This document shows, piece after piece, positions 1-42,545 of a DNA stretch of 42,545 nucleotides. The DNA lies in assembly GCA_001563915.1 (NCBI GenBank), contig LKMP01000007.1:1-42545 (forward strand). The letters run 5' to 3'. The notes beneath the pieces are model-generated. The model searched no databases. It had not been told where the DNA came from and was given only the letters and a program-made list of their open reading frames with translations. This DNA is from Nanohaloarchaea archaeon B1-Br10_U2g21. GTDB taxonomy: Archaea > Nanohalarchaeota > Nanosalinia > Nanosalinales > Nanosalinaceae. Numbering within the stretch: position 1 is the first letter of the stretch; each line of letters starts with the position of its first letter. The position numbers and the translations under genes are program-made.

Positions 1-81
1 GGAATAACCTAGCCAGGTCTCTGAGTATTCAAAGTTAGTCTGGCGTCCGAAGAGTTCAACAGTCATCTCTTGTTGACTCAT
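1..81 (-). CDS. 5' fragment of an unknown gene, cut by the window edge
   Basis: An open frame of 27 codons starts at an ATG at 79-81 and runs off the left edge. The peptide starts MSQQEMTVELFGRQTNFEYS. It lies 25 nt downstream of folA on the same strand, so it is probably the fourth gene of the thyA-folA operon. No ribosome binding site is evident. I do not recognise the family from so short a piece. The frame is open to the end and the codons look ordinary, but a fragment this short could still be chance. Confidence 0.45.
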   Translation of the reverse strand, partial: MSQQEMTVELFGRQTNFEYSETWLGYS

Positions 82-106
82 TGACTAAAATTTGGTTTCT
101 TGGTGT

Positions 107-586
107 TTAAGTCTTTCTAGTATATTCCTCGAACACTAATTCTCCTTTATTCTCTTTTTTCTTCAATTCCCATTCTTTGCTATTCCAGTCAGGGAAAAAA
201 CTGTCGGCTCCATGATTTCCAGGAATACGAGTTAGAACCATTTTATCTGCGCTAGGTAGTGTTTGTCGATAAACAGTTTCCCCTCCCGCTATGAATATTT
301 TGTCTTCACTTTTGGAAGCAGTTCGCCAGACTTCGTCAACACTGTTCGCTATCTTCACACTCTCATGGAATTCTGGATTAGAACGCGTTAGAACTATATT
401 AGTCCTGTCAGGAAGAGGACGGTATTTTTTAGGTAAGGATTCGTAAGTCTTCCTCCCCATTAAAACAGCGTTTCCGATTGTCTTTTCTTTAAAATGCTTC
501 AAATCTTCAGGATAATGCCAAGGCAATTTACCTTCTAAGCCTATGCCATTTTCTTCATCCATTGCGGTGATAATTATTTTTTTCAT
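107..586 (-). CDS. folA: dihydrofolate reductase
   Basis: Reduces dihydrofolate to tetrahydrofolate with NADPH, regenerating the cofactor oxidised by thymidylate synthase. The 159-aa length is normal for the family. Visible hallmarks are the N-terminal strand, the substrate loop LPWHYPEDLKHFK with the acidic residue that contacts the pterin, the NADPH-binding MGRKTYESLP, the PLPDRTNIVLTR segment, and the late glycine motif IFIAGGETVY. Its ATG overlaps the stop of the upstream 138-aa gene as ATGA, so it should be translationally coupled in an operon led by thyA. The motif set leaves little doubt. Confidence 0.97.
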   Translation of the reverse strand: MKKIIITAMDEENGIGLEGKLPWHYPEDLKHFKEKTIGNAVLMGRKTYESLPKKYRPLPDRTNIVLTRSNPEFHESVKIANSVDEVWRTASKSEDKIFIAGGETVYRQTLPSADKMVLTRIPGNHGADSFFPDWNSKEWELKKKENKGELVFEEYTRKT

Positions 587-999
587 GCTCTCTTCTTGTA
601 CTCTGATATATGTCTGGAAATTTTTTCATCGTTTTTTATACCTAGCTGGTTCCTGAAGAATGAGTAAAGCCTTCCAATATTGGGGTTCTCAAGACTTTCT
701 AATGCCATTCCAACGGAATCTTCTCTAGTTTTTTCTCCATTAGGTTCATAGAACTCTGGCTCTATCACGTACTTATCCCCTTCAAAATGGGTGTAAACAC
801 ATTCCCAAGAAGCAGGATTATTGCCGGTCTTTAGAATAGTTTCTATATCAGCAAAACGCAGAATTTTCCCGATTTCACTGGCGGAAAGGTCATCACTGAG
901 CTCGGCAATATCGGAACTAGTGAATGAACTAGATTTTTCATTTACGTATCTTTCAATTAAAGGTCTTAATTCTTCTTGATATCTCAGTTCCCAGCTCAT
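583..999 (-). CDS. unknown protein between thyA and folA
   Basis: A 138-aa soluble, mildly acidic protein without a signal peptide or membrane segment. It overlaps both neighbours by the same ATGA arrangement (stop of thyA with its start, its stop with the folA start), so all three should be co-translated. I recognise no catalytic motif. The middle is beta-like (WECVYTHFEGDKYVIEPEF) and the ends are predicted helical. The tight coupling suggests a role tied to folate or thymidylate metabolism, or a regulator of it, but that is inference from position only. Confidence 0.8.
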   Translation of the reverse strand: MSWELRYQEELRPLIERYVNEKSSSFTSSDIAELSDDLSASEIGKILRFADIETILKTGNNPASWECVYTHFEGDKYVIEPEFYEPNGEKTREDSVGMALESLENPNIGRLYSFFRNQLGIKNDEKISRHISEYKKRA

Positions 1000-2084
1000 T
1001 CTGCCACCGCAAACTTAAGACCGGGATAAGGAGTATAACCTTTCAAATTGAAGTCCTCAAATTCTAAATCTTCTAGAGGTTTGTCGCTGATTTCTATTTT
1101 AGGCCTTTCTTTCGGAGTTCGAGAGAGTTGTTCCAACAAGCCCGGAATATGGTCATATGCTTTCTTCTGCTCTGGAGCCTCTTTTTCAATCCAGGTCTTA
1201 ATATCTAGATAGTCTTCGTTTTTTTCCGCATTCTGAATTTTAGCTTGTAGTTCTTCCAAATTTTCTTCGTACCATTCTCCTCTCTCATTTTTTCCGCAGT
1301 ATAGGTGTGCGTCTACTAAAGTGTGGGAGAATTCTCCGATTTCGAGGCCTGTTCTTTGTGCTATGATTTTAGTAAGCATGGCATAGGCTGCGATATTGAA
1401 AGGTACTCCGAGAGCAATATCTGCGCTTCTTTGAGTTAAGTGTGTGTTTAACTTACCGTTCTGTACATTAAAGACGAATGTGAAGTGGCATGGAGGAAGT
1501 TTTGATACTGCTGCGTTTGCAGGGTGCCAGGCGTTAATTATTATTCTGCGTGAATTGCTACTTCGGTAAGGATGTTTGTTTTTTAGTGTGTCAATTGCGT
1601 ACTGTAGTTGGTCGAATACTTTTCTTCCGTCTTCTTCCTTGTTAATCCATCTCTTTATTCCTTTTTGGATCTCTTCCTCGCTCTTCTGGTATTGTTCTGA
1701 GGCTTGTTCAATCCATTCCTCGGTGTTTGTCGGCCACCACTCTCCTGTCAGCGCAGCTTCATTGTTGGGTATAGGATAACGTCTCCAAAACCTACCGTAT
1801 GCAGTGGGTAAGTTACCATCATCGTCTGCCCAAGCATTCCAAATCTTTGTATGCTCCTGTAGATTCCGTATATGTTCTTCTCCTGAAAAATACCATATCA
1901 GCTCATGAATCAGAGAGTTCCATCTAAAACCTGACATATCTTTAGTCGTCAAAAGAGGAAATCCTTTTGCTAAATCAATTTTATAGGTCTGAGAAAAAGT
2001 AGAAACTGTATCTACTCCTGTTCTGTTAGGTTTGTAATTTCCATTTTTAAGCACATCTTTAACGAGTTTTTGGTAATGTTCCAA
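996..2084 (-). CDS. thyA: thymidylate synthase (ThyA type) with insertions
   Basis: Methylates dUMP to dTMP using methylene-tetrahydrofolate. The catalytic Cys lies in LPPCHF (about residue 199), followed by the phosphate-binding QRSADIALGVPFN motif; the N-terminal FPLLTTK and the C-terminal YTPYPGLKFAVAE are also present. At 362 aa it is about 100 residues longer than the bacterial enzyme. The extra sequence is an acidic helical insert at about residues 105-158 and another at about 265-320; insertions of this sort occur in haloarchaeal enzymes. The start codon is TTG (2082-2084), supported by a strong GGAGGGG ribosome binding site about 10 nt upstream, unusual in this mostly leaderless window. 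It is the first gene of the operon with folA. Confidence 0.96.
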   Translation of the reverse strand: MEHYQKLVKDVLKNGNYKPNRTGVDTVSTFSQTYKIDLAKGFPLLTTKDMSGFRWNSLIHELIWYFSGEEHIRNLQEHTKIWNAWADDDGNLPTAYGRFWRRYPIPNNEAALTGEWWPTNTEEWIEQASEQYQKSEEEIQKGIKRWINKEEDGRKVFDQLQYAIDTLKNKHPYRSSNSRRIIINAWHPANAAVSKLPPCHFTFVFNVQNGKLNTHLTQRSADIALGVPFNIAAYAMLTKIIAQRTGLEIGEFSHTLVDAHLYCGKNERGEWYEENLEELQAKIQNAEKNEDYLDIKTWIEKEAPEQKKAYDHIPGLLEQLSRTPKERPKIEISDKPLEDLEFEDFNLKGYTPYPGLKFAVAE

Positions 2085-2126
2085 GAATTAGTTACCCCTC
2101 CTAAAACCTTAATTTTCAGGCACGAT

Positions 2127-2136
2127 TTTATATTTT
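2127..2136 (+). promoter_or_regulatory. TATA-like box for the 81-aa gene
   Basis: The AT-rich run TTTATATTTT lies about 20-27 nt upstream of the GTG start at 2154. That spacing places transcription initiation at or next to the start codon, consistent with a leaderless message. Confidence 0.5.
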
Positions 2137-2153
2137 GAGATATATACATTTCC

Positions 2154-2399
2154 GTGGAACAAGAACACTACTTTACCTCAGTTAATGAGGATTGGAGAGG
2201 TAACTATACTTTTGATCAAGCCATAGTGCTTGAAGATGAAGAAAAGAAAGCATCTTTCTTTATGTCAAGACCCTACTCATCGCTTTATGAGTTCGAAAGA
2301 GGTCTAGCAACTTTAGTTACTGATGCTCATATGAACCATCTTCTTGAAAGAGATGAGTTTGATGAAAGAGATCTGAACTTTGAACAGATATATCGTTAA
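2154..2399 (+). CDS. small acidic protein, unknown
   Basis: An 81-aa protein starting at GTG, transcribed divergently from thyA and ending 12 nt before the end of the convergent glyA. It is acidic (runs such as EDEEKK and ERDEFDERD), as expected for a salt-in halophile, and has no membrane segment or cysteine. A well-placed TATA box and no ribosome binding site point to leaderless expression. I do not recognise the family. The promoter and the halophile-like composition argue that it is a real gene. Confidence 0.6.
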   Translation: MEQEHYFTSVNEDWRGNYTFDQAIVLEDEEKKASFFMSRPYSSLYEFERGLATLVTDAHMNHLLERDEFDERDLNFEQIYR

Positions 2400-2411
2400 A
2401 AACACGATTTT

Positions 2412-3671
2412 TCAATACTCGACTTCTGAACCTTCATAAAGGGGAAATTCATCCATTAGTATTTCCACTCTCTTCTTTGCATCCTGTATAACGTCTTTTT
2501 CAGGATTCTTAATTATGTCTGCAATCATTTTGCCTATTTCTCTCATTTCTTTGGCTTTCATTCCTCTAGTAGTGAGGGCGGGAGTTCCTATTCGTATTCC
2601 AGAAGTAGTCATAGGGCTTTCAGGGTCGTAAGGAACCATGTTTTTATTTACAATTATATTGGCGTCCTCAAGCGCAGATTCAGCGAGTTTACCTGTTATA
2701 TCCTCTTCTCTTAAGTCTATAAGCACTAAATGATTATCAGTTCCATTTGATACGAGTTTTAAACTGTTTTCTTGAAGTGAATCTGCCAGAGCTCCTGTAT
2801 TTTTAATTATTTGAGAAGTATAATCTTTAAACTCTGGTTTAGATGCCTCATTGAAGCATACTGCTTTCGCCGCCACCTGGTGCATTAGCGGCCCTCCTTG
2901 ACTGTAAGGAAACACTGCTTTATCAACAGACTTTGAGTACTCGTCCTTACATAAAATCATTCCTCCGCGAGGCCCGCGAATAGACTTGTGAGTCGTTGTA
3001 GTAACTATATCACACTCAGGAAATGGATTTTCATGAGCTCCTGTTGCTACAAGACCTGAAATATGAGCAATATCCGCCATTAAAATTGCGTCTACTTCGT
3101 CAGCCGCCTCTCTGAACATTTCAAAATCGACTTCTCGTGGATAAGCAGAGTAACCGCATACTATTAGATCAGGATCATGTTTTTTCGCTGCCTTTAGAAC
3201 ATCATTGTACTCAAATCTCTCAGTCTCTTTATTGATGGCGTATGTTTCAAAGTCAAAAAGATCTCCTGAAAAATTTACGTGGTGACCGTGAGAGAGATGA
3301 CCGCCATGACTCAGCACAGGACCCAGAATTTTGTCACCTGCTTCTAAAACTGCAAAGTACGCTGCAAAGTTGGCTGTTGTTCCTGAATGAGGCTGGACAT
3401 TAGCGTGTTCGGCATTGAACAATTCACAGGCTCGTTCTCTCGCTAAATCTTCTGCACTATCATGATGTTCGCAGCCTGCATAATATCTCTTACCAGGATA
3501 TCCCTCTGCATACTTATTCGTCATCACAGATCCTTGAGCTTGGAGTATTTGTAAGGGTACAAAATTTTCGGAAGCAATCATTTCAAGCCCTTCATTTTCC
3601 TGTCTTGAGGCCTCTTTCTTGAGTATTTTGTATAATTCTGGGTCTGCTTCAGAAAGACTGTGATGCTGCAT
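2412..3671 (-). CDS. glyA: serine hydroxymethyltransferase
   Basis: PLP enzyme that interconverts serine and glycine and loads tetrahydrofolate with the one-carbon unit that ThyA uses, so it feeds the nearby thymidylate operon. The 419-aa length is typical. The PLP lysine lies in the [14 protein letters not shown] motif; also visible are the N-terminal LEMIASENF, the [17 protein letters not shown] substrate loop, [14 protein letters not shown] and the [13 protein letters not shown] segment. The ATG start at 3671 has no obvious ribosome binding site. It is a single gene, convergent with the small gene before it. Confidence 0.98.
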
Positions 3672-3726
3672 ATATCTTACTTTAGTTACGAAGAGTTATG
3701 ATTTTTACCTTTTGACTCCTAGAAAT

Positions 3727-4152
3727 TTAGGCCTGGTTAACTATTTCTTGCATTTCAGGTCTCAAGACACTTTTATCAACTTTTACAGGCTTGCCCTCCC
3801 AGGATGACGAGGACTCTTTAAATTCTTCATCAAGTTTAGCTTTGTAAAAGAAATTTATTCCTGTTATTCTATTGAACTTCGTTTTAATACATATTAGTTC
3901 TTCTATAACTGCATCTAGTCCTGTTTCCTCTTTAAACTCTCTTTTGGCCGCTTCCTTAGGATGTTCTTTAGCGTTTATTATTCCGCCAGGAAAGTTGTAT
4001 TTCCCGCCGAGATCAAGAACCACAATTTGATCATCATGAAGACATACAATATTTGCTCCTGAGGGGGGATAGAATGCTTTTGCAAGTATGGGCGACATGA
4101 ATCTTTCGGTTGCTGTAACTATTTTTCTAAGATGGTATGGCATAGAAAACAA
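3727..4152 (-). CDS. Nudix hydrolase
   Basis: A small (141-aa) Nudix-fold pyrophosphohydrolase. The complete Nudix box GX5EX7REUXEEXGU is present at about residues 57-79 (GIINAKEHPKEAAK followed by REFKEETGL). Residues 20-35 are hydrophobic and Pro-rich (YPPSGANIVCLHD), as in members acting on nucleotide sugars or modified nucleotides, but the substrate cannot be told from sequence. The longest frame opens at TTG (4150-4152); an in-frame ATG three codons downstream (4143) is an equally good start, since neither has a ribosome binding site. It stands alone upstream of the divergent tmk. Confidence 0.9.
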   Translation of the reverse strand: MFSMPYHLRKIVTATERFMSPILAKAFYPPSGANIVCLHDDQIVVLDLGGKYNFPGGIINAKEHPKEAAKREFKEETGLDAVIEELICIKTKFNRITGINFFYKAKLDEEFKESSSSWEGKPVKVDKSVLRPEMQEIVNQA

Positions 4153-4226
4153 TTTCTGCAGCTAAAAGTTAACTATTACTGAATACACACAATTGCGTTA
4201 AATAAATTCAATTCTTTAGGCTATTT

Positions 4227-4832
4227 GTGAAGGATTACTCGGGAACATTTATTGTTGTGGAAGGAGGAGATGGTGCAGGAACTACTACTCAATCAAAGAA
4301 ACTAGCTAAAGCGCTAGATGCTTACTGGACTGCTGAACATGGTGCTAGAAGAGATACCGGGGGTTTAGTTGGAAGAAAGGTTGAGGAGATGATTTCATCA
4401 GATAATTATTCTCCAGAAGCGGTGGCTCTGGGATTTGCAGCTGACAGAATGATTCATTTGGAAGAAGACGTTATTCCAAGACTTGAAAAAGGAGATATAG
4501 TTGTTTCTGACCGTTATATGTATTCTTCAATCGTTTATCAAACAGTGATGGGGGCTAAACAAGAATGGGTTGAAACAATTAATCGATATGCTTTGAAACC
4601 TGATTTGACAATAATTCTTGATGTTGAAGCAGACATAGCGATGGACCGAGTTGATTCTAGAGGCGCAGATGGGAATATATTCGAAGATCTAAGCTTTCAA
4701 GAAAAAGTAGTGCTGAAATACAGACAAGCAGCTGAAAAAAACGCAAATTGCATAAAAATAGATAGTTCAAGGCCTATAGAGAAGGTTTTCTCTGATATAA
4801 TGTCTGAAATAGATTCAAGGCTATCCTTTTAA
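4227..4832 (+). CDS. tmk: thymidylate kinase with altered P-loop
   Basis: Phosphorylates dTMP to dTDP, the step after ThyA. The 201-aa length is normal. It has the EGGDGAG nucleotide loop at residues 12-18, FAADRMIHLEE, the DRYMYSS (DRY) motif and a LID-like RGADGNIFED segment. One oddity: the P-loop reads GDGAGTTTQ, so the usual Lys (GKTTQ or GKSTQ) is Thr19. All other hallmarks are intact and the frame is undamaged, so it is probably functional with a replacement lysine nearby (KK at 24-25) or a different phosphate clamp. The start is GTG at 4227. Confidence 0.9.
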   Translation: MKDYSGTFIVVEGGDGAGTTTQSKKLAKALDAYWTAEHGARRDTGGLVGRKVEEMISSDNYSPEAVALGFAADRMIHLEEDVIPRLEKGDIVVSDRYMYSSIVYQTVMGAKQEWVETINRYALKPDLTIILDVEADIAMDRVDSRGADGNIFEDLSFQEKVVLKYRQAAEKNANCIKIDSSRPIEKVFSDIMSEIDSRLSF

Positions 4833-4864
4833 ACTCGATCCATAATTAAGTATTAGTATAGAGT

Positions 4865-5434
4865 ATGAACGATAAAGGCCTCAAGGAAACTAATTCAGGA
4901 GTCAAAAAGAAAGGCGACATAGAGGAAATAGCAGGATTTGCTAGAGAGGTGGAAGATGCTCTAGAAAAAGAAGATGTCAGCGAGGAATCTATCAAAAAAT
5001 TTGATGATTGGAGGCCTAGAGAAGATGATTCTGTTAATGAGATAGAACGGAAAACTGTGAAGGCGGCTTCAATAACTGAGAAAAGTATTGAAAAAGAAAC
5101 TAATGGTCTAAAAAAGGATATGGGTAAGGCAGGCTTTGAAGCAGTAGCTGCTAGCAAAAAAGTAGTAAAGAAGCAGAGTCCGGAACCAGAACTTAAAGAA
5201 GCTTCAAAAAGCTTTTTCAGACCTATATTTGCTGGATCAATTAAATCGGCTCGAGTATTAGAGGAAAAAATTTATTCAAAGGTTATGACTAAATTTAATC
5301 CATATTTCTTTGATACGGCCGAGTTTTCAGCTGATTTAAGATGTGAAAAAGACGGTAGCTATTCAATGGACGTTAATGTTCCTGATGAAAAGCAGAGAAA
5401 CACTTTGAAGGGTCAGTTTTCAGGTAACAATTAA
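4865..5434 (+). CDS. PiT-associated protein (DUF5828-like), unknown role
   Basis: A 189-aa soluble protein. It has a charged, helical N-terminal region (residues 1-100) and a more compact C-terminal region around residues 135-175 (KVMTKFNPYFFDTAEFSADL). Its stop overlaps the start of the phosphate transporter by one base (TAATG), so the two are translationally coupled. From memory, the pattern FDDWRPREDD in the first half and KVMT-PYFFD later resembles a haloarchaeal family of unknown function (DUF5828) found beside PiT transporters; I could not verify this. A regulator or accessory of the transporter is the natural guess. The usual PhoU-like partner is not present. Confidence 0.75.
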   Translation: MNDKGLKETNSGVKKKGDIEEIAGFAREVEDALEKEDVSEESIKKFDDWRPREDDSVNEIERKTVKAASITEKSIEKETNGLKKDMGKAGFEAVAASKKVVKKQSPEPELKEASKSFFRPIFAGSIKSARVLEEKIYSKVMTKFNPYFFDTAEFSADLRCEKDGSYSMDVNVPDEKQRNTLKGQFSGNN

Positions 5435-6372
5435 TGGAAATTATATTTGCCTTGACTTTTATTGCGGCAGCATTTATGGGGATTTCTATAGGAGCTTCAA
5501 GCATTGCAGCGACTTTTGGACCGGTAAGCTCTTCAGGAGCTATGAATGTTCTTAGAGCTGCGCTTATAGCAGGAATATTTGCGTTCTTTGGATCTGTTCT
5601 TCAAGGCCATAATGTTGCGGATACTATTGGTTCAGGTCTGTTAAATACGGAGATACAGGTGGCTCAGGCGGCTGCTATATTATTTGTAGCAGGTATTTTA
5701 GTTCTTGTAAGTGTTTTGACCGATTATCCGATGCCTACAGCATTTACTACTGTTGGAGCTGTAGTAGGTAGTGCTTATGGGTTTGGAGGCTCGGTAAATT
5801 GGACTGGTTTGAGCGAAGTGGTTCTTTACTGGTTAGCGGTCCCTATATTTTCTCTAGGTTTGGCATATGTTATTGCAATTATATTGCAAAAATACATTTC
5901 TAAAGATGCTAAAAGACCTATAAGATATCTTTTACTTATTTCGGCATCATACATGGCTTATACTACAGGGGCGGGATCTGTAGGTTTGGTTTCAGGGCCT
6001 ATGAGTGCTTTAGGCTACTCTCAAACGATTTTATTATGGTTTGGGGGTATTTTAATTTTGATAGGCACTTGGATGTACTCTCCAAGAATAATAAAAGCTG
6101 TATCATATGATTATTCTAATATAGGACCTAGACGTTCGATTGCAGCTTTAGGAGCTGGTGCGATAATGTCTCAAGTAGGAGTAGTTTTAGGTGCGCCAGT
6201 ATCTGCTAATCTAGCAATAATTGCTGCTGTCGTAGGTAGTGGGCTAGTTGAAGGTAAAACAAATAGAGACATGCATAAAATAAGCTTCACTGTCTTTGCA
6301 TGGGTTTCTGCATTCTTCGTGGCTATAATATTGACAGCGATATTTGGAATGCTTTATAACGTTCTTATTTGA
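5434..6372 (+). CDS. pit: inorganic phosphate transporter, PiT family
   Basis: A 312-aa integral membrane protein with about ten hydrophobic segments. It shows the internal duplication of PiT proteins: the first repeat around residues 18-65 (GISIGASSIAATFGP then LRAALIAGIFAFFGSVLQG) and the second around residues 228-270 (RRSIAALGAGAIMSQVGVVL, APVSANLAIIAAVVG). The classical GANDVAN signature is replaced by GASSIAA and GAPVSA, a variation I associate with haloarchaeal PiT members. It probably imports phosphate with H+ or Na+. It is coupled to the upstream 189-aa gene. Confidence 0.88.
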   Translation: MEIIFALTFIAAAFMGISIGASSIAATFGPVSSSGAMNVLRAALIAGIFAFFGSVLQGHNVADTIGSGLLNTEIQVAQAAAILFVAGILVLVSVLTDYPMPTAFTTVGAVVGSAYGFGGSVNWTGLSEVVLYWLAVPIFSLGLAYVIAIILQKYISKDAKRPIRYLLLISASYMAYTTGAGSVGLVSGPMSALGYSQTILLWFGGILILIGTWMYSPRIIKAVSYDYSNIGPRRSIAALGAGAIMSQVGVVLGAPVSANLAIIAAVVGSGLVEGKTNRDMHKISFTVFAWVSAFFVAIILTAIFGMLYNVLI

Positions 6373-6418
6373 AGAGTCTGAAAAAATTAATAGGAAAAAT
6401 GCAAAAATGCTGGATAAA

Positions 6419-6910
6419 TTATTCTAAAGTTTCATCAAATTTATCCACATGGGTTTTGAGTTTTCCAAGCAGTTCTTCCGTTTTGTAAAGAGAATTTTGC
6501 AGATTTTCTTTATCTCGCTCTAATTTACGAGTTTTTGTCTCTAATCGCTCTTTTTCCTCTGAAAGATGATCTTTACTTTCCTTCAGATTCTCAAGCTCCT
6601 TTTGCTGTTCTTCAATCTGATTTCTTTTCTCGTCTAGACTGCTTTCCAAACTATTTTTTGTATCTTGAAGGCTATTTACAGTTTCTTCAAGATCTTCATT
6701 TTCTTCCCTGAGTTGTTCGAGCATTGATTTTAGTTTTTCCTTTTGATCTTTGATATCTGCTGCTTTCTCAGTTTCATCTTCTATATGATCTATTAACTCT
6801 TCTAGCTCATACATTCTTTGTTCAGGATGTATTTGGCCTTCGTGGATGTGGAGGCCTGCTTCAGTATCAAATTCTTCGCCGCAAACTGTGCATTCATGTA
6901 CGTCTGACAT
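6419..6910 (-). CDS. C2H2 zinc finger / coiled-coil protein
   Basis: A 163-aa protein with a single N-terminal C2H2 finger (CX2CX12HX4H, residues 8-28) followed by an almost uninterrupted, highly charged coiled coil to the C-terminus. There is no other domain. It starts 9 nt after the stop of the upstream 109-aa coiled-coil gene, with a weak GTGAT-type ribosome binding site, so the two are probably one operon and may bind each other. Small single-finger proteins are common in haloarchaea and act mainly as regulators; DNA binding by one finger is unproven here. Confidence 0.8.
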   Translation of the reverse strand: MSDVHECTVCGEEFDTEAGLHIHEGQIHPEQRMYELEELIDHIEDETEKAADIKDQKEKLKSMLEQLREENEDLEETVNSLQDTKNSLESSLDEKRNQIEEQQKELENLKESKDHLSEEKERLETKTRKLERDKENLQNSLYKTEELLGKLKTHVDKFDETLE

Positions 6911-6919
6911 TTTATCACT

Positions 6920-7249
6920 CTATATAATGTTTCTTTGTTTAAGCTCGGTTTTAAACTCTTCTACTTCATTTGTAAGTTTGACTACGCTACTCAACTGATT
7001 TTCTATTTCATTTAGCGATCGGTCAGGGTTTTCTTCAGCATTCTCTGCAATATGAGCCACGAGATTGTTAATTTCTTCTTGATTAGAGGCTTCAAACTCA
7101 TTTATAGAGAATACTATGCAGTTAAACTGCTTAACAATAATTGAAAGCATCCTGTTAACTTTCTCAAGTTGATCTTTTTGATCTACTAGTTCTTCAAGTT
7201 TATCAATATCTTCTTCGAGCTTCTCAAGTATGTCGCTCTTGTGGTTCAT
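6920..7249 (-). CDS. small coiled-coil protein, unknown
   Basis: A 109-aa acidic, helical protein: two heptad-rich stretches (about residues 5-35 and 70-105) around a short less polar section (MLSIIVKQFNCIVFSINEF). It is the first gene of a two-gene unit with the zinc finger/coiled-coil protein. A TATA-like run (TTTATTTTATATT on the minus strand) lies about 25-35 nt upstream of the ATG. I do not recognise the family. A structural partner of the next protein is plausible, by inference only. Confidence 0.7.
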   Translation of the reverse strand: MNHKSDILEKLEEDIDKLEELVDQKDQLEKVNRMLSIIVKQFNCIVFSINEFEASNQEEINNLVAHIAENAEENPDRSLNEIENQLSSVVKLTNEVEEFKTELKQRNII

Positions 7250-7306
7250 GTATGAAATGCAGAATTCTGAGAATATAAAATAAAGGAAAAATCATTCTAG
7301 GGTATA

Positions 7307-7379
7307 TGGCAGGGCAGGGATTTGAACCCTGGTCCGTACCGCCCCGGGGTACGATGATAGTCCGCTACACTACCCCGCC
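7307..7379 (-). tRNA. tRNA-Pro (anticodon GGG)
   Basis: A cloverleaf folds completely: acceptor GGCGGGG with CCCTGCC, a short D stem (GTG/CAT), anticodon stem GTACC with GGTAC, T arm CAGGG-TTCAAAT-CCCTG, discriminator A. No CCA is encoded. The anticodon loop reads CCGGGGC, so the anticodon is GGG (Pro) and position 33 is C instead of the nearly universal U. No intron. Confidence 0.93.
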
Positions 7380-7470
7380 GCTTTTGTGAATAAAGAAATC
7401 CTGCCTTATTTTTATTTTAACCGATAAAGACATCGAAATAGTTTTATTCAGGGAAATTCCCAATGGTTGT

Positions 7471-8373
7471 ATGCATAACGTTACTGAAAAAGCCTATGGT
7501 GCGTCAGGCCTACTATTGATTATAATATCATTGTTGAATTCTTTCTTCGGTGTAGGAGAATTAAGACACAGTTACATATTCATGTGTATAGGTCTTTTCC
7601 TATTTTTCGATTCGTTAAACTCGTTTTTAATTGATCAAGAATCTCTGCTTACAAAAAAGATATCTCTACTTGAAATGGGTCTATTTGTAGTGTTCTTTGG
7701 AGCAGTTACAGGGTTTTTCTTAGAGTTTTATGCTGCATATTTAGCAGGGATATGGGAAGGGTTTTTCACTTCAGATATAGAAGGTAGTATACTACTAGGT
7801 CTTGCGAACAGGTTCATAGACATGACTTTAGTCTATGGCGTATTAGTTTTACCAGCTTACAGTATTTTTAGAATTTTGAACAGAGTTTTTGATGCAGAGG
7901 TCATGCTAAGTAAAGAATTTGAGGCATCTGATTATTTCAAATATTTTGTTCACGCGGGAATACTACTTCTTGCTGCTCCGTTCACGCTTCTATTTCTTGA
8001 GTTTGGAGCAACTATAAGGTTTATAATGTTCATATTATCTATACTAGGGCTATTATTAGTCATAGAGTATTTTGAATTCAGAAAAAAAGGCCAGGGTATA
8101 ATAATTAATTTAGTATATGGTAATTTTGATCGTTTCGGAGCAGTAATGATTACTTCAGTTCTCATGGGGTCATTTATGGGAGTACTTAACACAAGATTTG
8201 GTCTCTGGAGTACTGAGGCGGTGCCTTTAAGCGATTATATGCTTTTTGAGACTCCATTGGCTATTTTCTTGGTGTGGACTCTAGTTATTGCTGTAATCTC
8301 GTCAGGATTTAATCTTGTATCTGGGGGAGCTTTAAAAAAGCTTAATCCTGAACAAGTCAGCGAAACTCCTTAA
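7471..8373 (+). CDS. polytopic membrane protein, unknown
   Basis: A 300-aa protein with about seven or eight hydrophobic segments and short polar loops. A TATA-like GTTTTATT at 7441-7448 lies 22-30 nt before the ATG, fitting a leaderless start. No transporter or enzyme signature is evident; there is a Phe/Tyr-rich acidic stretch between the third and fourth segments (LEFYAAYLAGIWEGFFTSDIE). Its 3' end overlaps the end of the convergent VOC gene by 17 nt. The function is unknown. Confidence 0.8.
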   Translation: MHNVTEKAYGASGLLLIIISLLNSFFGVGELRHSYIFMCIGLFLFFDSLNSFLIDQESLLTKKISLLEMGLFVVFFGAVTGFFLEFYAAYLAGIWEGFFTSDIEGSILLGLANRFIDMTLVYGVLVLPAYSIFRILNRVFDAEVMLSKEFEASDYFKYFVHAGILLLAAPFTLLFLEFGATIRFIMFILSILGLLLVIEYFEFRKKGQGIIINLVYGNFDRFGAVMITSVLMGSFMGVLNTRFGLWSTEAVPLSDYMLFETPLAIFLVWTLVIAVISSGFNLVSGGALKKLNPEQVSETP

Positions 8374-8749
8374 TCTCGATCATGTATCCAAAAGGATCCT
8401 TCACGTATAATGCTGGCGCTCTGCCTTTTGAACCGAGTGGGTTACTTTCTCTTAAAATTTCCACGTTTTCGGATTCAAAAAGTGACTTTATTGAAGCAAT
8501 ATTTTCATCTACTATTAGGCAGAAGTGATCATAATTATGGCCTTGGGGTTTGTTAAACTTTTTTACAGGCCTTATATGGATCATAGATGTAGATCCAGCT
8601 CTGAAAGCGAAACTAGTACGGTCGCCATTTCTGTATTTTTCTAGTTTTTCTGGTGAAAATCCTAAGATGCTGTGATAAAATTCTAATGCTTTCTCAACTT
8701 CATTTTCGGGTATCTGGATATTTATGTGGTCTATTCTCTCAACTTTCAT
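8357..8749 (-). CDS. VOC (glyoxalase/dioxygenase) superfamily protein
   Basis: A single vicinal-oxygen-chelate domain of about 130 aa. Seen: IDHINIQIPENEVEKALEFY at the start (first metal His), GHNYDHFCLIV in the middle (second His), and YVKDPFGYMIEIKEF at the end with the metal Glu. The longest frame opens at 8788, but that start lies inside the preceding gene; the ATG at 8747-8749, 11 nt after that gene's stop, begins directly at the domain (MKVERIDH) and is preferred. The substrate cannot be assigned. Confidence 0.85.
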   Translation of the reverse strand: MKVERIDHINIQIPENEVEKALEFYHSILGFSPEKLEKYRNGDRTSFAFRAGSTSMIHIRPVKKFNKPQGHNYDHFCLIVDENIASIKSLFESENVEILRESNPLGSKGRAPALYVKDPFGYMIEIKEFR

Positions 8750-8759
8750 AGGGGATAAA

Positions 8760-9191
8760 CTAAGACTGAACTCTATATCGTTTTTCAATCAAGTTTCTAC
8801 TGTTTCTATAGATGTCGCATAAAATGTGTAACCCTAGCATTGAAAATGCTAGTAGGCTAAGATCTTGGTTAAAAGCCGATAAAAAAGCTGGAATTATGGC
8901 TAGAATTATGAAGTGGCTTACATATCGGCTCCAATTAGGGATTAAATTGTCTAAAGCCTGATTATTATTTTTTAATACAGTTTTTGGATTTTTCAGTGCA
9001 AGTTTTAGCTCTTTGAAGTTTTTATCGCGTATAAAGGCAATAACGAAATGATCCAAATCAATCAAAGTTCCGAATCCAATGGCAGCTATCCAGAGAGGTA
9101 CAAAGAATACGGGACTAATAAACCCATAAATCAGATAAATAGCAGGTATGGCTGCTATAGCCGAAATGGTAAAGTGTTCGTAAAACTCCAT
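8760..9191 (-). CDS. small membrane protein, YdjM/DUF457-like
   Basis: A 143-aa protein with about four hydrophobic segments. Polar residues spaced along them resemble the family of membrane-bound putative metal-dependent hydrolases: H6 near the start, IDLDHF after the second segment, SHFI, and LHILCDIY near the end. The family motif is normally PDxDH; here it is IDLDH. It is probably co-transcribed with the VOC gene, which starts 11 nt later. The family match is by pattern only. Confidence 0.65.
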   Translation of the reverse strand: MEFYEHFTISAIAAIPAIYLIYGFISPVFFVPLWIAAIGFGTLIDLDHFVIAFIRDKNFKELKLALKNPKTVLKNNNQALDNLIPNWSRYVSHFIILAIIPAFLSAFNQDLSLLAFSMLGLHILCDIYRNSRNLIEKRYRVQS

Positions 9192-9215
9192 GATAGGGAT
9201 TTGAACTTTTAGCTT

Positions 9216-11126
9216 TTATTCTATCTCGCTTTTTCCAGGAGGAAGACATCTAATAATATAATCAAGATCTAGATTGTAGTCTTTGAACTTTCTATTGATT
9301 TCCTTCGCTATTTCCGATTTCTTGCTGTTTCCAGGTCTTAAAACTATTCTCTCCGGGCAATTCTCCTCTACAGCATCTTTTGGGCCGCATAAAGGTACGT
9401 AAATTCCATCTTCTATTTCATAAGGTCCTATAGCTGCATCAATTTTAATATTGTGCATGTATTCTCTGTCTCCTCTTATTACGAAAGCTCCCTGTGAAAG
9501 ATATTCGCCTGGCTCCGCTTCTTTAGTGACTTGTTCAGGGTTAACATAGTATACATCTGCTGCGCCTATTCCGGCTTTCCAAGCTTTAGTAAACGTCACT
9601 GCAGCGCGTCCTGCCTCCTTTAAAGTTGTTTCTGAAGCATCTTTGCCTTCTTTAATTACAGCGCTTGGCGCACCATCAAAATCAGAGTGAAGATATAGGT
9701 CTTTATCCTCCATATGTTTTTTCACCAACATTTCATTAGTCTGAGAATCTCGTCCTAAAATCACTAGATAGTCTTCAGAAGAGTAAAACCAGCGATACTT
9801 TTCAAACCACTTCTTACTTCTACGCTGTGATTTATCTTCCATTACTTCATTTTCAATCTCTAACTCTTCCTGGCTCAAATCATTGATTTTTTCCTGTGTC
9901 TTCTTCAAAGCTTTTCTAGCTCGATCCATTTTGGATTCGGAGTCTTTGGCTTTATCATAGTATCCTGATGCAGTAGCCTCTAAATCTTGGTAAAGATAGA
10001 TTTTGAGCCTTGTCTCTCCTACATTATATGAGAAAAACTTGTTTCTCTTATTCAAAGCTGTTACTTTTTCTGCTTCTGAGGATTCGGTTATTTTTTCTTT
10101 AACTGTAGTCCATCCATGTTCATCTATACCTCTCTTTAATGCAGACTTTGCTTTTTCTAATTCGTTGTAGTTTTCATAGATTAGTTCTGCATTTCGCCTG
10201 TTCTGCTCAGAAGATTTTTGTAAGCCTTCTATTTTTCTTTTTTGTTGTTCTTGCTGTCTTTCAAGACCTTCAAGTTTTTCATTGTACTTTGATTTTCTTT
10301 TCTCTTCCTGTTCTCGTTTTTCTCGACGGTAATAATATTCATCCATTGCTTCTGAAAGCGTTTCAAATTTTTCGGACTCCATGTTCTCATATTTTTGTAA
10401 GCTGAACGGCGCTGCTCTTTTTGGTAAGTCGTCAATGTAGAGAACTGGATCTTTTCCTGCTTCCAGAATGTCATTAAGTACTTCTTCTATACGATTTCGT
10501 TGTTCCTTGGTTAAATCGGATATCTCAGTGTTTTTATCTATATTTGCTCTTTTACAAGCTTCTTCTGAGTATGTTCCTCCTAAGGATAAATCTGAAGCCA
10601 GTCTTCTCACTAGCTCGCCGTCTTGAAGCAAATTAAAATATTTTTCTCCGCGAGGATCAGTTACAGGCTCTGGAAACTTGTATTCTAAACCTACTCGTAT
10701 CTCTCTTTCAGCCCATTCTTCTTCTCTGAGAGCTCCTATAATTTTATCGTTTTTTGTTAGTATATAATTGGATTTTCCGAACAGTTCCAGTATGAGTTTT
10801 ATGTCCCCGCTTTTCAGGATTAGAATTCGGTCGAATCCTCGCTGTTCTATTGAGTCTACTCGGCTTAAATGCTTTCTAAGTTCCATGCAAAAACCTGGAG
10901 GTCTTGTAGGATTATCTCGCTTATATTTTGTCAAAAATACGCGATCAGGACCAATGAGTAGCCTTTTCTTGTCCTCTCCAGGAACATATATTTCTATTGT
11001 TAGTTCGCTACCTCTCTGATACACTTTTTGGACATGTCCATCTTTAAGTTGGTTGAATTCTTCTTCAAGAACTGAGAGATCTAGACTGGTTACTTCCATT
11101 ACTAGGATTGGTAACCTGTCTATCAT
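9216..11126 (-). CDS. NEMF/Rqc2/RqcH homologue (NFACT protein)
   Basis: Ribosome quality-control factor of the NFACT family, which binds 60S/50S subunits holding a peptidyl-tRNA and, in other organisms, adds C-terminal tails. At 636 aa it has the usual order: NFACT-N domain (about residues 10-200, with RPPGFCMELRKHL), a middle helix-hairpin region, a long coiled coil (about 255-450) and the NFACT-R domain (about 455-570, including KWFEKYRWFYSSEDYLVILG and DLYLHSDFDGAPSAVIK). An internal ATG at 11097-11099 (MEVTSLDL) aligns better with archaeal homologues and may be the true start. It lies directly after scpB. Confidence 0.93.
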   Translation of the reverse strand: MIDRLPILVMEVTSLDLSVLEEEFNQLKDGHVQKVYQRGSELTIEIYVPGEDKKRLLIGPDRVFLTKYKRDNPTRPPGFCMELRKHLSRVDSIEQRGFDRILILKSGDIKLILELFGKSNYILTKNDKIIGALREEEWAEREIRVGLEYKFPEPVTDPRGEKYFNLLQDGELVRRLASDLSLGGTYSEEACKRANIDKNTEISDLTKEQRNRIEEVLNDILEAGKDPVLYIDDLPKRAAPFSLQKYENMESEKFETLSEAMDEYYYRREKREQEEKRKSKYNEKLEGLERQQEQQKRKIEGLQKSSEQNRRNAELIYENYNELEKAKSALKRGIDEHGWTTVKEKITESSEAEKVTALNKRNKFFSYNVGETRLKIYLYQDLEATASGYYDKAKDSESKMDRARKALKKTQEKINDLSQEELEIENEVMEDKSQRRSKKWFEKYRWFYSSEDYLVILGRDSQTNEMLVKKHMEDKDLYLHSDFDGAPSAVIKEGKDASETTLKEAGRAAVTFTKAWKAGIGAADVYYVNPEQVTKEAEPGEYLSQGAFVIRGDREYMHNIKIDAAIGPYEIEDGIYVPLCGPKDAVEENCPERIVLRPGNSKKSEIAKEINRKFKDYNLDLDYIIRCLPPGKSEIE

Positions 11127-11144
11127 TTATTAGTCTGTTTTTTC

Positions 11145-11651
11145 TCAGAAAGTCTCTTGCATCTCTTTTTCTTGCTGGTTCTTGAACTCGTTGATTGAGT
11201 CAATTTCGAAGTAGTCTAGGAAAAAATCTGTTGTATCAAGAATGGCTGTTCTCCCATCTTTCTCTTTTCTTATAAACCCCCTTTTTACTAGCTCCTTTAC
11301 GTGCTGATAGGCTCTGTTACCTCTCACGTCAATAATATGTTTTTGTTCTACCGGAGAGTTGTAAGCAATTATTGAAAGAGTGCGTAATTGGCCATCGTTT
11401 AAGTCCTGATGAGGGGCCAGATGAGAAACATCTTCTAAATGATTTTTTTTCACTTTTAGCTCGTATCCTGCATTAGTTTTAACAAGTTCAAGACCGCGAT
11501 GAGTGTCTTCAAGCATCTCTTCATATTCTTGTATTAGCATGTCGACGTATCCTATACTTCCAAGATTTAGCACGTCTGCGATGTCTTTTCTTTTTAATGG
11601 ATTTTCTGAGAGAAACAGTGCTGCTTCTAGTTTTGCCTTTTTCTCATCCAT
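11145..11651 (-). CDS. scpB: segregation and condensation protein ScpB
   Basis: A 168-aa kleisin-interacting (KITE) subunit of the SMC condensin, made of two winged helices: the first at about residues 1-85 (KAKLEAALFLSENPLKRKDI) and the second at about 90-160, with the typical LRTLSIIAYNSPVEQKHI and VKELVKRGFIRKEKDGR. It is on the same strand as scpA, 40 nt apart, and downstream of smc, so the condensin genes form a near-continuous group. Confidence 0.92.
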   Translation of the reverse strand: MDEKKAKLEAALFLSENPLKRKDIADVLNLGSIGYVDMLIQEYEEMLEDTHRGLELVKTNAGYELKVKKNHLEDVSHLAPHQDLNDGQLRTLSIIAYNSPVEQKHIIDVRGNRAYQHVKELVKRGFIRKEKDGRTAILDTTDFFLDYFEIDSINEFKNQQEKEMQETF

Positions 11652-11691
11652 TTATTCTGGCCTCTGTTACAGTATTTACATTCATGATTTT

Positions 11692-12384
11692 TTAGTTCAC
11701 CTTTTCAGGCCTAACATGTAATTCACCTAGGAACTCTTCCTGTATTAGTCTTACTTTTTCATCATTTTCAAGATGGAGCACATGTTTGAACTTCTCCAGT
11801 TTTTCTTCACGTTCTCTTTGATCGAGTAAGTTCTCGAATTCTATTGACTCATTGCTTGATTTCACGCTAGAAATGATAGAGTTCATTAATGAGTCTAATT
11901 TATCTGTTATATCATCTTCTTCTATCTTAAAAGCCTGATCCATTTCTATTCTCATTTCTTGCCTTTGTTCTCTCCGTTCATGAACTTGTAAAGCATCATC
12001 TAGCGCGGCTTTTAATTCTTCAAAACGCATGCGTCGTTTAGGCCTGTTTTTTACAGGTATATTGAGTTTAGGCCCTACTTTTACAGGATTTTCCTCTTCT
12101 TCTTTTTCTTCGTCCTCGAAGTCAAGAGGATTATCAGCGATTTCCTCTTCATTTTCTTCTGGGGCATAAATAGCCATAGTTTTCATGTTCAAAAGCGCTG
12201 CGCATATACGGATGGCTTTAGCAGATATGGATAGGTCGTGTTCATGCATTTCAGAGACATATTCCCTATATCTATCTGCAAGTACTTTGATATCTATTTC
12301 TTGAGGAGGCATATCAGCTGTTAGGAACTCTAGAGTTTCTTCCCAGGGCTGATCTGCAATCATTTCTAGTTGTTGCTTCTCCAT
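11692..12384 (-). CDS. scpA: segregation and condensation protein ScpA (kleisin)
   Basis: A 230-aa kleisin that bridges the two SMC heads. The N-terminal helical domain is recognisable (PWEETLEFLTADMPPQEIDI, then YVSEMHEHDLSISAKAIRICAALLNMKT). The centre is a very acidic linker (about residues 95-120) and the C-terminal winged helix is less clear. It precedes scpB on the same strand. About 100 nt upstream is the end of the 422-aa gene that separates it from smc. Confidence 0.88.
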   Translation of the reverse strand: MEKQQLEMIADQPWEETLEFLTADMPPQEIDIKVLADRYREYVSEMHEHDLSISAKAIRICAALLNMKTMAIYAPEENEEEIADNPLDFEDEEKEEEENPVKVGPKLNIPVKNRPKRRMRFEELKAALDDALQVHERREQRQEMRIEMDQAFKIEEDDITDKLDSLMNSIISSVKSSNESIEFENLLDQREREEKLEKFKHVLHLENDEKVRLIQEEFLGELHVRPEKVN

Positions 12385-12491
12385 TTGTACGACTCCATTG
12401 CTATTACCCCTCTCAATAAATTTTTGGGCTTTCTAACATTTAAATTAATCTTCTCTGCGGCACATTAGATGGCGGATAGGCCTCTCGTTCT

Positions 12492-13760
12492 CTAGATTAT
12501 GTTGCAGTTATAGATATTTTTCTTGTATTCAATGTGGAATTCTTTTCCATTAAATCGGTCTTGGAAGTATTGTTCGCTGCTGCTGAAATCAAATTCTACT
12601 AATTTGTTGACTTCTTGTTCATCTAGTATAGGGAAGTTTCCTAGTGAGTGCAGGTTTATTACAAATTTACGCAGTTCCGGGTATTTTAGATATAATTCGA
12701 TATCATAGTGTGCGGCTCCATAAGTGTAGAATAATGTTGGTTTTCTTCCTGTTCTTTGAGTCATGGTGTCTGCGATTGTATTTTCCATTTTTTCAGCTAT
12801 CAGGGCGCTTCTTGCAGATGCAGGGTCTAAGATGTGGATGACGCTAAGTTCTCGTATCTTTATTCCTTTATTTGCTAATGCTGTTGAAACAATGCCTATT
12901 AAAACTGCGGTTCCTGATAGGTAACCGGCTGCAAGAGCACTAGTTGATACAAGGCCTGCTGGAGCTGCTGCTAACGCAACTAATGGTGCTACTCTTTGTG
13001 AGGGGGCGTGAAGAAGTTCTTCAACCATGTAGTCTAGTTTTGAATCAATATTTTCTGCCCGACTTCCGCGCACGTCGCCTAGAAATAAAGGCTTTCTACT
13101 CTTTAACGAGTTTTCATAAATGAGTTGAGAATACGTGTTGTGCCCGAATTTGTCGCTTCTTTGCGCGTCTACCGGATTTTGATAGAGATTTTTTAGCGTT
13201 ATCTGATCTAAAGGTACGCCTGCACCTTCTAGGATAAAACAGTCGGATTTTTCGTAGTATTTTTCAAATATTTTAAGGAGCTTGTTGTGATCTGATTGAT
13301 AGGTACATATGTAATTGGCTTTTTTCGTAGAGAAAGTACTATCCATCCTAATATTGGAAATATCATTTTCTACGGAAGATTCCTTAATTTTTTCATAATT
13401 TATCAGGAACCCTGTGAATTCTTCGATAGCCTTTATGTATGTAAGGCCTTTATTTCCGGCCATTTCTAGGTTATTTTGCTGGTGTTTTCGCTCTAATTCT
13501 TTCTCTAGATTCTCTATTTTTCGCTCTGTAAGGACTAATTTCTCCAGCTCTTTTTTGTCCAATGATTTTCCATGATTTAGAATTTGGTCAACTTCATTGA
13601 ACAAGCGGAGCGTCTGTTTTTGTTCATATTTAACCTCTTGAAGTAGTTCTTTATCCCAATCTGAGTTGGTATCGTACTTTAGAAGATTATCATACCATTC
13701 AGCTAAGTTTTTAGATAGTTTTGAGAGCTGCCAAAGTAGGTATTCTTCATCTTTGTTCAT
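12492..13760 (-). CDS. unknown protein with TraB/TIKI-like motifs
   Basis: A 422-aa protein. Residues 1-100 are a charged helical or coiled-coil segment. The second part has scattered features of the TraB/TIKI/ChaN hydrolase-like superfamily: SDHN at 156-159, FILEGAG with E178, an RSALIAEKM helix at 317-325, and LFYTYGAAH ending in H351 before a new helix. A strongly hydrophobic Ala/Gly/Leu stretch (257-298) could form two membrane helices. It lies between smc (12 nt upstream) and scpA, on the same strand. The superfamily call is tentative; no function should be assumed. Confidence 0.65.
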   Translation of the reverse strand: MNKDEEYLLWQLSKLSKNLAEWYDNLLKYDTNSDWDKELLQEVKYEQKQTLRLFNEVDQILNHGKSLDKKELEKLVLTERKIENLEKELERKHQQNNLEMAGNKGLTYIKAIEEFTGFLINYEKIKESSVENDISNIRMDSTFSTKKANYICTYQSDHNKLLKIFEKYYEKSDCFILEGAGVPLDQITLKNLYQNPVDAQRSDKFGHNTYSQLIYENSLKSRKPLFLGDVRGSRAENIDSKLDYMVEELLHAPSQRVAPLVALAAAPAGLVSTSALAAGYLSGTAVLIGIVSTALANKGIKIRELSVIHILDPASARSALIAEKMENTIADTMTQRTGRKPTLFYTYGAAHYDIELYLKYPELRKFVINLHSLGNFPILDEQEVNKLVEFDFSSSEQYFQDRFNGKEFHIEYKKNIYNCNII

Positions 13761-13772
13761 TCTGAATCGTTC

Positions 13773-16292
13773 TTATAGTTCAATGCTTCTGATTTTTGAA
13801 ACACCATCTCTCATTGAGACTCCATAAGCTCTTTCTGCGTGCCTTACAGTAGTATCATCGTGGCTGATAACAATGAACTGATTGTCGTCTGCGTAGTCTT
13901 TTAACAGTTCTGACAGCTTTTTAGCATTGGTTGTATCAAGTGCGGCGTCTATCTCATCCATTATGTAAAATGGTGAGCTTTCGTACTCTAAAATAGCAAA
14001 TACAAATGCTATGGCTGTAAGAGTGCGTTCTCCTCCGGACAAGGCCTCTATAATGTGAGGGTCTTTGTTCGGTGGAGCTGCTCGGATTTTAAGACCTTTT
14101 TCTATGTTGTCATCTTCTATAACAAGTTCTCCTTTTCCTCCGCCAAATAATCGTTCAAATATTCTAGAGAAGCTTGATTCTATCTCATTATAGACGGCCA
14201 TAAATCTATCTCGCTTCTCTGACTCAATCTCATCTATAAGGTCTTCTATCTCTAGTTTTTCGCGCCTGACTTCAGATACTTTTTCATTAAATTTATCGAA
14301 CTCTTCTTTCTTTATCTTATATTCTTCGATTGCTCTCATGTTTACAGGACCCATAGAGTTCTGTTTTTTCACTACCTTTCTTTTCTTCGAGTTTAATTCT
14401 TCTGGACTCGAATCTAAGCCTGTAAGCTCTTCATCACTGTATCCGTATTCTTCTAGGTCTGATTTAACGTTTTCTAGTTCAGCTTTGAGCTTAGCTTTCT
14501 TTCCTCCAACCTCATTGACCTTAGTTTTCAGTTTTTCTCGTTCGCTGTAGAATTTTTGCCTCTTAGAGCGTAGATCTTTCAATTCTTCGCGTATATTTTT
14601 TCTCTCCTCGATTAATTCTTCCGATGTTTCTTGTTCTTCTTCTTTCCGATTCTTCATCTCCTTTAATTCTGCTATATCCCTTTGTAAGTCCTTAACCTCT
14701 TGCTTCACTTTTTTCTTCTCTTTTTTCTTTTTACTAGGGTCAAGATTGCTAGATAGACCGCTACTTTTTTTCCGTCTTTTCTTCTTTTTACCGCCACTCA
14801 TGGCTCCTCCGCGCGACATGACGTCGCCGTCTAGAGTCACTGCTCTTATACCATCTACGTTCTTCACCGAGTTTAGATCTTCTGATATTACTGTATCGCT
14901 AAAAACGTAGTTAACGGCTTTTTCATAACTTGAGTCATATTCTACAAGGTCGCCTGCGTAATCAATTACACCTTTCTTTTTCAACGCAATTCTTGATTTG
15001 GCAGAGCGCGATCGGTCTTTTATTTTATCTAGGGGCAGCATTCTTGCACGGCCTATATTTTCTCTTTTCAAGTAATCAATAGCTCTAGTAGCCACGTCCC
15101 TGTCTTTAACGACAATGTCGTTCATATGGCCTCCGGCAGCCGTCTCTATGGCTACAGCATATCTATTATTAGCAGAGATAAGGTCCTGAAAACTTCCGTA
15201 GACGCCATCCCAGTCCAGACTTAGTACTGCATCGACGGCCCTGTTACCTGATCTGCTACGATTCTGCATGCTTTCAAGCTCTTTTATTTGTTTCTCTAGG
15301 CTGTCTACACGATCCTTCTTATTCTCGATCTCTCCTTTCTTTTTCTCTATACGATTTTGAAGGTGCTGTACATCGTTCCCACTTTGTTGTTGATCTTCAA
15401 TCTCCTCTATACGATCCTGTTTAGACTCTATAGTAGAATCTATTTCTTCTAGCTCAGAATTTAGTTTTTCTATACGTTCTCGGTTGTCTGAGACATCAGT
15501 ATTAATGTTAGCAAGTCTATTGGCGATAGCTCGTTTCCTTACCTCAAGTACGGAGGCTTCAAGCTTCTCTTTGCGCTTTTCAAGTTCACGATACTTGATA
15601 GCCATCTCTTTTTCTTCCTTTAACTTGTTAAGGTAGTCTCTTTTCTCTTCAAGAAGAAGTTCTTGTTCTCTAAGCTGCTCTTCAACTTCTTCAAGTTCTT
15701 CTAAGGCTTCATCACGTTTTTCATCGAATTCAGATATCCCTGATAGATCATCTATTACTTTTCGTCTTGCTACAGGGCTTTGCTCAACTATCTCTGTTAC
15801 TTTTCCTTGTCGCACAAAGTGATAGCCATCAGGATCAATATTCGCTCTTCTTGCAATATCATCTATCTTCTGTTTTTTACAGTTAGATCCCTGGAAACGA
15901 TACATAGAGCTGCCTGCTCGAGTAATTTTACGACCTACTTCTATCTCATCAGATTCCTCGTCATCTTCTAAAAACTCATCAAAAAGACCTGAGGAGTTAT
16001 CAAGATATACAGTTACTTCTGCATAGTCTGCGGCAGACCTTGATTCGCCTCCGTTAAATATTAACTGCTCCATTTTTTCTGCTCTAAGCTTTGAGCTTCG
16101 TCTTCCAAATACAAAGCTTAATGCGTCCAAAACATTTGATTTTCCTGATCCATTTTCTCCTACAATTGCAGTCAAGCCTTTGAAAAATGGTACGCTTGTC
16201 TTTCTTTGAAAGGACTTGAATCCTCTACACGTTACTTTATTAATCTGTGTCTCTTCTGCAGATACCTGTTGCTCTGTCTCTGTCTCAGCCAT
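13773..16292 (-). CDS. smc: chromosome segregation ATPase SMC, short-armed
   Basis: DNA-loop-forming ATPase of the condensin complex with ScpA and ScpB. Numbering from an upstream TTG frame (858 aa): Walker A GENGSGKS at 64-71, hinge at about 372-520 (ending RGGAMSGG), signature LSGGERTLTA at 770-779, Walker B FYIMDEIDAALD at 794-805, H-loop VISHDD. The two coiled-coil arms are only about 160-180 residues each, roughly half the usual archaeal length. A Lys/Arg-rich block follows the hinge. The ATG at 16290-16292, which has a TATA box 23-32 nt upstream, is chosen over the TTG at 16349; the protein is then about 839 aa. Confidence 0.95.
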   Translation of the reverse strand: MAETETEQQVSAEETQINKVTCRGFKSFQRKTSVPFFKGLTAIVGENGSGKSNVLDALSFVFGRRSSKLRAEKMEQLIFNGGESRSAADYAEVTVYLDNSSGLFDEFLEDDEESDEIEVGRKITRAGSSMYRFQGSNCKKQKIDDIARRANIDPDGYHFVRQGKVTEIVEQSPVARRKVIDDLSGISEFDEKRDEALEELEEVEEQLREQELLLEEKRDYLNKLKEEKEMAIKYRELEKRKEKLEASVLEVRKRAIANRLANINTDVSDNRERIEKLNSELEEIDSTIESKQDRIEEIEDQQQSGNDVQHLQNRIEKKKGEIENKKDRVDSLEKQIKELESMQNRSRSGNRAVDAVLSLDWDGVYGSFQDLISANNRYAVAIETAAGGHMNDIVVKDRDVATRAIDYLKRENIGRARMLPLDKIKDRSRSAKSRIALKKKGVIDYAGDLVEYDSSYEKAVNYVFSDTVISEDLNSVKNVDGIRAVTLDGDVMSRGGAMSGGKKKKRRKKSSGLSSNLDPSKKKKEKKKVKQEVKDLQRDIAELKEMKNRKEEEQETSEELIEERKNIREELKDLRSKRQKFYSEREKLKTKVNEVGGKKAKLKAELENVKSDLEEYGYSDEELTGLDSSPEELNSKKRKVVKKQNSMGPVNMRAIEEYKIKKEEFDKFNEKVSEVRREKLEIEDLIDEIESEKRDRFMAVYNEIESSFSRIFERLFGGGKGELVIEDDNIEKGLKIRAAPPNKDPHIIEALSGGERTLTAIAFVFAILEYESSPFYIMDEIDAALDTTNAKKLSELLKDYADDNQFIVISHDDTTVRHAERAYGVSMRDGVSKIRSIEL

Positions 16293-16314
16293 TAGATAAT
16301 CAGTTAGGTTTAGA

Positions 16315-16324
16315 GAATAAAAAA
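16315..16324 (-). promoter_or_regulatory. TATA-like box for smc
   Basis: On the minus strand GTTTTTTATT lies 23-32 nt upstream of the ATG at 16292, giving a leaderless smc transcript and arguing against the TTG further upstream, which would precede the transcription start. Confidence 0.5.
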
Positions 16325-16358
16325 CACTTGGAATTAATTTATTGAACAAAATTATTGA

Positions 16359-17204
16359 TTAATTTTGGACAATGTATAGGCCTTCATTTTTGTCTTCGTT
16401 ACAGCTTTCTATTTGGGAAATGGAGAGTTCATTCGCTTCAAAATCTTCAGTTTCTAGTTGTATGTCTCCTCCACGTCCTGAGTGATCATCCCAAGAAACA
16501 TGTTCCGAAATGTGATCTGTTTCTCCTGGTGATAGATATAGTGATGTATAATGGCCGGGACCTAATTCTCCTTCTTCGAGCAGACCTGACTCGTTAAATA
16601 CACAGTAACTATGAGTGCTGTGCCCTATTCTTTCAGATACAAAGTTGTTGTTAGTATAACTAATATTTGTGAAGCTGATTCTCTCACCTTCTGCTAACTC
16701 AATTCTATCGACATTCTCAACTTGGGAGTCTATAACAAGGAATCCGCTGTAATACAAAAGACCTATGCATAAAACAAGCAGTCCTAAAAGACTGTAAAGG
16801 TTATATGCTGTGTTTTCTAAATAGACGTGAATTTTAAAGTCTAGGATAAGCAAAGAGGCAGTTATAATAAGTGAAAAGACAAGGAATCCTGTTATAAAGT
16901 AGAGAAAAGAAGTTCCTGGAGTATTAAAGAATAGAAAAACGGGTATGGAGAAATAGGCTGACAAAAGTATTACCGAAATCTTCCTCAGTTTGGAATAATT
17001 TGCTTTTGCTAAAAGATTGTAAATAAACAATAATGATACTAAGCTAAAAATAGCTAATTTTACTGGGTTAAAACGGCTAAGCATTGGTGAAAACAGAACT
17101 AGGGCTAAAAATCCTGAAATAGCTATTACAGGAACTAAAATGAGGCCTATAATTATTTCTTTCTTGTAAAAAAGATCTTTAAAATCTCCTACAGCTAAGC
17201 CCAT
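16359..17204 (-). CDS. membrane protein with exported C-terminal domain, unknown
   Basis: A 281-aa protein. About five hydrophobic segments fill residues 15-170, and a polar domain of about 110 residues follows. That domain is beta-rich and acidic (HSTHSYCVFNESGLLEEGEL, GHYTSLYLSPGETDHISEH) with two Cys, and is predicted to face the outside. I do not recognise a family. It lies between aspS and smc on the same strand; smc appears to have its own promoter. Confidence 0.75.
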   Translation of the reverse strand: MGLAVGDFKDLFYKKEIIIGLILVPVIAISGFLALVLFSPMLSRFNPVKLAIFSLVSLLFIYNLLAKANYSKLRKISVILLSAYFSIPVFLFFNTPGTSFLYFITGFLVFSLIITASLLILDFKIHVYLENTAYNLYSLLGLLVLCIGLLYYSGFLVIDSQVENVDRIELAEGERISFTNISYTNNNFVSERIGHSTHSYCVFNESGLLEEGELGPGHYTSLYLSPGETDHISEHVSWDDHSGRGGDIQLETEDFEANELSISQIESCNEDKNEGLYIVQN

Positions 17205-17279
17205 AAAAAAGATTTTCTTCAGTTACAGCTATTAAAATTGTTGATAATAAAAAGAGAAGATATGAGGAGGGTGAACATA

Positions 17280-18587
17280 TTATGGTGTTAGTCTGCTTGG
17301 ATCCCTCGGGAATAAGATAGACTCTTTAACGTTTTCGAGCCCAGCTACCTGCTTAACCAGTCTATCAATACCCAGTCCGTATCCTCCATGAGGAGGCATA
17401 CCGAACTTGAATGATTCTAGGTAGAAGGAAACGTCTTCTGGGTCTACCCCATCCTTCTCCATTCCTGCTTCAAGCCTGTCGAGGTCGTGTTCTCGCTGCC
17501 CTCCTGAAGCAAGTTCTAGCCCTTTGTAAATAAGGTCAAATCTTCTACTTTGATATTCGTCTCCTTCACGAGCTTCCATATAATAGAACTTTTCATCAGG
17601 ATAACCAATGACAAAGAATGCGGGATGCCCTTTTTCCTCGAAGTACTTGCCTAGAAGTTTTTCGCCTTTGGTATCCAAGTCGCTTTCATCTTCGGGTACA
17701 TGACCAAACTCTTCTTCTAGGATTTCGCGTGCTTTTTCAAACTTGATTCTAGGGAAGTCTTCTTCTGGAATATTGAGGTCTATTCCTAATGTTTCAAGCT
17801 CATCCGCACATCGCTCTCCGACTTTTTCTAATGTATGTTTTAGAGAGCCTTCAAGTACATCCATCACATCATGCTGATCCTCAATAAACGCAATTTCCAC
17901 ATCAAACATTGATATTTCCGAGATGTGTCGCGAAGTCGCAAACTCTTCAGCTCGGAAAGCAGTACCGGTCTCATAGACCTTATCAAAACCAGCAGCCATC
18001 AACATCTGCTTGTAGAGCTGAGGGCTTTGAGATAGGAATGCCTCTTCTCCATAATAAACTACTGGGAAGAGTTCAGCTCCCCCTTCAGCACCCATCTTGG
18101 CGATAGTAGGAGTATTAATCTTGATGAAGTCGTTTTCGGCAAAGTATTCTTCCATTGATTCGATTATTTTCCCTCTCAATGAGAAAATTGCATGTTTTTC
18201 TGGCTGTCTCAAATCGATGAAACGATTGTCAAGTCTGGTGGAGAGATCTGAATCAATATCTTTGGATATTTCAAGAGGTAGAGGAGAATCGGCTTCTGAA
18301 ACTAGTTCAAATTCTTCTGGATGCATTTCTCTATCTCCGGGCGCCTGCTGATTTGCTTGGACGGTCCCTGAGGCCTGCACTACATCTTCACGGCCTACTC
18401 TCTGAGCTTTTTCAAACAACTCATTATTATCATCTTCTTTGAATGTTAACTGGATTTTTCCTTTACGATCTCTGAGTATTACAAATGTTATACCTCCAAG
18501 ATCTCTGATATCATGTATCCAGCCTGCAACTGTGAATTTTTCGCCATCGTCATCTTCTGTGATTTCGTTAGTATAGGTTCTCTCCAT
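17280..18587 (-). CDS. aspS: aspartyl-tRNA synthetase, probably non-discriminating
   Basis: Class IIb synthetase of archaeal length (435 aa). N-terminal OB-fold anticodon-binding domain ([13 protein letters not shown]), then motif 2 with [19 protein letters not shown], and motif 3 [11 protein letters not shown] at the end. Archaeal AspRS enzymes with His in the GW-x-H position of the OB fold generally charge both tRNA-Asp and tRNA-Asn, whereas those with Trp are specific; here it is His (WIHDI). The ATG at 18585-18587 is chosen because a TATA-like block lies about 30 nt upstream; an in-frame ATG at 18605 would fall before the predicted transcription start. Confidence 0.96.
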
Positions 18588-18616
18588 TTTTAATGCCACA
18601 TTCATCTCTTCGACGC

Positions 18617-18628
18617 AAATTTTTTTAT
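18617..18628. promoter_or_regulatory. shared bidirectional TATA block (aspS / dUTPase-like gene)
   Basis: One AT block (AAATTTTTTTAT) lies about 25 nt before the ATG of the rightward gene at 18653 and about 30 nt before the ATG of aspS at 18587. No second AT-rich stretch is present in the 65-nt gap, so both leaderless genes probably use the same element. Confidence 0.5.
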
Positions 18629-18652
18629 CAGCTCAGGACTCTCACTGGTTAT

Positions 18653-19165
18653 ATGGTACTTAACAGGGAACAGCTCAGAAAGATGATAGAGGAAAAAGAT
18701 CTTATACAGAATTACATAGACTTGGAGACACAGTTAACTCCACAAGGTTTTGATTTAACCGCGGGGGAAATACACAGGTATAATGGAAGTGGTAAGCTAG
18801 ATTTCTCGAATTCAGAACGGGAAATACCTGGATCAGAGAAAATTAGCCCTGAAAAAAAGAAAGGAGATGACTACGGCTGGTGGCATCTAGAGAAAGGAAT
18901 ATACAAGGTTGTGATGAATGAACGCGTAGATATACCAAATAATTTGACAGGTTTTGCTTATCCAAGGAGTTCTCTCTTGAGAATGGGATGCAGTATTGAA
19001 AACGCAGTCTGGGACTCAGGTTATATAGGTACAGGAGCGTTTATGCTGGTTGTAGAGAATCCGGAAGGGGTCAGTATAAAAGAAAATGCACGTGTAAATC
19101 AGTTATTGTTTCAAGAAACGGAGGAAACAGGTCAGGGTTACTCTGGCAGGTACCACGAAGGATAA
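18653..19165 (+). CDS. dUTPase / dCTP deaminase family protein
   Basis: A 170-aa trimeric nucleotide hydrolase of the DCD/DUT fold. Seen: QGFDLTAGEIHRY near the start, the phosphate-binding FAYPRSSLLRMG, then AVWDSGYIGTGAFMLVVEN, and late ARVNQLLFQE. True dCTP deaminases usually carry a catalytic Glu in the strand after the GY/GF-x-G turn (TLE); here the strand is AFMLVV, so the archaeal dUTPase reading (dUTP to dUMP, the ThyA substrate) is favoured. The start at 18653 is chosen because the longer frame (18593) begins inside the aspS leader and lies before the promoter. Confidence 0.87.
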   Translation: MVLNREQLRKMIEEKDLIQNYIDLETQLTPQGFDLTAGEIHRYNGSGKLDFSNSEREIPGSEKISPEKKKGDDYGWWHLEKGIYKVVMNERVDIPNNLTGFAYPRSSLLRMGCSIENAVWDSGYIGTGAFMLVVENPEGVSIKENARVNQLLFQETEETGQGYSGRYHEG

Positions 19166-19291
19166 GTATTTTTTCGGTGATGATGAGAAAAACACCCGCT
19201 GAGCTTGAAAGAGCAGTGATGAAAGTTTGAACACCTCTGAACCGCTATATTTTTCCGTTAACTTTTATACTGGGTTAACCAATTAAGTGAT

Positions 19292-19615
19292 ATGACGGAT
19301 GACGAGCAGCTTTACGTAAAAGTCAATGCACAGGGAGACATAGAACAAAGCCTAAATGAGCTAGAACTCAAAGTGGAAGACGTAAACAATGCGCTAGAAG
19401 TTCTTCAAGAAGTCCGAGCCCTGAAAGAAAACGCCGTTCAGAAAATATACAATGATCTCGCCGAGCTTAATAATGCGCTGCAGAGCATCGAGCAGCAATT
19501 ACCGGGGGTAACAGAATCAGAAAGACCTGTTGAAACGCCTGAAATAGATGGATCGGTCCAAGAACTTCACTCTGAGCTTGAAACTCTGCAGAGCGAACTA
19601 GAGCGGCTAAATTAG
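19292..19615 (+). CDS. small acidic coiled-coil protein, unknown
   Basis: A 107-aa protein made of heptad-rich helices (about residues 14-68 and 87-107) joined by a Pro-rich linker (PGVTESERPVETPEIDG). The only Met is the start. A TATA-like TTTTATAC lies about 24-31 nt upstream, so it has its own promoter. The T-run at about 19170 just after the previous gene would end that transcript. It is convergent with the large secreted protein gene, 9 nt apart. No family is recognised. Confidence 0.7.
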   Translation: MTDDEQLYVKVNAQGDIEQSLNELELKVEDVNNALEVLQEVRALKENAVQKIYNDLAELNNALQSIEQQLPGVTESERPVETPEIDGSVQELHSELETLQSELERLN

Positions 19616-19624
19616 AATATTTAG

Positions 19625-21415
19625 CTATTTTTGCTGTTTAAGTAAGCTAAGGTAGTGTTTAGTAAAGGTCTTAGAGATTTTCCAACTTAGTATTGCCGCT
19701 ATTAATCCGCCTGTTATAATGAATAGCATAGTAAACATGTTTTTTGCAGATTCAATACTATTATTAAAATCATTTAACCTGTTTTCCGTGGCGCAAATTG
19801 GATTTGTAAAGGTATAGTCATTAGCGAATAAGTTATTCAGGAAGCTAGGAAGTATGGAAATTTCGCAGTCTTGAGGTGCTTCAATTTCCCGAAGACTTTC
19901 AACTTTTTGACACTCATATCCTTCACCGTAAGGTTTAGCTCTTTCGTCCAATTCGCAAGCATCAACCTCAAATATGGAAATTCCGTCTTCAGCACATTCG
20001 TAAATTGCTTCTTGTCCGTTCTCTATTCTGACTGACTGTCTTCCTGGTGTACATTCTTTTTCAGGAGTGTAAGATGCAGTAAATGAGCTAGAAACGATTG
20101 AAGTAGTTTCAAGGTCCTTAATATTGAGATTACAAGTTTCATAGAACTCTTCAGAACCGTCAGTATCCAAATTTAGAAATACTGTGTCAGATTCTCCAGA
20201 TTTTAATGATGTGCGACTACTTACTCCAACTGTATCAAATTTATCACAGGAAGCTGAAACTTCAAAAGCGCCGGTTCCATTGCCATTATTTGCAACTTTT
20301 ACTTCCACAGAACCGCTTGAAAGACCATTAACTTTGGTATCTTCTATATTTATAATCTCTAAATCTGCAAATTTTCGCTGTAGTCCTACAAAATCACCAT
20401 TTAATCTAACGTTAAACTCTGAGATAAACCATTCGAACTCTGATTCAGGCCTATATTGAAAAATCCCATTTTGAAATTTGTTTTTGCCATCAGATACGTT
20501 TGACCCTTGAATAGGAGATTCTTCGTATTCTCTTGATGCGCTCAAAAAGTTATCTCTGGCTTCTTTGTTTTTCTTATCAGTCCAGTCTTCTATATTGAAA
20601 TTATCTTGTTCTCGCATCTCTTCAACTTTTTTAGGAGATTCATTTTCAATATAAGTTATGTAGCTATCAAATTCTTCTTTTTCAATTAATCTCCAGCCAT
20701 CTGTGCTTGAAAAAGCAGCTAGAGTATTTTGAGGGTTAGGAGCATTACTCCCGGTATCTTTCAATGAAACAAACTCGAGTTGAACATTATCATTCACTCT
20801 TTCCAAACTTCCATGTTCTGCGCCACTATTAGATAATCGAACTGTTTCGGCAGATTCACCTTCAACAGCTATAATCCATTCAGACTCAAATAACGTATCT
20901 GGAGGACTCTGTAAGAAACCAACGTTAAAAGTAGATTGGCTCATATTAGGTATCGCACAATTCACAATCCAGTCTCCCCAGGGGTTAACCAATCCTCTTC
21001 TATAAGTATTATAGTTGGGTGCTCCGCTATTATCAAGATCAAGGCAGTTATTATCGGCCCAAATCTGAGCTTTTTCTTTTGTGGAATGAGTAGTTCTCGT
21101 GTATTCTATAGGTTTTAAAGGCCTGAGACCTCTATCTTCTACTTCATACTCGGCATAGACATCGGATACTTTCGCGCTAATCTCAACACTTTGATTCGTA
21201 TTTTGATCAGATAAATCTGATAACTGGCTAGGTTCTAGATCTGCATGTATTTTCTCATCAGCGCCATCAATAACAAATTCGATAACTACGTGGCCCTGGT
21301 CAAAAAACTCTGAAGTTGTTTCAATATAGTCTACTTCCGATACATAAGATACAGAAGCTGGAACTATCAAAAACGTAGACATTAATAATACTATAGTTAA
21401 TACTGATTGCTTCAC
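19625..21415 (-). CDS. secreted single-pass, disulfide-rich protein; fusexin (Fsx1/HAP2)-like candidate
   Basis: A 596-aa type I membrane protein, start GTG. Signal peptide about residues 1-22; a beta-rich ectodomain 24-555; one transmembrane helix about 558-577; a basic tail of about 19 residues. Ten Cys at 124, 153, 390, 428, 455, 474, 487, 502, 517, 541, which could pair as neighbours. Residues 350-450 form an Ig-like domain (SVEVKVANNGNGTGAFEVSA, then C390, LKSGESDTVFLNL, C428) whose pattern matches domain III of HAP2 and archaeal fusexins. A small Cys-rich domain (455-541) precedes the membrane, as domain IV does in Fsx1. The fusexin call is inference; a generic CARDB-type surface protein is the alternative. 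Confidence 0.5.
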   Translation of the reverse strand: MKQSVLTIVLLMSTFLIVPASVSYVSEVDYIETTSEFFDQGHVVIEFVIDGADEKIHADLEPSQLSDLSDQNTNQSVEISAKVSDVYAEYEVEDRGLRPLKPIEYTRTTHSTKEKAQIWADNNCLDLDNSGAPNYNTYRRGLVNPWGDWIVNCAIPNMSQSTFNVGFLQSPPDTLFESEWIIAVEGESAETVRLSNSGAEHGSLERVNDNVQLEFVSLKDTGSNAPNPQNTLAAFSSTDGWRLIEKEEFDSYITYIENESPKKVEEMREQDNFNIEDWTDKKNKEARDNFLSASREYEESPIQGSNVSDGKNKFQNGIFQYRPESEFEWFISEFNVRLNGDFVGLQRKFADLEIINIEDTKVNGLSSGSVEVKVANNGNGTGAFEVSASCDKFDTVGVSSRTSLKSGESDTVFLNLDTDGSEEFYETCNLNIKDLETTSIVSSSFTASYTPEKECTPGRQSVRIENGQEAIYECAEDGISIFEVDACELDERAKPYGEGYECQKVESLREIEAPQDCEISILPSFLNNLFANDYTFTNPICATENRLNDFNNSIESAKNMFTMLFIITGGLIAAILSWKISKTFTKHYLSLLKQQK

Positions 21416-21465
21416 TAGTCACTCATCTCTTTACTTACTTCATCCGAGTTTTTCTAACTCAAACT

Positions 21466-21548
21466 TGCCGGGTGCAGGACTTGAACCTGCGAACCCCTGC
21501 GGGAACGGATCTTGAGTCCGCCGCTTTTGACCACTTAGCTAACCCGGC
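21466..21548 (-). tRNA. tRNA-Leu (anticodon CAA)
   Basis: A class II tRNA of 83 nt with a long variable arm. Acceptor GCCGGGT with ACCCGGC, anticodon loop CTCAAGA (CAA, Leu), T arm GCAGG-TTCAAGT-CCTGC, discriminator A. No CCA encoded and no intron. Confidence 0.95.
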
Positions 21549-21789
21549 ATATAATCAGTGAGGGATGTTCAACAGTTTTAAGCTATTAGATTTGAAGAGA
21601 TCTAGCATGTTCAGGAAAGAGCCTATACTTTGCCTTGATACTTGTAAATGCTAGATTTACCGGTTTGCAATAGGCGTAGATAAGGCATTACACATTAGTT
21701 TAAAGTCTTGAAGTATGCTGATAGCGGGTTTAGAAAAGTTTATCTTTAGAGGCATCTATCCAAGTTTCTGAAGCTGTATGAGGAGTCAT
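21549..21789. other. intergenic region, nothing recognised
   Basis: About 240 nt between tRNA-Leu and the HypA-like gene. No open frame with a credible start, no repeat and no tRNA or known RNA fold was seen. It contains the promoter side of tRNA-Leu and ends in the hairpin below. Confidence 0.5.
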
Positions 21790-21811
21790 AACATTAGGAG
21801 AACCTAATGTT
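21790..21811 (-). terminator. stem-loop overlapping the stop of the HypA-like gene
   Basis: A perfect 9-bp inverted repeat, AACATTAGG and CCTAATGTT, encloses a 4-nt loop and spans the stop codon of the HypA-like gene. There is no T-run after it, so a role in transcript end formation or mRNA stability is more likely than classic termination. Confidence 0.4.
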
Positions 21812-22156
21812 GGTTCTTAGCCCTGCTTTACTAGGGTCAGGTGATACTAGTTCATATGGTCTGTCAACTACTTCAGCAAACTTCCCGCATCGAGGACATC
21901 GAGTATATCCTGCGTGTTCATCTCTTTCAAATGTCTGATTGTATCCACAAGAGCAGTTTACATAGGTTTCTAGTTCTTCTACATCTAATTCTATCCGTTC
22001 CAGTATAGTTCCTCTTGTAAAGTGGTTGAAAAGTGCTTTGAACTGTTCAGGTTTGCACATGGATCTATTTATTTTGATATGGGCAGAGCCATTTGTAGAA
22101 TACCTTGAGAGATCTTGCATCAAGTTTATCAGTACGTTTCCTACTTTTTCCATCAA
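21794..22156 (-). CDS. HypA-like zinc-ribbon protein lacking the nickel site
   Basis: A 120-aa protein aligning in pattern with HypA/HybF nickel chaperones: a beta strand (SAHIKINRS), the helix and turn KPEQFKALFNHFTRGTILE, a following strand, then a zinc ribbon with C68 and C70, C87 and C90. HypA binds Ni through an N-terminal Met-His-Glu; here the protein begins MMEKVG, so that site is missing. No hydrogenase or other hyp gene is in the window. It may be a HypA-derived zinc protein with another role. The call rests on the motif pattern only. Confidence 0.6.
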   Translation of the reverse strand: MMEKVGNVLINLMQDLSRYSTNGSAHIKINRSMCKPEQFKALFNHFTRGTILERIELDVEELETYVNCSCGYNQTFERDEHAGYTRCPRCGKFAEVVDRPYELVSPDPSKAGLRTNIRFS

Positions 22157-22476
22157 CTCTTAGGCCTCATCTCTATCATTTTTACCCCATGTCTCCCTCT
22201 CAATACAATGCATATGACGTACTACATTTAATTACTTTTGGAACTTTGTGGAGGCAGACATAATTTATTGGCGCTGATTGAGCGATTAAGATTACAGATG
22301 TGATCAAAAGTTGGGAATAAGCTAGGAATTTCACACCCTAGAAAACATTCTTAATAAATCAGTAATAGTGAAAAAATTGGAGTCAGTGAGCAAAGAACTG
22401 TGTATTTTTCCATCTAAGTCTGAAAAGCTGGTAATAATCTAGAAAAAGACTTAGTAATCTGAATGTATGAAGTGTT
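22157..22476. other. intergenic region of about 320 nt, nothing recognised
   Basis: Between the HypA-like gene and initiator tRNA-Met. Only short frames without promoter-like spacing are present, and there are no tandem repeats. Any leader of the HypA-like gene and the 3' flank of the tRNA lie here. Confidence 0.5.
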
Positions 22477-22551
22477 TAGCGGGGCGTGGATTTGAACCAC
22501 GGACCTCCGGGTTATGAGCCCGACGAGCACTCCTGGCTGCTCCACCCCGCT
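22477..22551 (-). tRNA. initiator tRNA-Met (anticodon CAT)
   Basis: 75 nt. Acceptor AGCGGGG with CCCCGCT gives an A1-U72 pair, and the anticodon stem ends in three G-C pairs (GGG/CCC) next to loop CTCATAA; both features mark initiator tRNAs in archaea. T arm CGTGG-TTCAAAT-CCACG, discriminator A, no CCA encoded, no intron. Confidence 0.94.
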
Positions 22552-22640
22552 CTAAAACTAGAGGGGTAATAAATTCTTTTAAACAAGAAGGATTATGTCA
22601 TCCAGCAAAGTTATATTATTAGGCGGATACGTCTTTAGTG

Positions 22641-23453
22641 ATGGATAATACAGATAGTTTGGAGGAGATATCGCTGGTCTTAGAAGATTTAGATCATTCG
22701 GAACAGCTAGATCTGGATTCAGATATTGATTTCTATAGGGCAGAACATCCTAATGGTGAAGTAGTTCGTGCTGCACTAGGTCAGTCAACTCATTTCAGGC
22801 CTGTAGCAAGAAGTTTTGGAAGATTGAGAGAATCCCAGATTGATATGCTTCTATATGATATGAAGGAGACTGCAAGAAATGTTGATTTAGCGGTTTTTCT
22901 TCCTGATGATGTTGCCAAAGAGTTTGAAGATGAATCCAGGGGTTATGGTCCAGCAATGTTCTATACAGATGGGCAGTTAAACGATTTAACTGCTAAAACT
23001 AGGACGCAAAGCGAGTTTAAAAATATTTTAGGCTCTTGGCGTTTCGAAGAGTTATATGATTATGTAGAAAGAGAAGTCTTTGATAGAGACAGGATGCTTG
23101 CTGTCAATTCTCAAGACTCTGATTATCCTAGTTGGAAGCTCGCAGAATCATGTCTCATCAGCGATACCCATTCTATAATGGCGTCGCCCGATGACGAAGC
23201 CTTGAAACAAAATACTTCTAATACTGGGATTTCGGATGTCCGAGTCAGAGAGAAATATATTGAAGAAGGATTGAAACAGGTTGAGATCTATAACAAAGGA
23301 ACTGAAGAAATTGAAGTGGTACCAGGTGAAAACGGCGCATCACTAGTTGTAAATGATGAAGTAGTTGAAACCTATGAAGAATTTACTCTTGAAGATGTCG
23401 ACGTGCTAGGAAGAGACCAGCACTTATTTTACTTAGTTAAAGATCAGCAATAA
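22641..23453 (+). CDS. acidic soluble protein, unknown
   Basis: A 270-aa acidic protein without membrane segments. The ATG at 22641 is preferred to the GTG one codon earlier; a TATA-like TTATATTATTA at 22610-22620 lies 21-31 nt upstream. The C-terminal third (about residues 205-265) looks beta-rich (VEIYNKGTEEIEVVPGENGA). Residues 60-110 include a helix and a hydrophobic strand (RNVDLAVFLPDD). No catalytic motif or known family was seen. It sits 24 nt before rnhB and may be co-transcribed with rnhB and endA. Confidence 0.75.
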   Translation: MDNTDSLEEISLVLEDLDHSEQLDLDSDIDFYRAEHPNGEVVRAALGQSTHFRPVARSFGRLRESQIDMLLYDMKETARNVDLAVFLPDDVAKEFEDESRGYGPAMFYTDGQLNDLTAKTRTQSEFKNILGSWRFEELYDYVEREVFDRDRMLAVNSQDSDYPSWKLAESCLISDTHSIMASPDDEALKQNTSNTGISDVRVREKYIEEGLKQVEIYNKGTEEIEVVPGENGASLVVNDEVVETYEEFTLEDVDVLGRDQHLFYLVKDQQ

Positions 23454-23477
23454 TAATCTGTCGACTAAAACCTCTAT

Positions 23478-24140
23478 ATGGTACGTGTTCTTGGAGTCGA
23501 TGAAGCAGGTAGAGGTCCGGTAATAGGAAGCATGTTTATAGCATCTTTTGAAACCGATGAAGAAATGCTGGGCCGGCTCACAGAAATAGGTGCAAAAGAT
23601 TCCAAAAAACTCTCTGAAAAAAAGAGAGAACAAATTAGGGACCAGCTAGATGATATTGGAGATTTTAAGCTCAAAGAAGTAAAGGCCTCACAGATAGATG
23701 AGATGAGGGAAGTAATGACTTTGAATGAGATAGAGTTAATGGGTTTTGTTGATGTCATAAAAGAGTCTGATGCGGATCAGTTTACCGTGGATTTACCTGA
23801 GCCTAATGGAAACAGGTTTATAAGAAAGATGAAGAAAGAGCTTCCCTCAAGGTTTGCTGAGAAGAAGTTTGTTGCAGAACATGGAGCGGATGATAACTAT
23901 CCTGAGGTCTCAGCAGCATCAATAGTTGCAAAGTCTGCGCGTGAAAAGCACGTACAGGTACTGAAGAATAAGTATGGCTACGATTTTGGATCAGGATATC
24001 CTCATGATAAACCCACAATTAAGTTCTTGGAAACGTATATGGAGGAAAAAGGAGAGCTGCCTGAAGAGACACGTATGTCTTGGAGTACTGCGGAAAAAAT
24101 TGTTGCAAAGAAAAATCAGAAAAAATTTGACGAGTTCTAA
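23478..24140 (+). CDS. rnhB: ribonuclease HII
   Basis: Cleaves the RNA strand of RNA-DNA hybrids and nicks at single ribonucleotides. A 220-aa archaeal-type enzyme. The N-terminal GVDEAGRGPVIGSMF motif carries the first two catalytic acids (D8, E9); GAKDSKKLSEKKREQ follows, and KFVAEHGADDNYPEVSAASIVAK provides the second half of the site with Asp and the conserved SIVAK. The late GSGYPHDKPTIKFL is also typical. Followed 9 nt later by endA. Confidence 0.96.
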   Translation: MVRVLGVDEAGRGPVIGSMFIASFETDEEMLGRLTEIGAKDSKKLSEKKREQIRDQLDDIGDFKLKEVKASQIDEMREVMTLNEIELMGFVDVIKESDADQFTVDLPEPNGNRFIRKMKKELPSRFAEKKFVAEHGADDNYPEVSAASIVAKSAREKHVQVLKNKYGYDFGSGYPHDKPTIKFLETYMEEKGELPEETRMSWSTAEKIVAKKNQKKFDEF

Positions 24141-24149
24141 AAAATCATC

Positions 24150-24662
24150 ATGGAATTAACACTTACGGAATCAGGAGCATACCTCGCTGGAGGAAAAATA
24201 GAGGAGAAACACTCAGAAGACTACTATGGCAAACTAAAGAATGGAAAATTAATGCTTTCGCCATCGGAAACGGCACATATGGCTGATAGAGGCTTATTGG
24301 GTTCGGAGAAAGAGTTCGAGGAAATTTACAACTATTTTGCCGAGAAAGATAATGAATTCCAAGAAAAATATGCTGCCTACGCTGATTTAAGGAGTAGAGG
24401 CCTGATTGTAAAAACAGGCTTCAAATTCGGCGCGCATTTTAGAGTTTATGCTCGGGGAGTTAATCCTTATGCTGAAAATAAAGGGCGTAAAGAACACACA
24501 AAATATATTGTCCATGCGGTACGTGAAAACAAGGATATGAGCTTTCAAGAGATGAGTAGGGCCGTAAGGCTTGCAGGAAACATTAGAGCTACAATGATGT
24601 GGGCTGTGGTAGATTCAGAAAAGGATGTAACCTATTATAAAGTAAATCATACGTCTCCTTAG
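24150..24662 (+). CDS. endA: tRNA-splicing endonuclease EndA with altered catalytic Lys
   Basis: Cuts bulge-helix-bulge introns from pre-tRNA. 170 aa, close to the homotetramer-type enzyme. The C-terminal catalytic domain is clear: YADLRSRGLIVKTGFKFGAH then FRVYARG, EHTKYIVHAV, and RAVRLAGNIRATMMWAVVD. By comparison with the Methanocaldococcus jannaschii enzyme (Tyr115, His125, Lys156), the Tyr (Y100) and His (H116) are present, but the Lys, normally in VRK, is Ala147 (IRAT). Either another residue substitutes or this is a non-catalytic subunit. It overlaps the convergent rhomboid gene by 4 nt. Confidence 0.93.
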   Translation: MELTLTESGAYLAGGKIEEKHSEDYYGKLKNGKLMLSPSETAHMADRGLLGSEKEFEEIYNYFAEKDNEFQEKYAAYADLRSRGLIVKTGFKFGAHFRVYARGVNPYAENKGRKEHTKYIVHAVRENKDMSFQEMSRAVRLAGNIRATMMWAVVDSEKDVTYYKVNHTSP

Positions 24663-25567
24663 ACTTCTAAGGGGTTAAATGAACCCGGACTTTTTTTATA
24701 ACGTTTTTGAAGCTTTTCGCCGAAATACAGGCCTATTAAAAGTCCAGCAAGATGGGCTTCTGACGCGAGCACGCCAAGAACAGGTAGCTGTATCCCCATA
24801 AGCTTGATAGTCAGGTTAATAGCTTCAAAAGCTCCGAAAGCATACACCAGAGTTTTTATTTTCATAGGAATAATGAAGAAAAGCAATACATCAGCATTAG
24901 GGTATAGTTTAGCTACCACCCCCACTAGGGCTATTACTCCTCCAGATGCTCCAACAGCAAGTCCTGCAAGCGCCGCATCGCCGTAAATAACTCTCAATAA
25001 ATTGTGAAAGACTACCATTGCAAGACTAGCTCCAAGCGCAGCTATTAGATAGATTTTAAGCATTCCTTTACTTCCTAAAAGGCGTTCTAATGGCGTTGCA
25101 AAAAAGTAAAACGTCAACATGTTACCTATAATGTGTATTGGAGGTCCGTGAAGTAATATCACTGTTAATAATGACCATGGTCGTAAAAGAATTTGGTCAA
25201 GCTGTGTATCAAGTATCAAGAGTTCTTGATAACCGGGAACGTTAATCTGTAGAATATAACTTAGAGTTGTGACCGCTATTACTAGAAGTGTTGCACTTCC
25301 TGTCAAAGTTTTCAATATATCTTTTGAAAGACTTTTTCTATGAGTTCTATAGGAGGCTACTGGCGCACGTTGGACTGATTTACTGCCGGACGGTTTCTCT
25401 TTTTTATCTTTAAACTTTTCTTCAAACCACTCCTGTTCTTCTGGTTCACCTTGGAGACCTTCACAGTCATGGTTTTCGGGAAGCCGATGCTCTGAGCAAA
25501 ATTTTTCGCTGCAGTAACGACATTTGAAGCTCATAGATTTTTTTCCGCACTGACTGCACTCGGCCAT
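24659..25567 (-). CDS. rhomboid intramembrane protease with AN1 zinc finger
   Basis: A 302-aa protein. Residues 4-35 form an AN1-type finger (CSQCGKK, CRYCSEKFCSEHRLPENHDC); a charged linker follows; residues 85-290 are six hydrophobic segments of a rhomboid protease. The catalytic Ser lies in GASGG (S208) and the His in SEAHLAG (H272); the HIIGNM motif marks the second helix. It probably cleaves membrane-anchored proteins. The ATG at 25567 is chosen because a TATA box lies about 22-30 nt upstream and the longer frame would begin inside that box at a TTG. Confidence 0.94.
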   Translation of the reverse strand: MAECSQCGKKSMSFKCRYCSEKFCSEHRLPENHDCEGLQGEPEEQEWFEEKFKDKKEKPSGSKSVQRAPVASYRTHRKSLSKDILKTLTGSATLLVIAVTTLSYILQINVPGYQELLILDTQLDQILLRPWSLLTVILLHGPPIHIIGNMLTFYFFATPLERLLGSKGMLKIYLIAALGASLAMVVFHNLLRVIYGDAALAGLAVGASGGVIALVGVVAKLYPNADVLLFFIIPMKIKTLVYAFGAFEAINLTIKLMGIQLPVLGVLASEAHLAGLLIGLYFGEKLQKRYKKSPGSFNPLEV

Positions 25568-25589
25568 AGACAAGGATTTTGGGATCGGT

Positions 25590-25597
25590 CTTTTTAT
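25590..25597 (-). promoter_or_regulatory. TATA-like box for the rhomboid gene
   Basis: On the minus strand GATAAAAA lies about 22-30 nt upstream of the ATG at 25567, giving a leaderless transcript and fixing that start. Confidence 0.5.
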
Positions 25598-25648
25598 CAA
25601 TCCGCACCATCCAAAAACAACATAAGTAGCTTGTTCAAATAAGAAGTC

Positions 25649-26056
25649 ATGAACCTAGAACATGCTGCATTTCTAATAGGTAAACTTCTTTTGGGAGGTT
25701 ATTTCCTATATTCTGCGCTAAACCATTTCTTAAACGCTGCTTCACTGACAGAGTGGGTAAAGAGTAAAGGATTTCCAATACCTAAGCTATCGGTGTATTT
25801 TTCAGGCATAGTGCTTGCTATGGGTGGTGGAGGACTAGTTCTAGGTGTATATCCAGTATTAAGTATAATGATGCTCTCCCTTTTCTTGTTAGTAGTTACC
25901 CCTACAATGCATGACTTCTGGAATCATGAGGGTGATGCGAGACAGGCAGAAGTAGTTAACTTTACTAAAAATATTGCACTTTTAGGCGCGCTTCTCGCAC
26001 TTTTGTCTGCTGATTGGACTATTTACGGACTTGGATTGACGTTGGGTCTGTTATAA
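25649..26056 (+). CDS. DoxX-family membrane protein
   Basis: A 135-aa protein with four hydrophobic segments and the DoxX pattern: LGGYFLYSALNHFLN after the first helix, a short amphipathic loop (LTEWVKSKGFPIPKL), and MHDFWNH late in the protein. DoxX proteins are small membrane proteins linked to redox or quinone chemistry in some species, but the function of most members is unknown. Divergent from rhomboid; convergent with glyS, 27 nt apart. Confidence 0.85.
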   Translation: MNLEHAAFLIGKLLLGGYFLYSALNHFLNAASLTEWVKSKGFPIPKLSVYFSGIVLAMGGGGLVLGVYPVLSIMMLSLFLLVVTPTMHDFWNHEGDARQAEVVNFTKNIALLGALLALLSADWTIYGLGLTLGLL

Positions 26057-26083
26057 CAAAAAAGAAAGGAGGATCAAAAAGGC

Positions 26084-27805
26084 TTAAAGCCTTGAGCGTA
26101 TAACCTCTTCTAAATCTGTGATGTGGACTCTTTCTTGTTCCGTTGAATCTCTGTCTCTTAAAGTTACAGTTGCAGGGTCATCCTCAAATGTTTCATAATC
26201 AACAGTGACACAGATAGGCGTGCCTACCTCGTCTTGGCGTCTGTATCTTTTACCAATGTTTCCTGTATCGTCATATTTCACAGAGAAACCATGATTTCTT
26301 AGATTGTTTGCTATCTCTCTTGCTTTTTCACCAAGACCTTCTTTATTCATCAAAGGGAATACAGCGACTTCTGTGGGGGCAACTTCGCTACTAAGACTCA
26401 ATATTTTCCGTTCTTCACCGTCTATACTGTCCTGAGTGAAGCTGTGAGCCAGTACTGTGTAAACTGTTCTGTCAACACCGAAAGAAGGTTCAACTACATG
26501 CGGCACAATTTCTTCTCCTGTTTTAGTAACCTTTTCCGTAGTTACTTCTATCGTTTTGGAGTCTATGGCGTATTCCTCTTCGTCCATGTGTACAAATATT
26601 GGTCCTTCATTAACTATATCTGGTCCTAGCTCTACTTTTCTTCTAAGTTTTTCCGCTATTTCTGAGGCTTTATCTCCGAATTCAGGGCCTAAAATGCTCA
26701 TATCGATATTAATCTTGGTTTCTTCAACAGTCTCAGGGTCATCATATTCTTTGAACACTGAAAACTCGCGTTCCTCTCCAGAATGTTTACCGTGCTTTGT
26801 TAAGTCATAGCAACCTCGGTAAGAGAATCCTGCAATTTCAATCCAGTCGCCATCGATTAATGCCTCTGCATCCCAGCAATCGCTGGCATAGTGCGCACGC
26901 TCATCGGGCTGATGCTGTCTAAACCGGAAACGATCCATGTCGACGCCGATTTCAATATACCATTGTTTCGCAATACCGAGATAGTAGGATATCCATTTGT
27001 TTACCAATCCTTCTTCTGCAGCCTCTCTGACAGAAGCCTCAATGTAATTGATACCATCACTATTCTGGTTTTCAACAGGATAAAGCTTCAATTTAATATC
27101 TTCAACCTCTTCTAGAGAAGGTTCATCTTCCTTAGGATCAATAAATAAATCTAGTTCTGCCTGAGTAAACTCTCTAACACGTACAAGACCCTTCCGCGGC
27201 GAAATCTCATTTCTGTAGGCTTTACCAATCTGAGTTATGCCGAAAGGAAGCTGATTTCGTGCATACTGTTTCAGCCTCGGAAACTCCACAAAAATACCTT
27301 GCACTGTTTCAGGTCTTAGATAGCCAGGAGTACTGTTTCCCGGACCTATACTAGTCTCAAACATGAGATTAAAATCTTCTACATCTACGCCGTTTAAAGA
27401 ACTGCCACAACTAGGACATACAAGTTCGTGTTCAGTTATCAGGCCTTCTATTTGCTCAGCACTGTATCCTTCAGCTTCACTAATTGGTGTATTATCCTCT
27501 ACTAAGTGGTCAGCTCGGTTTGAATTGCCACATTCAGGACATTCAATAATCATATCATCGAAACCATCTAAATGGCCTGAGGCCTCAAAAACAGGTTCAT
27601 GCATGATTGTAGGGGCCTCTATTTCCCTATGACCTAAACCTCTAGAGAATGTATTTCTCCAGCTGTCTTCAATATTTCTTTTAAGTTCTGCGCCTTCAGG
27701 TCCAAAAGTTTGGAATCCTGAAATTCCTCCGTAGGCCTCACTACTCTGGAAGAAAAATCCGCGTCTCTTCCCGAGCTCTGCCACTTTTTTTGTTAAGTCT
27801 TCCAT
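26084..27805 (-). CDS. glyS: glycyl-tRNA synthetase (alpha2, class II)
   Basis: Charges tRNA-Gly. 573 aa, the archaeal/eukaryal dimeric type. Seen: GGISGFQTFGPEGAELKRN near the N-terminus, a zinc-binding insert with CPECGN and CPSCGSS (about residues 90-135), LRPETVQGIFVEFPRL, motif 2 QIGKAYRNEISPRKGLVRVREF, and motif 3 EPSFGVDRTVY, followed by a C-terminal anticodon-binding domain. A TATA-like GTTTTAAAG lies about 22-30 nt before the ATG. Confidence 0.97.
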   Translation of the reverse strand: MEDLTKKVAELGKRRGFFFQSSEAYGGISGFQTFGPEGAELKRNIEDSWRNTFSRGLGHREIEAPTIMHEPVFEASGHLDGFDDMIIECPECGNSNRADHLVEDNTPISEAEGYSAEQIEGLITEHELVCPSCGSSLNGVDVEDFNLMFETSIGPGNSTPGYLRPETVQGIFVEFPRLKQYARNQLPFGITQIGKAYRNEISPRKGLVRVREFTQAELDLFIDPKEDEPSLEEVEDIKLKLYPVENQNSDGINYIEASVREAAEEGLVNKWISYYLGIAKQWYIEIGVDMDRFRFRQHQPDERAHYASDCWDAEALIDGDWIEIAGFSYRGCYDLTKHGKHSGEEREFSVFKEYDDPETVEETKINIDMSILGPEFGDKASEIAEKLRRKVELGPDIVNEGPIFVHMDEEEYAIDSKTIEVTTEKVTKTGEEIVPHVVEPSFGVDRTVYTVLAHSFTQDSIDGEERKILSLSSEVAPTEVAVFPLMNKEGLGEKAREIANNLRNHGFSVKYDDTGNIGKRYRRQDEVGTPICVTVDYETFEDDPATVTLRDRDSTEQERVHITDLEEVIRSRL

Positions 27806-27826
27806 AGAGAAACACGCTCGCGGAAA

Positions 27827-27835
27827 GTTTTAAAG
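27827..27835 (-). promoter_or_regulatory. TATA-like box for glyS
   Basis: CTTTAAAAC on the minus strand, 22-30 nt upstream of the ATG at 27805; no ribosome binding site follows, so glyS is probably leaderless. Confidence 0.45.
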
Positions 27836-27996
27836 TTAGAACTAAGGTTTTGAGAATTTTTCGAGACTTTATTGGTTGACCGCATTAAGCGGTCCAAAAT
27901 ATCCACCTTTCATTGTAATCAAAAATTTCGGCTTAAGAAATTAAAAAGCCTTATGTCACAACCCTTAAAACCAATCAAGTATTACTTTGTATTACG

Positions 27997-29151
27997 ATGC
28001 TAGATGGTGTAGATCTCGAAGGCAAGAAAGTTCTTCTCCGTACTGACCTGAATCTTCCTATGAGAGACGGAGAACCTCAGAAGTCTCTAAGATTTAAACG
28101 CTATGTAGAAACTATTGAAGAACTTTCTGAGAAAGGCGCTAGAACTATGATATTGAGCCATCAAGGAAGGCCGGGTAGAAAAGATTTCGTGTCTCTACGA
28201 GCTCATCGAGAACTAATTGAAGAAGAAACGGGTCTAGAAATTAATTTCTTACAGGCGTTTATGGGAGAAAAACTTGGCGAAAGACTTGATGCTCTAGATA
28301 ATGGAGGAGTGGTGCTGATGGAAAATGTGAGGCTTTTGTCAGAGGAGCTGAAAAACTTCTCTCCTGAAAAACATGGTAAAGATCTCTATGTTCGAGAAAT
28401 GGCTAAAAAATTCGACTTATATATTAATGATGCTTTTTCAGTAGCTCATAGGAGCCAGGCATCAGTAGTAGGCTTCCCACAACATCTTGAATCCTTTAAG
28501 GGTCCTGTAATGAAGGAAGAAATAGAAAATTGCTCAAAAATAAGAGAAGAGTTCGACAATGGTGTGCTGGTATTAGGAGGAGAAAAACCTTCGGATCTGG
28601 TAGGGATAATTCAGGCAAACATAGGTTCAGTTGAAAAAATATTGCTTGGAGGTATTCCTGGGGAGCTAGGCCTAATAATCAAAGGCTATGGTCTTGGCAA
28701 AAAGGAAAAATGGATAAGAGAACGCGATCTTGATAGTGCAGAAGAAGAGTTTAGAGATTTACTTGAACAATGGCCTGGGAAGATTGAGACTCCTGTCGAC
28801 TTAGCCACAGAAGAGGGAAATCAGAAGGTAAATGAAGTACAGGGTATGACGTGGGATATAGGGGAGGAAACAGCTGATAAGTACGCAGAAATAATCTCGG
28901 GTTCTGACGCAGTCTTAATGAAAGGTCCAATGGGTGCTTTCGAGAAGCATGCAGAAGGTACAGAAAAAATACTCGATGCTATATCGAAAAACAATGGGTT
29001 AACTGTGCTTGGCGGAGGACATACGTCATCGCTTGTTAAAGAGTTCGGATATTCTCTAGATGACTTCAGCCATGTGTCTATAGCTGGTGGGGCCTTTGTC
29101 AAATATGTATCCGGACAAAATCTGCCAGGCCTTGAAGCTATTGATAATTGA
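27997..29151 (+). CDS. pgk: phosphoglycerate kinase
   Basis: Makes ATP from 1,3-bisphosphoglycerate in glycolysis. 384 aa, slightly short for the family (about 390-415). Seen: KKVLLRTDLNLPM (substrate Arg and Asp), ILSHQGRPG, MENVRLL, INDAFSVAHRSQASVVGFPQ, KGPMGAFE and the nucleotide-binding GGGHTSSLVKEFG followed by HVSIAGGAFVKYVSG. The nucleotide motif has His where many members have Asp (GGGDT). A TATA-like CCCTTAAAA lies about 26-34 nt upstream. It indicates a fermentative, sugar-using metabolism. Confidence 0.96.
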   Translation: MLDGVDLEGKKVLLRTDLNLPMRDGEPQKSLRFKRYVETIEELSEKGARTMILSHQGRPGRKDFVSLRAHRELIEEETGLEINFLQAFMGEKLGERLDALDNGGVVLMENVRLLSEELKNFSPEKHGKDLYVREMAKKFDLYINDAFSVAHRSQASVVGFPQHLESFKGPVMKEEIENCSKIREEFDNGVLVLGGEKPSDLVGIIQANIGSVEKILLGGIPGELGLIIKGYGLGKKEKWIRERDLDSAEEEFRDLLEQWPGKIETPVDLATEEGNQKVNEVQGMTWDIGEETADKYAEIISGSDAVLMKGPMGAFEKHAEGTEKILDAISKNNGLTVLGGGHTSSLVKEFGYSLDDFSHVSIAGGAFVKYVSGQNLPGLEAIDN

Positions 29152-29605
29152 TTTTTAGAATTTAAATCTGGATTAGCTGCTGAGCTAAGGGAGAAACTGG
29201 GTCTTAGAACTTGTTTATAGCGGCTTTAGTTTGCTATTGCTAAGAGAACAAAAGAAAACTGGAGAGATATTAAACGTGGATCAGGAATAGGGTTTCAGAA
29301 AATTACTTAATTATGCGAGGTTATAGAGATAGTATGTTTGCTGGTGGCTGTTTTTGGGAACAGTATTTTCGAGTCTGTGATTAGCGTCAGCAATAATAGG
29401 TTAGTTCTAAGTCGCAAAATTCTGTTTGTTCAGAGGCATCTGCAAATTTCTTCAGTTGCAAAATCTTCTTGGTAGGAAATATTGCAGAGTTTTTCAAAGT
29501 GTTTTCTAGAGTAGTTGGAGAATTAGGTAGAAACAGCAGTTATAATGTTGTAATAAAGACTCTAAACTTCTAAAACTTATTTAAATCTTTTTTAACAATC
29601 TAAAA
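29152..29605. other. intergenic region of about 450 nt with a possible gene relic
   Basis: No full gene. It holds a 23-codon frame at 29313-29384 encoding MFAGGCFWEQYF after a few residues, which resembles the active-site start of methionine sulfoxide reductase A (FAGGCFWG), then stops. The remainder shows no MsrA-like continuation. A T/A-rich stretch at 29577-29590 is the likely promoter of the next gene. It could be a decayed gene, or the match could be chance. Confidence 0.3.
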
Positions 29606-29692
29606 ATGCGTGATATGATGACAGAAGAATCAAAAGATGATTATTTAGCAGAAGCTCTAAATGGTGGATGCTTTTGGAGATCAAAATCTTGA
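29606..29692 (+). other. 28-codon frame upstream of, and overlapping, the 130-aa gene
   Basis: An ATG at 29606 lies about 20-25 nt after a TATA-like run (TTTAAATCTTTTTTA), a typical leaderless layout, and opens a frame encoding MRDMMTEESKDDYLAEALNG before stopping at 29690-29692. A one-base shift near 29657 would join it to the 130-aa frame (continuing MVDAFGDQNLEE), so the real gene may start here with an indel or sequencing error; or this is a short leader peptide. Confidence 0.35.
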
Positions 29693-30053
29693 AGAAATTA
29701 TACGAGAGGAGTTGGATGAAAGGGATGAATGCAGATGCATAGATTTCTCAGCATCTGGAGAAGGTATTATGCTTGAAGTAAATTCCTTAGATGACAATTT
29801 CTATGCAGAATTATTTGAATCACTTTTCAATCCTGTTAGTGGAAGCATAACAGATATCCCTGACCATTTCGATTTTATTCTCAAGAAGAGAATACGGTTC
29901 TCGGCAGGATGGGGTACAGAGTATTCAGAAACCTATTCATCAGAGTTGACTGGCAAAGAAATACAGGAAATAAAGAGAAAATCGGTTGAAGACTCTTACG
30001 CAGAAGGATACTCATCTGAGAGATTCCGAGAACTCTATGAGGGGATGCGGTAA
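29661..30053 (+). CDS. acidic protein, unknown (start uncertain)
   Basis: A 130-aa acidic soluble protein with the pattern LEEIIREELDERDECRCIDF, then a hydrophobic strand, a Trp in RFSAGWGTEYSET, and a charged C-terminal helix (SSERFRELYEGMR). I recognise no family. The predicted promoter points to an ATG at 29606 in another frame, so the first residues may be missing because of a frameshift. A hairpin terminator lies 20 nt downstream. Confidence 0.6.
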   Translation: MVDAFGDQNLEEIIREELDERDECRCIDFSASGEGIMLEVNSLDDNFYAELFESLFNPVSGSITDIPDHFDFILKKRIRFSAGWGTEYSETYSSELTGKEIQEIKRKSVEDSYAEGYSSERFRELYEGMR

Positions 30054-30072
30054 ACGTGAGCCGATTCGACTA

Positions 30073-30106
30073 CGGAAGAGGATTAAAACTTCCGGGTTCT
30101 TTTTTA
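30073..30106 (+). terminator. hairpin plus T-run terminator
   Basis: CGGAAG and CTTCCG form a 6-bp stem around a 10-nt A-rich loop (30073-30094), followed by GGTTCTTTTTTATTTT. It ends the 130-aa gene transcript 20 nt after its stop and separates it from trpS. Confidence 0.65.
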
Positions 30107-30126
30107 TTTTATACAGGTGACTAAAT

Positions 30127-31215
30127 ATGCCGGAAATAGACCCATGGGGGGATGTAGAAGTAGGAGACTATAGTCAGAAAATGCAAGATTTTGGAATAGA
30201 TCCTATAGAAGACGTAGAAAACAAAATGCCTGACAACTATTTAATCAGGAGAGGCATAATATTTGGTCACAGAGGGCTAGATAAATTCCTTGAAGCAAAG
30301 GAAAAAGGGAAAGACGTGGCGATGATGACAGGAATAATGCCTTCAGGAGTGTTCCATTTTGGTCACAAAAGTGTCGTAGACCAAATTTTGATGTACCAAG
30401 AGATGGATGCACAGATAACGATTACTGCAGCGGATATAGAAGCCTATAACACAAGGGATATCTCGCTGGAAAAAAGTAGGGAGCTTGTAATCGAAGAATA
30501 TCTAAAAAACTATGTTGCACTAGGCCTAGACCTAGATAAAACAGATTTCTATTTCCAGAGTGAAGGCGGTAATAACTACCATCTCAGGAGCAAGCAGTTC
30601 GCCAAACACCTTACACAGAATGAGGTGGAGGCAACTTATGGAAGCGCTGCACCCGGTAAAATTACGTCAGCACTTACACAGTACTCAGATATTTTGAGGC
30701 CTCAATTTAAGGAAAATGGGGGTCCAAAACCTGTAGTGGTGCCTGTAGGAGTTGATCAGGATCCGCATATCCGTTTGACTCGTGAAGTTGCTAGGAAGTA
30801 CAGGGATGCAGATTACTACAAGCCTGCGAGCACGTACCACAAATTTATGAGAGGTCTTCAAGGTGGAAAAATGTCGAGCAGTGATGAAAAAAGCTATATT
30901 GCGCTAACAGACAGTCCTGAAGATGCATTAATGAAAATTGATCAGGCTAAAACTGGTGGACGCGATACTTTGAAAGAGCACAGAGAAAAAGGTGCGAAGA
31001 TTGAAGAAGACATGGTTTTCGAACTGTTGACATTTCATCTTATTAGAGACGATAATGAACTAAAACAAATTAGAGAAGAATACGCTTCAGGAGAAATGCT
31101 ATCGGGAGAGTTAAAGCAGATAGCTAAGGAAAAACTGAGCGAATTCCTTGTGGAGCATCAAGAGAAAAGGAAAGAAGCTGGACCGATAGTAAAACAGTAT
31201 CTAAAAGAACGATAG
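30127..31215 (+). CDS. trpS: tryptophanyl-tRNA synthetase
   Basis: Class I synthetase of archaeal/eukaryal type, 362 aa. The HIGH-equivalent motif is GVFHFGH (after MPSGV), the KMSKS-equivalent is GKMSSSDEKS, and the QDPHIRLTREVARK segment is typical. A ribosome binding site AGGTGA lies about 7 nt before the ATG, so this gene, unlike many here, has a leader. Also visible is TRDISLEKSRELVIEEYL, characteristic of the TrpRS Rossmann fold. Confidence 0.97.
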   Translation: MPEIDPWGDVEVGDYSQKMQDFGIDPIEDVENKMPDNYLIRRGIIFGHRGLDKFLEAKEKGKDVAMMTGIMPSGVFHFGHKSVVDQILMYQEMDAQITITAADIEAYNTRDISLEKSRELVIEEYLKNYVALGLDLDKTDFYFQSEGGNNYHLRSKQFAKHLTQNEVEATYGSAAPGKITSALTQYSDILRPQFKENGGPKPVVVPVGVDQDPHIRLTREVARKYRDADYYKPASTYHKFMRGLQGGKMSSSDEKSYIALTDSPEDALMKIDQAKTGGRDTLKEHREKGAKIEEDMVFELLTFHLIRDDNELKQIREEYASGEMLSGELKQIAKEKLSEFLVEHQEKRKEAGPIVKQYLKER

Positions 31216-31246
31216 ATTTAACACCGCGTCCTAGAAACTCATTTAC

Positions 31247-31966
31247 ATGCTCCCAGAACTGATTCTGTATGAGGAAGAACAGACAAATATGCTCCTATTA
31301 TTTGTGGCAGGCATGGTAGCAGGTATAGCAGGGTTCTTATTCGCTAACCAGTTCTTTCCATCTCAGAGGGCAATTTTAGCTCCGGTTTTCGCATCAATAC
31401 CTTTGATATATCCCTTAATGGCGTACTACCTAGAAAACGAAGAAAAACCAGATTTCATAGATGAAACAATGGTTTATGGTTCTATGTTTGCGGGACAGGC
31501 GTCAGCATTTTTGCTTATCGCATTAGTGATTCCTGACACGTTTTCATTGCAAATGGAAATAATAGGGCTATCAGGGCACGCAGTGGCATCAGAAGTAACT
31601 TTTATGTCAGTTTTTATGAATAATATAATGGTTTTTGGGGCTATACTGTTGGCAGCTTTCTTTTTAGGTTCTGCGGGAGCATTTATATTAACGTGGAATG
31701 CATCTGTTCTAGGAGTATTCTTTGCACATTTGCTTAGAGATTTATCAGGTTTTGAAATTCTGTACTCGACAGGATCGCCTCTTGCATATGTGCCTCACGC
31801 GTCTCTTGAAATGACAGGGTTCATGATTGCGGGTATACTAGGAACGACTGCTTCAGCCTCGATCTGTAGAAAACACTGGGAGTTTGAACACTGGAAACAA
31901 CTCATCTTACTAGGAATAATAGGAGTTATAGCTATAATTTTAGGCGCTGTTATCGAAACTTTCTGA
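31247..31966 (+). CDS. SpoIIM/DUF95-like membrane protein
   Basis: A 239-aa protein with five or six hydrophobic segments. It has the SpoIIM layout: FMNNIMVFGAILLAAFFLG (the NN-x2-V-x-G motif), NASVLGVFFAHLL, and VPHASLEMTGFMIAGILG (the PH-x2-E motif). SpoIIM proteins in archaea are of unknown function and unrelated to spores. It follows trpS by 31 nt, possibly in the same transcript. Its 3' end overlaps the convergent KaiC-like gene by 27 nt. Confidence 0.8.
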   Translation: MLPELILYEEEQTNMLLLFVAGMVAGIAGFLFANQFFPSQRAILAPVFASIPLIYPLMAYYLENEEKPDFIDETMVYGSMFAGQASAFLLIALVIPDTFSLQMEIIGLSGHAVASEVTFMSVFMNNIMVFGAILLAAFFLGSAGAFILTWNASVLGVFFAHLLRDLSGFEILYSTGSPLAYVPHASLEMTGFMIAGILGTTASASICRKHWEFEHWKQLILLGIIGVIAIILGAVIETF

Positions 31967-32620
31967 AACATCAACGTAATCATCTGTAATATCTACTTTG
32001 TATTTATGGGTTGAGTAACTCAAGCCTTTCATTTTGAGTACATCAAAAACTTGTTCATTCTCTACTTTTTGAAGTCTGAAAACTCCATCTACTACAAATT
32101 CTGCGATCTCATAACGAGAAGGTTGTCCATTTAGAGAAAAAGGTACTTCTCCCAGCATTAATGTGGAACATTGTTTGGACTTCAATATATCTGTTATTCC
32201 TCCTAATTTCTCTCTCTGAACTGGCTCTGCATCAAAAATCATTAAAAACTTGGTTATTGTGTCTATAACGACTCTATCAGGCTCAAACTCGTTGAGATTT
32301 CTTCTTAAAGCTTCAGTAACTTTTTCAGGTTCGAATATGGTTCCTCCGCTGCCGGGCCTCATCAAGTCATTTGATATCTGAAACTTTACGTTCTCTGATT
32401 CAGGGTTATGACCTCTTCTTTCTGCCTCTTGTTTTAATTGCTTTTCAGAACTTCTCAGCGAAATATATAGGCAGTTATCTCCATTTTCTACTCCTTTAAA
32501 CAAATAGTCCATGGCAAAAGCGTTCTTACCTGTGCCCGGTGTGCCTCCGAGAAGAAGAACAAAGCCTTCAGGAATATCTACTATATTTTCAAGGCCTTTA
32601 ATTCCTGATTTGAGAGTCAT
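31940..32620 (-). CDS. KaiC/GvpD/RAD55-family ATPase with atypical Walker A
   Basis: A 226-aa single-domain RecA-fold ATPase. Walker A is GGTPGTGKNAF (residues 25-35), where the usual Ser or Thr after Lys is Asn33; Walker B is RVVIDTITKF. Also seen: LYISLRSSEKQLKQEAERRG (the KaiC-type helix), MLGEVPF, and the C-terminal FVVDGVFRLQKVE followed by LKMKGLSYSTHKYKVDI. Family members act as regulators or signal transducers. A TATA box (TTATAA) lies about 23-32 nt upstream of the ATG. Divergent from pheS. Confidence 0.88.
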   Translation of the reverse strand: MTLKSGIKGLENIVDIPEGFVLLLGGTPGTGKNAFAMDYLFKGVENGDNCLYISLRSSEKQLKQEAERRGHNPESENVKFQISNDLMRPGSGGTIFEPEKVTEALRRNLNEFEPDRVVIDTITKFLMIFDAEPVQREKLGGITDILKSKQCSTLMLGEVPFSLNGQPSRYEIAEFVVDGVFRLQKVENEQVFDVLKMKGLSYSTHKYKVDITDDYVDVSESFDNSA

Positions 32621-32642
32621 GTTTGAAGGTTAGAATTAGTGG

Positions 32643-32652
32643 ATTATAAAGT
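32643..32652 (-). promoter_or_regulatory. TATA-like box for the KaiC-like gene
   Basis: CTTTATAATC on the minus strand, about 23-32 nt upstream of the ATG at 32620, consistent with a leaderless transcript. Confidence 0.5.
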
Positions 32653-32667
32653 CGGCGACTCGGATCG

Positions 32668-32678
32668 ATATAAAAAAA
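32668..32678 (+). promoter_or_regulatory. TATA-like box for pheS
   Basis: ATATAAAAAAA lies about 21-31 nt upstream of the GTG at 32699. It sits inside the longer pheS frame that opens at 32639, showing that the upstream 20 codons are probably not translated. Confidence 0.55.
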
Positions 32679-32698
32679 TCCGCTGCCAATTGCGGAAT

Positions 32699-34078
32699 GT
32701 GAAACTGTCACAGCAGGCCAAAAAAGTGTTTGAAGTACTAAAAGAGGAGAAGAGAGCAAGATTTGAAGAAATAGAAAGCCATGGATTTGACCAAAGCATG
32801 GTGGCGCGTGCTGCAAAAGAACTTGAAGAAAAAGGATTGGCTCAACTGGAAGAAGAGGAGGAAGTGGCTTACAAACTTTCAAAGAAAGGACGTCAAGTTG
32901 TGAGAGAGGGGAGTCCTGAATATCGTTTAGTAGAAATACTTGGAGAGGGGCCGAAAAAGTTTTCTGAGATAAAAATTCCTGCGGATGTTGCAGTAGGGAA
33001 AGCTAAACAAAATGGATGGATAGAAATAGATGATGGTGAAATAAGTCTTACTGGGGAGGGCGAGCTTGTTGAACAAGATAAAGTAGCGAAACAGCTTAAA
33101 GAAAAAGATTTCGGAGAAGATCACGTAGCAAGAGGGCTTGTAGAGAGATTAACCGAAGTTACACGTAGTTTAGAACTAACTAAAAAAGGAGAACAGGTCA
33201 AAATCAGTAATGTCGAGGAAGAGTTTAATGTAGAGGCAGAAGCCTCGCTTCCACAGACAGGTAGAAAGCATTTTTACAAAGAGGTAGTTGATTACGCTAG
33301 ACAACAATGGCTCGAAATGGGATTCAAAGAAATGAAAGGCCCATTCATCGTATCAAGTTTCCTGAACTTTGATGCACTTTATACTCCTCAAGATCATCCC
33401 GCAAGAGAACTTCACGACACTTTTTTCATCAGAAATCCTGAGAGAGATGATTTAGAGAGATTTGGGGGAAAGGTAGACTATGTCAAGAAAACTCATGAAG
33501 ATGGATGGAAAACAGGGAGTAAAGGATATGGGTATGAATGGGATAGAAAAGAGGCGGAGAAAAATGTGCTTAGAACACACACTACATCTGTATCTGCTCA
33601 GAAGCTCCATGAAATAGATATTGAAAATGAAGATCTTCCTGTAAAATACTTTACGGTCTCCAGAAACTTCAGAAATGAGACTGTTGACAAGTCACACCTT
33701 GCGGAATTCCTACAGACGGACGGAATTGTGGTAGGTGAAAATTTGAATTTCAAAAATTTGAAGGCCTATATTTCCATGTTCTTCGATAAAATGGGGTTAA
33801 GATACCGTATCATTCCTTCATACTATCCATACACTGAGATGTCTGTAGAAGTTCAGGTCTATGATGATGAGCTAGATGAGTGGCTAGGTCTCGGAGGCGC
33901 GGGAATGTTCCGTCCTGAAGTGGTAAAACCATTACTTGGGAAAGAGGTAACAGTTCTTGCATGGGGGCTTGGAATAGGTAGAATAGCTGCAAAAGCTGCG
34001 GGAATTGAAGATATTAGAGAACTCTATCAAAATGATATTGAAATACTTGAGAAAACACCTATATGGAGGCCAGAGTAA
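32699..34078 (+). CDS. pheS: phenylalanyl-tRNA synthetase alpha subunit
   Basis: Catalytic subunit of the alpha2beta2 class II enzyme. The N-terminal winged-helix region (MKLSQQAKKVFEVL onward) replaces the bacterial coiled coil, as in archaea. The catalytic core is clear: FKEMKGPFIVSSFLNFDALYTPQDHPAR, HTTSVSAQ, FRNETVDKSHLAEFLQTDG and GLGIGRIAAKAAG. A GTG start at 32699 is chosen from the TATA spacing and because the protein then begins exactly like archaeal homologues (LSxxxKKV); the longer frame would add 20 residues. pheT follows 3 nt after the stop. Confidence 0.96.
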   Translation: MKLSQQAKKVFEVLKEEKRARFEEIESHGFDQSMVARAAKELEEKGLAQLEEEEEVAYKLSKKGRQVVREGSPEYRLVEILGEGPKKFSEIKIPADVAVGKAKQNGWIEIDDGEISLTGEGELVEQDKVAKQLKEKDFGEDHVARGLVERLTEVTRSLELTKKGEQVKISNVEEEFNVEAEASLPQTGRKHFYKEVVDYARQQWLEMGFKEMKGPFIVSSFLNFDALYTPQDHPARELHDTFFIRNPERDDLERFGGKVDYVKKTHEDGWKTGSKGYGYEWDRKEAEKNVLRTHTTSVSAQKLHEIDIENEDLPVKYFTVSRNFRNETVDKSHLAEFLQTDGIVVGENLNFKNLKAYISMFFDKMGLRYRIIPSYYPYTEMSVEVQVYDDELDEWLGLGGAGMFRPEVVKPLLGKEVTVLAWGLGIGRIAAKAAGIEDIRELYQNDIEILEKTPIWRPE

Positions 34079-34081
34079 GAA

Positions 34082-35710
34082 ATGCCAAACATTGAGATAA
34101 ATAGAAAAGAATTTGAACAACTACTAGGAAAAAAAGTTGATGATTCGGCTTTAAACGAAAGGGCATCTTACTTAGGAGCTCATTGGAACCATGTTGAGGA
34201 AGAAAAGTGGGATGTGGAATTATATCCAAATAGGCCTGACTTACTTAGCGTAGAAGGGTTAGCGCGAGCATATAGATCATTTTTTGATGTAGAAACTGGC
34301 TTAAAAGAGTATAAAACAGAAGAAGGCTCTTTGAAATTAAATGTAGATGAATCTGTAGCAGATGTAAGACCTTATGTGGGCGGGGCAGTTGTAAAAAATC
34401 TTGAGATTAGTGAGAGGACTATTAATGGTTTAATTCAACTACAGGAAAAAATGCATCAGACAATGGGCCGTAGAAGAGATAAGTTGGCAATAGGTCTTCA
34501 TGATTTATCTCAAGTTAAGCCTCCATTTACTTATAGAGCTGTAGAACCTGAAAAAGTTTCCTTTACGCCTTTAGAGCATGATAAAGACATGCATCTTGGA
34601 GAAATTGTGGAGGAGCATGATAAAGGTCAGGAATATGCGTGGATACTAGATGGCGAAGAATTATACCCTATAATAGAGGATTCGAAAGGAAAGGTCCTGA
34701 GTTTTCCGCCAATAATCAACAATCAATTGACTGAAGTTACAGATAAAACTACAGATATATTTATAGACGTAACAGGCAAAGATCCTAAAACTGTGAGGAA
34801 AGCCTTAAACATACTTACCATGGCGCTAGCGGAAAGAGACGGAGATATTGAAACGGTTGACGTAGCAGGCAAAACTATGCCTGATTTATCTCATTCTGAG
34901 AGAGTAGTTGATCTCGAATACTTGAACTCTGTTTCAGGTCTAGATCTTGATTCAGAAGGCGCGATTGAATTATTAGAAAGAATGGGGTATGGGGCTAAAG
35001 CAATAGATCAAAGTATTGAGGTACAAGTCCCATGTTACCGTACCGATATTATGCATAGTTATGATTTGATTGAAGATGTAGTAATTGCGTATGGATATGA
35101 TGAAATAGAGTCTGAAATACCGGAATTAGATCAGATCGCTGGTGAAAAAGAAATAGAAAAATTTTCGAAAATAGTTAGAGAAACCTTAGTTGGGACAGGA
35201 GCACTAGAAACACATACGTTTATACTATCAAGCAAGAAAAAGCTGTTTGGTATGATGGAGACTCAGAAAAAGCCTCACGCAGCCATGAGTAATGCATTAA
35301 CAGAAGACTATGAAGTTGTTAGAAATTGGATGCTGCCAAGCTTGATGGAGGCTCTAAGAGAGAACCGTCAAAGACCTTATCCGCAAGCATTCTTTGAAGC
35401 AGGAGATGTTGTCAGTATGCCTTCTGCAGAAAATAAAAAGAAGCTCTGCTATGTGAAGGCTGGAGAAGTAGACTATACTGATGCTCGTGAAGTACTACAG
35501 GCCTTAGAAAACACGTTAGGCATTAAACTAGATCTAGTTGAGGAAGAAAAAAGCTTTGCAAAGCCTAAGAGATCTGCTCAAATTCAGAAAGAAGGGGAGG
35601 ACTTAGGATTTATAGCCGAATTAAGCAGCAATGTAACAGATAATTGGGGTATAGAACCTAGAGTTTCTGGATTCGAGATTGATCTTGAGAAACTCTCTCA
35701 ATATTATTAG
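34082..35710 (+). CDS. pheT: phenylalanyl-tRNA synthetase beta subunit
   Basis: The larger structural and tRNA-binding subunit, 542 aa, of the archaeal/eukaryal length. Seen: an N-terminal VELYPNRPDLLSVEGLARAY (B1 region), the B3/B4 editing-like segment with MGRRRDKLAIGLHDLSQVKP, the B5 helix-turn domain (PCYRTDIMHSYDLIEDVVIA), and the synthetase-like B6/B7 fold near the end. It is three bases after pheS, so the two subunits are co-expressed. It ends at a convergent junction with pspC. Confidence 0.96.
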   Translation: MPNIEINRKEFEQLLGKKVDDSALNERASYLGAHWNHVEEEKWDVELYPNRPDLLSVEGLARAYRSFFDVETGLKEYKTEEGSLKLNVDESVADVRPYVGGAVVKNLEISERTINGLIQLQEKMHQTMGRRRDKLAIGLHDLSQVKPPFTYRAVEPEKVSFTPLEHDKDMHLGEIVEEHDKGQEYAWILDGEELYPIIEDSKGKVLSFPPIINNQLTEVTDKTTDIFIDVTGKDPKTVRKALNILTMALAERDGDIETVDVAGKTMPDLSHSERVVDLEYLNSVSGLDLDSEGAIELLERMGYGAKAIDQSIEVQVPCYRTDIMHSYDLIEDVVIAYGYDEIESEIPELDQIAGEKEIEKFSKIVRETLVGTGALETHTFILSSKKKLFGMMETQKKPHAAMSNALTEDYEVVRNWMLPSLMEALRENRQRPYPQAFFEAGDVVSMPSAENKKKLCYVKAGEVDYTDAREVLQALENTLGIKLDLVEEEKSFAKPKRSAQIQKEGEDLGFIAELSSNVTDNWGIEPRVSGFEIDLEKLSQYY

Positions 35711-35762
35711 ATAGTTTAAGAGAAGAAAACGAGGGGAGATGATGAACCCTGCGGGACACGGT

Positions 35763-35802
35763 AAACGTCAATTTGACGTTTTGTAGAAGATTTTTTATCT
35801 TC
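35763..35802. terminator. two hairpins between convergent pheT and pspC
   Basis: The 120-nt gap between convergent genes holds an 8-bp stem, AAACGTCA/TGACGTTT with a 3-nt loop (35763-35781), and a second 6-bp stem, GAAGAT/ATCTTC with a 5-nt T loop (35786-35802). Together they probably act as a bidirectional end of transcription; a structured RNA is the alternative. Confidence 0.5.
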
Positions 35803-35830
35803 GCCGGGATTTTTGAGTGCTGATACCCTC

Positions 35831-36058
35831 TTATTCTTCTCCAATTTCTACTTCTTCCTGTGCTAATTCGGATTCATGAGGGATTATTAGCCATGCAAGA
35901 ATGTATACGACTAGAAAAGTACCGCTTGTGAATAAAGTCAATAATATTACTGCGATTCGAACAAGAGAGGGATCTAAGTCATATACTTCAGAGATTCCTC
36001 CACATACGCCGGCAATCATTTTGTCACTTTCAGAGCGGTAAAGTCTATTGTTAGTCAT
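35831..36058 (-). CDS. PspC-domain membrane protein
   Basis: A 75-aa protein that is essentially one PspC domain: RLYRSESDKMIAGVCGGISE at the N-terminus, then a hydrophobic stretch ending YILAWLIIPHE. PspC proteins in bacteria belong to the phage-shock/membrane-stress response; archaeal members are of unknown role. A short acidic tail follows. It is a stand-alone gene. Confidence 0.93.
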   Translation of the reverse strand: MTNNRLYRSESDKMIAGVCGGISEVYDLDPSLVRIAVILLTLFTSGTFLVVYILAWLIIPHESELAQEEVEIGEE

Positions 36059-36105
36059 AAGAAAAAAATGAAGGATGAAATTTAAGCATTTAACCCCTTA
36101 GTCAG

Positions 36106-36594
36106 TTACCTGACTTGGGACTCATGTGCTTGTTCAAATGTATGAACTTCATCTTCATCAAACCAGATACTTATCTCTCTTTCAGCTTCATCTACTTCAG
36201 CGGAAGCATGGATAACATTTTTGTGTAGAGTATCTGAAGAGTCCGCATGATCAAATGACATGTGTGCGAAACGACCTCTAATAGTTGATGGACTTGCTTC
36301 TTTAGGATCGGTGCTTCCAACAAGCTTCCTCCCGTTCTCAACAGCGTTTACTCCTTCTAGTACCATTGCAACGACAGGGCCTGAACTCATGAACTCTTCA
36401 AGACCTTCATAAAAGTCTTTATCAACGTGTTCGGCATAATGTTCTTCAAGAATTTCGCTGTCTGCCCATACCATTTTCATGCCGCAGATTTTGAATCCTG
36501 CTTCCTCAAAAATATCAATGATTTTACCTGTTATACCTCTTTTAACTGTGTCTGGCTTTAAAGCCACGAAAGTTCGTTCAATGTGTTCAGACAT
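36106..36594 (-). CDS. ndk: nucleoside diphosphate kinase
   Basis: Transfers phosphate between nucleoside tri- and diphosphates, including dTDP to dTTP. 162 aa. Seen: TFVALKPDTVKRG near the start, the GSTDPKEASPSTIRG nucleotide loop, and the active-site His in NVIHASAEVDEAEREISIWF; the family usually reads HGSD where this reads HASA. The ATG at 36594 is chosen, with an AGGTGA ribosome binding site about 10 nt upstream; a TTG two codons earlier is also possible. With tmk it completes dTTP synthesis. Confidence 0.95.
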   Translation of the reverse strand: MSEHIERTFVALKPDTVKRGITGKIIDIFEEAGFKICGMKMVWADSEILEEHYAEHVDKDFYEGLEEFMSSGPVVAMVLEGVNAVENGRKLVGSTDPKEASPSTIRGRFAHMSFDHADSSDTLHKNVIHASAEVDEAEREISIWFDEDEVHTFEQAHESQVR

Positions 36595-36643
36595 TTTCAA
36601 TTATTCACCTTATAATTAGACTACGAAGGCTCAAACTTTTAAC

Positions 36644-37129
36644 CTACTCGTCTACTTCAAATCTGAAAGTATCTTCACAGCCGAGTAGATTGATTTCCTC
36701 CATTTCGTACCATTCTTCTCCTGTTCTGTTATCGTGTTCAGCGTCTTCTAACCAGTCCATGTCTTCCAGTTCTTTGTCCTCGCAGATACGGTATGCTTGC
36801 AACATTAACTCTGCTTCAGCGACACGATAGTAGTCTTCAGAACCTTCTTCTGGAGATTCCCAGTCATCAAAGTTGTGGACTTCGTGGAAAGCTCTTTCAA
36901 TACCTAGACAGACTCCTAAATCAAGCCCTACACAGTCATAATAAACTTCTACAGGTCCAACATTTACATCCTCTCCAGAAGTCATAACGTTATTTGCTGC
37001 AGCCATTCCCATGATTAAAATAATACATACTCCTAGGTAGAACAAGTTTTCTTGTAGACCTGACTCGAATTCGGGTCTTTGAAGTTTAAAGTCCATATAA
37101 TGGATTGGAGACATAACGTTGAAATACAT
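36644..37129 (-). CDS. membrane-anchored acidic protein with four exposed Cys, unknown
   Basis: A 161-aa protein with one hydrophobic helix at about residues 29-46 and an acidic C-terminal domain rich in Glu and Asp. Four Cys (about 66, 74, 116, 152) lie in that domain, an even number suggesting disulfides outside the cell. The ATG at 37129 is about 22-33 nt downstream of the TATA block it appears to share with the pilin gene. Position next to the prepilin genes suggests a surface role, by inference. Confidence 0.65.
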   Translation of the reverse strand: MYFNVMSPIHYMDFKLQRPEFESGLQENLFYLGVCIILIMGMAAANNVMTSGEDVNVGPVEVYYDCVGLDLGVCLGIERAFHEVHNFDDWESPEEGSEDYYRVAEAELMLQAYRICEDKELEDMDWLEDAEHDNRTGEEWYEMEEINLLGCEDTFRFEVDE

Positions 37130-37150
37130 TAGGTCTGTCCACAGCCGAGA

Positions 37151-37162
37151 TATTATATTTTA
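37151..37162. promoter_or_regulatory. shared bidirectional TATA block (pilin / 161-aa gene)
   Basis: The AT block TATTATATTTTA lies about 21-32 nt before the ATG of the prepilin gene (37183) and 22-33 nt before the ATG of the divergent gene (37129). Both genes lack ribosome binding sites. Confidence 0.5.
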
Positions 37163-37182
37163 GAAATCCTGAGAATTAATTA

Positions 37183-38604
37183 ATGTCTATTATTGAAGAC
37201 TTCAAAGCACAGTCTGCGATTGAGTATTTGATGACTTATGGTTGGATGTTATTAGTTGTTGCTGTGGTCGGCGGCGCAATCTTTTCTGCAGTTGGTGAGG
37301 AAACTTTAGTAGAGGTAAGTGGTTTTGATGGAGAGGATGTTCAGGTTGAGGATTTTGCTTTCAGCGAGACGGGTAATCTGCGTTTCTCGATAGAGAGTTT
37401 TGATTCTGAACAAGTCACAATACAGGAAATATCTTTGGAAGATGAAGAGAATACTATTAGTTGGACTGGAGATCTGGACTTAGGTTCAATTGGAAGCAAC
37501 GAAATAATCCATATATCAGGCGTTGAAGAGGCTGAAAACGCCCAAATTTTGGATTTAGATATTACTTATGATTCTGGGAGCCTAGAAGACCTTAGTGTTT
37601 CCGGAGAGATTCAAGGAACACTAGAAATTGAGGATGATGTAAATATACTAGCGTCGAAACCCGAGGATCTACAATCTATCTATGAAGATTTGGAGGGGCA
37701 GGGTGAAGAAGGAGAACCATACCAAATCAATGACGTAGGCGAATTGCAAGCAATTGAAGAAAACACTGGTGAAGGAACCTACTATGAACTAGAAAAAGAT
37801 ATACACGCAATAGGCACACACTACTGGAACAATGGTAAAGGTTTTGATCCTATTGAAGATTTTGAAGGCAGCTTTAGTGGTTTAGAGAATGAAATAAAAG
37901 ACTTAGAAATAAATCTGCCCAACACAAATACAGTAGGTTTATTTTCTGATACAGGAAGTGATGCTGTAGTTACAGATATTGGCGTTGTAAATGCAGATGT
38001 TGTGGGAAAAGACAATACTGGTGTGCTTATAGGAAGAAATAGGGGAGAAGTCAGTAGTTCATATGCTTCTGGGGGTAGTGTAGTAAAAGAAAATAGCGGA
38101 GGTTTAGTAGGTCGAAACACAGGGTCTATTCATTATTCTTTTGCAAATGTTGATCTGAATATACAGAATAGCGGCAGGACTAGAGCAGGAGGAGTAGTAG
38201 GGCTTAATTCAGGCGAGGTAAATAATTCATATTCATTTGGAGATGTTGATCCAAATGATGATGCTGAGAGGGTTGGAGGTTTTGTAGGTCAAAACTGGAA
38301 TGGAGGACTAATAGAAAACTCATATTCTACTGGTTTTGTTGATCAAGGCGGCCAAAACATAGGAGGTTTTCTAGGTGAAGACCGTCCTGAAGGAACAGAC
38401 AACAATAATTACTGGGATGTGGAAGAAAGCGGACAGTCTTCCAGTGATGGAGCCGCCATAGCTTTGAATACAGAAGATATGCAAGGAAGTGGTGGCCCTA
38501 GCAACATGGAGAATATGGACTTTATAAACACGTGGGATACTGTTGAAGACGATTATCCTATTCTTCAGAGTATTGGTGAGGAAGTCCAGCTTGACGCCAG
38601 ATAG
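37183..38604 (+). CDS. class III prepilin with GLUG-repeat adhesin head
   Basis: A 473-aa surface protein. The N-terminus has a class III (type IV pilin-like) signal: short charged lead, then QSAIEYLMTYGW and a hydrophobic helix; an EppA-type peptidase should cut before Gln10. After a beta-rich stalk (residues 40-160) there are GLUG-type repeats at roughly 280-410, each a GG-x-V/L-G turn followed by a SY/SF strand (for example GGLVGRNTGSIHYSF and GGVVGLNSGEVNNSYSFGDV). Such proteins assemble at pilus tips and bind surfaces. It shares a promoter with the divergent 161-aa gene, and a second prepilin follows. Confidence 0.87.
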   Translation: MSIIEDFKAQSAIEYLMTYGWMLLVVAVVGGAIFSAVGEETLVEVSGFDGEDVQVEDFAFSETGNLRFSIESFDSEQVTIQEISLEDEENTISWTGDLDLGSIGSNEIIHISGVEEAENAQILDLDITYDSGSLEDLSVSGEIQGTLEIEDDVNILASKPEDLQSIYEDLEGQGEEGEPYQINDVGELQAIEENTGEGTYYELEKDIHAIGTHYWNNGKGFDPIEDFEGSFSGLENEIKDLEINLPNTNTVGLFSDTGSDAVVTDIGVVNADVVGKDNTGVLIGRNRGEVSSSYASGGSVVKENSGGLVGRNTGSIHYSFANVDLNIQNSGRTRAGGVVGLNSGEVNNSYSFGDVDPNDDAERVGGFVGQNWNGGLIENSYSTGFVDQGGQNIGGFLGEDRPEGTDNNNYWDVEESGQSSSDGAAIALNTEDMQGSGGPSNMENMDFINTWDTVEDDYPILQSIGEEVQLDAR

Positions 38605-38605
38605 C

Positions 38606-38670
38606 GTTTTAGAAACTATCCGAGCCCTATGAAAGGGGGAGGCCCCCCGAACTAGAAATATTTCTAAAAC
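38606..38670. repeat. 65-nt inverted-repeat element with inner GC-rich hairpin
   Basis: A perfect 10-bp inverted repeat GTTTTAGAAA (38606-38615) and TTTCTAAAAC (38661-38670) encloses 45 nt that can form alternative hairpins: CCCT/AGGG or GGGGG/CCCCC. It begins 2 nt after the first prepilin stop, so it may be a structured 3' end or a small RNA. Confidence 0.5.
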
Positions 38671-38739
38671 AGTCCTTGAAACAAGTCTAGACACAAAATA
38701 CAAATTCTAACCTAAAAATATTCAACACAAAATAACTAT

Positions 38740-38805
38740 GCGGAATGATAAAAATGCAAACTATATCCATTTTTTATCTGAAACCTAATCATGGCTTCAT
38801 TCCGC
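38740..38805. repeat. 66-nt inverted-repeat element upstream of the second prepilin
   Basis: A perfect 9-bp inverted repeat GCGGAATGA (38740-38748) and TCATTCCGC (38797-38805) separated by 48 nt of AT-rich sequence. It ends about 10 nt before the TATA-like box of the next gene, so it could be a regulator binding site or a stem-loop. Confidence 0.45.
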
Positions 38806-38840
38806 TTCAATTTTTAAATTGCTCTAATTAAAGTTATGGT

Positions 38841-39923
38841 GTGGAACTAGGCGGATTTCTAGGACAGTCGGCTATTGAATACCTGATGACTTATGGGTGG
38901 ATGCTGCTTATCATCGCTATAGCGGGAGGAGCTGTGTTTTCAATGGTAGATGATCAGAGTGTTGAGAGTGTTTCGGGTTTTGATTCTAGTCATGTTAGTG
39001 TTCAGGATTTCGGTGTATCTACTCAGAGTGGTTTGATGTTTGAGATGCAGGATTCTATAGGTCAAGTAAAAATCAATGAAATAACTGTTAGTAACTCGGG
39101 CAACACTAACACAACCTACAAGTTAAATCAGGATGTTTCTAGTGAAAATATGATTAATTTGCCCGGCATTAATCCTTCAGAAGATTCTAATATGCTGGAT
39201 GTGGAGGTAAAGTATGATTCTAATAATTTAGATAATCTGACAACTACAGGAACGGTAACAGGTACCTTGGATCTGGATGAAAACTTCAATAACAGAACGT
39301 TGATTATGAATGGTCTCAAAGGATACTGGCCGCTAGACCAAGTATACACTTCAGGAGAAACAGTATATGACATATCAGAAAACCAAAACCATGGGGAAAA
39401 AGAAGATCATGAATGGGGTGATGGAGTTTATGGAATGGCTTTAGAGTTAGATGGAGAAGATAATTATCTAAAATTATCAAGTGATACGAGCCAAGTTGTT
39501 AGTGATGCGGGAGAATATACTATAACATTTTGGTCCTTTGCGAATTTTGATGATACGGGTACTTATCACCAGATAGATTTATTAGACAATGCTAATATTA
39601 TGGTGCGAGTAAGAGATCAGAGACAAAGCATAAGACAAGGAGGAACATCATATGACAGCCAGTGGGATTTTCCAGTAAACGAGTGGGTTATGACTACTAT
39701 GACTTGGAATGGTAGTACTATTCGCACATATAAGAATGGACAGTTTCAAACCGCTATTGATGACGTTAGTCTCGGACAGCAGGGAGCTCATGATGCTATA
39801 GGTCATAGAGCTTCTTCTTCTGATAGGCATTGGGATGGTAAAATAGATGAGGTTCGTGTTTATGATCGTGCTTTATCTCAGGATGAGGTTGAGACTATTT
39901 ATGAGGAAGGAAGTGTAGAGTGA
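38841..39923 (+). CDS. class III prepilin with LamG/concanavalin-like lectin head
   Basis: A 360-aa surface protein starting at GTG. Same N-terminal signal as the previous gene (GQSAIEYLMTYGW, cut expected before Gln9) and the same stalk pattern (VSGFDSSHVSVQDF against VSGFDGEDVQVEDF), then a LamG-like domain at about residues 155-355 (GYWPLDQVYTSGETVYDISE, EYTITFWSFANFDD, DGKIDEVRVYDRALSQDE). The lectin fold suggests binding of glycans on another cell. A TATA-like TTTTTAAATT lies about 19-28 nt upstream. Confidence 0.88.
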   Translation: MELGGFLGQSAIEYLMTYGWMLLIIAIAGGAVFSMVDDQSVESVSGFDSSHVSVQDFGVSTQSGLMFEMQDSIGQVKINEITVSNSGNTNTTYKLNQDVSSENMINLPGINPSEDSNMLDVEVKYDSNNLDNLTTTGTVTGTLDLDENFNNRTLIMNGLKGYWPLDQVYTSGETVYDISENQNHGEKEDHEWGDGVYGMALELDGEDNYLKLSSDTSQVVSDAGEYTITFWSFANFDDTGTYHQIDLLDNANIMVRVRDQRQSIRQGGTSYDSQWDFPVNEWVMTTMTWNGSTIRTYKNGQFQTAIDDVSLGQQGAHDAIGHRASSSDRHWDGKIDEVRVYDRALSQDEVETIYEEGSVE

Positions 39924-40080
39924 TAGAAATAGTAGGGCAGTCCGCGTTGAGTGTTTAATGAATTTGGTTCTGAAGAAAGAATATCTGTGACTAGTTCTGG
40001 AAACAATATTGTTATTGAAGATCATTCAATAGAAGCTAATTTTGGTTTTGATCTAATGAAAACTTCGAATATTTTGTCTA
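39920..40080 (+). pseudogene. decayed third class III prepilin
   Basis: Starting with a GTG that overlaps the stop of the second prepilin, the DNA reads VIEIVGQSALSV and then stops. With one inserted base the frame continues as IECLMNLVL, matching IEYLMTYGW of the neighbours. Stop codons and loss of the rest show decay; the region after 39990 resembles only loosely a pilin stalk. The end is approximate. Confidence 0.5.
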
Positions 40081-40165
40081 CTAAATGGCGAGAAAAGTAA
40101 AGCTATATCGAGTTGAACTAGATGGGCGAATGGCTTTATCAAATATCGTAACGTCTTTGTAATAT

Positions 40166-42016
40166 ATGCAAGTAGGAACTATTGAAGGCGATGTCAATAC
40201 TTCTTCATTTACTTTTAGAGCGGTGGAAGAGGTAGGGAAATTCGATTTTGTATCGGTGAAAAGTAACGAAAATTGGATTCTGGCTCAGGTAGATCAAGTC
40301 ACTAAACATGCTTCAGGTGAGACTACGGCTACAGCAAACATCATAGGTTATAGAGATAAAGGGTTGACAAGAGCACCTAGACACGTAATTGAACCGGACT
40401 CAATAGTTTATAAGGCTGACCAAGAACTTATATCGGATACGCTAGGGCTTAATGAGGCGGGCCTTAAAATTGGATCTCTAGAAACTAATCCTGATATAGA
40501 TATAATGGTGGATGCGGAAGATTTCTACAAGCATTTTGCAGTTCTTGCACAGACTGGAGCAGGTAAATCATATTTATCTTCAATATTGGTTGAGGAAATG
40601 CTTGAAGACGAGTTCCCAGTACTTATAATGGATCCTCACGGAGAATATCCCTCATTAGCACAGCCTAATCCTGAGGTGGAGGATGGCAAAAGTTATCCGG
40701 TTAAGGAATACTCTCCTAATACAGATATTAATCATGGTGCGTTGCCTTTGAAGTTTTCATCTGTAAACTTAGATAAAAAACAGTTGACGACTTTGATTAC
40801 GGATTCTTTGACGAATTCTCAGATGGGGGTACTCTATACGGCGCTTAAAAGATTAAATGATAAGGGAGAAGATTATAACTTGCTTGATGTACAGGATGCA
40901 GTATCTATAGAAGAGTCTACAGCAAAATGGAATCTTTTGAATTATCTTGAGCAACTAGATGATTCTGGATTGTTTGCAGAAGAGGCAATAGATTTGAAAG
41001 ATTTAGTAGTGCCTGGCCAAGCGTCAGTGATTAATTTAAAGGCGGTTGAACCTGAAGCAACTGAAATGACAGCATATTTATTGGCTGAGAGGCTTTTCGA
41101 GCTGCGTAAGCGTAACAGAATCCCGCCATTCATTATGGTTATAGAGGAAGCACATAATTTTGTGCCTGAAAAAGGGTTTGGCCAGGCAGTCTCTAACCCA
41201 ATTTTAAGGAAGATTGCGTCTGAAGGTAGAAAGTTTGGTATGGGCTTGGGGGTTATAAGTCAGAGACCTGCTCGAATTGATAAGAATGTATTGAGCCAGT
41301 GTAATACTCAGTTTATTTTGCGAGTCACTAATCCTAATGACTTGAAGGCAATTTCTAAGTCTTTTGAAGGGGTTAATTCTGCAGTTGAGGAGATGATCAC
41401 GTCTCTCCCTCCAGGAGTGGCGTTCTTGCTTGGAAATGATTATCCTGTTATGACTGATGTTAGAACTAGGAGAACAGTTCACGGGGGCGAAACCCAAACT
41501 GCTGAGTCATACGTAGAGCAGGTAGATATCTCAGTTTTCCATACTGCGAAAACTCTTCCTGAGATAGAGGCGCGTTATGGTGAAAAGTTCTCTACGGCTT
41601 ACTATCCATTATATGTGGCGAAAAAAGATGGTAGAGAACTTCTTGTGGACGGAGTAAATGGCGAGGTGAAGGCTTCGAGAGCTATAGTGTCAGAATCAGA
41701 TGGAGAGCTATTTGAGATGCTGAAACAAGGTAAAGAAAGATCTGAGATTGTTGAGAGGCTTGATATTTCGCCTACGAAACTTGCTGAAAGAATTAATGAG
41801 TTAGAGAAAAAAGATCTTTTAGAGGATGGAGAGCCTAAAGAATCTGTACTTGAGATTGAGGTATTTGAAGAAAGTGTTGCGGCTGATGATTTGATAGATT
41901 TTGAAGTGTCTCTTGAGGAGCTTGAAGACGAGTTTAAAGACGTTGAGGAGATCTACTATCCTTACTATAGGTCTGGTGAAACCGTGTTTGATCCTGTGCT
42001 GGGAGAGGAAATTTAA
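40166..42016 (+). CDS. HerA-type DNA translocase/ATPase (DUF87)
   Basis: A 616-aa hexameric FtsK/HerA-family motor involved in DNA end resection or other DNA transport. N-terminal HAS-barrel (residues 1-110), then Walker A QTGAGKS (129-135), MDPHGEYPSL, Walker B IMVIEEAHNFVP with the catalytic Glu, and IASEGRKFGMGLGVISQRPARIDKNV containing the arginine finger region. An added C-terminal winged helix (about 520-560) precedes an acidic tail with YYPYYRSG. HerA is usually paired with NurA, but none is in this window. Confidence 0.93.
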   Translation: MQVGTIEGDVNTSSFTFRAVEEVGKFDFVSVKSNENWILAQVDQVTKHASGETTATANIIGYRDKGLTRAPRHVIEPDSIVYKADQELISDTLGLNEAGLKIGSLETNPDIDIMVDAEDFYKHFAVLAQTGAGKSYLSSILVEEMLEDEFPVLIMDPHGEYPSLAQPNPEVEDGKSYPVKEYSPNTDINHGALPLKFSSVNLDKKQLTTLITDSLTNSQMGVLYTALKRLNDKGEDYNLLDVQDAVSIEESTAKWNLLNYLEQLDDSGLFAEEAIDLKDLVVPGQASVINLKAVEPEATEMTAYLLAERLFELRKRNRIPPFIMVIEEAHNFVPEKGFGQAVSNPILRKIASEGRKFGMGLGVISQRPARIDKNVLSQCNTQFILRVTNPNDLKAISKSFEGVNSAVEEMITSLPPGVAFLLGNDYPVMTDVRTRRTVHGGETQTAESYVEQVDISVFHTAKTLPEIEARYGEKFSTAYYPLYVAKKDGRELLVDGVNGEVKASRAIVSESDGELFEMLKQGKERSEIVERLDISPTKLAERINELEKKDLLEDGEPKESVLEIEVFEESVAADDLIDFEVSLEELEDEFKDVEEIYYPYYRSGETVFDPVLGEEI

Positions 42017-42034
42017 AGCAGGTGTTTTTAAATC

Positions 42035-42050
42035 TCCTGTACGTACAGGA
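42035..42050. promoter_or_regulatory. perfect 16-bp palindrome between TATA box and tRNA-Val
   Basis: TCCTGTACGTACAGGA is a perfect 16-bp palindrome. The TATA-like TTTTTAAAT at 42025-42033 is immediately upstream and tRNA-Val begins at 42063, so the palindrome lies in the promoter. It may be an operator or just an RNA hairpin in the end of the herA message. Confidence 0.5.
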
Positions 42051-42062
42051 ATATTACGCCGC

Positions 42063-42136
42063 GGGTCCGTGGTCTAGTTGGTTATGACGTCGCCCTTACA
42101 AGGCGAAGATCCCCAGTTCGAATCTGGGCGGACCCA
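42063..42136 (+). tRNA. tRNA-Val (anticodon TAC)
   Basis: 74 nt. Acceptor GGGTCCG with CGGACCC, anticodon stem TCGCC/GGCGA with loop CTTACAA (TAC, Val), T arm CCCAG-TTCGAAT-CTGGG, discriminator A. No CCA encoded and no intron. Confidence 0.96.
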
Positions 42137-42225
42137 TTCAACATTTTATGTTAAAACCCTTGCAGCACAAATTCGTTACTACCGAAAAGTAAATAAGATT
42201 TAGCAGTAATAATAGATTTGTAGGA

Positions 42226-42545
42226 ATGAACAATTCACGGGATAAAAAAATTAAACAGGCAATAATAATTGATCAATCACTAGACATGAGTAAAGGAAAA
42301 TTAGCGGCACAGGCCTGCCACGCATCCGTAAATGCGTATATTAAGGCCTCAAAAGATGTTCAAGATGATTGGCATCTTAATGGAGCAAGAAAAATAGTAT
42401 TGGAGAAGGGAAACGAAAATTTTGATGAGATAATGTCTCAGGCTGAAAGACTTAATATACCTCAGTACGAAGTATGTGATGCCGGTCTGACTGAGCTGGA
42501 ACCAGGAACAGTTACGGCGCTAGGACTCGGACCAGACAAAACCAA
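42226..42545 (+). CDS. pth2: peptidyl-tRNA hydrolase Pth2, partial
   Basis: Recycles peptidyl-tRNA by freeing the peptide. The window ends inside the gene; 106 codons are visible. The family signature is KGKLAAQACHASVNAY near residue 24; further on are the DDWHLNGARKIVL and CDAGLTELEPGTVTALGLGP motifs, near the normal C-terminal end of Pth2 (about 115-120 aa), so only a few residues are missing. The N-terminus has a short extension before the first strand (IKQAIIID). Confidence 0.95.
   Translation, partial: MNNSRDKKIKQAIIIDQSLDMSKGKLAAQACHASVNAYIKASKDVQDDWHLNGARKIVLEKGNENFDEIMSQAERLNIPQYEVCDAGLTELEPGTVTALGLGPDKT

Follow-up and report, generated by a model that had tools for sequence, protein, structure and literature searches.

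Does the small genome of Nanohaloarchaea archaeon B1-Br10_U2g21 carry a membrane-fusion protein of its own, and if so, is the gene a chromosomal resident and with which cell would its product fuse? Gametes fuse and many viruses enter cells by means of fusexins, HAP2 being the egg-sperm fusogen, and the origin of the family in archaea, eukaryotes or viruses is debated. We analyzed one entire contig (C4, 42,545 bp; the window) of a 0.82-Mb genome that is 92% complete. The small genome, its acidic proteins and archaeal genes, and a phylum of 28 genomes of similarly small size point to a nanohaloarchaeon. An open reading frame (fsx1) runs on its minus strand from a GTG start at 21415 to a stop at 19625-19627 (596 codons), exactly where a first-pass annotation, made from the sequence alone, had placed a possible fusexin. 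The opposite strand is interrupted by stop codons throughout this interval.

To establish the identity of the protein, all solved structures were searched with its single sequence. One real match was obtained with phmmer, to Fusexin1 (7P4L, E = 3e-20), in which residues 28-505 align with residues 6-488 of the chain. Antibody matches in the same search reflect plain Ig similarity (E > 0.02), and a sequence search of the solved structures with domains III-IV alone returned nothing. We then used an independent profile, calculated from seven haloarchaeal Fsx1s and 7P4L with the window protein left out, which matched the fsx1 frame with E = 9.5e-72 (237.7 bits, model positions 6-576 of 654). The profile matched neither another frame of the window nor any of 500 shuffled versions of the protein, indicating that the match is not due to chance. 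The best pairwise match by BLASTP is a haloarchaeal Fsx1 (L073, 27% identity over 530 residues, 6e-49), and the window protein is divergent, at 18-26% identity to the other Fsx1s in the alignment. The Pfam HAP2-GCS1 family (PF10699) scored 2.4e-6 and 26.8 bits, just under the gathering cut-off of 27.4, and the window protein was the only one of eight archaeal proteins scanned to match. The protein is related to the HAP2/GCS1 family and is not itself a HAP2. Plain CARDB/Ig repeats or best matches to adhesins, the outcome held out by the first-pass annotation as evidence against a fusexin, were not found, CARDB scoring merely 0.034. The 7P4L match, the profile, BLASTP and the near-threshold Pfam score agree with the cysteine pattern, loop position and domain III-IV fold described below, confirming that 19625-21415 encodes an archaeal fusexin, Fsx1, of the Fsx1/HAP2 family that had been proposed.

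Inspection of the alignment revealed the anatomy of the protein (Table 1). It has ten cysteines (124, 153, 390, 428, 455, 474, 487, 502, 517 and 541), all of them at the positions first read from the sequence. Eight correspond to those that form the four Fsx1 disulfides, C124-C153 in domain II, C390-C428 in domain III, and C455-C474 with C487-C502 in domain IV, and all eight are invariant across nine aligned Fsx1s. The five neighboring pairs proposed at first thus reduce to four that follow the Fsx1 disulfide pattern; the fifth (517/541), in the stem, is shared with a single relative (L075) among the nine sequences aligned. Hydropathy agrees with the signal peptide, single transmembrane helix and short basic tail of the first-pass annotation, in the form of a hydrophobic N-terminus, a stretch at about 558-578 and a short lysine-rich C-terminal tail. 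The Ig-like domain with the HAP2/Fsx1 domain III pattern likewise holds at about 350-450. The Cys-rich membrane-proximal module is present, but is actually Fsx1 domain IV (about 450-505), and a stem of about 50 residues leads from it to the helix. The net charge of the ectodomain is -58.

Table 1 Features of the fsx1 locus in the window, and large secreted proteins at haloarchaeal fsx1 loci (coordinates preceded by a locus label).
Feature	Coordinates	Strand	Basis and remarks
fsx1 (archaeal fusexin)	19625..21415	-	596 aa, GTG start; phmmer 7P4L 3e-20; haloarchaeal Fsx1 profile 9.5e-72; BLASTP 6e-49
Signal peptide-like N-terminus, residues ~1-24	21344..21415	-	Hydropathy; alignment to other Fsx1 signal peptides
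Domains I and II, residues 25-349, pair C124-C153	20369..21343	-	Full-length 7P4L alignment; cysteine columns
Putative fusion loop GLVNPW, residues 141-146	20978..20995	-	Alignment to Fsx1 143-SVTSPV-148
Domain III (Ig-like, C390-C428) and domain IV (C455-C474, C487-C502), residues 350-505	19901..20368	-	AlphaFold2 single-sequence pLDDT 74.2; Foldseek; Pfam HAP2-GCS1
Membrane-proximal stem, residues 506-557, with C517 and C541	19745..19900	-	Sequence
Single transmembrane helix, residues 558-578	19682..19744	-	Hydropathy
aspS (aspartyl-type class II tRNA synthetase)	17280..18605	-	Pfam; block start; in 21/28 genomes, 84-92% identity within genus
dcd (dCTP deaminase-like)	18593..19165	+	Pfam; syntenic in relatives
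Short coiled-coil protein gene, left neighbor of fsx1	19292..19615	+	No Pfam family; adjoins tRNA-Leu in relatives
tRNA-Leu (CAA), right neighbor of fsx1	21465..21549	-	ARAGORN, Rfam; same tRNA at relatives' empty site
rnhB (RNase HII)	23478..24140	+	Pfam; right end of conserved block
Large secreted protein near haloarchaeal fsx1	L090 5024-7918; L091 2312-6745; L092 1-4121; L094 92-3973; L095 11611-15456		

The fusion loop of Fsx1, 143-SVTSPV-148, was defined by mutation, and replacing it abolishes fusion (PMC9259645). A candidate for the hydrophobic loop that was to be sought at the tip of domain II was located by alignment at this position: P145, D148 and C153 of the window protein are in register with P147, D150 and C155 of Fsx1, which places GLVNPW opposite SVTSPV. 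The corresponding sequences differ among haloarchaeal Fsx1s, and GLVNPW is a putative fusion loop by its position and hydrophobic composition, not by identity. At the C-terminus, the window protein has one helix and lacks the three-helix arrangement of Fsx1. The neighboring gene ends 10 bases past the fsx1 stop, so no additional helices are hidden by a frameshift. Fsx1 in which the three transmembrane helices are swapped for one foreign transmembrane helix or a GPI anchor still fuses cells (PMC9259645); thus the single helix is no argument against function.

Predicted structures agree with this assignment for the membrane-proximal half of the ectodomain. A model of residues 350-505, calculated with AlphaFold2 without alignment or templates, had a pLDDT of 74.2, and its best solved matches in Foldseek were chains A-C of 7P4L (E = 3.3e-11). 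Arabidopsis HAP2 (5ow3) ranked 32nd (E = 7.0e-4, 2.2 Å over 104 columns) in a list that includes many generic Ig-like folds, and a structural search of BFVD gave generic Ig-like matches only. The full-length model without alignment had a pLDDT of 40.6 and was discarded. The structural match to Fsx1 and HAP2 suggested for the whole ectodomain is therefore borne out for domains III-IV, and for domains I-II a class II fold is predicted from the alignment to 7P4L. These features also bear on whether the protein might be a fusexin-fold surface protein that serves as an adhesin or receptor-binding protein and has no fusion activity. Such a role would suit the resemblance of Fsx1 domain IV to chitin-binding folds, the one transmembrane helix in place of three and the high divergence, but we consider it improbable, as the domain order is conserved throughout and the Leu, Val and Trp residues in the loop at the fusion-loop position suit fusion, not adhesion.

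To get a broader picture of the distribution of Fsx1, we searched 28 genomes of the phylum (0.5-1.2 Mb) and found it in B1-Br10_U2g21 and in none of the 27 others. Among 394 sampled Halobacteria genomes, seven contain a convincing Fsx1 (L070-L076); an eighth row of that search (G924) was a short match inside a 1617-codon frame and was dropped. No further Fsx1 was found in a 394-genome archaeal sample that apparently contained no Halobacteria, in scans of genome collections with peptide and DNA patterns, or, as relatives of the protein, in collections of viruses, phages and plasmids. Two weak profile matches (L003 from G020 and L004 from G006) proved on inspection to be CARDB/Ig-type secreted proteins, and three others (L005, L006 and L077) matched short domain III stretches only and were rejected on coverage. 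The most divergent haloarchaeal Fsx1 (L076, from G793) has one in-frame TGA counted in the match and a composition unlike the rest. In an unrooted tree of eight or nine rows without an outgroup, the window Fsx1 stands alone on the longest branch; with this long branch and no HAP2 root its position is uncertain, and a haloarchaeal origin or an older one would both fit. In the literature searched, outside the table of MAG fusexins of Moi et al., we found no report linking a fusexin to nanohaloarchaea; that paper states that its MAG fusexin matches cover all major archaeal superphyla (PMC9259645).

The genomic setting of fsx1 was compared with that in relatives by locating aspS and RNase HII in the 28 genomes and reading the interval between them. 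In the window, the gene order is smc, aspS, dCTP deaminase, the short coiled-coil gene, fsx1, tRNA-Leu(CAA), a zinc-ribbon gene and tRNA-Met, followed by a gene of no assigned family, RNase HII, a tRNA-intron endonuclease and a rhomboid protease. Between the coiled-coil gene and tRNA-Leu lie 1,849 bp, a space filled by fsx1. The same interval without fsx1 measures about 98 bp in a member of the same genus (G001), and 72 bp in G011, about 90 in G017, about 10 in G013, about 78 in G008 and about 92 in G015. Thus the block of housekeeping genes is conserved apart from one additional gene, fsx1, at a point where six family members have 10-98 bp. The contig of the closest species (G002, 78% complete) stops short of the slot, and no fsx1 was found elsewhere in that genome. 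G002 and B1-Br10_U2g21 share 92% identity in aspS and only 59% in RNase HII, the two genes being on separate contigs in G002 (C11 and C20); a binning error or replacement of one of them may be the cause.

A different gene occupies the same gap in G012, beside an intron-bearing tRNA-Leu, indicating that the slot accepts genes. The interval from the coiled-coil to the zinc-ribbon gene there (L082, 3827-5552) contains a methyltransferase-like gene, a tRNA-Leu apparently with an intron, which ARAGORN called tRNA-Val, and a homing-endonuclease-like ORF. A sigma-70 promoter scan was uninformative, the DNA being archaeal.

The conserved flanks speak to a further explanation, that the gene is foreign to the genome through a binning error or a chimeric contig. 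It is known from this one genome, and published MAG fusexins have met the same caution. However, it lies in the middle of a 42.5-kb contig, exactly within an intergenic gap flanked left and right by syntenic core genes. Its codon usage matches that of its neighbors, and its GC content is 36%, compared to 50-54% at the sampled haloarchaeal Fsx1 loci. We regard this explanation as barely credible.

Tyrosine recombinases leave a duplicated tRNA end, the 3' end of a tRNA gene being a usual integration site. We looked for such an att-like duplication of the tRNA-Leu end at the site and in relatives and did not find it. A search that was positive in 14 of 14 controls detected no tyrosine recombinase or integrase in the genome (92% complete), and in codon usage fsx1 conforms to its neighbors (z = 1.1). 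Moi et al. (PMC9259645) described haloarchaeal fsx1 as part of integrated mobile elements that also encode XerC/D recombinases, HerA and VirB4; they were cautious about MAG assignments to other archaea and to bacteria, as the contigs resembled such elements. The window fsx1 does not have this integrated-element setting, which is an association in cultured haloarchaea and not a feature of the protein family, and it is free of the objection raised to the MAG contigs. Its position between conserved core genes indicates that fusexins exist outside haloarchaea as resident genes.

The gene might still be the remnant of a fusexin-carrying mobile element at tRNA-Leu that lost its other genes and is now neutral or decaying. 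It directly adjoins the 3' end of a tRNA gene, a different single gene sits in the same gap of G012, and the distribution of Fsx1 is patchy. Decay is, however, at odds with an intact frame of 596 codons that keeps all structural cysteines at about 75-80% divergence, which implies selection, and with the host-like codon usage and lack of recombinase and tRNA duplication described above. This history is decidedly unlikely, and we prefer to regard fsx1 as a resident gene.

Other genes in the window are recorded here as separate observations. A HerA-type helicase (40166-42016, plus strand) adjoins tRNA-Val and has the most deviant codon usage among the long window genes (z = 6.8). Two neighboring proteins (37183-38604 and 38841-39923, plus strand) have a pilin-like start (QSAIEYLMTYGWMLL) and adhesion-type domains, GLUG repeats in the first and a laminin-G/concanavalin-like domain in the second. 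The GLUG part resembles large secreted proteins near fsx1 in three haloarchaeal regions (L092, L094 and L095), probably through a shared repeat only.

Comparison with the known systems defines what is distinctive here. The whole ectodomain aligns with that of Fusexin1, with the same order of domains I-IV, the eight cysteines, the fusion-loop position and a strongly negative charge (-67 in the published protein; 7P4L, PMC9259645). The window protein differs in its 23-25% identity to Fusexin1, its extra membrane-proximal cysteine pair, its one transmembrane helix against three, and its encoding by a lone chromosomal gene in a small DPANN-like genome, whereas Fusexin1 belongs to an integrated mobile element. 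The haloarchaeal proteins L070-L076 are of the same family by the profile, and L075 also has membrane-proximal cysteines, but their C-termini are longer, with further hydrophobic helices. In five of the seven haloarchaeal regions, a very large secreted protein lies within a few kb of fsx1 and may be a partner of the fusogen; none such stands beside the window fsx1. With HAP2/GCS1 the protein shares the domain III match to PF10699, the Foldseek match to 5ow3 and a single transmembrane helix. It differs in having domain IV, which HAP2 lacks, in its Pfam score below the cut-off and in a cytoplasmic tail without cysteine. New here are the chromosomal, element-free setting, the single anchor and the symbiont-type genome.

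Taken together, the homology over the whole ectodomain, the eight cysteines, the loop position, the secretion signal, the anchor and the lone place in a housekeeping block suggest that the gene product is likely to be a genuine class II membrane fusogen of the Fsx1 type, encoded by what is now a resident of the chromosome in a DPANN cell, probably a nanohaloarchaeon. Its fusion activity is assigned by analogy. As in Fsx1 and HAP2, the protein would be exported and stand on the cell surface, the GLVNPW loop at the tip of domain II would insert into the facing membrane, three subunits would assemble, and domain III would fold back so that the two membranes merge.

We are less sure of the membrane partner. 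Tentatively, we infer that it is another halophilic archaeon contacted by the cell, most likely a haloarchaeal host. Presumed relatives depend on haloarchaeal hosts; their images hint at fused cells that share a membrane, and rRNA passes from one cell to the other (PMC6642349); in a presumed member of the group, symbiont contents appear inside the host (PMC11291902). These phenotypes may bear on fsx1 by analogy, the fusexin being known here from one genome. Published Fsx1 is bilateral in hamster cells, the protein being needed on both partners (PMC9259645). Since only 7 of 394 sampled haloarchaea carry it, the window protein would have to act differently, from one side only, to fuse with a typical host. 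The same two facts favor fusion among nanohaloarchaeal sister cells, a bilateral, mating-like exchange of DNA not involving the host, and gene exchange has been proposed as the role of haloarchaeal fusexins (PMC9259645). On the other side, fsx1 has no DNA-transfer genes alongside, the closest relatives have no copy, and small host-attached cells would have to meet often enough. We regard sister-cell fusion as somewhat unlikely and nevertheless as a serious rival to fusion with the host. The reading as a whole, in which a HAP2-family fusogen was domesticated as a chromosomal gene by an obligate symbiont, itself an archaeon, and serves it to fuse with its host archaeon in a natural cross-species fusexin fusion, is rather doubtful.

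With a resident fsx1, this probably host-dependent symbiont may be equipped to fuse its membrane with that of another cell. If functional, Fsx1 would give a concrete candidate, at the molecular level, for the way in which nanohaloarchaea come to share the cytoplasm of the host or to enter it. Microscopy raised this question with no fusogen known, and Fsx1 would make it testable.
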